Assembly: GCA_029882355.1 (NCBI GenBank) | Contig: JAOUKV010000003.1 | Coordinates: 62,001 to 126,000, forward strand | Direction of reading: 5' to 3' | DNA: 64,000 nt | DNA from: Gammaproteobacteria bacterium | GTDB taxonomy: Bacteria; Pseudomonadota; Gammaproteobacteria; SZUA-229 | Shown here: one piece after another, positions 1-64,000 of the stretch | Layout: the number at the start of each line of letters is the position of its first letter | How positions within the stretch are numbered: position 1 is the first letter of the stretch | Notes under the pieces: model-generated | The model's database searches: none | Seen by the model: the letters and a program-made list of their open reading frames with translations, nothing else | What the model was told of the DNA's origin: nothing | Translations under genes and position numbers: made by a program

Positions 1-105
1 ACTGTGCATCTTATAATTTGGCACGATTACTGCTCTACGTAACAGCAGACGCACTAAATGCGTATACATCAACTTTATTAAACAATGGAAATGAGGATTT
101 TATAA

Positions 106-783
106 ATGAATAAATCACTAGTAGCACTTGCAGTAGTAACAGCAGCATCATTCATGTCGAGCACTGCCTTTGCAGGCAAATACAGTATGCCATCTCTTTC
201 TAACCCAAACCCAGCGCCCTTGACTGTAACTAATTCAATTTCTGAAGTTAATGGTCATGTTGGTGGTTTTGTAGATTCCGCTGGCAATGTTAATGGTGAC
301 ATGATGAACCCTGACAATGTAACCATTCTTTACCCTGTTGCAGGCGTTGTTAATGCCACTGTTACAGATATGCGCACAGGTGTAACTATAGGCACAGTAG
401 CAGAAACAGGCGACATTGCCGCCACAGTAAAATTTCCTACTAGCTTCTTTGGTCTGATGGGTGACTGGAGCGCACTGCCAGAAACTATGGCATGGACTAT
501 GGATGATTTTGCTATGAACCTTAATGGTTCAACCTTTAATTTTGCAGAAGAATTAACTGGTCGTGCTTTTCCACACCTAGGCCCTGTTGAAAACCCAATG
601 GTTACTGGCACAATGGCTCTACGCATGGCTGGTTGTGCAGGCGTCCGCGAAGTAAGTGGCGAAGGTGATTACGCTGGTCAAGTTGGCACTCTGTGCATGA
701 ACGGCACATTTACTTTTGACCAGAACTTCAATGGTGTTGGTGTATCAAATTGCACTGTTGCACTACATACACCAATTCAATAA
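106..783 (+). CDS. Secreted protein of unknown function
   Basis: I do not recognise this 225-residue protein. Residues 1-23 form a clear Sec signal peptide ending in AFA, so it is probably periplasmic, surface-bound or secreted. The mature part is rich in Gly, Asn, Thr and Val with alternating hydrophobic residues, suggesting a beta-rich fold. Three cysteines lie in the last fifty residues (in AGCAG, TLCMN and SNCTV) and could form a disulfide. No membrane helix follows the signal. The start is supported by a GAGGA ribosome site ten bases upstream. It stands alone: a strong terminator follows and the next gene converges on it. Confidence 0.75.
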   Translation: MNKSLVALAVVTAASFMSSTAFAGKYSMPSLSNPNPAPLTVTNSISEVNGHVGGFVDSAGNVNGDMMNPDNVTILYPVAGVVNATVTDMRTGVTIGTVAETGDIAATVKFPTSFFGLMGDWSALPETMAWTMDDFAMNLNGSTFNFAEELTGRAFPHLGPVENPMVTGTMALRMAGCAGVREVSGEGDYAGQVGTLCMNGTFTFDQNFNGVGVSNCTVALHTPIQ

Positions 784-835
784 GAAAGACAGATTTATTG
801 TTCTCTTAGAACATAAATTAAAATCAGAAGTCAAA

Positions 836-865
836 AGAGGTGAGCAATGCTCGCCTCTTTTTTTT
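836..865 (+). terminator. Rho-independent terminator of the secreted-protein gene
   Basis: Ten-base stem AGAGGTGAGC / GCTCGCCTCT with one G-T pair and a three-base loop, followed by eight T on the plus strand. It lies about 50 bases after the stop codon at 783. Confidence 0.85.
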
Positions 866-917
866 CATACTAAATTCAGGTTAAGCAATAATAAAATATA
901 AGTCCTCAACAGACTAT

Positions 918-1724
918 CTAAACAACTTCTACTTTCATACCTACTTGCAGCAACCCTGCTCCATCAGCAACCGCGTTCTGTCCAAAAAATACTTTGTGAT
1001 CTCGTTTCCGATAATTCACCAGAGTCATTATTGGCTCTTTACATCGTTCAGCAGTGTTTATATCTACATTAGGAATAGTACAACGACTACAAGGCTTAAC
1101 AATGCGTAAAGTAATACCGCCCACTTTTAACTGTTTCCAGTCATCTTCCGCAAATGCTTCACAACCACTAATAACAATATTGGGACGAAAACGTGCCATG
1201 GGAATATCTTCATGCAGACGTGAATTCAAATCATCCAGTGAAGCTTGTGAGGTTAGTAGAATAGGAAATCCATCACTGAAGGCTGTCTGATCTTTAGGCT
1301 GCGCAAATGTCTGATCAACAATGCGTATTTCATCATCAGGAAAATAAACCAGACGACATTCCAGACCAAGAAATTGCGACAACCATTTCGCGGCTTCGTC
1401 ACCAGCATCACGCGCATTGCAGTAATCATCCCAAACTTTTACACGGCGTGTTATGAGATTTTCTGGAACAACTATTTTTAGTTCCGTCATACCTGGTGCA
1501 TTGATTGACAGACCGCAATCTATTTCGGGGTTGATCAGTTCGGGCTGAATTAAACACAGGCGTGCGACTGTGCGCTGGGTTAGCATTTCGCCCTGATGAT
1601 CAATCACCATCCATCGACGATCGTACTTTAGACCACCCATGTGCATGTTTGATGCTTTCAATTGTACCTGTCGCATGGATTTGACTGGGTAGATGGCGAG
1701 TTCAGATATAATTAAATTAGTCAT
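918..1724 (-). CDS. MOSC domain protein (YcbX-like, without ferredoxin domain)
   Basis: The N-terminal beta-barrel MOSC_N part covers about residues 3-120 (opening IYPVKSMRQV) and the MOSC domain about 125-268, with the conserved KPCSRCTIPNVD stretch near residue 212. Proteins of this family bind molybdenum cofactor. E. coli YcbX reduces N-hydroxylated base analogues, using a C-terminal 2Fe-2S ferredoxin domain. Here the chain stops at 268 residues and lacks that domain, so it would need a separate electron donor. ATG start. The gene is monocistronic and divergent from the Crp/Fnr regulator. Confidence 0.85.
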   Translation of the reverse strand: MTNLIISELAIYPVKSMRQVQLKASNMHMGGLKYDRRWMVIDHQGEMLTQRTVARLCLIQPELINPEIDCGLSINAPGMTELKIVVPENLITRRVKVWDDYCNARDAGDEAAKWLSQFLGLECRLVYFPDDEIRIVDQTFAQPKDQTAFSDGFPILLTSQASLDDLNSRLHEDIPMARFRPNIVISGCEAFAEDDWKQLKVGGITLRIVKPCSRCTIPNVDINTAERCKEPIMTLVNYRKRDHKVFFGQNAVADGAGLLQVGMKVEVV

Positions 1725-1847
1725 TATTTGCCCATATTACAATACGACCGATGCCATGTTTCATTTTGGCCGAATCCATTTTCCTGTATGAGCAGGGCTT
1801 CAATGAATACGATTGACGACAAACATATCACTTACACTTACCTCTTG

Positions 1848-1876
1848 TTTACAATCGGCATAAATCGCCATATATG
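1848..1876 (+). promoter_or_regulatory. Possible sigma-70 promoter of the Crp/Fnr gene
   Basis: TTTACA at 1848-1853 and TATATG at 1871-1876 are 17 bases apart, about 60 bases upstream of the ATG at 1938. The match is moderate. I saw no clear FNR or CRP half-site pair around it. Confidence 0.3.
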
Positions 1877-1937
1877 CTACTATTCGAGCGGTTATTATCT
1901 TTCTATACCGAACGAATTGTTATATTAGGCTTATCTA

Positions 1938-2645
1938 ATGGAAAACAAACCATTACTAAAATCTGATGCCAGTATTTCTGCGCACAGCCAGTTATATAAA
2001 CTTTACCCTGAACTAGAGGGTGAACATAATCCTGAATGGATCGCCATTCTTGATCGCGTCCAATTAGCTGAAGGTTGCAGCAACACTATACTCGCCGCCA
2101 CAGGCTCATTATGCATGGGCTTTATGTTACTGCTCGATGGCACTATACGCGTCTATCAGGATGCGGACGATGGCCGTGAAACAACTTTATACAGGATCAA
2201 TCCCGGTGACATTTGCCTGATGAGCCTGAATAGCCTGCTTCACAATAAACCTTTTCGAGCCAATGCCAAAGCAGAAAGTAATGTAAGAATGTTGATGATG
2301 AGCGCGCCTGACTTTCATAAAGCGATGGGGGCTTCTGAAATCTTCCGCACACTGATGCTAACCAGTTTGGTTGACACTATGTGCTCAATGGTTGGCTCGT
2401 TTTATGATACTGCTTTTGAGCCTCTTGATATGCGACTCGCCTGTCTGTTAGGACGCCTATTTGAACGATCAGGCACCGATGCGCTCACCATAACACATCA
2501 GGAATTATCACAGGAACTGGGCACATCAAGAGAAGTGATTAGTCGCTTACTGAAAAAGCTCGAGCTCCAGCAATGTGTTGTACTAAAACGCGGTCAAATT
2601 CTTATTGGTGACAATAAAAACCTGCCTGGTTTATCTACTGAATAA
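1938..2645 (+). CDS. Crp/Fnr family transcription regulator
   Basis: A 235-residue regulator with an N-terminal cyclic-nucleotide-type beta-roll (about residues 35-130), a dimer helix (about 135-165) and a C-terminal winged helix whose recognition helix reads GTSREVISRLLKKLE near residue 196. Cysteines occur near residues 48 and 59 (EGCSN, LCMGF), but the N-terminal four-cysteine spacing of FNR is absent, so an iron-sulfur oxygen sensor is not supported. Domain order and length fit the family. The ligand and targets cannot be told from the sequence. It is transcribed alone, away from the MOSC gene. Confidence 0.85.
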   Translation: MENKPLLKSDASISAHSQLYKLYPELEGEHNPEWIAILDRVQLAEGCSNTILAATGSLCMGFMLLLDGTIRVYQDADDGRETTLYRINPGDICLMSLNSLLHNKPFRANAKAESNVRMLMMSAPDFHKAMGASEIFRTLMLTSLVDTMCSMVGSFYDTAFEPLDMRLACLLGRLFERSGTDALTITHQELSQELGTSREVISRLLKKLELQQCVVLKRGQILIGDNKNLPGLSTE

Positions 2646-2690
2646 GTTAGAAAATATTTACTGCTGACGCCCGCATCACAATCTATTATT

Positions 2691-3260
2691 TCAATCGTTA
2701 CTCTTACGACACACATCCAGTTGGCGCTTCATTTCCCCAAGACCTAGTTCTCTGGCATATTCTATATTACGCTCAGGAATGGCTTCAGCATCAGGATGAT
2801 GTTTTATCGCCTGTTCCATACTGGCCTCCCTGATGAGATGCAGCATGGGATAAGGTGAGCGGTTAGTGTAATTAGCGGCATCATCCTGTTCAGCACCGGC
2901 AAAACAGTAATCGGGATGGAAACTGGCGAATTGATAAATACCTTCATAGTCCTGATCGGCAATCAGCTTTTCGCCTAACTCGACCAGATCCAGATAGTCT
3001 TCAAAATCCTGAAAACCTTCAGTAAAGATTAACAGCGTGGTTTCGGTGTTGTCATTTTCATCGAGATGACCACATTCATCGATCATGGCCTGCAATGCAG
3101 GCTCCAGATCGGTGCTGTGGTTCACGCTGTAACGAATGCTTTCACGTTCCATTTCGCGTTTTGCGAATGGGCAAAAGTTGTGCCCGATTATGATATTTTT
3201 AACCCAGCATTGCGTTTGATCAATAACGTTCTGATCACTGCTGCCTGGATTATCGCTCAT
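2691..3260 (-). CDS. DUF1415 family protein
   Basis: A 189-residue soluble protein matching the DUF1415 family: N-terminal CWVKNIIIGHNFCPFAKRE, then LLIFTEGFQDFEDYLD and YQFASFHPDYCFAG. The family is widespread in Proteobacteria and has no established function. Conserved Cys, His and Asp residues hint at a metal or thiol site, but that is inference. The gene starts 14 bases after the ybiT stop, so the two are probably co-transcribed. Confidence 0.85.
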   Translation of the reverse strand: MSDNPGSSDQNVIDQTQCWVKNIIIGHNFCPFAKREMERESIRYSVNHSTDLEPALQAMIDECGHLDENDNTETTLLIFTEGFQDFEDYLDLVELGEKLIADQDYEGIYQFASFHPDYCFAGAEQDDAANYTNRSPYPMLHLIREASMEQAIKHHPDAEAIPERNIEYARELGLGEMKRQLDVCRKSND

Positions 3261-3274
3261 TTCGATGCTGCCCC

Positions 3275-4894
3275 TTATCGAGCAGCACGTGCTGCTGCTT
3301 CACTCTCGCCCTGGCTGCGTAGATACTCCTCATAACTACCAGAGAAGTTAACCAGACCAGTGGGTGTCAGTTCAATAATACGCGTTGCCAGTGATGAGAC
3401 GAACTCACGGTCATGACTAACGAACAATAATGTACCGTCGTAATTTTCCAGCGCGAGGTTGAGTGATTCAATCGATTCCATATCAAGGTGATTGGTCGGC
3501 TCGTCCATCAACAGCACATTGGGTTTTTGCAGCATCAGTTTGCCGAACAACATACGTCCTTGCTCACCACCGGAAATGATTTTCACGGATTTTTTGATGT
3601 CATCCTGTGAGAACAATAAACGACCCAGAACACTGCGTACGGCCTGTTCGTCGTCACTGGGTTTTTTCCATTGACTCATCCAGTCGAACAGGGACAGGTC
3701 TTTTTCAAAATCAGCGGAATGATCCTGTGCATAACTGCCCAGTTGAGCATTCTCTGACCATTTCACAGTGCCAGCATCGACTTCGAGATCACCTAACAAG
3801 GTGCGCAACAACGTAGTTTTACCAATACCATTGGGTCCGATGATAGCAACGCGCTCACCGACTTCAATCATCAGGTTCAATTTTTCAAATAATGGCTTTT
3901 CATTATCGTAATGTTTTTTCAGGCCGTCTACTTCCAGCGCAAGACGGAACAATTTTTTGTCCTGCTCAAAACGAATAAAGGGATTAACACGACTCGATGG
4001 TTTAATCGTAGTCAGCTCAATTTTATCGAGCTGCTTGGCACGTGATGTCGCCTGTTTCGCCTTGGAAGCATTGGCAGAGAAGCGGCTGACAAAACTCTGT
4101 AATTCGGCAATTTTGACTTTTTTCTTATCGTTTTCAGACTGCATTCTTTCGCGCACGCCGGTGGCGGCAATCATGTATTCATCATAGTTGCCCGGGAACA
4201 GACACAGTTCGCCGTAATCCAGATCGGCCATGTGTGTGCAAACACTGTTCAGGAAGTGACGGTCATGCGAGATGATGATCATGGTGCTCTTGCGCTGGTT
4301 GATGATGTCTTCCAGCCAGCGAATGGTGTTGATGTCGAGGTTATTGGTCGGCTCGTCGAGCAGCAAAATATCGGGATCAGAAAACAGGGCCTGCGCCAGC
4401 AATACGCGCAGTTTCCAGCCAGGAGCAACCTCGCTCATCGGACCATTGTGCTGTTCTAATGGAATATCCAGACCTAAGAGCAATTCACCTGCGCGAGATT
4501 CAGCGGTGTAACCGTCCATTTCGGCAAAATGCACTTCCAGATCAGCCACTTTCATGCCATCTTCTTCGGTCATTTCTGGCAGACCATAAATACGGTCACG
4601 TTCCTGTTTCACTTCCCAGAGCTCTTCATGACCCATGATCACGGTATCGATGACGGAAAAATCTTCGTAAGCGAACTGATCCTGACGCAATTTACCGACA
4701 CGTTGGTTCACATCCACTGAAACCACACCCGCCGTTGGCACCAGGTCGCCTCCGAGGATTTTCATAAAAGTGGACTTACCACAACCATTAGCGCCGATCA
4801 GGCCGTAGCGATTGCCTTCGCCAAATTTAACGGAAATGTTTTCAAATAGCGGCTTAGCGCCGAATTGCATGGTGATATTTGCTGTAGTAATCAA
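3275..4894 (-). CDS. ybiT: ABC-F family ATPase YbiT
   Basis: A 539-residue protein with two ABC ATPase domains and no membrane segment, the ABC-F layout. Domain 1 has Walker [10 protein letters not shown] (about residues 34-42), the variant signature EVAPGWKLR typical of YbiT, and Walker [12 protein letters not shown]. The linker (about 245-320) is charged. Domain 2 has [18 protein letters not shown] and [11 protein letters not shown]. Such proteins act on the ribosome and modulate translation. Length is close to E. coli YbiT. It is first in an operon with the DUF1415 gene. Confidence 0.92.
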
Positions 4895-4988
4895 GAGTCT
4901 GTACCGAGAGTATTCTGAAAAGCAGAGTATTATCTCATATTTATGCCAGTAGCTGTGGCTAAGATGATGAACTGTTGCAGTAAAGGAC

Positions 4989-5094
4989 CTAATAAGGCGT
5001 AGTTAGTTCAATGCCGGCATAAGCCGAGGTGGCGCTGTCATCAAACCGGACACCGACTTTCCCCGAAGGTCATTTCATTAAGCGCCCAGCTGCA
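4989..5094 (-). pseudogene. Decayed 3' fragment of a bcsS-like gene
   Basis: Read on the minus strand, the last frame gives [20 protein letters not shown] then TAG. This parallels the end of the intact BcsS-like protein encoded at 10202-10897 (VRFDENDTSAYAGIELSTSY). Upstream the DNA stays alignable through the LNEMT codons and CAGCTGGGC. Deletions of about 20 and 5 bases relative to the intact copy break the frame. No start, promoter or remaining 5' part is visible. The rest of the 4895-5303 gap holds only this fragment and the terminator at 5211-5244; I see nothing in 5095-5210. Confidence 0.8.
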
Positions 5095-5210
5095 TGATCA
5101 TACTAGATGATACAACCTGTACCCGTGCCACCCGCTCTGCCAGCCATTCAGCCCTGGCTGTGGAGCGAGAGTAAGCGCCACAAGCAACCTAGCTTCTGTA
5201 CCACACAAAC

Positions 5211-5244
5211 AAAAAAGGCTTGGCGATTAGACCAGGCCTTTTTT
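5211..5244 (-). terminator. Bidirectional intrinsic terminator
   Basis: AAAAAAGGCTTGG / CCAGGCCTTTTTT form a 13-base stem with one G-T pair and an eight-base loop. Both strands end in a T run. It lies about 60 bases after the stop of the 5304-5774 cytochrome gene and would end that operon. Confidence 0.85.
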
Positions 5245-5303
5245 CAGGACAAAAGCTCACTCACCTCATCCGTGATTATTACTAACCAGCGCTTGTAATT
5301 TAC

Positions 5304-5774
5304 TTACAGGCGAGACGAGGTCATTTCAATTTTGTACGCTGCATGACATGCGACACAATTATTCATCAACTCTGAAAGTTGTCGAAGACTGTGTTCTGGA
5401 TCGCCTAATTGTTCTGCATGAAGTGCTAGCTCATCAAATTTACTGTGCGTATCAAAACCTAATGTCTTAAATTCAACGGGAAGTTTCCCCATTAATGTGC
5501 CAGGCACAGCCGCTTGAGCAGCTTTACCCACTGTTCGTGCAGATTCAGCAACAAGCTTCATATCACCCTCATTGACACCTATGGTTATTTTCTGAACACT
5601 TTCCAGAAACATTCTCATTTCTCCTAAAACCAGATCTCTTTCTCCGCCATTAATATGTATGGCAATACGTCCATCGGTACTTTCTGAAACACTACCCTGG
5701 AAAATAAATTTATAAATACCCCCTGCGATGATTAGCAGCAGGAACGCAATAATTATTGGGCATTTTTTACTCAT
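5304..5774 (-). CDS. Membrane-anchored class II-type cytochrome c
   Basis: A 156-residue protein with an N-terminal hydrophobic segment (residues 6-24, a signal anchor) and a single heme-binding motif CVACH near residue 140, close to the C-terminus. A helical chain with a C-terminal CXXCH is the arrangement of class II cytochromes (cytochrome c' and c-556). Such proteins act in the periplasm in electron transfer or gas binding. It is the last gene of the 7937-5304 minus-strand cluster, which starts with another C-terminal CXXCH protein. The heme fold is clear by motif; the partner is unknown. Confidence 0.75.
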   Translation of the reverse strand: MSKKCPIIIAFLLLIIAGGIYKFIFQGSVSESTDGRIAIHINGGERDLVLGEMRMFLESVQKITIGVNEGDMKLVAESARTVGKAAQAAVPGTLMGKLPVEFKTLGFDTHSKFDELALHAEQLGDPEHSLRQLSELMNNCVACHAAYKIEMTSSRL

Positions 5775-5818
5775 AACGTTATCTCTTAAATGTTTTATTA
5801 ATCTAGCATATTAAAGTG

Positions 5819-5836
5819 CCGGGGCTATAACCCCGG
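5819..5836 (-). other. Intercistronic GC hairpin
   Basis: CCGGGG-CTATAA-CCCCGG hairpin between the DUF2892 gene and the distal cytochrome gene. The T run after it on the minus strand is weak (CACTTTAATA), so it may be a partial terminator or an RNA stability element. Confidence 0.5.
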
Positions 5837-5846
5837 AACAAATACT

Positions 5847-6050
5847 TCAACTACATGAACCACCTTCGGGCACACCCATCTTTTTAAGAATCGTAGCCAG
5901 CGGGCAAAGGTTGGTCAGGCCACTCTGCGCCAGATTTGCACCTACAAAAATCGTAAGAGCTACCCAATTCGGATGCACATAGTGGGTGAGTGCAAGACTC
6001 AACAGGATCATTAAACCAGCAAATAGCCGTACAAATTTATCGACAGTCAT
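5847..6050 (-). CDS. DUF2892 family small membrane protein
   Basis: A 67-residue protein with two hydrophobic segments (about residues 7-24 and 28-45) followed by a short tail with NLCPLATILKKMGVPEGGSC. This matches DUF2892, the membrane part found alone or fused to rhodanese domains as in YgaP. The cysteines in NLCPL and GSC are characteristic of the family. Family members are often next to sulfur or redox genes, and its place between a FadL-like porin and a cytochrome fits that. The exact role is unknown. Confidence 0.8.
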   Translation of the reverse strand: MTVDKFVRLFAGLMILLSLALTHYVHPNWVALTIFVGANLAQSGLTNLCPLATILKKMGVPEGGSCS

Positions 6051-6077
6051 AATTAACTCCGTACCTTATAGGTTTCA

Positions 6078-7259
6078 TTAAAATTGGTAAGCGATCTGTG
6101 CATAGACAATATCCTGCTCAATACTTATCTTGTTTGCAGATGTACTGGAAGCAACCTCGTTCTCGAAAGCATGGGTATAGGACAGGGAACCTGAAACTTT
6201 TTTGCTGATCTGGCGTGTTGCACCCAGAGACACGTGCAATTCAGGGATCGCTAATGAGCCAATATTCTGGTCCACATCTTCCGGTCCAATAGGCGATTTT
6301 CCATAGTTCACACCGAAACGTAGATCAGTTTCGGCACTGACCTGTTTCTGTATGCCCAGCGAATAGACCATTTGATCATCCCAGCCGAAATTTAGCGATG
6401 GCGGAATGCTGCCGGTAAAACCCGCAGGTCTACCAATATCAACCGAACCCATGGTGTCGCTGAAATCGATCCATTTAGCATCTATCTCTACCAGTAAACC
6501 TGACGTCGATTTATATGCCACACCTAAACTCAGCTGTTGCGGAACATCCAGATCTACGGTGATTTTACCGCCTGAGGTGGTAGCGCTGGAGGCGGTATTG
6601 AACTCGTGCTCACTGACGTCTGTTTTACTGACCCAGGACACACCCATCTGCCATTGCTCATTTATATGATAGATAGCACCCAGGGTTGCACCAAAGCCAA
6701 ACTGCTGGTTTTGCGGAAAGCTAAACATGGCATTGCTGATCGCCAGGCTCTGATAACCGATATTGATCGATGCACCCACTGACAGATCGTCACTGACTTT
6801 GTAGGCCATGCTGGGCGACAGCTTGAAAAAACCCTTGGTGGTCACGAACGACTGATTACCGGGTGCCGCTGGTGCGACATCGGAAAAATCCACGCCAAAG
6901 CCGGCCTGCGCAGCCAGACCTAAACCAAGAAAAAGCTGATCGCTGACTTTAAAAGCCACTGAACCCGAAGGTAAAAAGAACAAGTTGGAATCACTGGTGA
7001 CCCCATTGACTTCTCGCGGAGGTTTCATGAAACCCGGGCTAAGATCGAAGCGCACTTCCTCCATACCCAGTTCCGCAATGCCTGCTGGATTAACAAAGAG
7101 GGTCGCTGAATCTTGTGGTGCGGCAACAACAGCCCCGCCCATGCCCCACTGGATAGCGGTCACACCTAATAGCTGATCACCATTTGTAGCGTGAGAGGCT
7201 AGCGGGAGACCAAGCGTAACGGCAGCTAAAACTGCTTTTGCATTGAATTGAATTGACAT
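6078..7259 (-). CDS. OmpP1/FadL/TodX family outer membrane protein
   Basis: A 393-residue protein with a signal peptide (residues 1-24, ending SHA) and the family's N-terminal signature: TNGDQLLGVTAIQWGMGGA, then ATLFVNPAGIAEL. The rest shows alternating beta strands and ends in an aromatic residue (YAQIAYQF), as expected for a BAM substrate. FadL relatives let hydrophobic compounds cross the outer membrane. It is slightly shorter than E. coli FadL. Here it sits between a periplasmic cytochrome and a DUF2892 protein, so uptake of a redox-active or sulfur-related hydrophobic substrate is possible, but that is inference. Confidence 0.88.
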   Translation of the reverse strand: MSIQFNAKAVLAAVTLGLPLASHATNGDQLLGVTAIQWGMGGAVVAAPQDSATLFVNPAGIAELGMEEVRFDLSPGFMKPPREVNGVTSDSNLFFLPSGSVAFKVSDQLFLGLGLAAQAGFGVDFSDVAPAAPGNQSFVTTKGFFKLSPSMAYKVSDDLSVGASINIGYQSLAISNAMFSFPQNQQFGFGATLGAIYHINEQWQMGVSWVSKTDVSEHEFNTASSATTSGGKITVDLDVPQQLSLGVAYKSTSGLLVEIDAKWIDFSDTMGSVDIGRPAGFTGSIPPSLNFGWDDQMVYSLGIQKQVSAETDLRFGVNYGKSPIGPEDVDQNIGSLAIPELHVSLGATRQISKKVSGSLSYTHAFENEVASSTSANKISIEQDIVYAQIAYQF

Positions 7260-7298
7260 CGTGTTTCTCCAGAATATCTATTTAAGTTGAAAATCGAA

Positions 7299-7937
7299 TT
7301 AACGCAGCAAATTGGAAAGACCTGGCTGGCTACGGAAAGTGGCATGGCATGACACGCATCCTGAAGTAATTGGTCCGACAAATGATGCGGCTTGTGCCAT
7401 GTCACCCGCATCGGCGGCACTAGCCAGTTTTTTAGCATTGCCCTCAACACTGTCATTGAATCCTTCAAGGATGGCCAAACGATCATCATTCACATTTTCC
7501 AGACCCAAATAAGGCAGAAGCCCACCAACAGGAATTCTATGGTTAGCCAGACGCCGTGCACTGTCCGCTACCTGTTCTTTATTTTCAGTCATGATGCCTG
7601 AAACCATGCTCTGGTAATCGGCTAAAACTTCAGTCATCACCTGACGCAAGGTCGCTGTATCGCTATAACGGGAATGCTGCGCCAGTATTTTCATCAGCGA
7701 TTGCTTGGTTTTGGGTGATAGCACCTTAACCTTTGCTTGCAGTTCCGGTTTCATCAACATCATCTGATGCTGCATAATTTTTTGCAGTTCCTGCATCTTC
7801 TGCGGATCGGGTTTGGCTTCAGCGGCAACCGCTGAGCCACTGATAAGAAACGCCGCCGCAAGAGACACAAAATATTTTCCGCAAATGGCAGGTAGCGTTT
7901 TAGGGAATTTGTTTGTCTGACTATGTTGGTATACCAT
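7299..7937 (-). CDS. Periplasmic class II-type cytochrome c
   Basis: A 212-residue protein. A hydrophobic stretch at about residues 22-39 ending SAVAAEA is a signal peptide, slightly inset from the chosen start. The helical mature domain ends with the heme motif CVSCH near residue 197, followed by ATFRSQPG. The C-terminal CXXCH again suggests the cytochrome c'/c-556 class. It is the first gene of the minus-strand cluster with the OmpP1-type porin, DUF2892 and a second class II-type cytochrome. It is divergent from the response regulator at 8121. Confidence 0.78.
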   Translation of the reverse strand: MVYQHSQTNKFPKTLPAICGKYFVSLAAAFLISGSAVAAEAKPDPQKMQELQKIMQHQMMLMKPELQAKVKVLSPKTKQSLMKILAQHSRYSDTATLRQVMTEVLADYQSMVSGIMTENKEQVADSARRLANHRIPVGGLLPYLGLENVNDDRLAILEGFNDSVEGNAKKLASAADAGDMAQAASFVGPITSGCVSCHATFRSQPGLSNLLR

Positions 7938-8120
7938 CTATTTTAATCCTCTGCATGTTGTCACCATCTGTTAGGTCTATACAAATGGCATAGCGAAAAA
8001 ATAATAACGCTATGACTGAAGTGTAAGGAAGTTGTTTATCGCGTTGTTTGCGCAACAGTAACAAGATGTAATGAAATTGTTTCAGAATTGTATCAATACT
8101 CAAAATTGACAGGTAACCCT

Positions 8121-8828
8121 ATGAGCGCCCTACGACAAAGGCTGTTGGTGGTAGATGACGAGCCCAAGCTCAGGCAGCTGCTAAAGAAATACCTTTCGCA
8201 AGAAGGCTTTGTTGTGGAAGCGGTCGAAGATGGCGTTGCGATGGATCGATATCTTGCCAACCATGAGGTTGATCTTGTTATCCTCGACCTTATGCTTCCA
8301 GGTGAAGACGGCCTTTCCATTGGACGTCGTTTATACCATCAGAAAAACCTGCCAATCATTATCCTCTCCGCGCGAGGCGAAGAACTTGATCGAATCGTCG
8401 GCCTTGAGATGGGCGCTGATGATTATCTCACCAAACCCTTCAACCCAAGAGAACTTCTGGCCAGAATTCGCTCGGTATTACGCCGACAGGCACCGGACAG
8501 CCAGCCCATTTCCAAAGAGGCCCATATCCTTACGTTTGGCCCATTTTGCCTGGATGTGGAAAAACACCAGCTCAGCAAAGATCATCAGGAGATTCCTATC
8601 ACTACAGGTGAGTTCACTCTTTTGTGCACCTTTCTGGAACATGCCAACCGCGTCATTGACCGCGATACCCTGTTGGAACTAACTAAAGGTTACGACCGTG
8701 ACCCGCTCGATCGCAGTATCGATATCTGTGTCGGTCGTTTACGCAAAAAGATTGAAGCTGATCCATCCAAACCCGTTTATCTGCGCACGATTTGGGGTGC
8801 CGGATACCTGTTTTCAACGGAAAACTAA
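8121..8828 (+). CDS. OmpR-family response regulator
   Basis: The start at 8121 (MSALRQRLLVVDDEPK) is preferred over an in-frame ATG at 8088, because the receiver domain begins right after it and AGG precedes it. The receiver domain (about residues 6-118) has the acidic pair DDE, the phosphoacceptor in VILDLMLPGEDG, and LTKPF with the conserved Lys. The C-terminal winged helix (about 140-232) contains RSIDICVGRLRKKIE and TIWGAGYLF. The kinase gene follows after 11 bases. The pair faces away from the cytochrome/porin cluster and may control it. Confidence 0.92.
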   Translation: MSALRQRLLVVDDEPKLRQLLKKYLSQEGFVVEAVEDGVAMDRYLANHEVDLVILDLMLPGEDGLSIGRRLYHQKNLPIIILSARGEELDRIVGLEMGADDYLTKPFNPRELLARIRSVLRRQAPDSQPISKEAHILTFGPFCLDVEKHQLSKDHQEIPITTGEFTLLCTFLEHANRVIDRDTLLELTKGYDRDPLDRSIDICVGRLRKKIEADPSKPVYLRTIWGAGYLFSTEN

Positions 8829-8839
8829 CTAAACGCATC

Positions 8840-10162
8840 ATGTCTATTTTCAAATTTCAGAGTTTTTTATGGAAAGTGCTCTCTACCATCGGCATCGTAT
8901 CGATTATATTTCTGCTGATTATGTTATCAACACTGGCCTACTATATGGTGCTCCCGCTTGGACATCGAGCCACTGATGACCTGGCCAGCATTATGTCTCA
9001 TGCGGCGGAGAGATGGGATAGCCTGCCCTCTGTTGAGCGAGCGGCATTCGCCGAAAAAATGCTGCAAAAACACGACCTCGTATTAACCAGTGCAGAGGCG
9101 AATTTACCTGACTCATCAAGCATGCTGCCTTACCTTTATTTTCTTGAAGCATCACTGAAAAATCAATTGGGAACAGCCATTACCATCAAGACCAGCCGGG
9201 GCATGGATGATAATGAGTGGTTCTGGATTGATATCCCGGTATCAAACGAAATATTACGCTTTGGATTTTCACGCGCCCGTATCGGCGTCGAACCATCAAC
9301 CGCATTCTTTGTTCTTCTGTTCACGGGAATTTTTCTAACCGTTCTCACCGCAGTCATACTGACGCGACGCCTGACCATTCCAATAGATCGCCTTTACCAC
9401 GCAGCACAACTTGTCGGCAAAGGGCACTGGCCCGACCCCGTTAAAGAAGAAGGTCCGGAAGAACTGATCGTTCTTGCCCGTGGATTTAATCGCATGAATA
9501 TTCAGGTGAAAGAGTTGCTAGCCAACCGCACGACTTTGTTAGCGGGTATAGCGCACGACCTGCGAACGCCTCTCACCCAGATTCAATTAGCCTTATCCAT
9601 GTTACCCAATGAAGGCGGTGACCGGGATTTAATGAACAGTATTCATGGTGACCTGGAAGTAATTAATCGCCTCATTGGCGAAACATTAAGCATCAGCCTT
9701 GAGCTAGCAGAAGAAGAACTGGTGCTAACAGATATCGATCTGGAACTGGACAATATAATAAAAAATATTCAAACCAATGGGGTAGACATCGAATGGTCGC
9801 GTGGTAAGCCATGCCGTAGGATGTTACAACCTCTGGCGCTACGCAGAATCCTGACAAATCTACTGGTAAACGCCCTGCGTTATGGCGATGGCAAGCCCAT
9901 TAACGTCTGCTATGAATGCCAGAAAGAAACCATTATCATCCAGATCATGGACAGCGGCCCGGGCATTCCTGATGAACATCTAGAGGCCGTATTTCGACCC
10001 TTTTTTCGACTGGAGAAGTCTCGCGGCAGTGAAACTGGCGGCAGTGGACTGGGGCTTGCTATAGTTCGGCAACTGGCCGATGCACACGGCTGGACAGTAG
10101 AATTGATACCGCGTCCCGAAGGTGGAACAAAAGCGGTGCTGACTATTCCCTGTGACCAGTAA
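8840..10162 (+). CDS. Sensor histidine kinase (EnvZ-like layout)
   Basis: A 440-residue kinase starting at the ATG at 8840 (MSIFKFQSFLWKVL). There are two membrane segments (about residues 12-35 and 158-180) flanking a periplasmic sensor of about 120 residues. A HAMP domain follows, then HisKA with GIAHDLRTPLTQIQLAL (phospho-His near residue 238), and HATPase with NLLVNALRYG, DSGPGIP and GGSGLGLAI. It works with the response regulator just upstream. The ligand is not evident. Confidence 0.92.
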   Translation: MSIFKFQSFLWKVLSTIGIVSIIFLLIMLSTLAYYMVLPLGHRATDDLASIMSHAAERWDSLPSVERAAFAEKMLQKHDLVLTSAEANLPDSSSMLPYLYFLEASLKNQLGTAITIKTSRGMDDNEWFWIDIPVSNEILRFGFSRARIGVEPSTAFFVLLFTGIFLTVLTAVILTRRLTIPIDRLYHAAQLVGKGHWPDPVKEEGPEELIVLARGFNRMNIQVKELLANRTTLLAGIAHDLRTPLTQIQLALSMLPNEGGDRDLMNSIHGDLEVINRLIGETLSISLELAEEELVLTDIDLELDNIIKNIQTNGVDIEWSRGKPCRRMLQPLALRRILTNLLVNALRYGDGKPINVCYECQKETIIIQIMDSGPGIPDEHLEAVFRPFFRLEKSRGSETGGSGLGLAIVRQLADAHGWTVELIPRPEGGTKAVLTIPCDQ

Positions 10163-10201
10163 AAGGTTTTTAACCTGTGCTTTCATCAAGCCACTAAAAA
10201 C

Positions 10202-10897
10202 TCAATATGACGTACTTAGTTCAATGCCCGCGTAGGCGGAAGTATCATTTTCATCAAACCGGACACCGGCTTTCACTCCCCAGCGCCAGCTGTCGCCCAA
10301 TGTCATTTCATTGAGAATCCAGCCCAGCTGCCAGGCTGAATAGTGGGGGTCGCCCTGATAAATCAGCTCGGGGCCGTCGTAGCTGTTATCGTCATTTTTT
10401 GTCACAAACCGGCCACGCACCCAGTAGGCATTTCGGCCAAAAACGTATTCAAGATTTCCAATCATTTTGAATTTTTCTGAAGTCCGCTTTTCACCTTCGA
10501 GCTGAAATTTTAAATTGGTGTCTGAGCCAGCTGAATCGTTGCCAGGATCATCCGGACTGAGACGAGTATCAGAACGAATAACGCCCAGACGGGTATTCCA
10601 CCAGTAGTCTTCGCCCGAATCATGATAGCCAATAGCCGCCGACAGGGAATTGATACTGGCCTCTATCTCGGTGGCTCCCGCTTCATAAGCATAAGTTTGA
10701 TAGTCAGCCCACAGGTGCACGACGTAACCTTTTCCCAAATTACTCCTCGGCAGTGGGACTGATGTCCCCAGATATAAATAGTGGGATGAATCATTAGTAA
10801 CTTCCGCTCCCGTGAGCAAAAGGTTGTCAGCTGCCTGAGCAACCTGAGCATTCAGCATCAACGCAACAGGAAATAGAAACTTATACAATTTGCGCAT
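10202..10897 (-). CDS. BcsS-like outer membrane protein linked to cellulose synthase
   Basis: A 231-residue protein starting at the ATG at 10897 (MRKLYKFLFP), with signal peptide residues 1-22 (VAQA-AD) and a GAGG site upstream. A longer reading from 10960 would add an unlikely tail. The mature part is beta-rich and carries features of the CBP_BcsS family: GAEVTNDSSHYLYLG, LSPDDPGN, YWVRGR and a GPE motif. The family is found beside cellulose synthase genes; a role in export is inferred. It overlaps the end of the bcsA-like gene by 17 bases, so translation is probably coupled. A decayed copy of its 3' end lies at 4989-5094. Confidence 0.75.
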   Translation of the reverse strand: MRKLYKFLFPVALMLNAQVAQAADNLLLTGAEVTNDSSHYLYLGTSVPLPRSNLGKGYVVHLWADYQTYAYEAGATEIEASINSLSAAIGYHDSGEDYWWNTRLGVIRSDTRLSPDDPGNDSAGSDTNLKFQLEGEKRTSEKFKMIGNLEYVFGRNAYWVRGRFVTKNDDNSYDGPELIYQGDPHYSAWQLGWILNEMTLGDSWRWGVKAGVRFDENDTSAYAGIELSTSY

Positions 10898-13088
10898 CTG
10901 CCACCTCATCTTCTTCCTGCTCAATAACATCAACCAGTTTGTATACATACAAGGTCGCACTCGGGCTTTCCAGCATCTCCACCAGTTCAGTCTGCCTGAT
11001 CAAATCCGGTTGTGGCATTCGCGAATAGGTACTAAAAACCAGCACTTCATTTTCACGTAACGGCACAAAGGTAATCACGATGGAACCGTGAGAGTGTACA
11101 TCGTGCGCAATCAGGCCCATCGCAACTTTATCTTCGGATTCAGCATCATAGTGATAACGCACCGCCCCCCAGAAGTCTGCACGCACCTGTTTAATAATCT
11201 GCTGTTTCTTGAATTTCTTAACCAGCCATTCAAAAGGCGTTAACGACTGCTCGGTCAAATGATGCAAGGTCCACTGCAAGTCAGAACCATATAAAAACAA
11301 ATCCAGTTCATCCTGGTTGTCTTCTTTGTCCCAGTCAAAATGACAACCAACACCTTTAAGATAACGTTCACCCTGATCATTCGGTGGCGACATTAGCTTG
11401 GCCGCGACCACACCGTGAAAATTCATTTCGCCACTGGGCAGGGCAATCTGCCCCAAGATAGACTGGCCTGCCTCCAGCGTTTCCGGAAATGCACCGTAAA
11501 ACTTACAGCCGGATGATGAAATATTATCGACTGTAACGTAGGTTATTTCTTCTCCCACGGTGACCCTTGAAGGCAAATTAATCGGAAAGCGATATTCGTT
11601 GCGTTTAAAACGGCTGACATTCTTTGTAAAACTTAATAGCGAAAACGCAATGCCACTATTAATCAGCGCCCAGATCACATTGGCGATGACACCTTCGATT
11701 GGCAGATAGCCATAAAAATAATAAAGCAGGCAGCCTAATGGGATCGCAAAAACGTTAAAGCCGATAACCAGAAGCTGCGGCATCAACATGCGCTTATTGA
11801 CCTGGTTCTGGCTCAGGCTTTTGTCAGTAACTTTAAAACCATCCTTAGTGCCAAACCACGCCAGCGTCGCCCAGGCAAAAGCAAAGAACCGACCGAAGTT
11901 ATATTGCTCGATATAAAACATTTTCCCGTAACCACGGCCGACCTCTTCAAACACCAGGAAACTCAGCAGGTAAAAAGGAATAAAATGCATCAGAAATTCT
12001 GAATTGATCGCATCAATCGGCATGACTCCGGTAAACAATACAATCGCCGGCGAAATATAAAACAGGCCTTTTTGCCAGCCATCAAAATAAGTCAGCACCG
12101 ATGCCAGATAATTTAAACGCTGCGCAAAGGTTAAGCCCCTGGCAGTTAAAATACCCTCCATCTTCCAGACCTGCATCGCGCCCTGCCCCCAGCGAACACG
12201 CTGGCTCAAAAAAGGTGCCAGCGTCGAAGGCGCAACCCCGTAGGCCATGGACTGCTGCATATAAATCGAACGATAACCTTTTTTATGCAGGCGTATAGAG
12301 GTGTGCAGGTCCTCGGTGAGCGTGCCGGTAGCAAAACCGCCAATCGAATCCAGCGCGGTTCTTCTAACAATGGCGCAACTACCGCAGAAAAAAGCAGCGT
12401 TCCAGTAATCCTTGCCGCGCTGAATCACCCGGAAGAACAAAGACTGCTCGGTCCAGACACGTTTGTTGCCCTTGCCCTGGCGATGCTGGTAAGAATCAAG
12501 ATTATAAAAATCCTGCGGCGTCTGTACGAACGCGACATTATCATCAGCAAAGTAGCCGATGGTATTGGTGATGAAGTTACGCTGCGGACAGTGGTCTGCA
12601 TCGAAGATCGCAATGAAATCACCGTCGCTGTGCTCATAGGCATAATTCAGATTGCCCGCCTTGGCATGTTCGTTATTACCACGCGCCAGATAACGCACAC
12701 CGTATTGCTCGGCCAGCGCCTTCATCTCAGGCCGGTTACCATCATCCAGCACCCAGGTGACATGATCGTAATCCATGTTCTTTGCTGCGATGATCGTCTT
12801 CCTCATCAGATCAACCGATTCGTTGATCGTCGGAATATAAACATCCACGGTTTTGCCTTCGATGACTGGCATGGGGTCACGCCGGGTCAGGCGGGAAACC
12901 ATAAAAACATGCAAAGCCGAACCAATTAGTCCGTATACTTCTGCTACGTATAACGAAATAGAGAAAAACATGGCTTCTTGATTGAATGAACCCAGTCGCC
13001 ACACCAGATACCAGATTGCAACCATAAAAAAGGTTACCACCAGCAACCTTCGATAGGGCCCAAGGGGAATATAAGAAGTTTCAGCCAT
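10881..13088 (-). CDS. BcsA-like cellulose synthase catalytic protein with PilZ domain
   Basis: A 735-residue inner-membrane GT2 glycosyltransferase. N-terminal membrane helices (about 13-62) precede the catalytic domain with VLDDGNR, DADHCP, TEDLH and the QRVRW product-binding motif. Further membrane helices lie at about 345-525. A PilZ domain follows with RNEYR (RxxxR) and NISSSG (NxSxxG), the two c-di-GMP-binding motifs. About 130 C-terminal residues match nothing I recognise. BcsA proteins polymerise glucose from UDP-glucose when c-di-GMP is bound. No bcsB, bcsC or bcsZ is nearby; only the BcsS-like gene follows. The product may be cellulose or another beta-glucan. Confidence 0.85.
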   Translation of the reverse strand: MAETSYIPLGPYRRLLVVTFFMVAIWYLVWRLGSFNQEAMFFSISLYVAEVYGLIGSALHVFMVSRLTRRDPMPVIEGKTVDVYIPTINESVDLMRKTIIAAKNMDYDHVTWVLDDGNRPEMKALAEQYGVRYLARGNNEHAKAGNLNYAYEHSDGDFIAIFDADHCPQRNFITNTIGYFADDNVAFVQTPQDFYNLDSYQHRQGKGNKRVWTEQSLFFRVIQRGKDYWNAAFFCGSCAIVRRTALDSIGGFATGTLTEDLHTSIRLHKKGYRSIYMQQSMAYGVAPSTLAPFLSQRVRWGQGAMQVWKMEGILTARGLTFAQRLNYLASVLTYFDGWQKGLFYISPAIVLFTGVMPIDAINSEFLMHFIPFYLLSFLVFEEVGRGYGKMFYIEQYNFGRFFAFAWATLAWFGTKDGFKVTDKSLSQNQVNKRMLMPQLLVIGFNVFAIPLGCLLYYFYGYLPIEGVIANVIWALINSGIAFSLLSFTKNVSRFKRNEYRFPINLPSRVTVGEEITYVTVDNISSSGCKFYGAFPETLEAGQSILGQIALPSGEMNFHGVVAAKLMSPPNDQGERYLKGVGCHFDWDKEDNQDELDLFLYGSDLQWTLHHLTEQSLTPFEWLVKKFKKQQIIKQVRADFWGAVRYHYDAESEDKVAMGLIAHDVHSHGSIVITFVPLRENEVLVFSTYSRMPQPDLIRQTELVEMLESPSATLYVYKLVDVIEQEEDEVADAQIV

Positions 13089-13174
13089 TTGAATTATGCA
13101 ATTTAACGTTTCTTTTTTTATATTTTATTTAGTTATATAACGCCAATATATAGTTTTTCGTCTTTAAATAATAC

Positions 13175-14176
13175 ATGAATAAAAACAATGACATCTTAAG
13201 CCAGGCCTTTGCCGAACTGACCCCTGACCACATACTGGACGCGATTGAAGCGACCGGTATCGATTGCGACGGTCGTTTCCTGGCACTGAACAGTTACGAA
13301 AACCGCGTCTACCAGATCGGCGTCGAAGACGACAAACCCATCGTTGCCAAGTTTTATCGCCCGCACCGCTGGAGTGATCAAGCCATCATCGAAGAACACC
13401 AGTTCACCCTCGATCTGGCCGAACAGGAAATCCCGGTGATCGCGCCCATCAAAAATGAACACGGCGAAACTTTATTCAAACACGGCCTTTACCGCTTTGC
13501 GCTTTACCCCTGCCGAGGTGGACGCGCCCCCGAACTCGACAATCCCGAGCACCTTGAGCAGCTGGGGCGCTTTATCGGCCGCATTCACGCACTCGGTGCG
13601 ACCAGACCATTCGAGCACAGAACCACGCTCAACATCGACACCATGGCGGTAAAACCGCGCGCGTTTCTGCTTGAAAATAATTTCATCCCCGAATATCTGC
13701 TGGAAGCTTATACCTCGGTCACGCGAGGACTCATCGAACAGATCGAATATCGTTTTAAACAGGCAGGCAATGTCAGTTACATCCGCCTGCACGGCGACTG
13801 CCACCCCAGCAATATTTTATGGACCGACAACGGCCCGCATATCGTCGACTTCGACGACGCCCGCACCGGCCCCGCGATTCAGGATCTCTGGATGTTTTTA
13901 TCCGGTGATCGTTTTTACATGACCGAAAGGCTGGCGGATTTACTCGAAGGTTATACCCAGTTTTACGATTTCAATCCCGCCGAGCTTCATCTGGTTGAAG
14001 CTTTGAGAACGCTGCGCATTATTCACTATTCATCATGGATTGCATCGCGTTGGGATGACCCGGCGTTTCCGCTTGCGTTTCCGTGGTTCAACGAGACACG
14101 CTACTGGGAGGATCATGTTTTGTCGTTGCGGGAGCAGGCGGCATTGTTGAATGAAGCGCCGTTGGTTTGGGATTAA
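13175..14176 (+). CDS. srkA: Stress response kinase A (YihE/RdoA)
   Basis: A 333-residue protein of the APH/choline-kinase-like fold, matching SrkA. The N-lobe begins with NSYENRVYQIG and VAKFYRPHRW (ATP-binding Lys). The catalytic loop is LHGDCHPSNILW and the metal-binding motif is IVDFDDARTGP. SrkA is a Ser/Thr protein kinase that limits stress-induced death in E. coli. Length is as expected. It is a single gene divergent from the bcsA-like gene and followed by a pair of REP-like repeats. Confidence 0.92.
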   Translation: MNKNNDILSQAFAELTPDHILDAIEATGIDCDGRFLALNSYENRVYQIGVEDDKPIVAKFYRPHRWSDQAIIEEHQFTLDLAEQEIPVIAPIKNEHGETLFKHGLYRFALYPCRGGRAPELDNPEHLEQLGRFIGRIHALGATRPFEHRTTLNIDTMAVKPRAFLLENNFIPEYLLEAYTSVTRGLIEQIEYRFKQAGNVSYIRLHGDCHPSNILWTDNGPHIVDFDDARTGPAIQDLWMFLSGDRFYMTERLADLLEGYTQFYDFNPAELHLVEALRTLRIIHYSSWIASRWDDPAFPLAFPWFNETRYWEDHVLSLREQAALLNEAPLVWD

Positions 14177-14178
14177 GC

Positions 14179-14271
14179 GTAGTCTGGATGAAGTGCAACG
14201 TAATCCTTGGTAAACTGGCAACACTTACATCAGGACAACTCCCGGATTCCGCTATGCTTCATCCGGGCTAC
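14179..14271. repeat. Inverted pair of REP-like palindromic repeats
   Basis: The right unit (14241-14271) is a stem-loop with CCCGGAT / ATCCGGG arms followed by GCTAC. The left unit (14179-14206) is a degenerate copy in the opposite orientation, starting GTAGTCTGGATGAAG. Such GTAGCCCGGATGAAGC-type units occur in many gammaproteobacterial genomes between genes and are usually mobilised by REP-associated tyrosine transposases. No transposase is in the window. Confidence 0.7.
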
Positions 14272-14283
14272 AATAATAAAATT

Positions 14284-14664
14284 ATGATGAGATATCTGTT
14301 AAGTATTATTCTGTTGACCGAAATCTATTTCGTGACTGCGTGCTCTGAACCGCAGGAAGCTGCTGTCTCGATTGCTCCTACGATGACCTACGGCATCTCT
14401 GAAGAGGCGACAAAAAAGCCTGACGCAAGTATTACCCATGATGATGACTGGACTGTTGTTTCCCGGATGGAGAAGGGTGATCGCGTGTACTGGTTTGTTG
14501 CGCCGGATGTAAATAAAGTCTCACCTGCATTATTCAAGAAGACAATTCATCTTGATGATAAAAACAGAAAGGAAACCATAACCGTGAGCAATTGCGAAGC
14601 GCCCAAACAGGCATGCGATGATCTCATGGAGAAATTCAAAACTCTGAGCGAGAAATATAAGTGA
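14284..14664 (+). CDS. Small lipoprotein of unknown function
   Basis: Starting at the tandem ATGs at 14284/14287, this encodes about 126 residues: a short signal peptide with the lipobox VTAC, then a polar domain. The longer in-frame reading from 14167 runs through the repeat pair and is rejected. The mature protein has two further cysteines (SNCEAPKQACDD). I recognise no domain. It probably sits in the outer or inner membrane facing the periplasm. It is flanked on both sides by palindromic repeats and stands alone. Confidence 0.65.
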   Translation: MMRYLLSIILLTEIYFVTACSEPQEAAVSIAPTMTYGISEEATKKPDASITHDDDWTVVSRMEKGDRVYWFVAPDVNKVSPALFKKTIHLDDKNRKETITVSNCEAPKQACDDLMEKFKTLSEKYK

Positions 14665-14669
14665 GTTTT

Positions 14670-14699
14670 CTCATTCCCACGCTTCCGCATGGGAATGAG
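14670..14699. repeat. Palindromic intergenic repeat
   Basis: CTCATTCCCA and TGGGAATGAG arms around a ten-base centre, a hairpin between convergent genes. The ATTCCCACGC-type palindrome occurs as a dispersed repeat in several gammaproteobacteria. It may also act as a terminator for either side, though T runs are lacking. Confidence 0.6.
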
Positions 14700-14716
14700 A
14701 GCATTTTCAACATAAA

Positions 14717-15061
14717 TCAGTCTTCGTCCCGCACTGTTTCAGGCAGGGTATATTCAGTGCTTTGCAGCAGGCGCTGCATATAGATAAAACCACCGTGCGG
14801 ACGATTAATCTCCGCAATGTCAAAAATATATTCAAAAATATCATCAGCCTGTGATTCTTCAACTACAACTGTAAGCATTTCCTTTTCACTTTGCTCTCCA
14901 ACACCGCGATATTTTGCAGGCGTTAACTTACCCATGCCTCGTGCGTAATTAAAGTTGGCTGTGGTCAGTAACTTTTCATGCATGAGTTTATCAACCACAT
15001 CCAGTGACGTACCTTTCGGCAAAATAGCGGTGATCAATTTTGCTTCTTTTAGTGATTCCAT
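14717..15061 (-). CDS. PII-like signalling protein (second of a pair)
   Basis: A 114-residue protein with the ferredoxin-like PII fold pattern: LITAILPKGTSLDVVDKLMHEK, a central loop starting NFNYARGMGK, then EKEMLTVVVEESQADDIFEYIFDIAEI and GGFIYMQRL. It lacks the canonical T-loop with the uridylylated Tyr and is shorter there, so it is a PII-like protein rather than GlnB or GlnK. It follows the first PII-like gene after four bases. Both lie downstream of a DUF1538 membrane protein, which they may regulate as GlnK regulates AmtB. That parallel is inference. Confidence 0.8.
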   Translation of the reverse strand: MESLKEAKLITAILPKGTSLDVVDKLMHEKLLTTANFNYARGMGKLTPAKYRGVGEQSEKEMLTVVVEESQADDIFEYIFDIAEINRPHGGFIYMQRLLQSTEYTLPETVRDED

Positions 15062-15065
15062 TGGA

Positions 15066-15425
15066 TTACTTCACCAGCTTTTCAATCATTTCTTCGGGTA
15101 CGTAGGTCGCAGCCCTTTCTAATTGCGTGACGTACATAAACCCCATGCCCGGTGTATCCATTTGTCCTGCCAGATACATTTTTTCAAAAATTCGATCCTT
15201 CTGGTCATTGGCGACCATAATCGTGATCACTTCTTTTTCTGCTTCTATGGTTAAACCGAGAATACCAAGACGTTCTCGCACACCAGTGCCGCGACCATAG
15301 TAGATTGTCGCGCCCTGTGCGCCACCTTCCTGTGCAGCTTTGACAACTTCATCAGCCAGCCCCTTCTGCACTACGCAGGTAATCAATGAGGCATCGGTCA
15401 GAACAACCATTTCTCTTTGTGGCAT
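15066..15425 (-). CDS. PII-like signalling protein (first of a pair)
   Basis: A 119-residue protein with the PII pattern: DASLITCVVQKGLADEVVKAAQEGGAQGATIYYGRGTGVRE, then KEVITIMVANDQKDRIFEKMYLAGQMDTPGMGFMYV. The GATIYYGRGTG segment corresponds to the base of the T-loop, but the PROSITE PII uridylylation site is missing. PII-like proteins sense diverse nucleotides or ions and often bind a partner transporter. It begins two bases after the DUF1538 stop and is paired with the next PII-like gene. Confidence 0.82.
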   Translation of the reverse strand: MPQREMVVLTDASLITCVVQKGLADEVVKAAQEGGAQGATIYYGRGTGVRERLGILGLTIEAEKEVITIMVANDQKDRIFEKMYLAGQMDTPGMGFMYVTQLERAATYVPEEMIEKLVK

Positions 15426-15427
15426 TT

Positions 15428-17179
15428 TTATGCTCCCACAGCTTCTGGCTGTAATTTTTTACGTTTACGTTTTACTTTCATATTGATCCATATGCCCGTC
15501 GCCTGCACCGCAATAATTGGCCCTATGGATGCCATCGACAAAATACCAAAACCTTCTATCGCATTCGCTGCATTGGCAAAACCCAGGCCCATCGACAGGA
15601 CCAGTGGCACAGTTACCGGGCCAGTGGTGACACCGGCACTATCCCATGCAATATTGACGTACTCTTCTGATGATAAATAGGTGAGCACAATGGCCACCAG
15701 ATAAAACGAAATTAACAGGTAGGCAATTTGTATATCGAAGACAATTTTCGCCACACCGAGCGCGATGCCGCAACCGACACCAAAGGATACTGCGTACATC
15801 AAGGTCGATTTTTTAAAGGCACCGTTGGTGAGTTGTTCGACGGTAATACCGAGGGCGTTGAGCGCGGGCTCCGCCAGCGTTGCCCCCAGACCCAGTGCCC
15901 AGGCAAAGAACAGGGCAATAAGAATACCCAGAGAAAAGAAATACAGTGGTGAGCCTTCGACGCTGCTGACCTGTGAAAAGGCCGCCGGAATAAATCCACC
16001 GGATTGATTACCTAACTTGGCCAGGCCGTAAGTCAAACCCAGACTAAAAATGATCATGCCGATGACAGCCAGTGAGATGCCGTAAGTGACGATGCCGGCA
16101 TTATGAATTTTTTCCTTCAACACCAGCTTCATGACGATAACCAGAAAAATAACCAGCGGCACTATCGCACGCAGCCCGCCGATGACTTCGGCATACGGTG
16201 TCATGGTGTACCAGGTGGCAACCTCAGTGTTGCTAACACTGGCCGCTGCGATGATCGCTTCCGGCGTGGTCACGTTGTATACGTAGATCGCCAGTAATTC
16301 AACGCCGATAATCGGAAATAGCGACGCCAGGGTGACGATTCCAAAACCGGATAATGATGAACTGCCTTTACCCGCCGACGAGGCAATGCCAATTCCCAGC
16401 GCCAGCACCAGCGGCACGGTCACTGGGCCGGTAGTCACCGCACCGCAATCCCAGGCAAGGCCCAGTATTTTGGAAAGCTCTTCATTCTGTTGAATATAAA
16501 TAGTCAGTAATAAAGTAGGCACCAGGGTGGCGTAAATAATTGGCTTCAAACTCCAGCCATACAACAGCCGCACCGTGCCCAACACCGCAGCAGCGCCAAC
16601 ACCGACACCCACCACCAACACCAATTGTTCAGACCATTCATTGAGCAGGGTATAAAGATAAGGCGCCGTCTCTACCTTGACGACTGCGCCAGCGGCTTTC
16701 AGTGCGCCAATCGCCGGCTCGGCAAAGGTCACGCCTATCCCCAGTAAAAACGCAATAATGAGTACCACGGGTAAAGATGATTTTGCGGGCAGGGTAGTAC
16801 CCAGTGATGAGCCGAAAGGCATTAAACCAACTTTCAGGCCCTCCATAAAAAACATCAGACCGACAATGACGGCAAACAAACCGGTAACGATAATCGCGGA
16901 GTCGTTCACACCCTGTCTGAGAATGACTAACTGGAAGACCATGAGATACACCGCCAGTGGCACTACGGCCTTGACCTGCTCCATGGTTCGGCTGGTAATG
17001 TAGGGCTGTAATAAACGATACACATCAATAGAACGAACTTTGATGTCGGTGACGAGCGCAGCAATCTCCTTGCCTTCCTCATCCCGCTTTACTTCCGGAA
17101 TCAGGTCGTTATAAGAGATAGTATCGTGATGAGCCGCAGCTTCTTTGAGATATTTTCCGAAACGGATTTCTATAGCCAA
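15428..17179 (-). CDS. DUF1538 membrane protein, two fused repeats
   Basis: A 583-residue polytopic inner-membrane protein with a cytoplasmic N-terminus of about 65 residues. It contains two copies of the DUF1538 unit: TTGPVTVPLVL appears near residues 245 and 514, each after an AWD, and TFAEPAIGALKAAG and TLAEPALNALGI are also parallel. DUF1538 proteins have been reported to act as cation/proton antiporter subunits in a halophile, from memory. The substrate here is not shown. The TTG start is supported by AAGGAGG eight bases upstream. It is first of an operon with two PII-like genes. Confidence 0.85.
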   Translation of the reverse strand: MAIEIRFGKYLKEAAAHHDTISYNDLIPEVKRDEEGKEIAALVTDIKVRSIDVYRLLQPYITSRTMEQVKAVVPLAVYLMVFQLVILRQGVNDSAIIVTGLFAVIVGLMFFMEGLKVGLMPFGSSLGTTLPAKSSLPVVLIIAFLLGIGVTFAEPAIGALKAAGAVVKVETAPYLYTLLNEWSEQLVLVVGVGVGAAAVLGTVRLLYGWSLKPIIYATLVPTLLLTIYIQQNEELSKILGLAWDCGAVTTGPVTVPLVLALGIGIASSAGKGSSSLSGFGIVTLASLFPIIGVELLAIYVYNVTTPEAIIAAASVSNTEVATWYTMTPYAEVIGGLRAIVPLVIFLVIVMKLVLKEKIHNAGIVTYGISLAVIGMIIFSLGLTYGLAKLGNQSGGFIPAAFSQVSSVEGSPLYFFSLGILIALFFAWALGLGATLAEPALNALGITVEQLTNGAFKKSTLMYAVSFGVGCGIALGVAKIVFDIQIAYLLISFYLVAIVLTYLSSEEYVNIAWDSAGVTTGPVTVPLVLSMGLGFANAANAIEGFGILSMASIGPIIAVQATGIWINMKVKRKRKKLQPEAVGA

Positions 17180-17187
17180 CTACTGAG

Positions 17188-17194
17188 CCTCCTT
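17188..17194 (-). promoter_or_regulatory. Strong ribosome binding site for a TTG start
   Basis: AAGGAGG on the minus strand, eight bases before the TTG at 17179. It decides the start of the DUF1538 gene, which has no ATG or GTG in place. Confidence 0.8.
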
Positions 17195-17326
17195 CCAACA
17201 TCATGTGGCGTCATCTTCACATAATCAGACACAACTTGCATTGACCAAAATCAGCTAAATATAATGTGCGTTCATGCCAACAAGTATTTTCATTTAACGC
17301 CCAAAAGGGATAGTATCCATACTCAA

Positions 17327-17342
17327 TTGAAATGAATTTCAA
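17327..17342. promoter_or_regulatory. Inverted repeat upstream of the HDOD kinase gene
   Basis: TTGAAATGAATTTCAA has seven-base perfect arms around two bases, 24 bases upstream of the ATG at 17366. It could be an operator. No regulator is identified. Confidence 0.3.
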
Positions 17343-17365
17343 ATACATTGAGACGCACCTGATAA

Positions 17366-19504
17366 ATGGACCAAATCGTTAAACAGGATAGCACCCGCAC
17401 CCAAATGCGTGACAAGGCAAAACAACTACTTCAGGAAATTGAAGTAGAACGTCTACCTAGCCTGCCCAACATCCTGCTGTCTCTACTCAAAACAGTTAAC
17501 GAATCAAAAATTTCTCGCAAATCATTATCAAATCACATTGATAAGGACCCCGCACTTCGGCTACGGCTACTATCAATATGCCAGCATCGTACTAATTCAA
17601 CTGATAGTGGTGATACAACCACTCATATACTGCAACAAATCGACGAACACGCATTAAAAAATCTGGCGATCACATCTACCGCACAGCAATATTTTTCTGA
17701 TGACAATACTCCAGAGCAAATTATTTTTTTAAAACAGCATTGGCGACACGCACTACTCTGCGCTTACATCGCTAAAGCCATTGCCAAAAAATGCCACTAT
17801 CAATACCCGGAAGAGGCTTATACCGCTGGCCTGCTTCACGATATTGGTCAACTAGTGTTGCATTGTGCATACCCCGATATATACACCACACTCAACACAC
17901 ATAATGATGATGAATCAGCCTTAGACGAGCTGGAGAAAAATGAATTTTCATGCAACCACTTATACCTCGGTGCTGAATTACTCAATCTCTATAATGCTAA
18001 TTCATTTCTATGCGACTCGATTCTATATCACCACGAACCGATTGATCGAATTATTGACGCACACCCATTGGTCAAAATCATTCACCTTGCCAATCAACTT
18101 ACCAGCACCGATTTCAATCATTCAGACAATGATATTTTTGACCATGCTGATCAACTTTTTGGCTTTGGGCGATCGACTATTATTGAGATTCTGAGCAACG
18201 CAAATGACTATCTAAATAGCTGTACAGTTGAATTTGAAATCGATCTCGATGAGGATAATGATGAAAACAATTTACGTCAGATACAATCCAGAGCCGAGTA
18301 TGTTCAAGCACAGCTGGATGAACAGATTAAAACCATTAGCCTACTCGATGGCTTGCATCAGCAGCTATCAAGAGTTAATGATGACAATGAGATGTTCACG
18401 TCCATAGAACGGTATGTGGAGCTTCTCTTCGGTATCGATAAGAAGATGATTTTTCTATACGATGCTGACAATAAATATATCCACGCTACTGGCAGCAATG
18501 ATGACCAACACCTTAACGACCTAACTATTCCGCTAAAAGAAAATCGCAGCATCATTACTGACTGCGTACTTGAAAAGAAAGCGCTACACTCCTTTTCTCA
18601 TCAGTACAATAAACCCAGCATTATTGATCAACAAATATTATCATCGACGTCTAAACAGGGAATGATCTGTCTACCTTTGATCCGCCACCAGGAAATCATT
18701 GGTGTACTGACACTAGGCGTTAATAGGCAACAACAAACTACTTTATGGACGCAACTATCACTGCTCAATCACTTTACTCACGAAATAGCACAGACTATTT
18801 ATTATCGTCGCTCGAACAAGAATAAAACCAGCTCAGACTGGGGCAAGTATGAATCTCATATTCGTGAAGTCATTCATGAAATCAATAACCCCCTGAGCAT
18901 TATTAATAACTACCTTGAAATATTGAGCCTTAAACTGGATGCTGAAAATCAGGCAAACACTGACATCAAAACCATCAAGAATGAAATTCTTCGTGTCAGC
19001 GACATCCTACTACGACTAAAAACACCAAAACCCAGCCTGGTCGCCACCGCAAAAATTGATATCAATGTGCTGATTACAGAACTATCCCATGTCTTCGAAA
19101 CATCAATTCTAGCTGCTAACAATATCCAATTAAAAACTGAACTTGATCTACACATTTCCCCTATTGATTGTAATGCTAATGCACTTAAGCAGATTTATAC
19201 AAATTTAATTAAAAATGCCGCAGAGGCACTTCCAGTAAATGGTCAAATAATGGTCTACACTCAGGGACAAGTTAATGTTGATGGTAAGACTTACATTGAA
19301 ATATCTGTCGCCGACAACGGACCAGGTATTCGGCCCGAGGTACTGAGCCAGTTATTTAAACCGGTTCAAACTGAAAAAGGCAATGGACACTCAGGCATAG
19401 GGCTAAGCATCGTTAAAAAACTGGTCGCAGAACTGAACGGTTCTATAAGTTGCAGAAGCAGTAAAAAAGGCACTACTTTTCAAATATTATTGCCTACTAA
19501 ATGA
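17366..19504 (+). CDS. HDOD-GAF histidine kinase
   Basis: A 712-residue soluble protein. The HDOD domain (about residues 25-240) starts with LPSLPNILLSLLK and contains GLLHDIGQL. A GAF domain follows (about 330-475). HisKA has VIHEINNPLSIINNYLEIL near residue 505, and HATPase has NLIKNAAEAL, DNGPGI and GHSGIGLSIV at the C-terminus. The kinase core is intact, with phospho-His in the HEINNPL motif. No membrane segment is present, so it senses an internal signal. The REC-PAS-GGDEF-EAL gene follows after 80 bases and is its likely partner. Confidence 0.9.
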   Translation: MDQIVKQDSTRTQMRDKAKQLLQEIEVERLPSLPNILLSLLKTVNESKISRKSLSNHIDKDPALRLRLLSICQHRTNSTDSGDTTTHILQQIDEHALKNLAITSTAQQYFSDDNTPEQIIFLKQHWRHALLCAYIAKAIAKKCHYQYPEEAYTAGLLHDIGQLVLHCAYPDIYTTLNTHNDDESALDELEKNEFSCNHLYLGAELLNLYNANSFLCDSILYHHEPIDRIIDAHPLVKIIHLANQLTSTDFNHSDNDIFDHADQLFGFGRSTIIEILSNANDYLNSCTVEFEIDLDEDNDENNLRQIQSRAEYVQAQLDEQIKTISLLDGLHQQLSRVNDDNEMFTSIERYVELLFGIDKKMIFLYDADNKYIHATGSNDDQHLNDLTIPLKENRSIITDCVLEKKALHSFSHQYNKPSIIDQQILSSTSKQGMICLPLIRHQEIIGVLTLGVNRQQQTTLWTQLSLLNHFTHEIAQTIYYRRSNKNKTSSDWGKYESHIREVIHEINNPLSIINNYLEILSLKLDAENQANTDIKTIKNEILRVSDILLRLKTPKPSLVATAKIDINVLITELSHVFETSILAANNIQLKTELDLHISPIDCNANALKQIYTNLIKNAAEALPVNGQIMVYTQGQVNVDGKTYIEISVADNGPGIRPEVLSQLFKPVQTEKGNGHSGIGLSIVKKLVAELNGSISCRSSKKGTTFQILLPTK

Positions 19505-19584
19505 GACAAAAGCACTACTCTAGAATTGTGCGTAATAAAAATAAGAACAAAGGCCTAATCACCTTTGCGCGGTAGAGTAATAAA

Positions 19585-21762
19585 ATGAGCAAAAAAGAAC
19601 AACAAAACATCCTCATCGTTGATGACGATCACACCCTTCTTAGCAGTTTAAAAAAGCTGCTAGCTATCCATGGCTACGAAAGCGATAGCGCTGTCGGTGG
19701 TGAAGAAGCTATTTGTCAAATCAATCAAAAACAATATGATCTAATTTTGCTTGATCTGCACATGCCTCATGTTAACGGCTATGATGTGATGCAACATATC
19801 AGATCCATTAATCAAACACCTGCTGTGGTCATTGTTAGCGGCGAGACCTCGTTCGAAGCTGCACGAAAAGCCTGTACCAACGGCGCTTATGACTTTCTAT
19901 CCAAACCGTATCAAACTGAAGAATTACTCACTACGGTCAAACATGCACTCAAAGAAAAACATCTCAAGAAACAGAACTTATTAATGCAAAAACAGCTCAA
20001 GGAATCTGAGCGCCTGCATCGTTACCTGGTCAATACCTCACCAGATATTATTTATATTCTTGACCCTCATGGTCATTTCACTTTCATCAACGAGCGCATA
20101 GAAAACCTGCTGGGTTTTGATATGAAAGAGCTAATTGGCCAGCATTACTCAGTACTGGTTCATCAGGATGATGTTGAACAGGCAAAATATATATTCAATG
20201 AACGTCGCATTGGTGAGCGTGCCTCAACCAACATCGAACTTCGTCTTAAGTGCAAAGACAGTGATACGCCCCGGTATTTTGAAAATAAAACTCTGCCCAT
20301 AGAACTTAGTTCCATGGGTATTTACACCGGTGCGGACAAAAATAATGATTATCTCGGTACCTATGGTGTTGCCCGAGACATTACTGACCGCAAGCAAGCA
20401 GAAGAAACCATTACCTTTCAGGCTTATCACGACCTACTAACACGCCTACCTAATCGCGCCTTATTACGCGACCGTTTAAGTCTGGCTATCAGTCACGCCA
20501 AACGTGAAGGCGAAATGCTGGCTGTGATGTTTCTTGACCTGGATCGATTTAAGAATATCAACGATAGCCTTGGCCATATGATTGGAGACGAATTATTACA
20601 ACAAGTCAGCAACCGTCTTAAGGAATGCTTACGTGAGGGTGACACACTGTCGCGTTTTGGTGGTGATGAATTTACTCTGTTGCTGCCAAAAATTAATAAT
20701 CATAGGGGCAATGTCAGCAAGATTGCCAAAAAAATCACTCATGTATTGAGAACGCCATTTTTCATTGATGATCATGAACTTTATGTCAGCGCCAGCATTG
20801 GTATGGCAATTTACCCGCAAGACGGCACCAGCATGGATACATTAATCAAGAATGCCGATATTGCCATGTACCATGTTAAAGGACAGGGGAAAAATGGTTA
20901 TCAGTTTTACTCTGAGGACATGAATACACCCTATTTCAAAAATCTTGCACTCGATACAGGCATTCACAAAGCGCTGGAAAACGAAGAGTTCATGCTGCTC
21001 TATCAGCCGCAGGTTAATGTCAAATCAGGAGAGGTCATTGGCGCAGAAGCGTTACTTCGCTGGGAGCATCCTGAACATGGTTGTATATCGCCCGATGAAT
21101 TTGTGCCATTTGCTGAGGAGACCGGTCTGATGGTGGAAATAGACAACTGGGTACTACGACATGCCATCGCAGAGGTCGCTCAATGGATAAACGCGGGAAC
21201 ACCAAACGTACGTATGTCGATTAATATTTCTGCCCGTCATTTATTGGAAGACAGTCTCGTCGATGAAATCACTCAGATGCTCAACGAGTTTGATGTATCG
21301 GGGAAAAACATTGAAATAGAAATTACCGAACACGCCATCATGAATGACATGGATGGCGTCATTCATAAACTAAACCAGCTTAGCGCTCTAGGCATTAGCA
21401 TCGCGATTGATGACTTCGGCACTGGTTACTCCTCTCTGACCTATTTGCATAAACTGCCTATTCATACTCTAAAAATAGATCGCAGCTTCCTGCAAGAAGA
21501 TCGATTTGATAATAACGATCACACCATAGTGAATACCATTGTTGCTATGGCTAATGGACTAAAACTAAATGTCATCGCTGAAGGCATAGAAACGCAACGT
21601 CAAATGGATTATTTGCGTGAAATTGGCTGCAATGAAGCACAGGGATTCCTGTTTGGCAAACCATTAGAAGCTAAAGTCATTGCAAAGCTGTTGGAGAAAA
21701 AACCATTTTCTCTGCCCGACACAAATAAGACAAATATCAGCTCACATAAAAATCAACACTAA
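19585..21762 (+). CDS. Response regulator with PAS, GGDEF and EAL domains
   Basis: A 725-residue protein. The REC domain (about 8-125) has the acidic pair in IVDDDH, phosphoacceptor LILLDLHMP and conserved Lys in FLSKPY. The PAS domain lies at about 145-270 (NTSPDIIYILDPHGHFTFIN). The GGDEF domain (about 285-440) has intact FGGDEF. The EAL domain (about 460-705) has AEALLRW, DDFGTGYSS and LKIDRSF. Both active sites look complete, so it may make or break c-di-GMP under control of phosphorylation by the HDOD kinase upstream. Confidence 0.92.
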   Translation: MSKKEQQNILIVDDDHTLLSSLKKLLAIHGYESDSAVGGEEAICQINQKQYDLILLDLHMPHVNGYDVMQHIRSINQTPAVVIVSGETSFEAARKACTNGAYDFLSKPYQTEELLTTVKHALKEKHLKKQNLLMQKQLKESERLHRYLVNTSPDIIYILDPHGHFTFINERIENLLGFDMKELIGQHYSVLVHQDDVEQAKYIFNERRIGERASTNIELRLKCKDSDTPRYFENKTLPIELSSMGIYTGADKNNDYLGTYGVARDITDRKQAEETITFQAYHDLLTRLPNRALLRDRLSLAISHAKREGEMLAVMFLDLDRFKNINDSLGHMIGDELLQQVSNRLKECLREGDTLSRFGGDEFTLLLPKINNHRGNVSKIAKKITHVLRTPFFIDDHELYVSASIGMAIYPQDGTSMDTLIKNADIAMYHVKGQGKNGYQFYSEDMNTPYFKNLALDTGIHKALENEEFMLLYQPQVNVKSGEVIGAEALLRWEHPEHGCISPDEFVPFAEETGLMVEIDNWVLRHAIAEVAQWINAGTPNVRMSINISARHLLEDSLVDEITQMLNEFDVSGKNIEIEITEHAIMNDMDGVIHKLNQLSALGISIAIDDFGTGYSSLTYLHKLPIHTLKIDRSFLQEDRFDNNDHTIVNTIVAMANGLKLNVIAEGIETQRQMDYLREIGCNEAQGFLFGKPLEAKVIAKLLEKKPFSLPDTNKTNISSHKNQH

Positions 21763-21763
21763 G

Positions 21764-21778
21764 GCTCAGGCTGAGCCC
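21764..21778. other. Hairpin between convergent genes
   Basis: GGCTCA-GGC-TGAGCC, closely followed by a small GGGC-GCAA-GCCC hairpin at about 21784-21795. There is no T run, so a standard terminator is not supported, though it sits between two convergent genes. Confidence 0.35.
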
Positions 21779-21801
21779 AATCAGGGCGCAAGCCCGCATT
21801 A

Positions 21802-22809
21802 TTAACCAATACGTAACTCTTCCATAAAATAACAAACGCAATCCTGTCTTATTGCTTTTTCATTTCTTGTGTACATTGACAATGTCACCGATTTTTTAAA
21901 CAGCAGTTTATTGCCCTCAATTTTAATATATTCGTCAGTCACATCTTCGCTGCTTTCACTACTGACAATAACTAATTTCTCTTTTGATGCATCCACGGTT
22001 GCAAACTCTGTACCCGGATGAATCTGGTGAAAATTTTTATCATCCAGTTCCTCACTTAAACAAATATCACAGCTTCCGCTATTGATGTCATTACCTATAC
22101 TAACTGTTTGCGGTATCAGGACTCGTGCGATAGTGTGATAAAGTTTTAGACCATTACTATTGTGTGATGATAGATCATCCAGCTCCAGAATTGACTCCAG
22201 ATATGCCAGCGCATGATCTTCGCCAGACTTGTCACCCGACTGGCCACACTCAAGCACAGCTGATGGACAAAAATCTGAAAATGCAGATGATTGCACACCT
22301 TTGGGACTGGTAAAATAAACTGCAATATCACTAAACTTTGAAACCAATACCAGCCCGTGCGGATTAAGAATGTTAATGCATCCGTAATGTGGGTTCTTTC
22401 CCGTGTTGTTGTGTATATCTATACTGGCAAATGGTTTCTTCTTCCGCATTATATGAGTCACCAATTGCATCATATCTTTTTCTGGTGAATCATCGTGATG
22501 ACTGCCAGGCCAAATACGATTGTAATCGTCCTGAGCATCCAGATGCCGCTGATTTTCTTTTGCCGCAGAAATATTGCCTACAAATAATGAAATTGATCTT
22601 GGTAATGCTTGCTCACTGTACTTTTTTAGCAACCGCTGAATCGCATACAGGCCAGTGGTTTCATTGCCGTGCAATAATGTACAAATAAATAATGGCTGCG
22701 GATTAACACCTTCAAGATGAAATAGTGTTGGCGTCTTCAATACCTCATGCAAATCTTCTGCCTTTGCATCAAGAAATCCATCAGGTATATAGTTCATCTG
22801 ATTTAGCAT
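21802..22809 (-). CDS. Succinylglutamate desuccinylase/aspartoacylase family protein
   Basis: A 335-residue zinc amidohydrolase of the AstE/AspA group (M14-like). Visible motifs are LLHGNETTGLYAIQRL (zinc His and Glu), ASIDIHNNTGKNPHYGCIN and VLECGQSGD (catalytic Glu). These enzymes cleave N-acyl amino acids or similar amides. The substrate is not clear, as the chain lacks other family-specific marks. It overlaps the upstream GCS2-ligase gene by one base (TAATG), indicating tight coupling. Confidence 0.82.
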   Translation of the reverse strand: MLNQMNYIPDGFLDAKAEDLHEVLKTPTLFHLEGVNPQPLFICTLLHGNETTGLYAIQRLLKKYSEQALPRSISLFVGNISAAKENQRHLDAQDDYNRIWPGSHHDDSPEKDMMQLVTHIMRKKKPFASIDIHNNTGKNPHYGCINILNPHGLVLVSKFSDIAVYFTSPKGVQSSAFSDFCPSAVLECGQSGDKSGEDHALAYLESILELDDLSSHNSNGLKLYHTIARVLIPQTVSIGNDINSGSCDICLSEELDDKNFHQIHPGTEFATVDASKEKLVIVSSESSEDVTDEYIKIEGNKLLFKKSVTLSMYTRNEKAIRQDCVCYFMEELRIG

Positions 22810-24251
22810 TATATTGTCTCAAAATCCCATTCATGTACTGGCTGACCAGTTTTTTGATTCTTCAAATAGTTTAGTGTGAGCTGTGATCGATCATCTTGAT
22901 GTGCATTAAGAAAATTTAATTGCCACTGACTGCCTGTTTTATTTTTCTCCACACGCCGTTCAATAATTGAAAGGTAACGCTTTGCATCTTCCTGACTAAT
23001 ACCGAGCTTATATAAACCGGTTTCAGCTTCATCAAGTAATTTCTCAAGAATGATATTTTGTAGCGTGTCATTTTTATTCCCCATCCAGCTGGTTTTATAC
23101 TTTAAGCCCAGCTGTGCGGTACGATAAAAATTATCTTTAACATCGGCAAACGCCATGATGCATTCTGGCTGCTCTTCCATCGTGGCGTAGTAATGAACCA
23201 GCCCATAATAAAATGCGATATTGGCAATATTATCGATCGTTGACGGGGCGCTCGCACATACACGGTGTTCAATACGTAAGTGCGGCGTCTGGTCTGCATC
23301 AAAACCAATTAGTGGTCGGTTCCATCGCCAAATAGTGCCATTGTGCAATGCTAAATGTTTAATTTCTTTTAAACTTGCATGATAATGCACAGGTAGCAGA
23401 ACAGGGAAATGATCAAGATTTTCCTGAAAACATTCATACATTGAATTACGAATGTAACCCGTTCCAAAGCTGACACGATGCACTGGCCCTGAGGCTGCCC
23501 CACCATAACCGCCAGTATTCACTGCTTGCTCAAATACTGGGATGCGTGTTTCCTGCCATAATCGTCGCCCAAATAAACAGGGTGAGTTAGCACTAACCCC
23601 GACCATTGGCGCAGACAACAAAGCAGAGGCATTGTAATAACGCGCAGCAAAATCCTGCGGTACCTGTATATGAATTTGTAATGAGGTTGCCGCAGCTTCC
23701 AGCATTACGTCTTTATGAGTTACTTGCAGATGATCTTCACCATTGATATTCAATTCAATATCGAGCCCTCTGCGGTGTCGCATTACCTGTTCATTGAGGG
23801 CTTTGTATCGATCTAGCAAAGATATATTTTTTGTTGTGAGGTCACTATCTTGTAAGGTAGGCAGGATACCAATGCTAACAATATTACTCTCAAGAGATTG
23901 AGCCATTGTAGAACACTGCTGCCAAAGTTCATTCAACTTATGTTCAAAACTGGAAAGCACTTTGTTAGATAATTGCTCAGGTTCGACATTGAGCTCGACG
24001 TTGAACTTGGCCAGTTCAGGGGTTAATAAAGCATTATTTGCGTACTCAAGAAATGCTTCATTAATGGCCGCAGGCTCACCTTTTTTATTAATCAACCAGG
24101 CTTCAAGCTCATAGCCCGCCATCAACGCAGATGATGAAAATCGATGATTATCAAACCATTCCTTCACCAGCGCCGTTTCTTCTTTAAGTCGAGAAAAATA
24201 TTGCTGGTAATCTGATTTGTTAAAACGGCTATAGTGTATTTCTTCGCCCAT
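22809..24251 (-). CDS. GCS2-type glutamate-cysteine ligase family protein
   Basis: A 480-residue carboxylate-amine ligase. Motifs include AGYELEAWLINKKGEP (Glu binding metal-ATP), FNVELNVEP, LQIHIQVP and LRIEHRVCASAPS near residue 330. The family joins glutamate to an amine, as in the first step of glutathione synthesis. It differs from GshA of E. coli, and the next gene encodes an amide hydrolase, so the true substrate pair is open. It is the first gene of the pair. Confidence 0.78.
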   Translation of the reverse strand: MGEEIHYSRFNKSDYQQYFSRLKEETALVKEWFDNHRFSSSALMAGYELEAWLINKKGEPAAINEAFLEYANNALLTPELAKFNVELNVEPEQLSNKVLSSFEHKLNELWQQCSTMAQSLESNIVSIGILPTLQDSDLTTKNISLLDRYKALNEQVMRHRRGLDIELNINGEDHLQVTHKDVMLEAAATSLQIHIQVPQDFAARYYNASALLSAPMVGVSANSPCLFGRRLWQETRIPVFEQAVNTGGYGGAASGPVHRVSFGTGYIRNSMYECFQENLDHFPVLLPVHYHASLKEIKHLALHNGTIWRWNRPLIGFDADQTPHLRIEHRVCASAPSTIDNIANIAFYYGLVHYYATMEEQPECIMAFADVKDNFYRTAQLGLKYKTSWMGNKNDTLQNIILEKLLDEAETGLYKLGISQEDAKRYLSIIERRVEKNKTGSQWQLNFLNAHQDDRSQLTLNYLKNQKTGQPVHEWDFETI

Positions 24252-24290
24252 AGTCTGAGTCTAATGCAAAATCACACTCTAAGTAAGAAC

Positions 24291-25232
24291 TTATGATTTC
24301 TGCTCATGGTATTCAAACACCAAAACCTTCAACCCTTTACCGGGAACCGCTTCACGAAACACGTCAGGCGGAGAAATCCTTTCTTTGAACACACACTCTG
24401 GGCATTCCTTAGCCACCATATCAAACAGAAAATCTTCATCAAGATCCGGCGAGTTTAGACAAAGCATTAATAAACTACCGGGATTCATAAACTCAGGAAT
24501 ACGTCGAACAATTTTTTTATAATCTCGCTCAACATCAACACTACCTTTTTGCAAACTGGGCGGATCACAAATCAACAAATCATATGGCCCACGTTTTTTT
24601 ATTCTAGAAAAAGATTTGAAGATATCAACACCTTCAAAAGCAACCCGTTTAGTATCCTGCTGATTGATCCTATGATTATCCCGCCCCCTGCTTAATGCCG
24701 ATTTACTAATATCAATATTTAATACATGCTCAGCACCACCATCAATTGCAGCCACCGAAAAAGCACAGGTATAGGCAAACAGATTTAGCACGCGTTTACC
24801 CTGTGCATTGCTCCGAACCCATACATGGCCGTTGACCATATCAAGAAAGAAACCTGTGTTCTGAGTTACCCCCAAACGTAATCGATATTTAAGGCCTGAT
24901 TCTTCCACCACCAATTCAGTAATTTCTTCACCCCATAATATTTCAGTCGGTGACATATGTCGGCAACGGTACTGAACTTGAATTGAACGACAATCGGGCA
25001 AACGTGACTGCAATAATTCAGCCATCGACTCCAGGTTATTACGATCTTCTTCTTTGTAGATGGTGATTAATGCAACGGGTGGTAGCCAGTCGATGCTAAT
25101 GTGTTCGAAGCCTTTGTAGGCATGACCGCGCCCGTGGAATAGTCGACAGCATTGTTCAACGCCGTTGAGGTTTTTTGATTTGAAATCTATTAGATTTTCG
25201 ATGGATTCAATGGTATTAGATGACTGACTCAT
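24291..25232 (-). CDS. RlmI-like class I SAM-dependent methyltransferase
   Basis: A 313-residue protein resembling the methyltransferase half of RlmI/RlmK. An N-terminal beta-rich part leads to TQNTGFFLDM, VLNLFAYTCAFSVAA (SAM motif I), VLNIDISKSALSRGRDN and DLLICDPPSLQKG. These enzymes methylate 23S rRNA bases. It has no PUA domain typical of full RlmI, so the target may differ. It lies upstream of the ligase pair with a 39-base gap. Confidence 0.75.
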   Translation of the reverse strand: MSQSSNTIESIENLIDFKSKNLNGVEQCCRLFHGRGHAYKGFEHISIDWLPPVALITIYKEEDRNNLESMAELLQSRLPDCRSIQVQYRCRHMSPTEILWGEEITELVVEESGLKYRLRLGVTQNTGFFLDMVNGHVWVRSNAQGKRVLNLFAYTCAFSVAAIDGGAEHVLNIDISKSALSRGRDNHRINQQDTKRVAFEGVDIFKSFSRIKKRGPYDLLICDPPSLQKGSVDVERDYKKIVRRIPEFMNPGSLLMLCLNSPDLDEDFLFDMVAKECPECVFKERISPPDVFREAVPGKGLKVLVFEYHEQKS

Positions 25233-25291
25233 GAATTATTATAACTTACGGGTGGTGACTCTTAGTTATTCTCTAGAACTTACCGACAATA

Positions 25292-25317
25292 AAAAAGCCT
25301 CGTCTCCGAGGCTTTTT
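25292..25317 (-). terminator. Rho-independent terminator of gpmI
   Basis: AAAAAGCCTCG / CGAGGCTTTTT, eleven-base stem, four-base loop, with T runs on both strands. It lies just after the gpmI stop. Confidence 0.88.
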
Positions 25318-25334
25318 ATGAGGAATGCTAAATC

Positions 25335-26873
25335 CTAATATTCTCTCATCAACAATGACTTCCCAGTCATCGACGGTGCTGTCTGCAATCCCATCAACTG
25401 CAATACCGTCGGCGCAATCGAACTCAATGAAGCGCCCGGTCTTAAGTGCCAGTTCTTTTCATCAATCACCAAACAGGGTACCGGGTACAAAGTGTGCTGC
25501 GTATGTGGTTCCTGCGTAACGGGATCTACCATCTCATCACAGTTGCCATGATCGGCGGTGAGTACCACGGAATATTCTGCTTTGACAGCGGCATCTAATA
25601 CACGCCCCACTTCTTTATCCAGTGCTTCTACAGCAAGGATGACGGCTTCACGTACTGCTGTATGACCAACCATGTCGCCATTAGCGAAATTCACCAGAAT
25701 AAAACTGTGCTCGCGTTTTTCTAAAGCATCGATAATAGTATCGGCGACCTCGGCGGCACTCATTTCTGGTTTTTTATCGTATGTAGGCACATCCGGTGAA
25801 TTGATCATTATGTGATCTTCACCGGCAAAGGGTTGTTTTTTACCGCCGTTGAAGAAGTAAGTAACGTGTGCGTATTTTTCGGTTTCAGCACAATGCAATT
25901 GTTTGAAACCGGCGCGACTGACTACGGATGCGAGGGTGGCTTGTGGCCTTTCTGGCGCGTAACCGATGGGCAATAAAAATTCAGGATCGTATTCAGTCAA
26001 ACAGGTAACGGTGGCACCAACAAAACCGCCAAGTTTAAAGGAGTCAAAATCTGACTGACTGAGTGCTGCTGCCAGCTGGCGCGGTCTATCGTTACGGAAA
26101 TTGAAGAATATAACGCTGTCGCCAGATTCAACCTGCTCGGCACCTTCCAGTACGGTGGGTTTGATAAACTCATCTGTTTCATCATGCGCATAGGCGGCTT
26201 CGATTGCGTACCGAGCAGTTTCTGCCTGTATACCTTCACCTTGCACCATGGCTTTCCAGGCCAGCTCAGTTCTTTCCCAGCGGTTATCTCTATCCATGGC
26301 GTAATAACGACCGGAAACGGTGGCGATACTACCACCCGCATCTTCCAAAGCGCACTCCAGGTCATTTAAGTAAACCATGGCTGACATTTGTGCGGTATCG
26401 CGACCATCGGTAATCATGTGTACGACTGGTTTTGCTTTGCGTTCTGCGCACATTTTGATCATGGCTAGCAAATGGACGATATGGCTATGCACGCCACCAT
26501 CGGAAACTAAACCAACTAAATGAACAGGCCGACCAAGTGCGTTGGCATCCTCAATGGCAGCAATCAATGCTGCATTCTCGAAGAACTCACCGCTTTCGAT
26601 TTCATCGTTAATGCGCACCAGATCCTGACGCATAACCGCACCACATCCCAAGGTCATGTGGCCAACTTCGGAATTACCCATCTGGTCATCGGGTAGTCCC
26701 ACGGCTAAGCCACATGCGTCCAGCGTGGTGTGTGAGTTTTTGGAGAAATATTCGTCAAGCCTTGGGGTATTGGCTTCCTGAACTGCATTGTTGATGCGAC
26801 TGGGATTAACACCAACACCATCAAGGATAATCAGAAGCGTGGGCCTGCGAGGTACGATTCTTGTTTCGGCCAC
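25335..26873 (-). CDS. gpmI: 2,3-bisphosphoglycerate-independent phosphoglycerate mutase
   Basis: A 512-residue enzyme of the alkaline-phosphatase superfamily with two manganese ions. It interconverts 3- and 2-phosphoglycerate in glycolysis. Visible motifs: LIILDGVGVN (metal Asp), DDQMGNSEVGHMTLG (catalytic Ser in NSE), HMITDGRD, NFRNDRPRQL, NFANGDMVGHT and VLTADHGNCDEM. Length is normal. It is a single gene with its own terminator. Confidence 0.96.
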   Translation of the reverse strand: MAETRIVPRRPTLLIILDGVGVNPSRINNAVQEANTPRLDEYFSKNSHTTLDACGLAVGLPDDQMGNSEVGHMTLGCGAVMRQDLVRINDEIESGEFFENAALIAAIEDANALGRPVHLVGLVSDGGVHSHIVHLLAMIKMCAERKAKPVVHMITDGRDTAQMSAMVYLNDLECALEDAGGSIATVSGRYYAMDRDNRWERTELAWKAMVQGEGIQAETARYAIEAAYAHDETDEFIKPTVLEGAEQVESGDSVIFFNFRNDRPRQLAAALSQSDFDSFKLGGFVGATVTCLTEYDPEFLLPIGYAPERPQATLASVVSRAGFKQLHCAETEKYAHVTYFFNGGKKQPFAGEDHIMINSPDVPTYDKKPEMSAAEVADTIIDALEKREHSFILVNFANGDMVGHTAVREAVILAVEALDKEVGRVLDAAVKAEYSVVLTADHGNCDEMVDPVTQEPHTQHTLYPVPCLVIDEKNWHLRPGASLSSIAPTVLQLMGLQTAPSMTGKSLLMREY

Positions 26874-26977
26874 TATATTGTTTCCTGTCGTTTTATGTCG
26901 TTTTTCATTGCATCGAATTTTACACTATCGCGCTGTGCACATGAAGATCTAGCCTGATGCCTGGCTTGAATTTATGA

Positions 26978-27871
26978 TCATTTATCCGTCTCATCTTTGG
27001 AATTATTGCTATTACGGTCGATTTCTTCTTCGATACGCTCCATATCATCAAATAATCTGTCTACTTCATCTGCACTTTGGAAGCCTGACTCCTCTTCAAC
27101 AATTTCGTAATCACTGGCATCTTCTTCTGTACGAGCAATTCTTTCCTTGAGGAAAATACGCGCCATGATCAGGCCGGCTTCAAACAAGAACAACATTGGC
27201 AAAGCCAATAGAGTCTGTGAAATAACATCCGGAGGCGTAATCAACATACCAATGACAAATGCACCAACCACAATATAAGGGCGTTTTTCAGCCAGGCGTT
27301 TTGGCGTGGTGGCACCAGCAGCAATCAATAAAAAGGTTGCTACGGGAATTTCAAACGCCAGACCAAAGGCAAAAAAGATGGCGATGACAAAATCCAGATA
27401 CTGACCGATGTCGGTCATCACCTCGACGCCTGCGGGTGTTACGCCAAGAAAGAAATCGAACAGTATAGGCAGGATAATAAAATGAGCAAAAGCGATGCCA
27501 CAATAAAATAGCAACACACTGGAAGTTAACAAAGGCACTGCCAGGCGTTTTTCGTGTTTATACAAACCGGGTGCAACGAAGCCCCAAATCTGGTGCAGGG
27601 TGTGCGGAATAGTTAATAACACCGATAATAATAAAGCTAATTTGAGTGGTACCAGAAATGGCGAGGTCACGCCGGTGGCAATCATTGAGGTGCCTTCGGG
27701 CATCTGCGCCAATAATGGATCGGCAGCAAAACTGAAAATATCTTCTGAAAAAGCGAATAAAATCAGGAAGGCGACCAGAATGACCAGCACGATCCACATC
27801 AGGCGGTCGCGCAATTCGGCCAGATGCTCCATCAAACCCTGTTCGGGAGCGTTATCTTTTTCGTCTTCCAC
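26978..27871 (-). CDS. tatC: Sec-independent translocase subunit TatC
   Basis: A 297-residue inner membrane protein with six hydrophobic segments in the first 240 residues. It has the N-terminal MEHLAELRDRL signature and the conserved GFVAPGLYKHEKR and FGLAFEIPV stretches. TatC recognises twin-arginine signal peptides. The acidic C-terminal tail of about 60 residues (EEDASDYEIVEEESG) is longer than in E. coli. Last gene of the dtd-his-tat run. Confidence 0.95.
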   Translation of the reverse strand: MEDEKDNAPEQGLMEHLAELRDRLMWIVLVILVAFLILFAFSEDIFSFAADPLLAQMPEGTSMIATGVTSPFLVPLKLALLLSVLLTIPHTLHQIWGFVAPGLYKHEKRLAVPLLTSSVLLFYCGIAFAHFIILPILFDFFLGVTPAGVEVMTDIGQYLDFVIAIFFAFGLAFEIPVATFLLIAAGATTPKRLAEKRPYIVVGAFVIGMLITPPDVISQTLLALPMLFLFEAGLIMARIFLKERIARTEEDASDYEIVEEESGFQSADEVDRLFDDMERIEEEIDRNSNNSKDETDK

Positions 27872-27973
27872 TTACATCAATACCTTAAAGTTTGGAACGT
27901 GAGCACGCGGCTATAACCATAATATGTTTATCAATATTGATTCGGATAGTGATGTTAATGAGCTTGAAATTAT

Positions 27974-28327
27974 CTATTCAGGGTTTTTCGTTAGCTTATC
28001 GTTCTCTTCTTCGACAGCAGGCAATTCTTCCTCAATACTGTGAGTTTTCTCACTGGTTCCCAGCAGGTCATCGGCGCTCATTCTGGTTGACTGATTGACC
28101 TTCTGCTTCAATTCGCTAAGTTGAATTTCCTGATTGTGAATAACACGTTTGAATTCAGAAATATCAAATTCCTGTTCAACTTCACTTTTTACACCCTCAA
28201 TATAGCGACGCCCCTTGCCTACCCATAAACCTAAGGTCCGCGCAGCACCGGGCAGGCGTTCCGGCCCGATGACCACCAGCGCCAAAATCAGGATTAGAAG
28301 AATTTCCCAAAAACCAACGTCAAACAT
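27974..28327 (-). CDS. tatB: Sec-independent translocase subunit TatB
   Basis: A 117-residue protein with the typical start MFDVGFWEILLILILALVVIG, one membrane helix, then PERLPGAARTLG and a charged amphipathic and acidic tail. It forms the signal-peptide receptor with TatC. Located between tatA and tatC. Confidence 0.93.
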   Translation of the reverse strand: MFDVGFWEILLILILALVVIGPERLPGAARTLGLWVGKGRRYIEGVKSEVEQEFDISEFKRVIHNQEIQLSELKQKVNQSTRMSADDLLGTSEKTHSIEEELPAVEEENDKLTKNPE

Positions 28328-28360
28328 AATGTTTCTTGCCTAAAGCCAAAGCCTGGATAA

Positions 28361-28582
28361 TTAAACTTTATCCTGATCTTTAGTTTTTACTTCAGCATCA
28401 ACAACATTGCTGTCATTTTCTTCAATTTTATTGTTTTCGCTATCGCCACCATCTTTAATAGCTGATTTAAAACCCTTTACCGCAGAGCCAATATCACCGC
28501 CAAGATTGCGTAATTTTTTTGTACCAAATAATAAAATGACGATACCCAGAACAATCACTAACTGCCAAATACTAATACCCAT
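28361..28582 (-). CDS. tatA: Sec-independent translocase subunit TatA
   Basis: A 73-residue protein starting at the ATG at 28582 ([20 protein letters not shown]); longer readings upstream enter hisE. One membrane helix, the hinge [20 protein letters not shown], and an acidic tail. TatA polymerises into the pore. Confidence 0.93.
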
Positions 28583-28619
28583 CTCTTTAATCTCTCTCGT
28601 CTTGTAATCAATTATAAAA

Positions 28620-28934
28620 TTAGCGTGAGGCTTTTTCATCCAGGCCCGAGACACCAAAACGTCGCGCCAATTCCTGCAATACATCATCCGGCTTCAAATC
28701 TTCTCGCGCTAATAATACCAATGTATGAAACCAAAGATCAGCAACTTCATAAACCAGCTTTTCTTTATCACCATCCTTTGCCGCCATCACAGTCTCAGTG
28801 GCTTCTTCACCGATTTTTTTCAGTATAGCATCCAAACCCTTGTGGTAAAGACTGGCCACATAGGACGAGTCTGCCTCTGCTGTTTTGCGCTGCTCAAGTA
28901 TTTCTGCCAGCTGTTGAAGGATTTGATCACTCAT
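28620..28934 (-). CDS. hisE: Phosphoribosyl-ATP pyrophosphatase
   Basis: About 104 residues from the ATG at 28934, which overlaps the hisI stop by eight bases; an upstream ATG at 28946 is possible. It has the all-alpha NTP-pyrophosphohydrolase pattern: [33 protein letters not shown] and [14 protein letters not shown]. It performs step 2 of histidine synthesis. Confidence 0.94.
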
Positions 28935-29325
28935 TATTTTTCCCATATATTTCTTTCGGGTCTTTAATTACGCCTTCAACTTCGACCCACTCATCGCCCT
29001 GTAGTTGCCGATAAAAGCAACTTTCCCGGCCAGTATGGCACGCTATGCCACCATTTTGCTCCACTTTTAGCAAAATCACGTCTTCATCACAGTCAAAGTA
29101 CATATCGATGACCTGCTGCACATGACCGGATTCTTCACCCTTATGCCACAGTTTTTTTCTTGAACGTGACCAGTAAACCGCCTGTTTTTTCTCAGCGGTG
29201 AGATTCAATGACTCGCGGTTCATCCACGCAAACATCAGCACTTTACCCGATGTTGCATCCTGGGCAATGACAGGGATCAAGCCATCATCGTTAAATCGTA
29301 TTTCATCCAGCCATGTTTCTGACAT
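28927..29325 (-). CDS. hisI: Phosphoribosyl-AMP cyclohydrolase
   Basis: About 132 residues from the ATG at 29325 ([11 protein letters not shown]); a GTG at 29334 is the alternative. Motifs: [30 protein letters not shown] and [29 protein letters not shown] (metal Cys and His). It performs step 3. HisI and HisE are separate proteins here, unlike the fused E. coli enzyme. Confidence 0.94.
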
Positions 29326-29340
29326 ATCAATCACGCCGAT

Positions 29341-30114
29341 TTAGAGGCGAACCTCGATACCGCGATCGGCCATTTTCTGCTTGGCTTCACCCACGGTGTA
29401 CTCAGCAAAATGGAAAATACTGGCCGCCAGTACAGCGTCAGCTTTACCTTCGAGTATACCTTCGGCCAGATGATCCAGATTACCAACACCACCGGAAGCT
29501 ATCACAGGCACCGGCACGGCTTCAGCAATGGCGCGTGTTAACTCCAGATCAAAACCAATCTTGGTGCCGTCTCTGTCCATGCTGGTCAGTAAAATCTCGC
29601 CAGCACCGAAGTCGGCCATTTTTTTTGCCCACTCGATGGCATCAAGACCGGTTTCTTTGCGACCGCCGTGGGTAAATATCTCCCAGCGATTTGGCTCGCC
29701 TTCGGCACTGACTTTTTTAGCATCAATCGCGACCACAATACATTGCGATCCGACACGGTCTGAAGCCTCTTTAACAAATTCGGGGTTAAACACGGCTGCT
29801 GTATTGATCGCAACTTTATCGGCACCGGCATTCAACATGCGTTGCACGTCTTCAACGCAACGGATACCACCACCGACAGTCAGCGGGATAAAAACTTCAT
29901 TCGCGACTCGTTCCACCACGTGCACAATGGTCTCACGATCATCGGAACTGGCGGTAATATCCAGAAATGTGATTTCGTCTGCGCCTTCCTGATCATAACG
30001 ACGGGCGACTTCAACCGGATCACCGGCATCACGAATATCGATAAACTTAACGCCTTTTACAACGCGACCGTCTCTAACATCAAGACAGGGAATAATTCTT
30101 TTTGCGAGTGGCAT
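29341..30114 (-). CDS. hisF: Imidazole glycerol phosphate synthase, cyclase subunit
   Basis: A 257-residue TIM barrel with the HisF start [21 protein letters not shown], catalytic Asp in IPCLDV and in [11 protein letters not shown], and [12 protein letters not shown]. It makes IGP and AICAR with HisH. Only one base separates it from hisA. Confidence 0.96.
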
Positions 30115-30115
30115 A

Positions 30116-30853
30116 CTATTTTGCCTGACTATCTAGCCAGGCCTGACACTCGGCGAGATCAATCGAGCCATCATAAATAGCACGTCCGGTAATTGCACCC
30201 ATAATACCTTCGTCTTCGACAGCACTCAGCTCCTTAATGTCATCCATATTGGTGATACCACCGGAGGCAATCACGGGAATATTCACCGCCTGTGCCAATT
30301 TAACTGTGGCTTCAACGTTGACACCCTGCATCATGCCGTCGCGTGAAATATCAGTATAAATAATGGCAGAAACACCATCATTTTCAAAACGCTGCGCCAT
30401 ATCAATGACATCATGTTTGGATAATTTTGACCAGCCATCAACCGCGACTTTACCGTCTTTGGCATCAAGGCCAACGATGATGTGGGTAGGGAACTCTGCA
30501 CAGACTTCGCTGACAAAGTGCGGATCTTTCACTGCCTGCGTACCGATAATAACGTAGCGGACACCGGCGTCGAGATAGGCAGCGATGGTGTCGTCATCAC
30601 GAATGCCACCACCAATCTGGATATCAATCTCCGGATAGGCACTGGCAATATCGTGAATCACACCGGCATTTTTCGGCTTGCCGGCAAAAGCACCGTCGAG
30701 ATCAACAATGTGCAGACGTTTGGTGCCTGCTTCTACCCAACGTCCAGCCATGGCAACAGGGTCATCAGAAAAAACCGTGCTATCTTCCATTTTGCCCTGA
30801 CGCAAACGTACACATTGGCCATCTTTTAAATCAATCGCGGGGATCAGTAACAT
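30116..30853 (-). CDS. hisA: ProFAR isomerase HisA
   Basis: A 245-residue TIM barrel related to HisF, starting [17 protein letters not shown], with [33 protein letters not shown] and IASGGI. It performs step 4 of histidine synthesis (N'-phosphoribosyl-formimino-AICAR isomerase). A start ATG is present and hisF follows. Confidence 0.96.
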
Positions 30854-30888
30854 GAGCTTTCTTTACCTTTCTTTTTCTGTTTCGTTAG

Positions 30889-31551
30889 TTAATTCGGTGA
30901 GCCATTCCACTTAGTGAAATTTTCTAGTAACTGCAAACCATCGGCAGCACTTTTCTCCGGGTGGAATTGTGTTGCAAAAACGTTATCTCGCGCAATAGCT
31001 GAGACGAAATTAATACCGAATTCGGTTTCACCAGCAGTAATGGATTTATCTTCCGGCGACACATAATAACTGTGTACAAAATAAAAACGACTATCCTGCT
31101 CAACACCATTCCACAAGGGATGAGCTTGAGCCTGATGCACGCGGTTCCATCCCATGTGCGGAATTTTCAGTAGCTCTTTTTTTGCATCGATCTTATTTTC
31201 GGCGAAGGCGGTACCAAAGAAGCGCACCTCTCCGTCGTACAAACCCATGCAATCTACGCCATCATTTTCTTTGCTATGCGCCAGCAAGACCTGCATGCCC
31301 ATACAAATACCAAAAAAGGGTTTTTCTCTGGCGGCCTTCAACACCGGCTCAATCAAACCACGTTGCTTTAATTCCAGCATGCAATCACGCGCTGCGCCCT
31401 GACCGGGGAAAACCACATGATCGGCGGCAGCAATATCAGCCGGATCAGAAGTCACAATGACCTTCTGATCCGAACTGGCGACGTGCTCCAGGGCCTTTGA
31501 TACGGAACGCAGGTTACCCATGCCGTAATCGACAACAGCTATCAAGGACAT
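30889..31551 (-). CDS. hisH: Imidazole glycerol phosphate synthase, glutamine amidotransferase subunit
   Basis: A 220-residue class I glutaminase: VVDYGMGNLRSV at the start, HVVFPGQGAARDCM, nucleophile in FFGICMGMQVLL, and FATQFHPEKS with the catalytic His and Glu. It delivers ammonia to HisF. Usual length. Confidence 0.95.
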   Translation of the reverse strand: MSLIAVVDYGMGNLRSVSKALEHVASSDQKVIVTSDPADIAAADHVVFPGQGAARDCMLELKQRGLIEPVLKAAREKPFFGICMGMQVLLAHSKENDGVDCMGLYDGEVRFFGTAFAENKIDAKKELLKIPHMGWNRVHQAQAHPLWNGVEQDSRFYFVHSYYVSPEDKSITAGETEFGINFVSAIARDNVFATQFHPEKSAADGLQLLENFTKWNGSPN

Positions 31552-31556
31552 TGGCT

Positions 31557-32150
31557 TTATAACGCTCCCTTGGTGCTCGGCATAATGCCGGCCATACGAG
31601 GATCTTCTGCCAGCGCCATACGCACTGCTCGACCGAATGCCTTGAATACCGTTTCCGCTATGTGATGCGAGTTATCGCCACTGAGGTTATCAATGTGCAA
31701 ACTCACGCCCGCGTGGTTGACGAAGCCCTGAAAGAACTCATGCAACAAGTCAGTTTCAAAAACACCAATACTGGCACGCGGATATTTCACTCTGTGTTCA
31801 AGACCAGGACGACCTGAGAAATCGATCACCACGCGTGATAGCGCCTCGTCCAGAGGCACATAGGAGTGACCGTAGCGCACGATACCTTTTTTATCACCGA
31901 CGGCTTTATTTATCGCCTGACCGAGGGTGATACCAATATCTTCCACCGTGTGATGGGCATCAATATCCAGATCACCTTCGGCTTCAATTTCCAGATCAAT
32001 CAAACCGTGGCGCGCAACCTGATCGAGCATATGCTCAAGAAAAGGTACGCCTGTATTCAATTTGCATATGCCGGTACCATCAAGATTCACCTGAACCTTG
32101 ATTTTGGTTTCCAGCGTGTTTCGCTCAACACTTGCCTGACGATCTGTCAT
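31557..32150 (-). CDS. hisB: Imidazoleglycerol-phosphate dehydratase
   Basis: A 197-residue monofunctional dehydratase with two copies of the metal motif: [14 protein letters not shown] and [15 protein letters not shown], and [13 protein letters not shown]. No histidinol phosphatase domain is fused, the usual state outside enterics. It is first of the his genes, 30 bases downstream of dtd. Confidence 0.95.
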
Positions 32151-32180
32151 TTCATCTCCAATCGAGCATTTGCTCGTCGT

Positions 32181-32618
32181 TTATACCTGCAACCAGAAAG
32201 TCACAGGACCATCATTAATTAGCTCTACCGCCATATCAGCACCAAACCTTCCGGTCTGTACCTGCGGTATTTGCTGACTCATTATATCAACAACCGCGGC
32301 AAATAAATCAGCTGCTTGCCCTGGTGGCGCTGTCGATGAAAAACTCGGGCGTTTGCCCTTATTAGTATCAGCAGCCAGCGTGAATTGCGGCACCAATAAG
32401 ACTTCTCCTGCAATATCTAGCACACTTAAGTTCATCTTGCCGTCATCGTCGGAAAAAACTCGATATTCCAGCAGTTTTTTTACCAGCCGCTCAGCCTGCT
32501 CACGGCTATCGTTCTTTTCTACACCCACTAGCACCATCAGACCCTTATCAATTTCTGCGATACAATTTTCATTTACCGTCACTGAGGCGCGGGTCACACG
32601 CTGAAGCAAACCAATCAT
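32181..32618 (-). CDS. dtd: D-aminoacyl-tRNA deacylase
   Basis: A 145-residue protein: [22 protein letters not shown]-like stretch [19 protein letters not shown], and [11 protein letters not shown] (Gly-cisPro-type motif). It removes D-amino acids from tRNA. It leads the dtd-his-tat minus-strand run. Its promoter region is shared with the GacA-type palindrome at 32658-32675. Confidence 0.94.
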
Positions 32619-32657
32619 GTTCGCCCCTTCACAGCATTATTCACCACCAATCCTCCA

Positions 32658-32675
32658 TGTAGGAATAGTCCTACA
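32658..32675. promoter_or_regulatory. GacA/UvrY-type upstream activating palindrome
   Basis: TGTAGGAATAGTCCTACA is an 18-base palindrome with seven-base perfect arms. It fits the GacA/UvrY box form TGTAAG-N6-CTTACA with one compensating change in each arm. Its centre is about 66 bases upstream of the predicted RNA start at about 32734. There is no T run, so a terminator role is unlikely. Confidence 0.75.
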
Positions 32676-32720
32676 ACACATAGCCCAAACCACTGATAGC
32701 ATGATATTAACCTCAGGCAC

Positions 32721-32727
32721 ATAATAC
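32721..32727 (+). promoter_or_regulatory. Candidate -10 element of the Csr/Rsm RNA
   Basis: ATAATAC, with no good -35 at the correct distance (around 32698-32703). That fits a promoter that depends on an activator bound at the upstream palindrome. Confidence 0.4.
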
Positions 32728-32733
32728 CTCACA

Positions 32734-32922
32734 AGGACAAAGGGAAAGAGTCACTAAAGGAAATAGGGAAATAACGTAGCATCAGTTTATATCAAGGATA
32801 AGGAATAAAGGACTAATTAAGATTTAAAGGATGAACCCAAAGGAACAAAACGGACTGCTATAGCGCGAGACTCATCACCAATCAAGGAAGGTCACAAACC
32901 CCGGTTTACCGGGGTTTTTTTT
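32734..32922 (+). ncRNA. Csr/Rsm-family regulatory RNA that binds CsrA/RsmA (candidate)
   Basis: The 320-base gap between dtd and ttcA holds no ORF. From about 32734 to the terminator there are eleven GGA triplets, at 32735, 32743, 32759, 32767, 32796, 32802, 32810, 32829, 32842, 32852 and 32886, mostly in AGGA or AGGGA context. This is the hallmark of CsrB, RsmY and RsmZ RNAs, which titrate the translational repressor CsrA/RsmA. A GacA-type box lies upstream and a strong intrinsic terminator ends it. Length is about 190 bases, between RsmY/Z and CsrB. The exact start is estimated. It diverges from dtd and converges on ttcA. Confidence 0.82.
32896..32922 (+). terminator. Rho-independent terminator of the Csr/Rsm RNA
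   Basis: AAACCCCGG-TTTA-CCGGGGTTT stem-loop with eight T on the plus strand. On the minus strand the tail is only TTTG, so it mainly serves the plus-strand RNA, since no plus-strand ORF precedes it. It may partly serve ttcA too. Confidence 0.9.
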
Positions 32923-32938
32923 ATTTCTGCGATAACCA

Positions 32939-33757
32939 TCATAATCCTGCAAAATCAAACAGGTCGGTATCAGCCAAATGTGAAGGCTTAACCTGGGTCA
33001 TGCTACGCATAATAATATCACTACGCCCTGGATATTCCGTTTCCCAATCTTTAATCATCGACTTCACCACTTTACGCTGCATATTTTCCTGTGAACCACA
33101 TAAATTACAGGGAATGATCGGAAATTGTTGCGTATCGGCATAAGACACAATATCACTTTCTTTACATAACGCCAGCGGCCGGATGACCGTGTGTTTTTTA
33201 TCGTCACTCAACAACTTGGGTGGCATCGATTTAAGCTGGCCGTTAAAAAACATATTTAGAAACAGGGTTTCAACCATATCATCGCGATGATGACCCAATG
33301 CAATTTTTGTCGCACCAATTTCATCGGCGAAATTATATAAAATACCGCGACGTAAACGTGAACACAATCCGCAGGTAGTTTTACCCTCGGGCACTTTTTC
33401 TTTAACGATACTGTACGTGTCTTTTTCAACGATATGAAATTCAACACCCAGCTGTCGTAAATAATCCGGCAGAATATGCTCCGGAAACCCCGGTTGTTTC
33501 TGATCAAGGTTGACCGCAATCAACTCAAAATCAATCGGGGCTTTTTTTTGTAGCTCAAGCAAAATATCGAGCATGGTGAAACTGTCTTTTCCACCGGACA
33601 TGCAAACCATCACACGATCACCTTGCTCAATCATTCCATACTGGACAATGGCCTCACCAACATTATGCCGCAAACGTTTTTTCAACCGCTTAATATCATC
33701 CGACATTACTGGAAGCTCTATTTTAACAAGTACTTCATTGGTGGCGACTTCAGTCAT
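32939..33757 (-). CDS. ttcA: tRNA 2-thiocytidine(32) synthetase
   Basis: About 272 residues from the ATG at 33757 ([10 protein letters not shown]); a longer reading from 33823 runs into the upstream gene. It has the PP-loop [12 protein letters not shown], the [10 protein letters not shown] iron-sulfur Cys pair, [11 protein letters not shown] and IPCNLCGSQ. It thiolates C32 of tRNA. The start overlaps the upstream stop by eight bases (ATGACTGA), so it belongs to the trk-lpxL-like run. Confidence 0.94.
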
Positions 33758-34700
33758 ACACTGAATCCTCTCCGGGTGGACGAGTTTGAAACAATCGCAT
33801 AGTCCAGAAATACTGCACCGCACATTGGCGGATCATATCTTCAACTGCTTTATTCATCACCGTTGCATCGGCAATATCATCACCACTGGGGAAGTTCTCT
33901 AGCTGCGGCAATACCTTCACAACATATTTTGATTTCTCTTTATCGTAGCATGCAATACAGGGTAGCACCGCCGCATCACATGATTTGGTCAAGCGACCCA
34001 GCACGGAGATCGTTGCTTTCTGAACACCAAAAAATGGTGCGAAAACTGATACATCTGAACCTAGATCTTCATCTGCTAAATATATTAACAGACGTCCTTT
34101 ACGTGTATCTCTTATCAAAGGACGAAAGCCATCTTCACGGGTATAAGTTTTTGTACCAAGGCGAGCCCTACCCCGTGCCACCAACCAATTAATCAGCTCA
34201 TTTCGCATAGGCTTATAAGGCCCACTACATGCGTGTCGCCTTGACAGCGCAATGCCGGTGAACTCCAGACCTGCATGATGGCATGTAAGTAGAATAATGT
34301 TTTTTTTCTGCTCGAGCAGTCGTTCTATCTGTTCAAAAGCTTCAACATCAATGAACTTATCTAATCTATAAAGCGGTGCCCACCAAATCAAACCATACTG
34401 TATCAACCCTCGCACATGAGCACGTGCATGATCCAGCAACATGACTTTAATTTCAGCCTGGCTCTTTTCAGGAAAACACAATGACAAATTCACTAAGGCA
34501 ATATTAAAACGTTTTTTATTTTTTTTTGCTGCATATTCACCCAACCTTTCACCCACTACATTAATTATAGATATCGGCAACATTGAAAAAAGGTAAAAAA
34601 GCATTAAACCAAGCCATGTTAGCCAGTACTTAGGCTGCAGAAAACTCAACTTAAATACAGGCATGCTTTGATTATTATTTGAGATCTTTTCGCTCATCAT
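33750..34700 (-). CDS. LpxL/HtrB-family lipid A acyltransferase-like protein
   Basis: About 316 residues from the ATG at 34700, which overlaps the trkH stop as ATGA. It has one N-terminal membrane helix (about 28-50), the HHAGLEF motif (H-x4-E) of the acyltransferase, and the C-terminal TRPPGE motif. Family members add secondary acyl chains to Kdo2-lipid A. The usual YFWTHRRFKTRPPGE end reads [15 protein letters not shown] here, so an Arg-His pair is lost; the effect is unknown. Assigning LpxL or LpxM is not possible from the sequence. Confidence 0.85.
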
Positions 34701-36148
34701 TTCCGCCAAAATGCTGGCATAAATAAAACCAGCAAAGTGAACACCTCAAGACGACCCAGCAGCATAGAAAAGCACAGAACCCATTTATCAAACACACCTA
34801 AGCTGGCGTAATTTGCACTAACATCTCCCAGACCCGGGCCTAAATTATTAATGGTTGCCGCTACCGCAGAAAAAGCTGTGACCTGATCATTGCCTGTCAA
34901 CATCAGTAGCAACATCATTACAACAAAGATACCCACATAGGCAGCAAAGAATCCCCAGACAGCATTAATCACCCGATCAGAAACCGGTTGCCTGCCCAAC
35001 TTAACAACTACCTGAGCATTGGGGTGTATCAGGCGCATCATTTCCCGCTGTCCCTGCTTAATCAATAACAACACACGAATAACCTTCATACCGCCGCCGG
35101 TTGAACCCGCACAACCACCAACAAAACTCGCAAACAAAAGCATTACCGGCACAAACACCGGCCATAGTGAAAATTCACTCAACGTAAAACCCGTAGTGGT
35201 TGCAATCGAAACCGCGTGAAAAACCCCCTGTCGTACAGCTTGCCCAAACTCAGGAACCACTGAATTCACATATAGGTAAGACACACTAATTACAGAAATA
35301 ATAAGCAGCCCTGTCGCATACATTTTAAATTCTGAATCACGTAGATAATTGATTAAATTAAAATGACGCATGGCGGCAAAATGCAATGCAAAATTAATCC
35401 CACCCAGAAACATGAAAAGAATAGCGACAAACTCTACCCAGGGATTATCAAAATAACCCAAACTGGCATCATGTGTTGAAAAGCCACCGATGGACACTGT
35501 GGAAAAACTATGACCAATCGCATCGAATACCGACATGCCCGCCAGCCAGTAACCAGCAAAGCAGGCAAGCGTTAATCCGAGATAAATATACCAGAGGGCT
35601 TTGGCTGTTTCAGCAATACGTGGGGTTAATTTATTATCTTTAACAGGGCCTGGAGTTTCAGCACGATATAACTGCATACCACCAATCCCCAGCATTGGCA
35701 TAATTGCTACCGCCAACACGATAATACCCATACCACCAAGCCATTGCAGTTCTTGCCTATAAAAAAGAATACTGTGTGGCAAAACATCCAGACCCGATAA
35801 AACCGTTGCACCTGTAGTTGTTAAACCAGACACAGATTCAAACACGGCATCAGTAAAACTGATCGCCAATGATTCATAAAGCATTAGCGGCAAAGCTCCG
35901 GCGATTCCCAGCACTGACCAGAATAAAACCACTACCATAAAACCATCGCGTAACCGCAAATCGCCGCGTTGTTTTCTAACCGGAATAAAAAGCAGTAAGC
36001 CCACAACAAATAACAGCAGGAAACTGAAATAGAATGCACGACCAGCATCTTCCTGATAGAGAAGATCTATAACAATCGGTGGTAACAATGTTGTGCTAAA
36101 CAACATCAACAACAAACCAATCAAGCGTTGAATTACGGCAGTATGCAT
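34697..36148 (-). CDS. trkH: Trk potassium uptake protein TrkH
   Basis: A 483-residue membrane protein with about ten helices and the selectivity-filter-type segments: VSGLTTTGATV, HSFSTVSIGGFST, VSIATTTGFTL and AATINNLGPGLG. It forms the potassium channel of the Trk system. It lies nine bases after trkA. Confidence 0.95.
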   Translation of the reverse strand: MHTAVIQRLIGLLLMLFSTTLLPPIVIDLLYQEDAGRAFYFSFLLLFVVGLLLFIPVRKQRGDLRLRDGFMVVVLFWSVLGIAGALPLMLYESLAISFTDAVFESVSGLTTTGATVLSGLDVLPHSILFYRQELQWLGGMGIIVLAVAIMPMLGIGGMQLYRAETPGPVKDNKLTPRIAETAKALWYIYLGLTLACFAGYWLAGMSVFDAIGHSFSTVSIGGFSTHDASLGYFDNPWVEFVAILFMFLGGINFALHFAAMRHFNLINYLRDSEFKMYATGLLIISVISVSYLYVNSVVPEFGQAVRQGVFHAVSIATTTGFTLSEFSLWPVFVPVMLLFASFVGGCAGSTGGGMKVIRVLLLIKQGQREMMRLIHPNAQVVVKLGRQPVSDRVINAVWGFFAAYVGIFVVMMLLLMLTGNDQVTAFSAVAATINNLGPGLGDVSANYASLGVFDKWVLCFSMLLGRLEVFTLLVLFMPAFWRK

Positions 36149-36157
36149 AATGTCCGT

Positions 36158-37534
36158 TTAAATAAAGGTCACAGCAACCTGAAAGAGTTTTTCGACTTCG
36201 TGAATTTTTTTCTTATCCAGCAAAAATAGAATAAGGTGATCTTCTGCTTGAATAACAATATCGTGATGCGCCATCAATACTTCATCACCGCGAACCAGCG
36301 CACCAATGTTTGCGCCCTCAGGTAATTCAATTTGGTCGACACGACGTCCAACTACTTTTGAAGTTTTACTGTCACCATGAGCAACCGCTTCTATCGCCTC
36401 TGCAGCGCCACGACGTAAAGCATGCACAGCCACTACATCACCACGGCGAACATGCGTCAGCAAAGCACCAATAGTGACCTGCTGTGGAGAAATCGCAACA
36501 TCAATTAATTCCTGATGCTCTATCATATCAACATAGGCCGGCCGATTAATCAGAGACATGACTTTTCTGGCACCCAGTTCTTTTGCCAGCATGGCAGAAA
36601 GAATATTGGCTTCATCATCATTGGTTAAAGAACAGAACACATCCATCTGATCAATGTTTTCTTCCAGCAATAAATCCTTATCCGATGAATCACCCAGCAA
36701 GACAATAGATGAATTTAATTCTCGACTTAAAAACTGTGCTCGTGACTTACTGTGCTCCAGTAATTTAACCTGATATTTTCCTTCCAGCGATTGCGCCAGA
36801 CGCATACCGATATTGCCGCCGCCTGCCAACATAATTCTTTTAAATGGACTTTCCTGTTTACGCAGCTCAGACATGACAGCGCGGATATCTTTACGTGCGG
36901 CGATGAAAAACACTTCATCATCTGCTTCAATCACACGATTACCTTTGGGCACAATTCCCTGCCCACGTCGATAAATTGCCGCTACTCGAGTCTCAATACC
37001 TGGCATGTGTTCGCGTAAGGTACTAATTTCCTGACCTACCAGAGGGCCACCGTAATAGGCTTTAACACCTACTAACTGCACCTTACCTTCGGCAAAGTCC
37101 AGCACCTGCAAAGCACCGGGATATTCAATTAAACGGTGTACATAACTGGATATGATTTGTTCAGGACTAATCAGAACATCTACTGGCACCGCATCATTAT
37201 TAAACAATTCACGATGTTGCAAATAAGACGCCGATCGAACGCGGGCAATTTTTGTGGGCGTGTGAAATAAGGTATGTGCGATTTGGCAGGCAACCATATT
37301 GGTCTCATCACTATTGGTCACAGCAATTAACATATCAGCATCTTCGATACCTGCTTGCTCCAATACCCTTGGGCTTGACGCGTGACCGGTAACGGTCTGG
37401 ATATCCAGACGATCACGCAAATCATCCAGCAACTCGGTTTTTGAATCTACGAGTGTAATATCGTTGGCTTCGGAGGCCAGATTAGCGGCAACAGATGAAC
37501 CTACCTGGCCTGCTCCTAATATCAAAATATTCAT
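36158..37534 (-). CDS. trkA: Trk system regulatory subunit TrkA
   Basis: A 458-residue cytoplasmic protein with two RCK repeats, each with an NAD-binding domain (start [16 protein letters not shown]; second at about residue 233, [14 protein letters not shown]) followed by a TrkA_C domain. It binds NAD(H) and gates TrkH. Upstream of trkH. Confidence 0.95.
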
Positions 37535-37631
37535 GTTTTTATTTCACGCAAAAACCGACACAATGTTTCGAATGGACTTCAAGCCCTATATGGCGCGAAG
37601 TTTACGCCCTTCCATACAGAAATACAGCCTA

Positions 37632-38906
37632 TTAAGCTTCAGCCTTGCTCAGACCACAGAAATAGAAACCATCAGTATCATTTTCGCCCGGCAATAACTG
37701 GCGACCGTGTTTACAGACAATGCCCCACCCACTTGAAGCACCTTCTATCAATTCCAGCTCAATCACATCTTTTTGTGTAGCTAGTAGCCCGTCAATCTGC
37801 GCTTCATTTTCCTGACGTAGCACTGAGCAGGTAACGTATAAAAGTTTGCCGCCAGGCGCTAGCATCTGCCATGCCTGTTGCAAAATTTTCTGCTGAACGC
37901 CAACTAACGATTTGATGTCTTCTTCCCAGCGCAGCACTTTTATATCCGGGTGGCGACGAATTACGCCAGTCGATGAACAGGGCGCATCCACCAAAATACG
38001 GTCAAAGGGCTTTCCATCCCACCATGAGTTCTCACTTGCATCAGCGACGATTAACTCTGCTTCCAAATTTAAACGGCTCAGGTTTTCTTTAACCCGAGAC
38101 ATACGTTTTTCTTCAAGTTCAACTGCAACCATTTCAATTTCTTTTTCAAGCTCAAGCACATGACAGGTTTTACCACCGGGTGCGGCGCACAAATCCAGCA
38201 CTCTTTGGCCTTTTTTAACATCCAGTAATCCAGCCGCTAATTGAGCACCGGCATCCTGCACCGAGACTGAACCCTGAGCAAAGTCCGGCAAAGAGGTGAC
38301 ATCCACACCCTGCTCCAACCTCAAAGCCTGTAGGGCAAAGTCATGCACAGAAGAAGACAGGCCTTGCTCATCCAATAACGCTTTATAAGCTTCGGTATTA
38401 TTTTGCGCGGCATTCACCCGCAACCATAAAGGTGGACGCTGATTATTGGCCTTCAAAATAGCTTGCCAGTGATCAGGCCAATCTTGCTTTAAAAGTGCAA
38501 TTAACCAGTAAGGGTGGGAATAATAAGCCTCCTGATTTGATTCCATTTTTCTCAGACAGGCTTCCTGATCACGAATAAAATTACGCAGCACACCATTGAT
38601 CATAGCTTTGGCCCACTGCTTGCCCAGCACCTTGCTGGTACTCACCGCTTCATTGACCACGGCATAATCGGGCGTGCTCAACTCGACTAATTCATACAGG
38701 GACATCAGCAGCAACAACTTTAAGTCATGTTCTTTATTGCGTAGTGGTTTTTTTAAAAATTGGCCAAGCAGATGATCCAGTTTCCAGTACCAGCGCAACA
38801 CGCCATTGGCCAGCTCCATGGCCAGCGCGCGATCACGACCATCGAGACAGTCTGCAGCTGATTTAGCCACAACCAGCGACCGCCCTTTTATTAAAACCTG
38901 TTGCAA
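37632..38906 (-). CDS. rsmB: 16S rRNA m5C967 methyltransferase
   Basis: RsmB has an N-terminal NusB-like domain and a C-terminal SAM domain: LDLCAAPGGKTCHVLEL, VDAPCSSTGVIRRHPDIK (catalytic Cys), and LLYVTCSVLRQENE with the second Cys. The only canonical start in frame is the TTG at 38906. RsmB-like residues (RQVALEIL just before MQQVL) continue in frame back to a stop. An ATC at 38969, seven to eight bases after GGGAG, would restore a normal N-terminus. fmt ends at 38975. Confidence 0.9.
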   Translation of the reverse strand: MQQVLIKGRSLVVAKSAADCLDGRDRALAMELANGVLRWYWKLDHLLGQFLKKPLRNKEHDLKLLLLMSLYELVELSTPDYAVVNEAVSTSKVLGKQWAKAMINGVLRNFIRDQEACLRKMESNQEAYYSHPYWLIALLKQDWPDHWQAILKANNQRPPLWLRVNAAQNNTEAYKALLDEQGLSSSVHDFALQALRLEQGVDVTSLPDFAQGSVSVQDAGAQLAAGLLDVKKGQRVLDLCAAPGGKTCHVLELEKEIEMVAVELEEKRMSRVKENLSRLNLEAELIVADASENSWWDGKPFDRILVDAPCSSTGVIRRHPDIKVLRWEEDIKSLVGVQQKILQQAWQMLAPGGKLLYVTCSVLRQENEAQIDGLLATQKDVIELELIEGASSGWGIVCKHGRQLLPGENDTDGFYFCGLSKAEA

Positions 38907-38974
38907 TATTTCTAGCGCGACCTGTCTGGCGGTAAGTGGCTTCTGCTGTTTTTTCTTTTGACTGGCGATACGTT

Positions 38975-39931
38975 CTACTCCCTGCCTAACACTTGGCCAT
39001 CAAGATGATGCGCATTGGCAAAATCCGCCGCCGCCATAACTTTCTTACCAGACGGTTGCACCTGCAACAAACGCAGGATGCCATCACCGGTGGCGACATC
39101 GATACCATCACGGCCGCAACTCAACACCGTTCCTGCTGCAGCATTAGAAGTTGCATCCAGCACCTCAGATTGCCAAACACGCAACACATCCGGCTTGTTC
39201 TTTTTTTGCCATGAAGTAAAAGCCACCGGCCAGGCATTATAAGCACGCACGCAACGATCAATTTGCCGCGCTGATAATGACCAGTCTATGGTCGCTTCCT
39301 GCTTGCTCAACTTACTGGCATAAGTCGCCAGCGCATCATCCTGTCGTTGCCCCAATACTTTGCCCTGAATGAAATCGGGCAACATACTCACCAGCGTTTC
39401 TGACCCCATCACCATTAATCGATCGTGCAGACTGGAGCCGGTTTCATCATCACTAATCGAACATTCCTGCATCGCCAGCATGTCACCGGTATCCAGCCCC
39501 TTATCCATTTGCATAATGGTGATACCAGTTTTTTCATCACCCGCTAAAATCGCTCGCTGAATCGGTGCCGCACCACGCCAACGCGGCAATAATGAAGCAT
39601 GGATATTGATACAGCCAAGACGCGGAATATCTAAAACCGCTTGCGGCAACAATAAGCCATAAGCCGTCACCACCATTAAATCTGGCTTTAAATCACGAAA
39701 TACATTCTGATCTGCTTCGGATTTTAGCGATTCCGGCTGGAAGACAGGAATATGATATTCCAGCGCCTTTTGCTTGACCGGTGAAGGCCGGGGTTCACGG
39801 CCACGCCCTGCGGGACGATCTGGCTGCGTATAAACCGCAACCACCTCATGATCTGATTCCAGCAATACTGATAAAGGCGCAACGGCAAAGTCCGGCGTGC
39901 CCGCATAAACAATTCGAATAGAATCAGTCAC
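38975..39931 (-). CDS. fmt: Methionyl-tRNA formyltransferase
   Basis: About 318 residues from the GTG at 39931; a TTG at 39940 is the alternative. The N-domain has IVYAGTPDFAVAPL, HASLLPRWRGAAPIQRAI (catalytic Asn, His) and MDKGLDTGDML. The C-domain begins near residue 200. It formylates initiator Met-tRNA. It follows def after a few bases. Confidence 0.95.
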   Translation of the reverse strand: MTDSIRIVYAGTPDFAVAPLSVLLESDHEVVAVYTQPDRPAGRGREPRPSPVKQKALEYHIPVFQPESLKSEADQNVFRDLKPDLMVVTAYGLLLPQAVLDIPRLGCINIHASLLPRWRGAAPIQRAILAGDEKTGITIMQMDKGLDTGDMLAMQECSISDDETGSSLHDRLMVMGSETLVSMLPDFIQGKVLGQRQDDALATYASKLSKQEATIDWSLSARQIDRCVRAYNAWPVAFTSWQKKNKPDVLRVWQSEVLDATSNAAAGTVLSCGRDGIDVATGDGILRLLQVQPSGKKVMAAADFANAHHLDGQVLGRE

Positions 39932-39936
39932 AGCAA

Positions 39937-40446
39937 TCAAACCGCCGTATTAAGTCGGCGATTCTTCTCAAGTTTCTTTCTATACCGTTGCTGTTTGAGT
40001 GGCGACAGATAGTCGACAAATAGCTTACCCTGTAGGTGATCCATCTCGTGCTGAATACACATAGCCAGCAAACCAGCGGCCTTCAGCGTATATTCGTCAC
40101 CATCACGATCCAGTGCTTTTACAGTAATAAATTCAGAACGTCGGACTTTGTCGTAAATATCAGGTACTGATAAACAGCCTTCCTCGGACTCTTCTTCGCC
40201 TTCTCGCGCGATAATTTCTGCGTTAATCAAACACAGTGGCTGATTTTTTTCCTCGCTAATATCAATCACTATCACCTGCTGATGCGCATTCACCTGCGTC
40301 GCCGCCAGACCTATCCCGGGGGCTTCATACATCGTTTCAAACATATCATCGACCAATTGGCGAATCTGATCATTAATTTTTTCTACCGGCCTGGCTTTGG
40401 TGCGCAGTCGATCATCGGGGTAATGCAATATTTCAAGTTGTGCCAT
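39937..40446 (-). CDS. def: Peptide deformylase
   Basis: A 169-residue iron/zinc enzyme with all three motifs: [16 protein letters not shown] and [11 protein letters not shown]. It removes the formyl group from nascent chains. First gene of the def-fmt-rsmB-trkAH-lpxL-like-ttcA run. Confidence 0.96.
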
Positions 40447-40585
40447 ATTTATTTCTTCAGATAAGGGCTAGTTCGGGGATTTCTGCTAAAATCATTGCAA
40501 ACTTACTTAATAAATCGAAGTTTATCAGCTAAACTGTTGAAAACAACGGATAATTTCAGGGATTATACTGGGGTATAAAACAATA

Positions 40586-41848
40586 ATGAACACACCCACC
40601 AGCTTTACCAAATATCTGCGTCCAATTGTAACCTGTTTACTTGTTGCTGGCGTATCTGCCTGCTCATCTCAAGCTCAGCGTCAACCTGATCATTCTCAGG
40701 CAGATAACGCTGCACCTACTGAATTGGTTGAATCAGAAGAAGCCACTGAAGGATCAATGATGGCACAAACTGAGGACACTGAGCAAAAACATAGCTCCAA
40801 CAGTGCTATTCGAATAAAGGCTAGCCATCCACGTAAATACACAGTGAAAAAAGGCGACACATTATGGGATATTTCCAGCCAGTTCTTAAGAGATCCCTGG
40901 TACTGGCCTGAGATCTGGCATAATAATCGTCAGGTTCAAAATCCACATCTAATTTACCCTGGTGACGTACTAACGCTCATTTATATCAACGGTCAACCAC
41001 AAATTCAGGTTAACGATACCGCTCAACAAAAAACATCTCACACAACCATAACTGCTACTGCTACTGCAAAGACAACAGAAATTAACGATCAGAATTTGCG
41101 CGTAGTAAAACTCAGTCCTAGCATCCGCAAACAAGGTTTAGATGCCAGCGTAATTACTATTCCAGGAGACGCTATACGTCAGTTCCTGACCAAACCTCGT
41201 GTGGTTACCAAAGAAGAACTGGAGAGCGCCCCCTATATTCTAGCCAGTGACGACGATCATTTAATTATGGCACGAGACAACACTATTTATGTACGTGGCG
41301 AACTGGACAAGGATCGTGTTCGCTTCACGGTATTCCGTCCCGGAAATGAATTAATCGATCCTGAGACGGATGAAGTTTTTGGCTATGAAGCAACCTACGC
41401 AGGCGAAGCTCGTATCACAGAGTATGGTGATCCAGCCACTGCCCAACTCACTTCCACCGAACGCGAAGTATTAATTGGTGATCGATTGTTGCCCGTCGAC
41501 AAAAGTAAAATTAGCAACTTATATTACCCACGAGCACCTGATCGTGAGGTAAAAGGACAGATTATTTCCCTATTTGACGCCTTATTTGGCATAGCCAAAT
41601 TCCAGGTTGCTGTCATTAATCGCGGTAACCGCGATGGTATTGAAGTCGGTCACCTACTGGCAACACTGACATCAGGAGGAATTGTTAATGATAAGTACAA
41701 CCTCAGAGAGAAAGGCAATATTGCATTACCCAATAAGCGTAGTGGCTTGATGATGGTATTTCGCACCTTTGACAAAGTGAGTTACGGACTAATAATAGAA
41801 TCAACACGTGTCATTAGCAGTAACGATGTTGTAGTCTCACCAAAATAA
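40586..41848 (+). CDS. LysM-domain lipoprotein
   Basis: A 420-residue lipoprotein: signal with VSAC lipobox (Cys near residue 26), a Gln/Glu-rich linker (about 28-80), a LysM domain (about 85-135, YTVKKGDTLWDISSQF and NPHLIYPGDVLTL), then about 280 residues without a domain I recognise. LysM binds peptidoglycan. This gene is commonly found between def-fmt (divergent) and dprA in gammaproteobacteria. Probably a cell envelope protein. Confidence 0.88.
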   Translation: MNTPTSFTKYLRPIVTCLLVAGVSACSSQAQRQPDHSQADNAAPTELVESEEATEGSMMAQTEDTEQKHSSNSAIRIKASHPRKYTVKKGDTLWDISSQFLRDPWYWPEIWHNNRQVQNPHLIYPGDVLTLIYINGQPQIQVNDTAQQKTSHTTITATATAKTTEINDQNLRVVKLSPSIRKQGLDASVITIPGDAIRQFLTKPRVVTKEELESAPYILASDDDHLIMARDNTIYVRGELDKDRVRFTVFRPGNELIDPETDEVFGYEATYAGEARITEYGDPATAQLTSTEREVLIGDRLLPVDKSKISNLYYPRAPDREVKGQIISLFDALFGIAKFQVAVINRGNRDGIEVGHLLATLTSGGIVNDKYNLREKGNIALPNKRSGLMMVFRTFDKVSYGLIIESTRVISSNDVVVSPK

Positions 41849-41878
41849 GTCAGGCTACAACATAATATTCTGTCAAGG

Positions 41879-42979
41879 ATGAACGATGTTAAAAACTGGC
41901 TAATTCTGCTGCACGTTACTGGACTAGGCGTAGCAGGATTTCACAAACTGCTGAGCGTACTAGAGTCACCTGAAAAAATCCTGGCCAGCAATAGCTCAAA
42001 ACTTTCCGAACTGGGATTTAGTCAGCAGATTATTTCTGCTATTCAACAACCCGATTTTGATGGCATTCAAGCTGATATTGAATGGGCTGAATCAGCCGAC
42101 AACCACCATATCATCACCCTCTTCGATCCACGGTACCCACAACAACTAAAAGCCATCAGCCAGCCACCGCCTGTTTTATTTGTACGAGGTGACCCTGATT
42201 TTCTACTTCAACCTCAGTTAGCCATGGTTGGAAGCCGTAATCCCACTGCGGCTGGAAAACGAACTGCCAGTGATTTCGCCAGGCACCTTTCTAATTCAGG
42301 TATCACCATTACTAGCGGGCTGGCACGTGGTATCGATGGTGCATGCCATCATGGAGCACTACAGGGAATCGCTGGTACAGTCGCCCTTGTGGCCCACGGT
42401 CTGGATATTGTTTATCCGGCAGCGCATCAATCCCTGGCCGAAGATATCTCAAATCACGGCGCAGTGGTCTCAGAGGTACCCATTGGTACAGAACCCCATC
42501 GTGGCCTGTTTCCTCGTCGAAACCGCATTATCAGTGGCCTGTCACTGGGAACGCTGGTCGTTGAGGCCGCACTCAAAAGTGGCTCATTGATTACAGCCAA
42601 GCATGCCATGGAGCAAAACCGAGAGGTCTTTGCCATTCCCGGCTCCATCCACAACCCCTTATCTCGTGGCTGCCATCAATTAATACGTCAGGGAGCCAAG
42701 CTGGTGGAAACGGCTGAAGACATTATCGAGGAGTTGCTACCCCATATACCAACAGGCATCGCAGCCGTGGCAGTAACACTAATTAATGAGAAAAATCAGC
42801 AGACACTTGACCCCGATCACCAAAAACTGCTCAAATGCCTGCAATATGAAGCCATTGCCATTGATGAACTCGTCGATTGCAGTGGTTTTTCAGCAGCCGA
42901 AGTGGCTTCCATGCTATTAATTATGGAACTCGAAGGCCAGGTTGTGAATGAAGGCGGCCGATATACGCGCATAAAATAG
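41879..42979 (+). CDS. dprA: DNA processing protein DprA
   Basis: A 366-residue protein with the Rossmann-like DprA core (AMVGSRNPTAAGKR, TSGLARGIDGACHHGAL, PRRNRIISGLS and NREVFAIPGSI) and a C-terminal winged helix (about 305-366). It loads RecA onto incoming single-stranded DNA during transformation. Together with ComF at 62.8 kb it hints at natural competence. Confidence 0.95.
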   Translation: MNDVKNWLILLHVTGLGVAGFHKLLSVLESPEKILASNSSKLSELGFSQQIISAIQQPDFDGIQADIEWAESADNHHIITLFDPRYPQQLKAISQPPPVLFVRGDPDFLLQPQLAMVGSRNPTAAGKRTASDFARHLSNSGITITSGLARGIDGACHHGALQGIAGTVALVAHGLDIVYPAAHQSLAEDISNHGAVVSEVPIGTEPHRGLFPRRNRIISGLSLGTLVVEAALKSGSLITAKHAMEQNREVFAIPGSIHNPLSRGCHQLIRQGAKLVETAEDIIEELLPHIPTGIAAVAVTLINEKNQQTLDPDHQKLLKCLQYEAIAIDELVDCSGFSAAEVASMLLIMELEGQVVNEGGRYTRIK

Positions 42980-43028
42980 TGCAGCCCAGCAAACTCCATC
43001 ACTATAACAAGTGGATAAATAAAGAATT

Positions 43029-43508
43029 ATGTTAATCAAACAATCCGTCGTCGATGTACTGATGTTTCTCTTTGAAGAATATCTGGGTGACAGCAATGAA
43101 GCCATGGATGAGCGCGATAATATGCAAATCCGACTAGAAGAAGTAGGCTTCCAACATCAGGAAATCGATGAAGCTTTTAACTGGCTGGAAGATCTGGCTA
43201 CGCTACGTGGGTGCACTGACTGCACACCTGCTCATGCAAATAGCATCCGTATATTTAGCGACTTTGAAAAAAATATTCTTGATGATGAATCCATCGGCTT
43301 TTTAATGTATTTGGAACAGTCGGATATTCTCACACCACTTACACGCGAACTGATCCTCGACCGAATTATGGCACTAGATCATGCACTGGATATTGAGCAA
43401 GTCAAATGGATCGTAATGATCGTACTTCACACTCACCCTGGTGAGGAAAATGCCTTTGCCTGGATGGAAGGTCTAGTTTTCAATGAAGTTGTCGATTACA
43501 TACAGTAA
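43029..43508 (+). CDS. smg: Smg protein (DUF494)
   Basis: A 159-residue acidic helical protein with the family start VVDVLMFLFEEYL. It is the usual neighbour of dprA and topA. Function is unknown, possibly linked to topA. Confidence 0.92.
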   Translation: MLIKQSVVDVLMFLFEEYLGDSNEAMDERDNMQIRLEEVGFQHQEIDEAFNWLEDLATLRGCTDCTPAHANSIRIFSDFEKNILDDESIGFLMYLEQSDILTPLTRELILDRIMALDHALDIEQVKWIVMIVLHTHPGEENAFAWMEGLVFNEVVDYIQ

Positions 43509-43547
43509 CTCCTGCTTTTCTAATTAACCAATTGCGTAGCACCTCGA

Positions 43548-46004
43548 ATGAGTAAAAATCTTGTTATTGTTGAATCACCGGCAAAAGCAAAAACCATAGA
43601 AAAATATTTAGGCAAGGACTTCAAAGTTCTTGCTTCCTATGGTCACGTCCGCGACCTCATCCCTAAAGAGGGTGCCGTTGATACTGAACATGACTTCGAA
43701 ATGAAGTATCAGCTCATTGAACGCAACGAAAAACACGTCGACAAAATTATCCAGTTTTTAAAAAAAGCCGACCACCTCTATCTCGCGACCGATCTTGACC
43801 GCGAGGGGGAAGCCATTTCCTGGCATTTATTTGAGTTGCTCAAAGAAAAGGGTCTGCTCGAAAATATCACAGTGTCCCGCGTGGCATTTAACGAAGTCAC
43901 CAAGCGCGCGATAAAAGAAGCTATCGCTTCACCGCGCGAATTATCAACGAACCTTGTCAATGCTTATCTGGCCAGACGCGCACTGGATTATCTGGTCGGC
44001 TTTAACTTATCACCGCTGCTTTGGAAAAAAGTTCAGCGTGGTTTATCTGCCGGTCGCGTACAGAGTCCAGCCTTGCGTTTGATCGTTGAACGTGAAATTG
44101 AAATAGAAGAATTTAATCCTCAGGAATACTGGACCATCGAAGCCGATGTAGCCAAAGGCAAACAACAATTCCTGGGCAAACTGAATTTACTTAATAATGA
44201 AAAAGTAAAACAATTCAGCATCACTGATGAAGCGGGTGCAACTGCAGCACGCAATACATTATTAGCTGCAGCCAATGGTGAACTCTCGGTCAACAAGATC
44301 GATAAGAAACAACGTAAACGTAATCCTTCACCACCATTCACCACATCGACAATGCAACAGGAAGCGGCACGCAAACTTCGCTTCACTACTCAGCGCACTA
44401 TGCGTACTGCACAGAATTTATACGAAGGTATCAACATCGGTGGTGAAACCGTCGGTTTGATCACCTATATGCGTACCGACTCATTGATGCTCGCAGGTGA
44501 AGCGATCGAAGAAATTCGCAGCTTGATACATGACCGCTATGGCAAAGACAACTTGCCAGAAGAAGCGCGAGTTTTCAAAAATAAATCAAAAAATGCGCAG
44601 GAAGCACATGAGGCTATTCGTCCCACTTCGGTTAAACACACTCCCGAAGAACTCAAGCAATATTTAAAACCTGATCAACTCGCGCTCTACGAACTTATCT
44701 GGAAGCGCACCATGGCCTGCCAGATGATCCACGCCACGCTGGATACCGTCAGCGTTGATTTAGGCTGTGGCGATGGCAACATATTCCGCGCCAATGGTTC
44801 AACTATTCGTCACGCTGGTTTCATGGCTGTGTACATGGAAGGCGCTGACGACAGCAAAGCCGATGATGACGAAAAATTATTACCCGAGTTAACAGAAGGC
44901 GAGAAGGTTAAGTTGCTGGAAATCAAAAACGGCCAGCATTTTACCGAACCACCACCACGTTTCTCTGAGGCCAGTCTGGTTAAAACACTGGAAGAATTTG
45001 GTATTGGTCGTCCATCGACGTATGCCAATATTATTTCAACACTGGTAAATCGTGGTTATGTTGAACTCGAAAGTCGTCGCTTCACACCGACTGATATTGG
45101 CCGTATTGTTAATGGCTTTTTGACCGAACACTTCAGACAGTACGTTGATTACGAATTCACCGCGAATCTCGAAGATGAACTCGATAACGTTTCCCGCGGT
45201 GAAAAAGCCTGGATCCCGTTACTGAAAGATTTCTGGACGCCCTTCAAAGAACAGTGTGTCGACATAGACGAAAATGTCAGCCGTGCTGATGTTGCTCAAT
45301 CACGTCACATTGGCACCGACCCTAAAACTCAAAAGCCAATCAGCGTTCGCATGGGGCCTTATGGGCCTTTTGTGCAAATTGGTGACAAAGACGATGAAGA
45401 AAAACCGGCTTTTGCCAGCCTAAAACCCGGCATGAAAATGAACGAAATCACCATGGACAACTACGAAGCATTGTTCGTATTGCCACGTGAGTTGGGTGAT
45501 TCTCCCGAGGGTGAAAAAATATCGACCAACTATGGTCGCTTTGGGCCGTATGTTAAATACGACAGTAAATTTGTTTCTATCAATAAAGCCTACCAGGATC
45601 AGAACATTGATCCTTACAACATCACCTTAGAACAGGCCATGGAACTGGTTGCTGCGAAAAAAGAATTTGATGCTAACAAGTACATCAAGAGTTTTGAAGG
45701 CACTGATATAGAAGTACTAAATGGACGTTATGGGCCTTACATTACCAACGGTGAGAAAAACGCAAAAATACCTAAAGACAAGGAACCTAAAGACCTAACC
45801 CAGGAAGAATGCGAAAAATTGCTAGCGGAAGCACCTGAACGCAAGGGCCGTAAAAAGAAAGCTGTCAAAAAGAAGGCCGTAAAGAAAAAAGTAGCCAAGA
45901 AAAAAACCACTAAAAAGAAAACAACCAAGAAAAAGACGGTGAAGAAAAAGGCCGCGCCAAAGAAAAAAACGCCAGTAAAAAAGAAAACCGTTAAGAAGAA
46001 ATAA
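43548..46004 (+). CDS. topA: DNA topoisomerase I with lysine-rich tail
   Basis: An 818-residue type IA topoisomerase: TOPRIM domain (IVESPAKAKTIEKYLG, DLDREGEAIS), active-site Tyr in GLITYMRTDS and FGIGRPSTYA. After about residue 590 come TopA_C repeats with the RxGPYGPFVQ type. There are no Cys4 zinc fingers as in E. coli. The last 54 residues are an almost pure Lys tail with Thr, Ala and Val (KKAVKKK, KKKTTKKK). Such tails occur in many TopAs and bind DNA non-specifically. Confidence 0.95.
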   Translation: MSKNLVIVESPAKAKTIEKYLGKDFKVLASYGHVRDLIPKEGAVDTEHDFEMKYQLIERNEKHVDKIIQFLKKADHLYLATDLDREGEAISWHLFELLKEKGLLENITVSRVAFNEVTKRAIKEAIASPRELSTNLVNAYLARRALDYLVGFNLSPLLWKKVQRGLSAGRVQSPALRLIVEREIEIEEFNPQEYWTIEADVAKGKQQFLGKLNLLNNEKVKQFSITDEAGATAARNTLLAAANGELSVNKIDKKQRKRNPSPPFTTSTMQQEAARKLRFTTQRTMRTAQNLYEGINIGGETVGLITYMRTDSLMLAGEAIEEIRSLIHDRYGKDNLPEEARVFKNKSKNAQEAHEAIRPTSVKHTPEELKQYLKPDQLALYELIWKRTMACQMIHATLDTVSVDLGCGDGNIFRANGSTIRHAGFMAVYMEGADDSKADDDEKLLPELTEGEKVKLLEIKNGQHFTEPPPRFSEASLVKTLEEFGIGRPSTYANIISTLVNRGYVELESRRFTPTDIGRIVNGFLTEHFRQYVDYEFTANLEDELDNVSRGEKAWIPLLKDFWTPFKEQCVDIDENVSRADVAQSRHIGTDPKTQKPISVRMGPYGPFVQIGDKDDEEKPAFASLKPGMKMNEITMDNYEALFVLPRELGDSPEGEKISTNYGRFGPYVKYDSKFVSINKAYQDQNIDPYNITLEQAMELVAAKKEFDANKYIKSFEGTDIEVLNGRYGPYITNGEKNAKIPKDKEPKDLTQEECEKLLAEAPERKGRKKKAVKKKAVKKKVAKKKTTKKKTTKKKTVKKKAAPKKKTPVKKKTVKKK

Positions 46005-46011
46005 GTAACCC

Positions 46012-46563
46012 ATGGCGAGCCACTTTGCCATCCAGTACGCTGCCCACCAAATACATCATGGCGGCGTCATTGTATACCCCACCGAGACGGTTTATGGCCT
46101 TGGCTGTGACCCGATGAATCTTGCGGCCATCACTTACCTTAACACTCTCAAACAAAGAGAGCGCGGCAAGGGACTGATTCTCATAGGTCATACACTAGAT
46201 CTCTTTGAAGATTATGTTGCATCACTTTCTGACGGCCAAAAAAAACAAATCAGCCAGACTGATGAGCCCACTAGTTGGATAGTTAAAGCAAAAGATTCCT
46301 TACCCGACTGGCTCACCAATTCGCAGAGAACCGTGGCAATACGCATCACCCAACATCCTGTTGTCAGCGAACTCTGTCAGCAATTAGGCCACCCCATTGT
46401 TTCAACCAGCGCCAATCCTCGCGGCAAAAAAACCTGCCGCAATGCATTGCAAGCACACAAATACTTTCATGATAAAGTAGACGCCATATTAATTGATGAC
46501 CGCCACCTCAGTGGCCGTGCATCAACTATAAAGAGATTAGACAACCTTTCAACCGTACGATAA
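46012..46563 (+). CDS. tsaC: Threonylcarbamoyl-AMP synthase TsaC/Sua5 family
   Basis: A 183-residue YrdC-fold protein: VIVYPTETVYGLGCDP, KQRERGKGLILI and PIVSTSANPRGKK. It makes threonylcarbamoyl-AMP for t6A37 in tRNA. Length fits TsaC, not the longer Sua5. Eight bases after topA. Confidence 0.93.
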   Translation: MASHFAIQYAAHQIHHGGVIVYPTETVYGLGCDPMNLAAITYLNTLKQRERGKGLILIGHTLDLFEDYVASLSDGQKKQISQTDEPTSWIVKAKDSLPDWLTNSQRTVAIRITQHPVVSELCQQLGHPIVSTSANPRGKKTCRNALQAHKYFHDKVDAILIDDRHLSGRASTIKRLDNLSTVR

Positions 46564-46578
46564 TAATTTGAGCCAAAC

Positions 46579-47499
46579 ATGTCACAACCCGATACTCAAG
46601 CCGTAAAAGAATATTTACTCAACTTGCAAAAGAGCATTTGTCAGGGCCTTGCCGATGAAGATGGCAAAGCTGATTTTATTGTCGATGAATGGCAACGCGA
46701 GAACGGCGGCGGTGGCGGCATTACTCGTGTTTTAACCGATGGCGCTGTATTTGAACAGGCTGGCGTAAACTTCTCACATGTCACCGGTGGAAAACTACCC
46801 GCTTCCGCAACTGCGCATCGACCTGAATTAGCTGGTAGAGAATTTGAGGCTATGGGTGTATCGCTAGTGATACATCCGCGCAACCCCATGATTCCAACAT
46901 CACATGCCAACGTGCGCTTCTTCATCGCAAGCAAGCAGGGCGCTGACCCAGTCTGGTGGTTTGGCGGCGGCTTTGACCTTACCCCGTACTACGGCAACAA
47001 CGATGATTGTATTCACTGGCATAAAACTTCACAGCAAGCATGCCTTCCTTTTGGCGACGAGGTTTATCCTAAATATAAAAAATGGTGCGATGAATACTTT
47101 TATCTAAAACACCGTGACGAGCAACGAGGTATCGGTGGTTTATTTTTTGATGACTTAAATGCTGCAGGATTTGAACAGAGCTTCAGCTTCACAAAAAGTG
47201 TTGGCGACCATTTTCTAAAAGCCTACTTACCGATTGTTCAAAACAGAAAAAATGACGTTTACACTGAAGCACAACGTGACTTTCAGCTTTATCGTCGTGG
47301 CCGCTATGTTGAATTTAATCTGGTTTATGATCGCGGGACCTTATTTGGTTTACAAACAGGTGGGCGCACAGAATCAATTCTTATGTCATTACCACCTGTA
47401 GTACACTTCAAATATGACTGGAAACCCGACAAAAACAGTGCCGAAGAAGAACTTTATAATTACTACTTAAAACCAAAAGACTGGTTAAAAATCAAATGA
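46579..47499 (+). CDS. hemF: Oxygen-dependent coproporphyrinogen III oxidase
   Basis: A 306-residue enzyme with the family signatures [57 protein letters not shown] and [15 protein letters not shown]. It makes protoporphyrinogen IX with oxygen. Its 3' end overlaps the converging regulator gene by 15 bases. Confidence 0.96.
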
Positions 47500-50082
47500 C
47501 CTGATTTTATTTTTAACCAGCTGAACAGGCAACTTCACCACATTGCCGTGAGGCAGGCACTCAAGTGGGGGCGATATATAGTGTCCCTGCACACGATCTA
47601 CGCCGCATACTTTCAGCAAGCGTATAACTTCCGGGCTTTCAACGTATTCAGCAACAGTCTGGCGTGACAAAGAATGAGCCACATCATTCATCGCAGTGAC
47701 AATGGCGCGATCAGTAGAACCTCTGGCCATATTTTTAACAAACTGACCATCAATCTTCACATAATCTGTCGACAAACTCTTAAGTTGTGAGAACGAGCAA
47801 AATCCAGAGCCAAAATCATCCAGCGAAAAACGACAACCAATTTCAGTCAGCATTTTAATAAAGTGATTTGCCTGATTCATATTTGCAATGGCGCTGGTTT
47901 CAGTAATTTCGAATACCAGATTACTCGGTGAAACTTTATATTTTTCAATGATTGCTTTAATACGAGTAGCCGCTTCATCATCATCCAATGTGTTACCTGA
48001 AAGATTTATCGATAAACAAACTTTTTCCTGCAACGAGCCCAGCGCAACCAAAGCACGCAATGCATGTTCAACTACCCACATATCTATATCAATCATCATA
48101 TTGAATCGTTCGGCAGTCGGCAAAAACGAATCAGGCAAATATAAATCTCCATTTTCTGCGCGCATTCTTATTAAAACTTCATAACTATATCGCGGCTTAT
48201 TCATTTTTAAATAATTTTTCCACAACATCCCATTTTGAATTGGCAAATCAATAAGATCTATATCGTGCAAATCAAGAATCGGCTGAAAATGTAATACAAA
48301 ATCATTTTTCTTTAATGCTTCGCGTAATCTGCTAGACCAGCCTAGCTCACTACCCATTACATTACGTTCATCATCATTTTTATCATACAAGTGTGTTTGA
48401 TTACGTCCCAGACGCTTCGCTATATGGCAAGCAATATCTGCATCTGCCAAAGCATCTCCCGCTGTTACAGCTGCACCTTCTATCATCGCAACACCCACAC
48501 TGGCCTGCACATGATATGCATTGTCTTCATGCGGCACACGCAAGCCAGTTAGCGCTTCTCTACATGCATCTGCCAAACTCATGGCCAAATCTTGATCAAC
48601 ATTTTTTAAAATAATTGCAAATTCATCACCACCTATGCGCGCAACCACATCATTTCTTCTTAACTGCTTAACCAGTAAATTACTGATTTCTATTAACAGT
48701 CGATCACCTGCATCATGGCCGACAGCATCATTCACATACTTAAACCGATCTAAATCTAGATACACTATGGCACTGCCTATACCGCTGCGTTGAACGTGGC
48801 GGATCTCCTCTTCCAAATGAGTTTCCAGATAACGGCGATTATAAATCTCTGTTAGATAGTCATGTGTGGCCTGCCAGCGCAAACGCTCTTCCAACATTTT
48901 CTGATTAGAAATATCACGGAAGGCAACAACAGACCCCTCTTGCTTATCGTTGATATTAAGTGGATACAAAGTACACTCCACTGGAACTGCTTTTCCCGAT
49001 TGATGCTGAAAACGTGTCTCCCAGCTTTTTAAGATTTCTCTATTTTTGTAGGCTTTACGCAGCTGGTCTTCTTCCATTGATTGTTCTTCATCTTTGTAAT
49101 GAAAAATGTCACATGCATTTTCACCAATTAGACTCGGGGAATCATCAAGACCTAAAAGTGAATAAGTTGCAGGATTTGCAAAAGTAACCCTGCCATCATT
49201 ATCCACACCATAAACCCCCTCTCCCACAGATTCCAGAATCGCCGCCAGTCCTTCTCGTTGTTTTTCAATAGAACGTTGAATTTCGATGAAACGGCTCATG
49301 GCTGAGACGCGAGCTAAAAATAATTCTTCTGCTTCATTTTTAAAGAAACATTCGATCGCACCTGCTTTTAAACAGTCACGGATGACTGAATCCAGATAGG
49401 TGCCCGTAATAACGGCCGTACGGATACTCTCCGTTCTTTCATCATCTCGCAATTTCTGGCAAAGCACGTAACCATTCTCATCTGGCATAAAATAATCGAC
49501 GATCGCAATATCAAATTCTTTTTCCTGCGCTATTTCATAGGCCTGTTTGACTGAATTCGCTGTCTCAACCTGATAACCATTTTGCTTCAATAAACGGCTG
49601 TAATAATGAACAATACTTCTGGAATCGTCCACGAACAGAACTCTGGTTGGCTCCGAAGTGTGTGATAAACAATACAGCTCATCGTCTATCTGAATATCAG
49701 GTTGCAACATAGTCTGTAGTGATGCCGCCGCTTCCTGATAATTTTCCCACGGTATCATCGCAGCGTTTGGACGAGTGCCCGTCCAGTTAAGCAGGTTCAA
49801 ATCAACATCATTAGAAAGTAGGATAACGGGGAGTTCACTATAAGGTTCACGATTAAGCAGCACCATCAATTTTTTAGATTCAGCATGATGTTTGTAATTT
49901 GTGAGGCCTACAATCACTGCATGCAGGTTCTGACGAGTTTGCTGCAACATTTCGATAGTGGACTGAAAGGAATCGGACAATACCAGCTCAAAATTCTGTT
50001 TTTCAACTAGCTTGCTCAATATATATCGCAAGGTTGCCGATTCTTCGACAATCAATATTCTCTGTACAACAGAATCAGTCAT
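47485..50082 (-). CDS. Two-receiver PAS-GGDEF-EAL protein
   Basis: About 865 residues from the ATG at 50082 ([15 protein letters not shown]); an upstream reading adds a doubtful hydrophobic tail. Receiver 1 (about 8-120) is degenerate: EE replaces the acidic pair and HAVIVGL lacks the phosphoacceptor Asp. Receiver 2 (about 145-265) is intact: [26 protein letters not shown] (about 280-405) is followed by GGDEF ([10 protein letters not shown]) and an EAL domain reading YEVLIR, with intact DDFGSG and KIDGQF. It probably handles c-di-GMP. It is monocistronic. Confidence 0.9.
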
Positions 50083-50310
50083 TGCATTCCTCACTGGGGC
50101 ACCAAATCCTAGGCGTAGGATCAATAAACAGAATACACCTAATATGGCTATCATTTAAAGGGATTAGAAATAATCCGTCTTATTTATATAGACATATCCT
50201 GTGAGATTTTCAGGTTTTCAATCAAAATTCTATTTACATTTATATCTTGACAAAATAAGGAGTGATGCCAGAAATATATCTTGCTGATACAATAGCTGCC
50301 ATCTGATTGA

Positions 50311-51326
<1,016 letters not shown>

Positions 51327-51327
<1 letters not shown>

Positions 51328-52163
51328 TGTCCGAAGACATAATTGACCGTTACGCTGTTTTCGGCAACCCGATCAGCCACAGCAAGTCACCGCAGATACA
51401 CTCCGCCTTTGCCCAGCAGACCGGACAAAACCTGGTTTACACTGCCGAACTCGCTGAAGTAGAAAATTTTGAAGAAGCCGTTAAAGCCTTTATTAAGAAT
51501 AATGGCAAAGGTATCAACATCACCGTGCCATTCAAGCAACAGGCCTGGCAATTAGCCACACAAAGAAGCTCACGCGCGGAAAGAGCTGGCGCGGTGAACA
51601 CCATTATCGTCAAAGATGATGGTAGTTACTTCGGTGAAAACACCGATGGCATTGGACTGGTACGCGACCTGGGTAACAATCATAAAATCGGGCTGAAAGA
51701 CAAAAGAATTCTAATTCTTGGCGCTGGCGGTGCAGTTCGTGGTGTTATCGAACCCATTATGGAAAAAGATCCTGCCATGCTGGTAATTGCCAATCGCACC
51801 GTAGAAAAATCCATACGGCTGGCAGAAGAATTTTCTGATCTGGGCAATATCACGGGCTGTGGTTTTGATGAGCTCAAAAACCAGTCGTTTGATGTTGTCA
51901 TCAATGGCACCTCAGCCAGCCTGCACGGCGACCTGCCGCCTTTGCCCGATACATTATTCAACGACAACGCCTGTGCTTACGACATGATGTATGCTGCCGA
52001 TCCCACGGTATTCATGAAATGGGCAATCCAGCACGGTGCAGCGAATGTTTTTGATGGTTTGGGCATGCTGGTTGAACAGGCAGCGGAATCGTTTAATTTG
52101 TGGCGGGGTGTTCAGCCGGAAGTGAAACCTGTGATTGATGCGATCAGGGATTCGCTTAAATAA
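51327..52163 (+). CDS. aroE: Shikimate dehydrogenase
   Basis: A 278-residue NADPH enzyme with GTG start: FGNPISHSKSPQIHSAF, NITVPFKQ (catalytic Lys), ENTDGIGLVRDL and LILGAGGAVRGV. It makes shikimate. GTG overlaps the hemB stop by one base. Confidence 0.95.
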
Positions 52164-52170
52164 ACCTGTG

Positions 52171-52914
52171 TTATTTTATTTTTCTGTAGATATCTCTCAA
52201 CAACGACTTTTCTTCTTCATCCTTACTGACTGTTCCTTTCAGCACGATATAGGACAATTCTTTTACTTCCTCCAGGCTCTTATTCCTGACAGGAATGATG
52301 TCTCGAAACTCATGCCAGCGTATTCCTTTTTCCTTTAAAACAAGCTGGTAAGAATAATTATTCTCTTCGCCATATATTCTTATTGTGTGATGTTTGTACT
52401 TACAGCTTGTATATTTCTTGCCCTTTTTGGTAAAACCATTTTCCCAGTCTGAACCATGAACAAATTTACTGATGTTTTTATACAGGGCAATAATATGCCC
52501 ACTGAGCATTCTGTCTTTTTTGGTTAGATGTTGCACACAAGTACTACCAACGACTTTATAACCCCAGCCGGGGTGATAAGTCACATGCGCATATCGTATC
52601 TCATGCCCACAATTTTCCCGTTCGCAAATGCCATCCGCGCCACCCAGATCTTCAATCAAGATTAAGGTCCAGCCACGATCAGGTGCAATCAGCTTATGCT
52701 CTCTTGCATGGCAGCCCCTGCACAAGGTTCTGCAATCACTCAGCGAATACTCCCATGGCGGCTTATCTTTTACGTATATTTCATGGTGCACTTGCAGAAC
52801 CACATCAGGCTCAGTTCTTTTACAGCGCAGGCATTTATATCCGTCTCTGTGTTTGACCTTGTCAGAAAAGTCATACCACTTTTTATTGGTGTATAGTTTT
52901 CTTGGCTTTTCCAT
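52171..52914 (-). CDS. HNH endonuclease domain protein
   Basis: A 247-residue protein. The HNH domain at about residues 20-75 has CLRCKRTEP, LQVHHEIYV and TLCRGCHAREH. A second Cys/His-rich part (about 97-135) has CERENCGH and GSTCVQHLTK and may bind a second zinc. The C-terminal half is Lys-rich and not recognised. It stands alone with no partner methylase or toxin, converging with aroE only seven bases apart. Possibly an accessory gene; function unknown. Confidence 0.75.
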   Translation of the reverse strand: MEKPRKLYTNKKWYDFSDKVKHRDGYKCLRCKRTEPDVVLQVHHEIYVKDKPPWEYSLSDCRTLCRGCHAREHKLIAPDRGWTLILIEDLGGADGICERENCGHEIRYAHVTYHPGWGYKVVGSTCVQHLTKKDRMLSGHIIALYKNISKFVHGSDWENGFTKKGKKYTSCKYKHHTIRIYGEENNYSYQLVLKEKGIRWHEFRDIIPVRNKSLEEVKELSYIVLKGTVSKDEEEKSLLRDIYRKIK

Positions 52915-52948
52915 CGCTGAAACACTCCCTGAGTTTTTAATAAACTAC

Positions 52949-53845
52949 CTAATCTACCCAAAAATCCACTTCCTGCAATTCCAGAAACTCTCTCGCCTTC
53001 TCCCCCTGCAACATCGCCAATGTCGACATCATCCCCGCCTCAACACAGGTTGGCGCTGCGACGCTTACCGTGTGCGGTGCGTCGGGCACCGACCAGCCGG
53101 TTTTGGGATTGAGCACATGACTGTAACGCACACCATCTTTCAACAGATAACGATGCGCATCACCGCTGGTGGCGATAGCACCGCGGGATAATTTAAACAG
53201 GGCGACGGCATTTTCCTTGCCGGTGACCAGTCGTCCGACTGACCAGCAGTTTTTGTTTCGGCGCTCGCCTGTGGTCGCCAGGTCACCCCCAAAATTAACC
53301 AGTACGCTTTCATCGGTCAGGGAACGTGCGATTTGTACGCAGCGATCAACGGCGTATTCTTTACCGATACCACCGAGGTCGATCTCCATACCCTCGGGCA
53401 TCTGCAACACTTGATCTTGCCATCGTACTTTTGACCAGCCAACTTTATCCAGCATGGCGCTCACCGCTAAAAATTCTGGCACATTATCACTGCCATCGAA
53501 CTTCCAGACTTTTCTGAGCACACCAGATGTTATATCAAACAGGCCTTCGGACATTTGGGTAAGCTGGTCTGAAAAATCAATCAGCCTTGCGGTTTCATCA
53601 TCGATTGCAACTGAAGAGCCTTTTGCGTTGTTTATTTTATGAATAATGTTGTCGTCACGATATCGACTGAATTTTTGCTCTATGCGCTTTGCTTCATCAG
53701 AGACACCTTCAAGAATGCGGGTGGCCATTGCCCTGTCTTTGATTTCCATGAGCACTTCACAGGGGCTGGCCATGGCTGAGAACGAACCCTGCCAATAATC
53801 AGCTTCCCGTTTCAGCCTTAGATTTTTTGATTTTAAATTTTTCAT
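52949..53845 (-). CDS. ApbE-family FAD:protein FMN transferase-like protein
   Basis: A 298-residue ApbE-like protein without a signal peptide: SAMASPCEVLME, IDLGGIGKEYAVDRC, VNFGGDLATTG, YSHVLNPKTGWSVPD and APTCVEAGMMSTLAML. ApbE attaches FMN to Thr or Ser of target proteins. The metal-binding Asp in the usual C-x-x-AD-x-x-ST stretch reads Gly (EAG). The start at 53845 directly follows a terminator T run and has no clear ribosome site; an internal ATG at 53773 is possible. It is the last gene of the TlpA-DUF4266-DUF3570 cluster. Confidence 0.83.
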   Translation of the reverse strand: MKNLKSKNLRLKREADYWQGSFSAMASPCEVLMEIKDRAMATRILEGVSDEAKRIEQKFSRYRDDNIIHKINNAKGSSVAIDDETARLIDFSDQLTQMSEGLFDITSGVLRKVWKFDGSDNVPEFLAVSAMLDKVGWSKVRWQDQVLQMPEGMEIDLGGIGKEYAVDRCVQIARSLTDESVLVNFGGDLATTGERRNKNCWSVGRLVTGKENAVALFKLSRGAIATSGDAHRYLLKDGVRYSHVLNPKTGWSVPDAPHTVSVAAPTCVEAGMMSTLAMLQGEKAREFLELQEVDFWVD

Positions 53846-53873
53846 AAAAAAAGGGCTTCTTTTCAGAAGCCCT
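53846..53873 (-). terminator. Terminator between the DUF3570 gene and apbE
   Basis: AGGGCTTCT-TTTC-AGAAGCCCT stem (nine pairs) with a T run on the minus strand that touches the ATG of the apbE-like gene. It would end most transcripts after the DUF3570 gene. Confidence 0.85.
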
Positions 53874-53927
53874 AAACTTAATTGATCAGCATGTCAGAAA
53901 CAATCCCTATTTCACTCCAATCAATTA

Positions 53928-55223
53928 TCACCACATGAAAGAATAGTTCACCTGCAACATAATGGCACTCAAGTCAGGTGTTTCCTGACCAGCTGGCACT
54001 ACGCCATCGTTGACCGACTGTGTAATCAGCCCGCCACGCACCGAGAATTCGCTGCTATCATCCATAGGAACACCGTACTTCAAGCCGATCGTTGTGGTCG
54101 TTGACTCAGCAAGTCGATAATCATGGCTGGCGTAATCAACCAACACATTGCCCGCACCATCAATATCCGTACCTAAGACCAGATTATGCCGGTAAAAATC
54201 GGCGGCCGATTGTGTGTAATAACGCACTTGCGGTTGCAGATAACTCGCTGCCAGTTCGTAGCGATATTTCATATCCAGCGTATGCGATTTAATTCCCCAG
54301 TCATCGGAATAATAACGGTATGAAAAATTAATCACATCTTCTTCCAGATGATGAACAGCCTTGAAGAACACTGTATTTTTCTGACGGGAATCAGGCCGTT
54401 TTTCATAGACGTATGGCAAATCACCGGGTGCCGTTGAAAATGTAGTTGACGGCAACCCGGTAACTGGGTCATCAACTATTGTGACAATTTTATACGGATC
54501 ATTCTGATAGCCATTGACCATGCCCAGTGAAAGATTCAACTGTATGATAGTTTTTCGATCTATCACCTGCGTCACACCAACCATAAAGTCGGTAATGGTT
54601 TTTGTTTCGCTACTCCCATTCACGTTCTGGCCCGCACCTAGATCACGCATCGGCGCAAATTCAATAGGCACACCACCGCCTGGATTGACCGAGTCACTAT
54701 TAAAACCCATTCCTACATTCAGCGTAGTATTGCGATTATTAAAATCCTGTGAATAGTTTGCGCTCACACCCATGGAAAAATAATCGTGCTCACCGGACAG
54801 GTTTGCACCCCAGATGACTTTCGACATACGATCCAGCGACTGCGTGTAGTCAGCACCCAAAGCAATACGGACATCTCTAAAAGTCTCATCTAATGGTGCA
54901 TCACCTGGTGCAATCGTGTAAGAACTCTGACCCGATGGCGTGGTAAAGGTTTGTACCGTATTGGTTGCATAAGCACCATTGGGCGTGGCTCCAGTCAAGG
55001 CATCAACCACCAGTCGAAGATCAATACGGTCATCATCACCCAGTGTACGACCCGCATAAATTGCAGGCTCGGCAGCCTGAACGCGACCATCGCCTTCACC
55101 GTAATAAAGAAAAGCGGTATCCACATCCCACTCAGAACCAGCTGCACTGGCCATTGGCGATGCCACCTGTAACAACGCACAAGTGGCCAACGCCATCTGA
55201 CCCTTTATCTTCTTTAATTGCAT
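53928..55223 (-). CDS. DUF3570 outer-membrane-type protein
   Basis: About 431 residues from the ATG at 55223 (MQLKKIKGQM). A signal peptide ends near residue 28 (ASAAG), and long alternating beta strands end in VNYSFMW, an outer membrane beta barrel pattern. It matches DUF3570, with FLYYGEGDGRVQAAEPA near the N-terminus. The function is unknown. It overlaps the DUF4266 stop by ten bases, so they are translationally coupled. The usual neighbours are DUF4266, ApbE and a TlpA-like protein. Confidence 0.85.
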   Translation of the reverse strand: MQLKKIKGQMALATCALLQVASPMASAAGSEWDVDTAFLYYGEGDGRVQAAEPAIYAGRTLGDDDRIDLRLVVDALTGATPNGAYATNTVQTFTTPSGQSSYTIAPGDAPLDETFRDVRIALGADYTQSLDRMSKVIWGANLSGEHDYFSMGVSANYSQDFNNRNTTLNVGMGFNSDSVNPGGGVPIEFAPMRDLGAGQNVNGSSETKTITDFMVGVTQVIDRKTIIQLNLSLGMVNGYQNDPYKIVTIVDDPVTGLPSTTFSTAPGDLPYVYEKRPDSRQKNTVFFKAVHHLEEDVINFSYRYYSDDWGIKSHTLDMKYRYELAASYLQPQVRYYTQSAADFYRHNLVLGTDIDGAGNVLVDYASHDYRLAESTTTTIGLKYGVPMDDSSEFSVRGGLITQSVNDGVVPAGQETPDLSAIMLQVNYSFMW

Positions 55224-55426
55224 CCGCAACCCCCACCACCAACGCCCTGGCCACCGCTAGAAGCCTCTTTACTAAAATAAATATGCTCGTCATAAAAATT
55301 ATCAAAATAGTCTGCTGATAATTGCATGGAATCTTTAGCCAGCAAATCACGCTCCCACGGTTGCACGCCCATACTGGAACATCCTGTAAGCATTACCAAC
55401 AAAACAAATGCACTTATAAATCTCAT
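55214..55426 (-). CDS. DUF4266 small lipoprotein with CGC tail
   Basis: About 70 residues from the ATG at 55426, preceded by GAGGA; ATGs further upstream lack this site. Signal with LTGC lipobox (Cys near residue 15), a conserved middle (PWERDLLAKDSMQL), then a Gly-rich tail ending GGGGCGCN. The tail may bind metal, form a disulfide or take a modification; none is proven. Nothing else in the cluster resembles it. It overlaps the DUF3570 start. Confidence 0.85.
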   Translation of the reverse strand: MRFISAFVLLVMLTGCSSMGVQPWERDLLAKDSMQLSADYFDNFYDEHIYFSKEASSGGQGVGGGGCGCN

Positions 55427-55461
55427 GTAAATCCTCATCCCGTCCTTCATTTATTGCTGTT

Positions 55462-55956
55462 TTATTGCTCAAGCAACTGCTTGATTACTTCTTCCATTTT
55501 CACCTTATCTTTCTCACGAAAACCGATATGTGACGCATAAAGTTTGCCGTCGCGGCCGATCATATAGCTGCTCGGCATTCCCCGTAACTTGTACTCGGCC
55601 GCAGTATCACCGGATTCATCAAAGGCAATCACAAAATTCACATCCATGCCCTCGAGAAACTCATCGGCCAGCTTTCGCTCCTTATCTAGATTAATCGCCA
55701 ACACCTCAAAACCTTTGTCTTTATAAGTCGCTTTCATCTCATGCATCCATGGAAACGATTCCTTACAGGGTTTGCACCACGATGCCCAAAAATCCAGATA
55801 GACCACCTTGCCCTTCAGCGATGTAAGATCCACCTGACCATTGGCCGTTGGCAGCTTTACTGCAGGCGCATCCTGCACTGCGGCCAGGCTAACACTACTC
55901 AAAATAATCATCATCAAAAAGAAGCTATACTGAACCAGTCTCATTTTCTTATCCAC
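55462..55956 (-). CDS. TlpA-like thiol-disulfide oxidoreductase
   Basis: A 164-residue protein (GTG at 55956; an ATG at 55944 is possible) with a signal peptide and thioredoxin fold: FWASWCKPCKESFPW (active-site WCxxC) and GMPSSYMIG with the cis-Pro region. It acts in the periplasm, reducing or oxidising cysteines. As the first gene of the cluster it may serve the Cys residues of the DUF4266 tail. That is inference. Confidence 0.88.
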   Translation of the reverse strand: MDKKMRLVQYSFFLMMIILSSVSLAAVQDAPAVKLPTANGQVDLTSLKGKVVYLDFWASWCKPCKESFPWMHEMKATYKDKGFEVLAINLDKERKLADEFLEGMDVNFVIAFDESGDTAAEYKLRGMPSSYMIGRDGKLYASHIGFREKDKVKMEEVIKQLLEQ

Positions 55957-56075
55957 ATATTCTATTCAAGTAAGCCAAGACTATGGATTAAGCCTTAAGA
56001 CAACCTTAAGTAGACAAGCAAGCTCATATAAACTTGTTTGATAACCGTTAACATCAAAATAAACAGGACAGTGAT

Positions 56076-56735
56076 TTGCGTATTTTATTAGCTGAAGACG
56101 ACAGGCTACTCGGCGAAGGTTTATTAACCGGACTAAAAAATGATGGTTACTCCGTCGACTGGGTTCAAAAAGGTGGCGCTGCTTTATCCGCCATCACTAC
56201 TACGCCTTATGATGCCGTCATCCTGGATATAGGCTTACCTGAAATGAGCGGTCTTGAAGTTTTGAGCATGGCCCGAAGCAAAGATATCACTACTCCTGTC
56301 CTCATCCTGACGGCACAAGATGCTATTGAAGACCGCGTTAAAGGACTGGATGCCGGCGCTGATGATTATCTAACAAAACCCTTTTCACTCGACGAGCTGT
56401 ATGCACGACTTCGCGCACTGACAAGGCGTTCACGAGGCTTATCACAACAAACCATTAAGTATAAAAACATCATTATTGATCCGGCAGCACATTCTGTCAT
56501 CTATAACAATGAGACTATTGAATTATCCCGACGAGAGTTTGCCTTATTGGAGGAATTAGTAATCAGCGCAGGCAGGGTTTTATCACGTTCCTTTCTCGAA
56601 GAAAAACTTTATAACTGGGATAACGAGATCGAAAGCAACACCATTGAAGTATACATACATCATCTCAGAAAAAAGTTTGGTTCGGAACTGATAAAAACCA
56701 TACGTGGAGTCGGCTACACCGTGCCTAAAGAATAA
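56076..56735 (+). CDS. QseB/PmrA-like response regulator
   Basis: A 219-residue OmpR-family regulator with a TTG start (AGGACAG upstream): MRILLAEDDRLLGEGL, VILDIGLPEMSG (phosphoacceptor Asp), LTKPFSLDELYARLRAL and winged helix with EVYIHHLRKKFG and TIRGVGYTV. It is divergent from the TlpA-DUF4266-DUF3570-ApbE cluster and may control it. Confidence 0.93.
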   Translation: MRILLAEDDRLLGEGLLTGLKNDGYSVDWVQKGGAALSAITTTPYDAVILDIGLPEMSGLEVLSMARSKDITTPVLILTAQDAIEDRVKGLDAGADDYLTKPFSLDELYARLRALTRRSRGLSQQTIKYKNIIIDPAAHSVIYNNETIELSRREFALLEELVISAGRVLSRSFLEEKLYNWDNEIESNTIEVYIHHLRKKFGSELIKTIRGVGYTVPKE

Positions 56736-58138
56736 TGTCTATCAAATATCACCTTATGCTGCGCTTGTTTATCGCTTCACTGCTAATAGTAGGTGGTGGC
56801 ACATGGCTTGGTTATGAAGATACACAACATGAAACCAGAGAATTATTTGACGCTCAGCTGGCACGGTCTGCGCGTTTGATACTAAGCATGGTACAAGCTG
56901 ATCAGGGTCGTAGCGACTTTTCAAACATCCAAAAATATCTTGATGAAAACAGCCCGCTTCATGTAGAGATAGATCATGGCGACGAAGCAAACCATGATCT
57001 TGAACCAGGCCACATTTATGAAACTAAACTCGCCTTTCAAATATGGGACGGTCTTGGAAACCTGGTTTTGAAATCACAAAATGCACCTATAAGTCCCATG
57101 ACCAGCATACAAAGTGGTTTTGATAATAAATCATTTCTTGGTCAGGACTGGCGCGTGTTTAGCCTACACAGTAGTAAACCACACTACCAATGCATAACAG
57201 CTGAACGTGTTGATGTTCGCAATGATCTGATCGATAAATTAAGCTCGGATTTACTTCTTTTGCTGATAACATTAAGTCCCGTCCTTTCAGTTGTTATGTG
57301 GTTCGCTATTAATCAAGGTTTATTACCTTTGCAAAATCTTGCCTCACAAATAGGCCGACGCGACGCCTCCAATCTTGACGCTGTTTCAGAAACGCATGTT
57401 CCCACTGAAATAAAAACTATTGCCGGCGCTCTAAATAGTTTGTTGTTACGACTTAGCCTTGCACTGGACCGTGAAAAGAGAATCACCTCAGACGCAGCAC
57501 ATGAACTTCGAACACCTCTAGCCGCCGTTAAACTACACGCCGAGCTAGCGCAAAAAGCCAGCAACAAAAATGATCGAGTCAATGCTATTCATCATGTACT
57601 ACAAGGCATTGATCGAACTACTCATCTGGTCGATCAGCTTCTGGCACTTGCCAAACTTGAACCTGAATCTTTTTCAAAAAACCTGGATTTGCTCAATCTT
57701 AACCACATGGTTATTGCAGAAGCTGCTTTACTCGCACCTATAGCTGGCAAAAAAAATATCGAGCTTGCTATCAACGACAGTGACGAAGCATTTATAAAGG
57801 CTGACAGCACATCGTTACACTTACTAATACGAAACATTCTGAGTAATGCCATTAACTACACGCAGGACAATGGAAATATTGAGATATCAATCATCAGCAC
57901 AACAGAATCAATCGACCTAATTATTGAGGATAACGGCCCCGGCATTCCTGCCGAACAGCGCGAGCGGGTTTTTGAACGATTTTATAGAATGGAAAATCAT
58001 GAACGCCCGGGATGCGGCATAGGACTGTCTATTGCTATGCGTGTTGCCGAACTGCACAACGCAAAGCTTCAACTGGGCACGCCAAATGAAGGTACTGGCC
58101 TGGTAGTAACAATCAGTTTCCCCAAGCACCAATTGTAA
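56735..58138 (+). CDS. QseC-like sensor histidine kinase
   Basis: A 467-residue kinase overlapping the regulator stop by one base (TAATG). Two membrane helices (about 7-24 and 170-190) flank a periplasmic sensor with LAFQIWDGLGNLVLKSQNAP, as in QseC/TctE. HisKA has SDAAHELRTPLAAVKLHAEL, and HATPase has NILSNAINYTQ, DNGPGIP and GCGIGLSIA. Its 3' end overlaps the converging 58113 gene by 26 bases. Confidence 0.93.
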   Translation: MSIKYHLMLRLFIASLLIVGGGTWLGYEDTQHETRELFDAQLARSARLILSMVQADQGRSDFSNIQKYLDENSPLHVEIDHGDEANHDLEPGHIYETKLAFQIWDGLGNLVLKSQNAPISPMTSIQSGFDNKSFLGQDWRVFSLHSSKPHYQCITAERVDVRNDLIDKLSSDLLLLLITLSPVLSVVMWFAINQGLLPLQNLASQIGRRDASNLDAVSETHVPTEIKTIAGALNSLLLRLSLALDREKRITSDAAHELRTPLAAVKLHAELAQKASNKNDRVNAIHHVLQGIDRTTHLVDQLLALAKLEPESFSKNLDLLNLNHMVIAEAALLAPIAGKKNIELAINDSDEAFIKADSTSLHLLIRNILSNAINYTQDNGNIEISIISTTESIDLIIEDNGPGIPAEQRERVFERFYRMENHERPGCGIGLSIAMRVAELHNAKLQLGTPNEGTGLVVTISFPKHQL

Positions 58139-60056
58139 AGCCTGAATAATTCTGAAAAAACTGCTCGAACTCCATTACAGGCAATGGCTTACTGATTAGA
58201 TATCCCTGTGCAACATCACAATTATACTTTCTTAACACCCTCATGGCCGCCTCATCTTCAACGCCTTCAGCAACAACTGTCAAACCAAGATTATGTGCTA
58301 AATCAATGGTTGATCGCACCACTACCTCATCATCCTTATTAGTATCAACATTTTTAACAAAAGATTTATCTATTTTTAGCTCACTCACCGGCAACTTTAT
58401 TAAACGACTCAAGGATGAGTAACCAGTACCATAGTCATCAATAGATAATTCAATACCCAGGCCGCATATATATTCAAGCACTTCACTTAGGGCATCATAT
58501 TCTGACAAAAATAAATTCTCAGTAATTTCGAAAATGAGGTACTCGGCATTTTTCTTCTCACCAACAATCCGATCAAGATTCTTTATAAAACCAGGGTTCA
58601 TCAGCGTCTGCGGTGATAAATTAACAGCAACACGCATCGGACATTTTTCATTCCACTGCTTCGCCTGCTGCAGCGCTGTATCAATAGCCCAGTAGGTATA
58701 TTCATCCAGTAAACTATTTTGTTCCAACACTTTTATAAAGTTGTCAGGTGAAACCACTCCTCGCTCAACACTAACCCAACGACCTAAAGCCTCTGCAGAA
58801 ACCAGCTTATTATCTTTAATAGAAATTTTGGGCTGGTAATACAATTCAAATTCATTATTTTCAAGCGCACGCCGTATATCAGCCACCATTACCAGATGTC
58901 CACGCGTCATATGATCAAGCTCAGGATCATATAGACATAATCCCGTTGCATTATTTTTTGCTTCATACATAGCTGAATCAGCATGGCTCAACAAACTACT
59001 AGCATCATCACTCTGGCTCGGAAATACAGATACTCCAAAACTGGCATTCACCGCAATTTTCATATTGACTATATTAAATGGATCTTCGAGTAATGACTTA
59101 AACTCTTTTGCTCTCTGCATAGATGCTTCTTCATCACAATCCGGCAGTACAATAACAAACTCATCACCGCCTAGTCGCGCCAGTGTTTCATTAGACTTCG
59201 TGTTACGTTCAAAACGACGGGCAATTTTCTTCAGCAATAAATCACCGCGTTCATGGCCCAGCGCTTCATTAACTTCCTTAAAACGGTCAAGATCAATTAA
59301 TAAAAGGCCAATTTCTTCTTCTGAAAGAATTGCCTGAGTAATATTACGGGAAAGACGATCATGAAATAATGAGCGATTTGGTAAGCCTGTGACAGTATCG
59401 TATAGCGATAAATATTCCAGTTCTTTACTGCTTTCCAATAACTGCCTATTAAGCATCTCCAGACGGATGCGATAATCATCATTAACCTGCCTGGTTTTCT
59501 CCATATTGTTGACAGCCATCGCATTTTCTATCGCGATGGAAACAATGCTGGCAAACATCTGCAATAAATTTAGATCTCTGCGTGTAAACTCACCACCAGA
59601 AATTTTATTGATACCTGAAATACCACCAAGAAAATGGCGTCGTCCTTGCAGGGGAACCATAATCATGGTGCCAGCTTCTTCTTCCCAAAGATTTCTTTCA
59701 TCATCATTCAACTCATCGAGAACACCTAACCACCAGGGACGTTTGTGTTTCCACACCCATCCGCAGACGCCAAACTCAAGAGGTAAGGATTCACCAACAA
59801 TTTCATCAGAATTTTTACCGGAGCCACCGCGATAGGTATAGGTTTCGCAGTTCTCGTCCAGTATGGGAACTAATAATGTTTCTGCGCCCACCAGAGCACG
59901 CGCACGTTCTGCAACGATTTGAAAAACCTTATCAAGATCCAGCTCACTGCCGATTTCTGTAAAGGTTTTTTGTAAAAGATCGATTTCAATTTCTCGATCC
60001 TTGAGGCTTTGATTTAGATCTACTACGTTCGATTTTATATTATTTTCATTAATCAC
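58113..60056 (-). CDS. GAF-GGDEF-EAL cyclic-di-GMP enzyme
   Basis: A 647-residue protein with GTG start. A GAF domain (about residues 40-185) is followed by a short coiled linker, GGDEF (about 215-375; LGGDEFVIVL, intact) and EAL (about 390-640; AEALGRW, FEITENL, DDYGTGYSS, LKIDKSF). Both catalytic sets look complete. No membrane segment, so it is cytoplasmic. It stands alone. Confidence 0.9.
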   Translation of the reverse strand: MINENNIKSNVVDLNQSLKDREIEIDLLQKTFTEIGSELDLDKVFQIVAERARALVGAETLLVPILDENCETYTYRGGSGKNSDEIVGESLPLEFGVCGWVWKHKRPWWLGVLDELNDDERNLWEEEAGTMIMVPLQGRRHFLGGISGINKISGGEFTRRDLNLLQMFASIVSIAIENAMAVNNMEKTRQVNDDYRIRLEMLNRQLLESSKELEYLSLYDTVTGLPNRSLFHDRLSRNITQAILSEEEIGLLLIDLDRFKEVNEALGHERGDLLLKKIARRFERNTKSNETLARLGGDEFVIVLPDCDEEASMQRAKEFKSLLEDPFNIVNMKIAVNASFGVSVFPSQSDDASSLLSHADSAMYEAKNNATGLCLYDPELDHMTRGHLVMVADIRRALENNEFELYYQPKISIKDNKLVSAEALGRWVSVERGVVSPDNFIKVLEQNSLLDEYTYWAIDTALQQAKQWNEKCPMRVAVNLSPQTLMNPGFIKNLDRIVGEKKNAEYLIFEITENLFLSEYDALSEVLEYICGLGIELSIDDYGTGYSSLSRLIKLPVSELKIDKSFVKNVDTNKDDEVVVRSTIDLAHNLGLTVVAEGVEDEAAMRVLRKYNCDVAQGYLISKPLPVMEFEQFFQNYSGFTIGAWGN

Positions 60057-60157
60057 TTATTCACATTCCACGCAATAGCAGGCGACAAGTCATTCAAGTA
60101 TAGTAATTAAACACAAAATTATCATGGTTTAACTAAAAAATTATCAGCTAGCCCATT

Positions 60158-60685
60158 TTATGATTTATGCCTTTCTTTGAGAGCCACATAATGCTGTGCT
60201 GAATATTTGAAAAATGACTTTTCCTTGTCACTGAGTTCGCGCGCTCTTTTCACTGGCGAACCTAACCAAAGGTAACCACCTTCTAACACCTTTCCCGGTG
60301 GTACCAGGCTACCAGCACCCACCATAGCGCCACTTTTAACAACAGCGCCATCCAGCACCACCGCGCCCATACCAATCAAACATTCATCTTCAACAGTACA
60401 GGCATGCAAAACAACATTATGGCCAACCGTGACATCATTACCCACATCCAGTTTATTGCCACCGGGGGCATATTCGCTGTCATGCGTGACATGCAAAACA
60501 CTACCATCCTGAATGTTTGTGCGATCACCAATCCTTATAGAGTGGATATCACCCCGTACCGAGCACATTGGCCATATCGAGCTATCTAGCCCAATCTTTA
60601 CATTACCTGTGACTACCGCTGCCTCATCGACAAAGGCGCTATCGGCAATCTCAGGTGAATAATCTTCAAATTTACGTATTGTCAT
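60158..60685 (-). CDS. Gamma-carbonic-anhydrase-like hexapeptide protein (YrdA family)
   Basis: A 175-residue left-handed beta-helix protein with the metal His residues in VLHVTHDSE, VGHNVVLHAC and the motif SIWPMCSVRGD. The YrdA family is structurally like gamma-carbonic anhydrase, but activity is often not shown. It is divergent from ubiA. Confidence 0.88.
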   Translation of the reverse strand: MTIRKFEDYSPEIADSAFVDEAAVVTGNVKIGLDSSIWPMCSVRGDIHSIRIGDRTNIQDGSVLHVTHDSEYAPGGNKLDVGNDVTVGHNVVLHACTVEDECLIGMGAVVLDGAVVKSGAMVGAGSLVPPGKVLEGGYLWLGSPVKRARELSDKEKSFFKYSAQHYVALKERHKS

Positions 60686-60754
60686 GTCCCTACACTATTA
60701 CATATTCATCTTCACGTACACGTCAGCTTTCCAGTCAGGTATCATTAGCAACCT

Positions 60755-61981
60755 ATGTCGCACCAAACTTTTTGCATCAATACCGTCAAACAAATAAAGA
60801 AGATGTTATCGTCATTACCAAATAAATTGTATGCCCTCATTGACAAAAAATATCCACAAAAGGCCTTTGGATATCTCAGGCAGTTTCAAGCGAAAATAAA
60901 GCCACAGCTCAGCCAAATACGTACCCGACTACATAAGCTCTTTATCAAACTAAAAAATAACGTACTGATAAATAAACTTATTTTAATAAGCGATAGCGCT
61001 ATAGCTGTCATTGATGATGGCGCACTATATGTAGAGAAACGTATCCGCCACTACTCTCAACAGCTAAAGCAGACACTAGTCAAAACCTACAAACGTGCAG
61101 CACAATCATTTCTGGCCCAAAGACTTAAACAATACGCCCTGCTCATCCGACTCGATAAACCCATCGGCATCCTGCTATTACTCTGGCCAACACTGATCGC
61201 TTTATGGATCGCCGCTGGCGGCTGGCCTGATACCGATGTACTGCTGGTTTTTGTCGCCGGCGTGTTTCTGATGCGCTCAGCAGGATGTGCGATTAATGAC
61301 TACGCCGACCGCCACATTGACTGCAAGGTGGCGCGCACCAAAGACCGTCCGCTCACCTCGGGAACAATCACAGAAAAGGAAGCCTTGGCTGTATTTGCCG
61401 TGCTCTGCATAGCAGCATTCGCGCTGGTGTTGTTAATGAATCAGCTCACCATCATCATGTCTCTGGTTGGCCTGATACTGGCCGCCAGCTACCCCTTCAT
61501 GAAGCGCCACCATTATTTACCGCAAATCCATCTGGGCGCGGCTTTTGGCTGGGCCGTACCCATGGCCTATGTCGCACAAACCAATGAACTCAGCCCGGTA
61601 GCCTGGTTATTATTCATCGCCACCGTCTTGTGGGCGACAGCTTATGACACCATGTATGCCATGGTTGACCGCGAAGACGATTTAAAAATCGGGGTAAAAT
61701 CTACCGCCATCCTTTTTGATGATGCCGACAAACTCATCATCGGCGTCATTCAGTCAATACTTATACTTAGCCTGATCATGGTCGGTCTAAGAGCCGAGCT
61801 TGGTGGTTTTTACTTTACCGGTGTGCTGCTCGCCTCAGGCCTGGCCATCTGGCAACAATACCTAATCCGTCACCGACAACCCGCCCAGTGCTTTCAGGCA
61901 TTCCTAAACAATAACTGGTTTGGACTGGTATTATTTGTCGGTGTTTTTCTTGAATATCAAATTGGAGACATTACCTCGTGA
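60755..61981 (+). CDS. ubiA: 4-hydroxybenzoate polyprenyltransferase with N-terminal extension
   Basis: The C-terminal 290 or so residues are typical UbiA: LIRLDKPIGILLLLWPTLIALW, SAGCAINDYADRHIDCKVARTKDRPLTSG (first Asp motif) and ATAYDTMYAMVDREDD (second), with about nine helices. It prenylates 4-hydroxybenzoate for ubiquinone. About 120 extra residues precede it (MSHQTFCINTVKQIKK onward), basic and helical, not a known domain. No ATG lies near the expected UbiA start; an ATG at 60803 is the only other choice. Confidence 0.9.
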   Translation: MSHQTFCINTVKQIKKMLSSLPNKLYALIDKKYPQKAFGYLRQFQAKIKPQLSQIRTRLHKLFIKLKNNVLINKLILISDSAIAVIDDGALYVEKRIRHYSQQLKQTLVKTYKRAAQSFLAQRLKQYALLIRLDKPIGILLLLWPTLIALWIAAGGWPDTDVLLVFVAGVFLMRSAGCAINDYADRHIDCKVARTKDRPLTSGTITEKEALAVFAVLCIAAFALVLLMNQLTIIMSLVGLILAASYPFMKRHHYLPQIHLGAAFGWAVPMAYVAQTNELSPVAWLLFIATVLWATAYDTMYAMVDREDDLKIGVKSTAILFDDADKLIIGVIQSILILSLIMVGLRAELGGFYFTGVLLASGLAIWQQYLIRHRQPAQCFQAFLNNNWFGLVLFVGVFLEYQIGDITS

Positions 61982-62748
61982 AACCACTATCAAGCCTAAT
62001 TACCCTAATCGCACTCAGCTTTTGCCTTAGTGCCAGCGCCTCCGACCTGGCCAAAGAACAACGCTGGGCAGACTCCATTGAAGCCACCTTAATGGATGGC
62101 GAGATCATCATGCTCAACGACGGTAAAAGCGAATTTTTAGGCATCATGACCGAAGCCGTAGAAGACCTGCACCGCGCTGCCATCATTATGCACGGCACTG
62201 GCGTTCATCCTGACTGGAAACAGGTTATCTCACCACTACGCATCGACCTCACCGATCACAACTGGCATACGTTATCCATTCAAATGCCAGTTCTTAAAAA
62301 TGGTGCTGAATACCCCGAATACGCGCCACTTTATGAAGAAGTCGCACCACGCATCAATGCCGCCATCAAACAACTAAAAGAAGACGGCATCAAAAAAATC
62401 GTGCTCATTGGCCACAGCCAGGGCAGCGCCATGGCCACTTATTACCTGTCGAAAAACAAGGCTGATATTATGGGTTTCGTCGGCATTGGCATGCCCGATC
62501 TTGCTGACGACATCCGTATGAAACCCAGCGAAAGCCTGAAAAAAGTCAAAGTACCTGTGCTTGATTTATACGCCAGCGACGACCTGAAAAGCGTACTCGA
62601 CAACAGTGAGAAACGCATGGCTGCCGGTGAAAAAGCCGGCAATGAACGCTACAGCCAACTGGTTATCAAAAATGCGGGACACTTTTTTGAAGGCAAAGAA
62701 GATGAGTTAATTCGATGGGTTTCTGATTGGATGGGGAGACTAAAATAA
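61978..62748 (+). CDS. DUF3530-like alpha/beta hydrolase
   Basis: A 256-residue secreted protein with signal peptide (residues 1-21) and GTG start overlapping the ubiA stop (GTGA). It has the alpha/beta hydrolase nucleophile GHSQGSA (Ser), with Asp and His late (DLYASDD, NAGHFF). The substrate is unknown. Located in the periplasm. Confidence 0.8.
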   Translation: MKPLSSLITLIALSFCLSASASDLAKEQRWADSIEATLMDGEIIMLNDGKSEFLGIMTEAVEDLHRAAIIMHGTGVHPDWKQVISPLRIDLTDHNWHTLSIQMPVLKNGAEYPEYAPLYEEVAPRINAAIKQLKEDGIKKIVLIGHSQGSAMATYYLSKNKADIMGFVGIGMPDLADDIRMKPSESLKKVKVPVLDLYASDDLKSVLDNSEKRMAAGEKAGNERYSQLVIKNAGHFFEGKEDELIRWVSDWMGRLK

Positions 62749-62752
62749 AATA

Positions 62753-62812
62753 GTAGGTCGGCAAACTTTTGCCGACGATATTTAAAATGTCGGGAAAGGC
62801 TTCCCGACCTAC
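62753..62812. repeat. 60-base palindromic repeat between convergent genes
   Basis: Outer arms GTAGGTCGG / CCGACCTAC enclose two hairpins (GTCGGCAAA-CT-TTTGCCGAC and GTCGGGAA-AGGC-TTCCCGAC). The TAG at 62809-62811 that ends comF is part of it. It resembles GTAGGTCGG-type dispersed repeats of gammaproteobacteria. Confidence 0.7.
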
Positions 62813-63546
62813 TTATTCAAAGGCGCCCGCGCCAGGCTCAGCACCGTAATTCTTTCCACGCCTGCCTTTTTCAACACCCGCGACAACTCATTTGCGGTCG
62901 AACCGGTGGTGACCACATCATCAACAATCACCACATGCTTTTGTAGTAACGGCTCGACTACGGCAAATGCACCACGGATATTTTTCCGCCGCGCTTTGGC
63001 ATCCAGCCCGGTTTGCGCGCTGGTATCACGCGCTCGCTCAACGGCATTTAACTCCATCGGCCAGCCGGTTTTTTTTGACAAAGCGCGCGCCAGTTCGATT
63101 GACTGGTTGAAACCGCGTTGGCGCATTCTCTTTCTATATAGTGGAACAGGCAAAATACAAACTTCTTCCTCAGCCTTTATTTTTTCAACGCAATCCGAAT
63201 TCGCCAATAACTCCCCCAACAAACGCGCATGCGCCAGTTTTTCGTTGAACTTGAGTTGCTGAATTAACCAGATCACCGGCTGCTCGTAGCTAAACACGCT
63301 GAAGGCCTGATCATAAAAAGGCTGCTTTTTCTGGCAGCGACCACAAACCGCACCAGCCGAGGTTCCGACCGGTAACGGCAACGCGCAGGAAATACAGGCA
63401 GTCTGGTTGAAGGGCAGTTGTTGGTGGCAGTGTTCGCACAGATCAGCTCCGTTACGGCCTGCATGCCCACACATCAAGCACCGGGGCGGGTACAGTAACT
63501 GAACATTTGAATGAACTACTGAATAGAATACCCCTTTAATATCCAT
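62809..63546 (-). CDS. ComF family protein
   Basis: About 245 residues from the ATG at 63546 (a GTG two codons earlier is possible). The N-terminal zinc site has [24 protein letters not shown] and CGRCQKK. The C-terminal phosphoribosyltransferase has [21 protein letters not shown]. ComF helps DNA uptake in competent bacteria. Usual neighbour of bioB, which diverges from it. Confidence 0.9.
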
Positions 63547-63618
63547 TTTCACGAAGACTCCCTGTCATGGCATAATAGCGCCTTTGATATTACACCTATT
63601 ATAGACAGCAGATACCAC

Positions 63619-64000
63619 ATGAGTAGCTTACGACACGACTGGACGATGCAGGAGATTACTGCATTATTTGATTTACCCTTCAACGACCTGCTTTTTCAGG
63701 CACATAGCCTACATCGCGAGAACTTTGACCCTAACCACGTGCAGGTCAGTACCCTGCTCAGCATCAAGACCGGTGCCTGCCCTGAGGATTGCTCTTACTG
63801 CTCACAAAGCGCGCGCAATGAGGCGGAACTGGAACGTGAGCGCCTGCTGCCGCTTGAAGAAGTTCTCGAAAAAGCCAGAGAAGCCAAAGACAACGGCGCT
63901 TCACGTTTTTGTATGGGTGCTGCCTGGCGCAACCCCACCGACAAAAATCTGGAACGTGTTATCGATATGATTGAGGGCGTGAAATCCATGGGCATGGAGA
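63619..64000 (+). CDS. bioB: Biotin synthase, 5' part
   Basis: From the ATG at 63619 the frame is open to the window end. It reads [20 protein letters not shown], then [20 protein letters not shown] with the radical-SAM CxxxCxxC cluster, and [11 protein letters not shown]. It converts dethiobiotin to biotin. Cut off by the window edge. Confidence 0.95.

Follow-up and report, generated by a model that had tools for sequence, protein, structure and literature searches.

The question raised by this locus is whether an 18-bp palindrome situated between a divergently transcribed gene and a GGA-rich RNA is a binding site for the response regulator GacA/UvrY and, if so, which of its two neighbors it serves. 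The window, a stretch of 64,000 nucleotides that was analyzed at its full length, carries the palindrome TGTAGGAATAGTCCTACA, in which seven-base perfect arms (TGTAGGA/TCCTACA) flank a 4-base spacer, as had been noted in the preliminary description; read in the form usual for GacA/UvrY boxes, it is an inverted repeat with 6-bp arms and an N6 spacer. The sequence likewise agrees with the earlier remark that the site departs from TGTAAG-N6-CTTACA by one compensating change in each arm. Since position 5 is occupied by G/C in the window and the arms are therefore not exactly TGTAAG/CTTACA, we refer to the site as a GacA-type variant box and not as the classical consensus. On one side of the box, with its start codon 40 bp away, lies a minus-strand gene (32181-32618) that we take from its translation to be dtd; on the other side are the RNA and its terminator, beyond which follows a further minus-strand gene, presumably ttcA, again judged by its translation. 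On the comparative sequence data presented below, we hold with high confidence that the palindrome is a putative GacA/UvrY site driving the gene of a Csr/Rsm-type sponge RNA (Table 1).

Table 1. Features of the box, promoter, and small RNA, in window coordinates
Feature	Position	Strand	Remarks
Putative GacA/UvrY-type box TGTAGG-N6-CCTACA, TGTAGGAATAGTCCTACA	32658..32675	.	Upstream activating sequence; conserved with family RNAs
CTGATAGC element in the -35 place	32693..32700	+	Resembles right half-site; exactly 23 bp after right half of box
-10 element CATAAT	32720..32725	+	61/62 or 84/85 bp from the start of the box in each of the 44 promoters
GGA-rich small RNA, Csr/Rsm type	32732..32921	+	11 GGA; model R1, 158.6 bits; approximate ends
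Helix P1, 5' arm (GAGTC)	32748..32752	+	Covariation with 32869-32873
Helix P2, 5' arm (GTAGC)	32776..32780	+	Covariation with 32857-32861
Helix P2, 3' arm (GCTAT)	32857..32861	+	Covariation with 32776-32780
Helix P1, 3' arm (GACTC)	32869..32873	+	Covariation with 32748-32752
Intrinsic terminator AAACCCCGGTTTACCGGGGTTT plus T tract	32896..32924	+	Hairpin part 32896-32917

Taken alone, the palindrome is unremarkable, because by our estimate several palindromes of the 7+4+7 kind are expected per 64 kb. A search for GacA-like boxes with zero to two mismatches gave one match in the window, the exact box itself, where 1.19 were expected. The exact box is present in a single copy in its own genome, in which near matches with up to three mismatches (51, versus 123 for the reversed pattern) are not in excess. 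The commonness of seven-base palindromes and this lack of excess speak for a chance inverted repeat beside an RNA whose GGA richness reflects base composition; so does the GGA count of the window RNA, as its 11 GGA exceed those of 300 mononucleotide shuffles (at most 9) but dinucleotide shuffles reach 12.

The comparative data point the other way. In a family sample of 54 genomes of uncultured Gammaproteobacteria from 14 sampled genera, a box of the form TGTARG-N6-CYTACA precedes all 44 scorable family RNAs (38 perfect, 6 with one mismatch), while the same pattern with at most one mismatch was found in 0 of 880 samples of shuffled upstream DNA. These 44 RNAs are the 45 strong ones minus G049:C119, which has only 8 bases upstream; coming from related genomes in 12 of the 14 sampled genera, they are not independent cases. 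The exact sequence TGTAGG-N6-CCTACA occurs at 43 sites in 36 of the 54 genomes, compared with none in the 54 for a reversed-pattern control; 29 of the 43 sites precede a GGA-rich RNA (at least 10 GGA within 260 bases), and 28 are near dtd. A DNA search of 40 genomes, namely, the source genome (G000) and 39 relatives, recovered the element in five of the six same-genus relatives and in some other members of the family. It is thus conservation, and not the palindrome itself, that lifts the box above chance level; on this ground the earlier judgment that box, GGA-rich RNA, and terminator are unlikely to have come together by chance holds, and so does the expectation that relatives keeping the RNA also keep the palindrome. 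With the sequence and placement of the box conserved ahead of all 44 RNAs, control matches at zero, and covarying helices in the RNA (see below), the chance explanation is already refuted by the comparative data, and its probability is negligible.

The preliminary description had also looked to other copies of the box next to GGA-rich RNAs for support. This was not borne out in the source genome, where neither a second RNA nor a second exact box was found. Three genomes of genus g11 (G049:C119, G050:C136, and G052:C100) do have the RNA twice, the additional copy being diverged; in the two of the three where this copy has DNA upstream, it is preceded by a mixed box, TGTAGG...CTTACA.

The geometry of the promoter shows which neighbor the box follows. 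In the window, the -10 element CATAAT begins 62 bp after the start of the box. Of the 44 promoters, 30 show a distance of 61/62 bp and the other 14 one of 84/85 bp. The start of the RNA is inferred to lie near 32732, which places it about 66 bp from the box center, in agreement with the spacing initially proposed; the poor -35 region noted at the outset was confirmed by a scan that found no sigma-70 -35/-10 pair. In favor of a box that regulates the divergent dtd and is near the RNA by accident, the site lies between the two genes and is 29 to 78 bp from the dtd start in 34 of 40 loci. The full range over the 40 loci is 29 to 1,098 bp (961 to 1,098 bp in the remaining 6), these being the measurable ones among 48 given, with at least four contigs present under two names. 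The distance to the -10 element of the RNA, in contrast, is fixed at one of two values, so the box follows the RNA and not dtd. In addition, some box-bearing RNAs had no dtd within the short stretches examined. Regulation of dtd as the role of the box is largely refuted by these distances, and we regard it as most improbable.

The region between box and -10 element has a regular structure of its own. All 30 short-spaced promoters have CTGATAGC or a close variant exactly 23 bp past the right half of the box. All 14 long-spaced promoters have a second right half-site (CYTACA with zero or one mismatch) at exactly +23 bp, and 10 of the 14 have a CTGATAGC-type element at +45/46; the consensus CTKAYA was read off these same promoters, which makes its counts partly circular, though not the exact 23-bp distance. 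As a control for the half-site at +23, the best of four positions elsewhere succeeded in 3 of 84 cases. Some promoters carry intermediates (e.g., CTGACA and CTTATAGC), which suggests that the element that replaces the -35 is a worn half-site. A similar step is found in E. coli K-12, where the UvrY box of csrB (L250) is followed at 23 bp by the start of a second site, TGTAGGAGA, and the two half-sites of csrC (L251) are 22 bp apart. The csrB half-site TGTAGGAGA is identical to an arm of the variant box found here. The consulted portion of PMC4682653 reports that UvrY binds E. coli csrB, notes these extra half-sites, and describes a second UvrY crosslinking region, close to the -35, that does not preserve the inverted repeat. 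It is tempting to assume that GacA forms a phased array on half-sites recurring in exact 23-bp steps between the box and CTGATAGC, its dimers lining up along one side of the helix and bridging to RNA polymerase, and that the 22- to 23-bp step of csrB and csrC reflects a general rule for GacA/UvrY. We offer this tentatively, at somewhat less than even chances, because relatedness alone could keep the spacing fixed within the family. If true, such an array could account for UvrY crosslinking near -35 where no box is visible; the natural contrast between the short-spaced type of promoter (box, +23) and the long-spaced type (box, +23, +46) makes the stepping model directly testable.

The RNA downstream is of about 190 nt, and all of its 11 GGA are in ANGGA context; no other 190 bases on either strand of the window are as dense in this motif. 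Thirty-five aligned relatives (39 before removal of duplicates under two names) have 10 to 17 GGA each. A covariance model built from this alignment, R1, detected the RNA in 43 of the 54 family genomes, one of them (G007) through weak matches alone, and in 20 of the 22 good genomes; 45 strong RNAs remained once three weak matches of 26.7 to 28.7 bits (two in G007, one in G006) had been dropped. Among 274 genomes drawn from the class, R1 gave three strong matches (91 to 159 bits), all within the family; matches of 22 to 30 bits outside the family, in 15 of the 274 genomes, were treated as chance. DNA matches at L009 to L011 were likewise discarded as chance matches to the terminator alone. At gathering level, no Rfam family matched the window. 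A permissive scan gave RsmY as the sole Csr/Rsm family among the weak matches (18 bits versus a gathering threshold of 57), and in 20 relatives no Csr/Rsm family of Rfam matched at E ≤ 0.5.

Within the alignment, two pairings, P1 and P2, are predicted long-range helices that are kept through compensating changes. Both were spotted by eye and then tested by statistics that ignore relatedness: when pairing partners were swapped, 0 of 1,000 swaps were as good for either helix, whereas 173, 463, 1,000, and 589 of 1,000 were as good for four control pairings. By pair counting, the covariation score of P1/P2 was 0.240, compared with 0.160 for shuffled pairs (0 of 500 as good) and at most 0.053 with slid partners. 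Among the 10 long-spaced RNAs alone, the signal for P1 was weak (77 of 1,000). RNAalifold recovered the terminator and a small hairpin alone from the alignment, and the single-sequence fold of the window RNA was no better than those of shuffles (z = -0.71). Two attributes of the Csr/Rsm sponge class, many ANGGA motifs and a CsrA encoded in the same genome (G000:C34:5138-5293; 94.8 bits, above its cutoff), are present, and the RNA very probably soaks up this global regulator.

The regulators upstream were proposed for a search at the outset, and the result was mixed. A hybrid kinase of the BarA/GacS type was found (L186:973-3654), with the domain order sCache_4-HAMP-HisKA-HATPase-REC-Hpt; BarA is its best NCBIfam model (629.6 bits, below the strict cutoff of 890). 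The UvrY model found no uvrY orthologue in the source assembly, the best score being 145 bits against a cutoff of 280. This score belongs to the regulator L014, which was rejected as an orthologue of GacA at 34% identity. The UvrY proteins of sibling genomes, with 245 to 259 bits, are also below the cutoff of 280; at E ≤ 1e-60, uvrY is found in 36 of the 54 family genomes, including five of the six siblings.

A gap in the assembly is the simplest reading of the missing uvrY, for three reasons. The first is that uvrC, which was on the same fetched stretch as uvrY in 10 of 11 cases, is absent from the source assembly as well, although the same search was positive in 12 of 14 control genomes. The second is that contig C45 starts within a neighbor of uvrY, at a point equivalent to L127:6525; this neighbor is the last gene in the order seen in sibling G006, namely, a gene that we take by eye to be pgsA-like, uvrC, a further gene, uvrY at L127:4209-4877, and a gene starting at L127:5229. 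The third is that the siblings have uvrY. The other side is less clear, as contig C25 of the source genome agrees with L127 of the sibling over just its initial 193 bases and then differs: next to the expected uvrC side, G000:C25:9672-11056 ends in an apparent GGDEF gene, and this is possibly a rearrangement.

The absence of uvrY from the source assembly, together with the presence there of four further NarL-type regulators of full or nearly full length and a half-site with the nonclassical G at position 5, leaves room for another NarL/LuxR-type regulator to bind the box in place of GacA, for example, that encoded at G000:C49:16607-17224 beside a kinase of its own. Against this speak the absence of uvrC too from the assembly, the uvrY genes of the siblings, and the BarA type of the kinase at L186, as well as the boxes themselves. 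At position 5, 33 of the 44 boxes have G/G in their arms, 10 have A/G or G/A, and 1 has A/A. Mixed boxes such as TGTAAG...CCTACA and the A/A box in relatives join the site to the GacA consensus and indicate that TGTAAG has drifted to TGTAGG within a single family of sites. We therefore consider a different regulator very unlikely and retain GacA as the probable ligand. The putative recognition helix of the family UvrY differs from that of E. coli (e.g., SPKTVSTYRKRL versus SPKTVNSYRYRM); it is a guess that this difference explains the base change at position 5.

Not all exact boxes belong to such RNAs. Fourteen of the 43 have no GGA-rich RNA after them and may serve other promoters, or some of these sites may be chance. 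Two, in genus g12 (L161:1501-1518 and L163:1501-1518, of G017 and G064), have an epimerase-like gene on one side and a divergent gene on the other, the latter encoding in L161 a PAS-GGDEF diguanylate cyclase by Pfam; this is a possible non-RNA target of GacA. The other 12 (L139, L140, L141, L146, L160, L171, L172, L174, L176, L177, L179, and L181) could be further members of the regulon, similar sites of another regulator, or favored short palindromes.

We infer the following course of events for the GacA-driven RNA gene. A signal sensed by the BarA/GacS hybrid kinase would be passed by phosphorelay to GacA, and GacA-P would bind the box. Through helically phased half-sites 23 bp apart, GacA could reach the weak promoter, with CTGATAGC standing in for a -35 and CATAAT as the -10, and would recruit RNA polymerase by contact. 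With its ANGGA motifs, the RNA would then capture several CsrA dimers, and this titration would free the target mRNAs of CsrA.

An ordinary kind of circuit, GacS/GacA acting on a Csr sponge RNA, is well supported; its box is a variant, and the geometry of its promoter is unusually clear. The analysis places it in a family of uncultured Gammaproteobacteria, with an RNA that matches no Rfam family, and provides a rule for finding more such systems (TGTARG-N6-CYTACA plus the 23-bp step). Relative to the open-licence literature, the RNA outside Rfam with its P1 and P2, the G at position 5, and the 23-bp half-site step from the box to the -35 region appear to be new. The geometry also bears on how GacA/UvrY activates a promoter from a distance, given the promoter-near crosslink without an inverted repeat described for E. 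coli in that same portion of PMC4682653.

The box resembles the UvrY boxes of E. coli csrB (TGTGAGAGATCTCTTACA) and csrC in being an 18-bp inverted repeat of 6-6-6 form, in being accompanied by another half-site, at 23 bp in csrB and at 22 bp in csrC, and in driving a GGA-rich RNA, for which CsrA binding is predicted here. Unlike those boxes, which lie about 180 bp before the start, it is 61/62 or 84/85 bp before the -10 element, and the main box has G, not A, at position 5. The GacA sites of Pseudomonas rsmX, rsmY, and rsmZ share its position before a GGA-rich RNA with a terminator; for rsmY, the GacA upstream activating sequence is given as TGTAAGCATTCTCTTACA in the part of PMC4353343 consulted, and the P. 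aeruginosa rsmY site is put at -75 in the corresponding part of PMC4950607. The present locus differs from these in its TGTAGG/CCTACA arms, its neighbor dtd, and an RNA unrelated at the Rfam level, and its position 5 differs from the boxes tested in both E. coli and Pseudomonas. Like CsrB, CsrC, RsmX, RsmY, and RsmZ, the RNA has 10 or more GGA, mostly ANGGA, a terminator, and a CsrA in the genome; unlike them, it has two predicted long-range covarying helices that are unmatched to any described family.

Follow-up and report, generated by a model that had tools for sequence, protein, structure and literature searches.

The gap between dtd and ttcA in the 64,000-nucleotide stretch of DNA analysed here (the window) raises the question of whether it harbours an unannotated regulatory RNA of the Csr/Rsm type, as a sequence-only reading of the region had proposed. 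Both flanking genes are encoded on the minus strand, dtd at 32181-32618 and ttcA from 32939. The eleven GGA triplets which that reading claimed within about 190 bases are borne out by counting, and occur on the plus strand between 32735 and 32888 (starts at 32735, 32743, 32759, 32767, 32796, 32802, 32810, 32829, 32842, 32852 and 32886). They had been described as mostly AGGA or AGGGA, and all eleven fit ANGGA, the predicted CsrA-type binding motif, a context equalled by none of 20,000 dinucleotide shuffles. Per 190 bases, the window averages 1.6 GGA triplets on the plus and 2.0 on the minus strand, and its maximum of eleven is reached only at the dtd–ttcA gap. While a single one of 20,000 mononucleotide shuffles of the segment reaches this count, 147 of 20,000 dinucleotide shuffles do so (p about 0.007), reflecting an enrichment of GG and GA as such; taken alone, the GGA count is only moderately rare given the local dinucleotides.

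An intrinsic terminator with eight T residues had also been noted. It is borne out at 32896-32922 on the plus strand as a strong terminator whose stem of 9 bp encloses a 4-nt loop and whose T8 tract occupies 32915-32922; no coding gene ends there, since dtd and ttcA both lie on the minus strand. The gap is likewise devoid of ORFs of at least 60 amino acids, as first read, and none of its few ORFs of 22-35 amino acids spans the RNA. The predicted sRNA gene, of about 190 nt, extends on the plus strand from an approximate start at 32730-32734 to 32922 (32730-32922) and matches R1, a covariance model built from relatives and from this sequence itself, at 173 bits (E 5.6e-41). A search for a plasmid match found none.

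Putative promoter and Gac box

A palindrome of the form TGTAGG-N6-CCTACA, TGTAGGAATAGTCCTACA, is located on the plus strand at 32658-32675, precedes the modelled 5' end of the RNA by 72 bp and represents a putative upstream activating site for UvrY/GacA (Gac box). It differs by a symmetric A-to-G/T-to-C change from TGTAAGN6CTTACA, the GacA/UvrY box of the csrB/rsm genes, which is reported upstream of csrB1 and csrB2 in Shewanella (PMC3171408) and of RsmX/Y/Z (PMC11837529). Besides TGTAGGAATAGTCCTACA, neither the window nor the complete genome (2.88 Mb) contains a sequence that fits TGTARGN6CYTACA exactly; with up to one mismatch allowed, a match is found in 22 of 100 shuffled windows.

Downstream of the palindrome, the hexamer CATAAT at 32720-32725 (plus strand) is the predicted -10 element, and the RNA would therefore start near 32730–32734. 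The hexamer is invariant in 18 of 18 aligned loci, an alignment which was anchored on it, and in a few of the copies identified with the model it is not found in exact form at its predicted position. The conserved CTGATAGC at 32693-32700 (plus strand) may serve as the -35 region, and almost all of the 18 relatives have a CTGATRGY-like element some 20 bp before the -10 hexamer. The CATAAT promoter was missed by a promoter scan because no TTGACA-like -35 element is present there, and activator-dependent promoters often lack such an element.

Conservation in the family

Counterparts of the RNA locus were identified in relatives by DNA search, and the R1 model matches 44 of the 54 genomes of the same GTDB family, including 20 of the 22 near-complete ones. 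A search at the level of the order returned the same 54 genomes, while in a 274-genome sample of the class the matches comprise family members and two borderline hits in G139. G139, whose two hits are L190 and L191 (E about 0.009), belongs to a different family of the class. Most genomes, including the source genome, carry a single copy, and two copies are present in G012, G013 and G015, which are three genomes of the genus g2. Two partial matches in G006 both derive from one place. In the source genome, a second GGA-rich locus lacking a Gac box might have escaped detection.

The 18 full loci can be aligned from the box through to the terminator, and the first four GGA triplets are invariant in all 18. 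Conservation averages 90% in the GGA columns versus 68% in the other columns outside the helices and terminator. The GGA motifs are thus kept at the same place in relatives, a point on which the first reading had made its proposal depend, and each full-length copy examined contains 10-17 of them, mostly in ANGGA context. The terminator stem is also retained in relatives, with changes on both sides. This pattern bears on whether the gap is simply purine-rich intergenic DNA in which GGA triplets have accumulated by chance, and whose terminator serves ttcA. The dinucleotide shuffles that attain the GGA count and the proximity of the stem to the 3' end of ttcA would fit such an origin, which is nevertheless already contradicted by the conservation of box, -10 element, GGA triplets, helices and terminator over 12 genera. 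In addition, an lpxL-like gene replaces ttcA downstream in other genera, and read on the minus strand the stem has no more than three T residues after it, so that chance has hardly any probability as an explanation.

The Gac box is present in all 32 full-length copies examined, exactly in 28 and with one mismatch in four. Its distance to the model start is 65–73 bp in most copies, the exceptions being L184, L186, L187 and L189 with 93–94 bp; in these four, which belong to the genera g7, g8 and g14, the box is situated about 22 bp, or two helical turns, further upstream than in the other genera. The RNA gene usually lies beside dtd, and in the window the palindrome, which has no direction of its own, lies upstream of dtd with only 40 bp between it and the start of that gene. 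On these grounds the palindrome together with the GGA-rich DNA might belong to the promoter or leader of dtd, a divergently oriented gene, and not to an sRNA gene. The spacing between box and RNA is, however, fixed where the distance to dtd varies, and the GGA triplets, -10 element and terminator all point away from dtd. Box and RNA also remain together in L186 and L189, where about 1 kb separates them from dtd, and in L177, the second copy of G012, which lacks all of the flanking genes and yet retains the box with one mismatch. This persistence without a nearby dtd is a strong argument against a dtd leader, which is considered highly improbable. Aside from L177, G012 also carries L025.

Predicted structure and the conserved 3' block

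Two long-range helices, with the consensus GAGYC/GRCTC and GUAGC/GCUAY, are predicted to close the GGA-bearing arms. The 5' side of helix P1 (GAGTC, 32748-32752, plus strand) has its partner at 32869-32873. In the unfitted alignment A1, 95.6% of the P1 cells are paired and one pair changes from UA to CG on both sides. The 5' side of helix P2 (GTAGC, 32776-32780, plus strand) would pair with GCTAT at 32857-32861; the helix is mostly invariant in A1, with 96% of cells paired, and varies on both sides in A2, the alignment fitted to the model. A2 contains more such changes but is biased towards its own structure. Sliding the partner lowers the share of paired cells in the unfitted alignment from 96% to 22–42%. 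As the alignment members derive mostly from two genera, the observed changes represent few independent events.

Folding had been suggested as a test of whether the GGA motifs sit in hairpin loops, and it places most of them in single-stranded stretches instead: their predicted mean unpaired probability in L171 is 0.69 versus 0.57 for all bases, and they fall mostly outside hairpin loops. The single-sequence fold of the RNA is no better than those of shuffled sequences (z -0.64), which is usual for a GGA-rich sponge, yet provides no structural support.

The 3' part of the RNA contains a highly conserved block, GCTATAGCGCGAGACTCATCACCAATCAAGGA, at 32857-32888 on the plus strand, with a conservation of 0.82-0.94 per 10-base step from 32860. 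The 3' strands of both helices fall within it, as does a predicted unpaired stretch, ATCACCAA. The segment at 32873-32883, CATCACCAAT, is likewise strongly conserved and predicted to be unpaired. The marked conservation of ATCACCAA is what might be expected of an Hfq-type non-coding RNA that pairs chiefly with mRNAs and whose GGA triplets are Shine-Dalgarno-like decoys or incidental, and the sroD model also scores 26.8 bits on the RNA, below threshold and largely by way of the terminator. Such an RNA does not need the repeats, whereas 10-17 GGA triplets, mostly ANGGA, together with a Gac box in every full-length copy constitute the signature of CsrA sequestration, and a chiefly base-pairing function appears very unlikely. 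A somewhat less remote, though still doubtful, proposition is that the 3' block (AGCGCGAGrCTCATCACCAA) has a second conserved function besides CsrA sequestration, as a base-pairing seed or a decay or processing site; if so, the RNA would be a dual-function Csr RNA.

Relation to known Csr RNAs and the Gac–Csr system

The sequence-only reading had suggested the Rfam CsrB, CsrC, RsmX, RsmY and RsmZ models as a check, and in this detail the outcome departs from that reading, with none of these models matching the window at gathering threshold. The RsmY model reaches 18.0 bits on the RNA against a cut-off of 57, and the CsrB model finds nothing in the source genome; among 14 control genomes it has matches in five (E. 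coli being the first listed), above the cut-off in one. Neither in the window nor among 17 relative loci does any Rfam family reach threshold for the RNA, the single match being a tRNA. Weak hits to sroD and to the rnk and rimP leaders, obtained at E values of up to 10, rest largely on the generic terminator and were rejected. On its anatomy, the predicted RNA would be a member of the CsrB/RsmZ functional class, while it falls in no catalogued sequence family. With no Rfam CsrB or RsmX/Y/Z model at threshold, it is therefore regarded as a probable new, lineage-specific member of the CsrA-sequestering sRNAs, and Rfam appears to miss Csr sRNAs outside model groups.

CsrB and CsrC of E. coli, RsmX, RsmY and RsmZ of Pseudomonas and CsrB1 and CsrB2 of Shewanella are similarly non-coding, with many GGA triplets, their own terminator and csrA in the genome. 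The window RNA differs from these in having no detectable sequence-family relation to them, in its TGTAGGN6CCTACA box, in GGA motifs that are predicted to be mostly single-stranded and closed by two long-range helices, and in its occurrence beside dtd as a single copy in most genomes. There is precedent for a lineage-confined Csr RNA without similarity to CsrB in the Pf1 sRNA of Pseudoalteromonas fuliginea, which was shown to act on the Csr system and has a putative GacA box, dense GGA motifs and no significant sequence identity to E. coli CsrB; its authors observed that Csr RNAs differ greatly between genera (PMC9927453). The window RNA is also confined to one lineage and combines a Gac box with dense GGA motifs, whereas Pf1, restricted to Pseudoalteromonas, has 21 GGA triplets and more elaborate loops, and has been tested experimentally where the window RNA is known from sequence.

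The Gac box, -10 element and conserved 5'-to-3' architecture lend strong support to the Csr/Rsm-type reading, and the locus very probably encodes a single-copy, GacS/GacA-activated sRNA of the CsrB/RsmZ functional class, its transcription, GacA dependence, CsrA binding and CsrA sequestration being predicted. Phosphorylated GacA would bind the palindrome at 32658-32675 and turn on a sigma-70-type promoter, giving rise to an RNA of roughly 190 nt, ended by its own terminator, that may display about ten ANGGA sites, mostly in single strands, on a long-range two-helix scaffold. Several dimers of the master regulator CsrA would be bound by this RNA and so removed from their target mRNAs. A family known from unnamed, metagenome-derived genomes would thereby gain a likely output RNA of the Gac–Csr system. 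The alignment and covariance model provide a candidate family for RNA libraries. Annotation may follow a simple recipe in which a Gac box roughly 70 bp ahead of the transcript start is combined with a CATAAT promoter, closely packed ANGGA motifs and then a terminator.

Components of this system are encoded in the source genome. A hybrid kinase with the domain order sCache_4-HAMP-HisKA-HATPase-REC-Hpt has BarA as its best match and is BarA/GacS-like, its score of 630 bits lying below the equivalog cut-off of 890. GacA-like regulators occur in the majority of relatives, among them five members of the genus, with approximate identities of 46-57%; GacA of the relative G044 scores 259 bits against an NCBIfam cut-off of 280. 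No gacA was found in the source assembly, which is rated 98.5% complete and in which uvrC was also undetected. In G044 (L148), gacA and uvrC are grouped with a uracil-DNA-glycosylase-like gene, as named by sequence reading and, for gacA, also by NCBIfam. Because uvrC is missing as well, and gacA is near uvrC in G044, both absences most likely reflect a gap in the assembly. Two further candidates for GacA, L124 and L122, were rejected, with approximate identities of 32–36% and scores below the UvrY/GacA cut-off, L122 being nearer to NarL. A csrA gene, whose presence the Csr/Rsm-type reading had called for, occurs in the source genome between a gene taken to be lysC, from sequence reading, and tRNA-Ser/tRNA-Arg. 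It is canonical, with residues 1-56 of its product nearly identical to a PDB chain which, likewise from sequence reading, is presumed to be E. coli CsrA.
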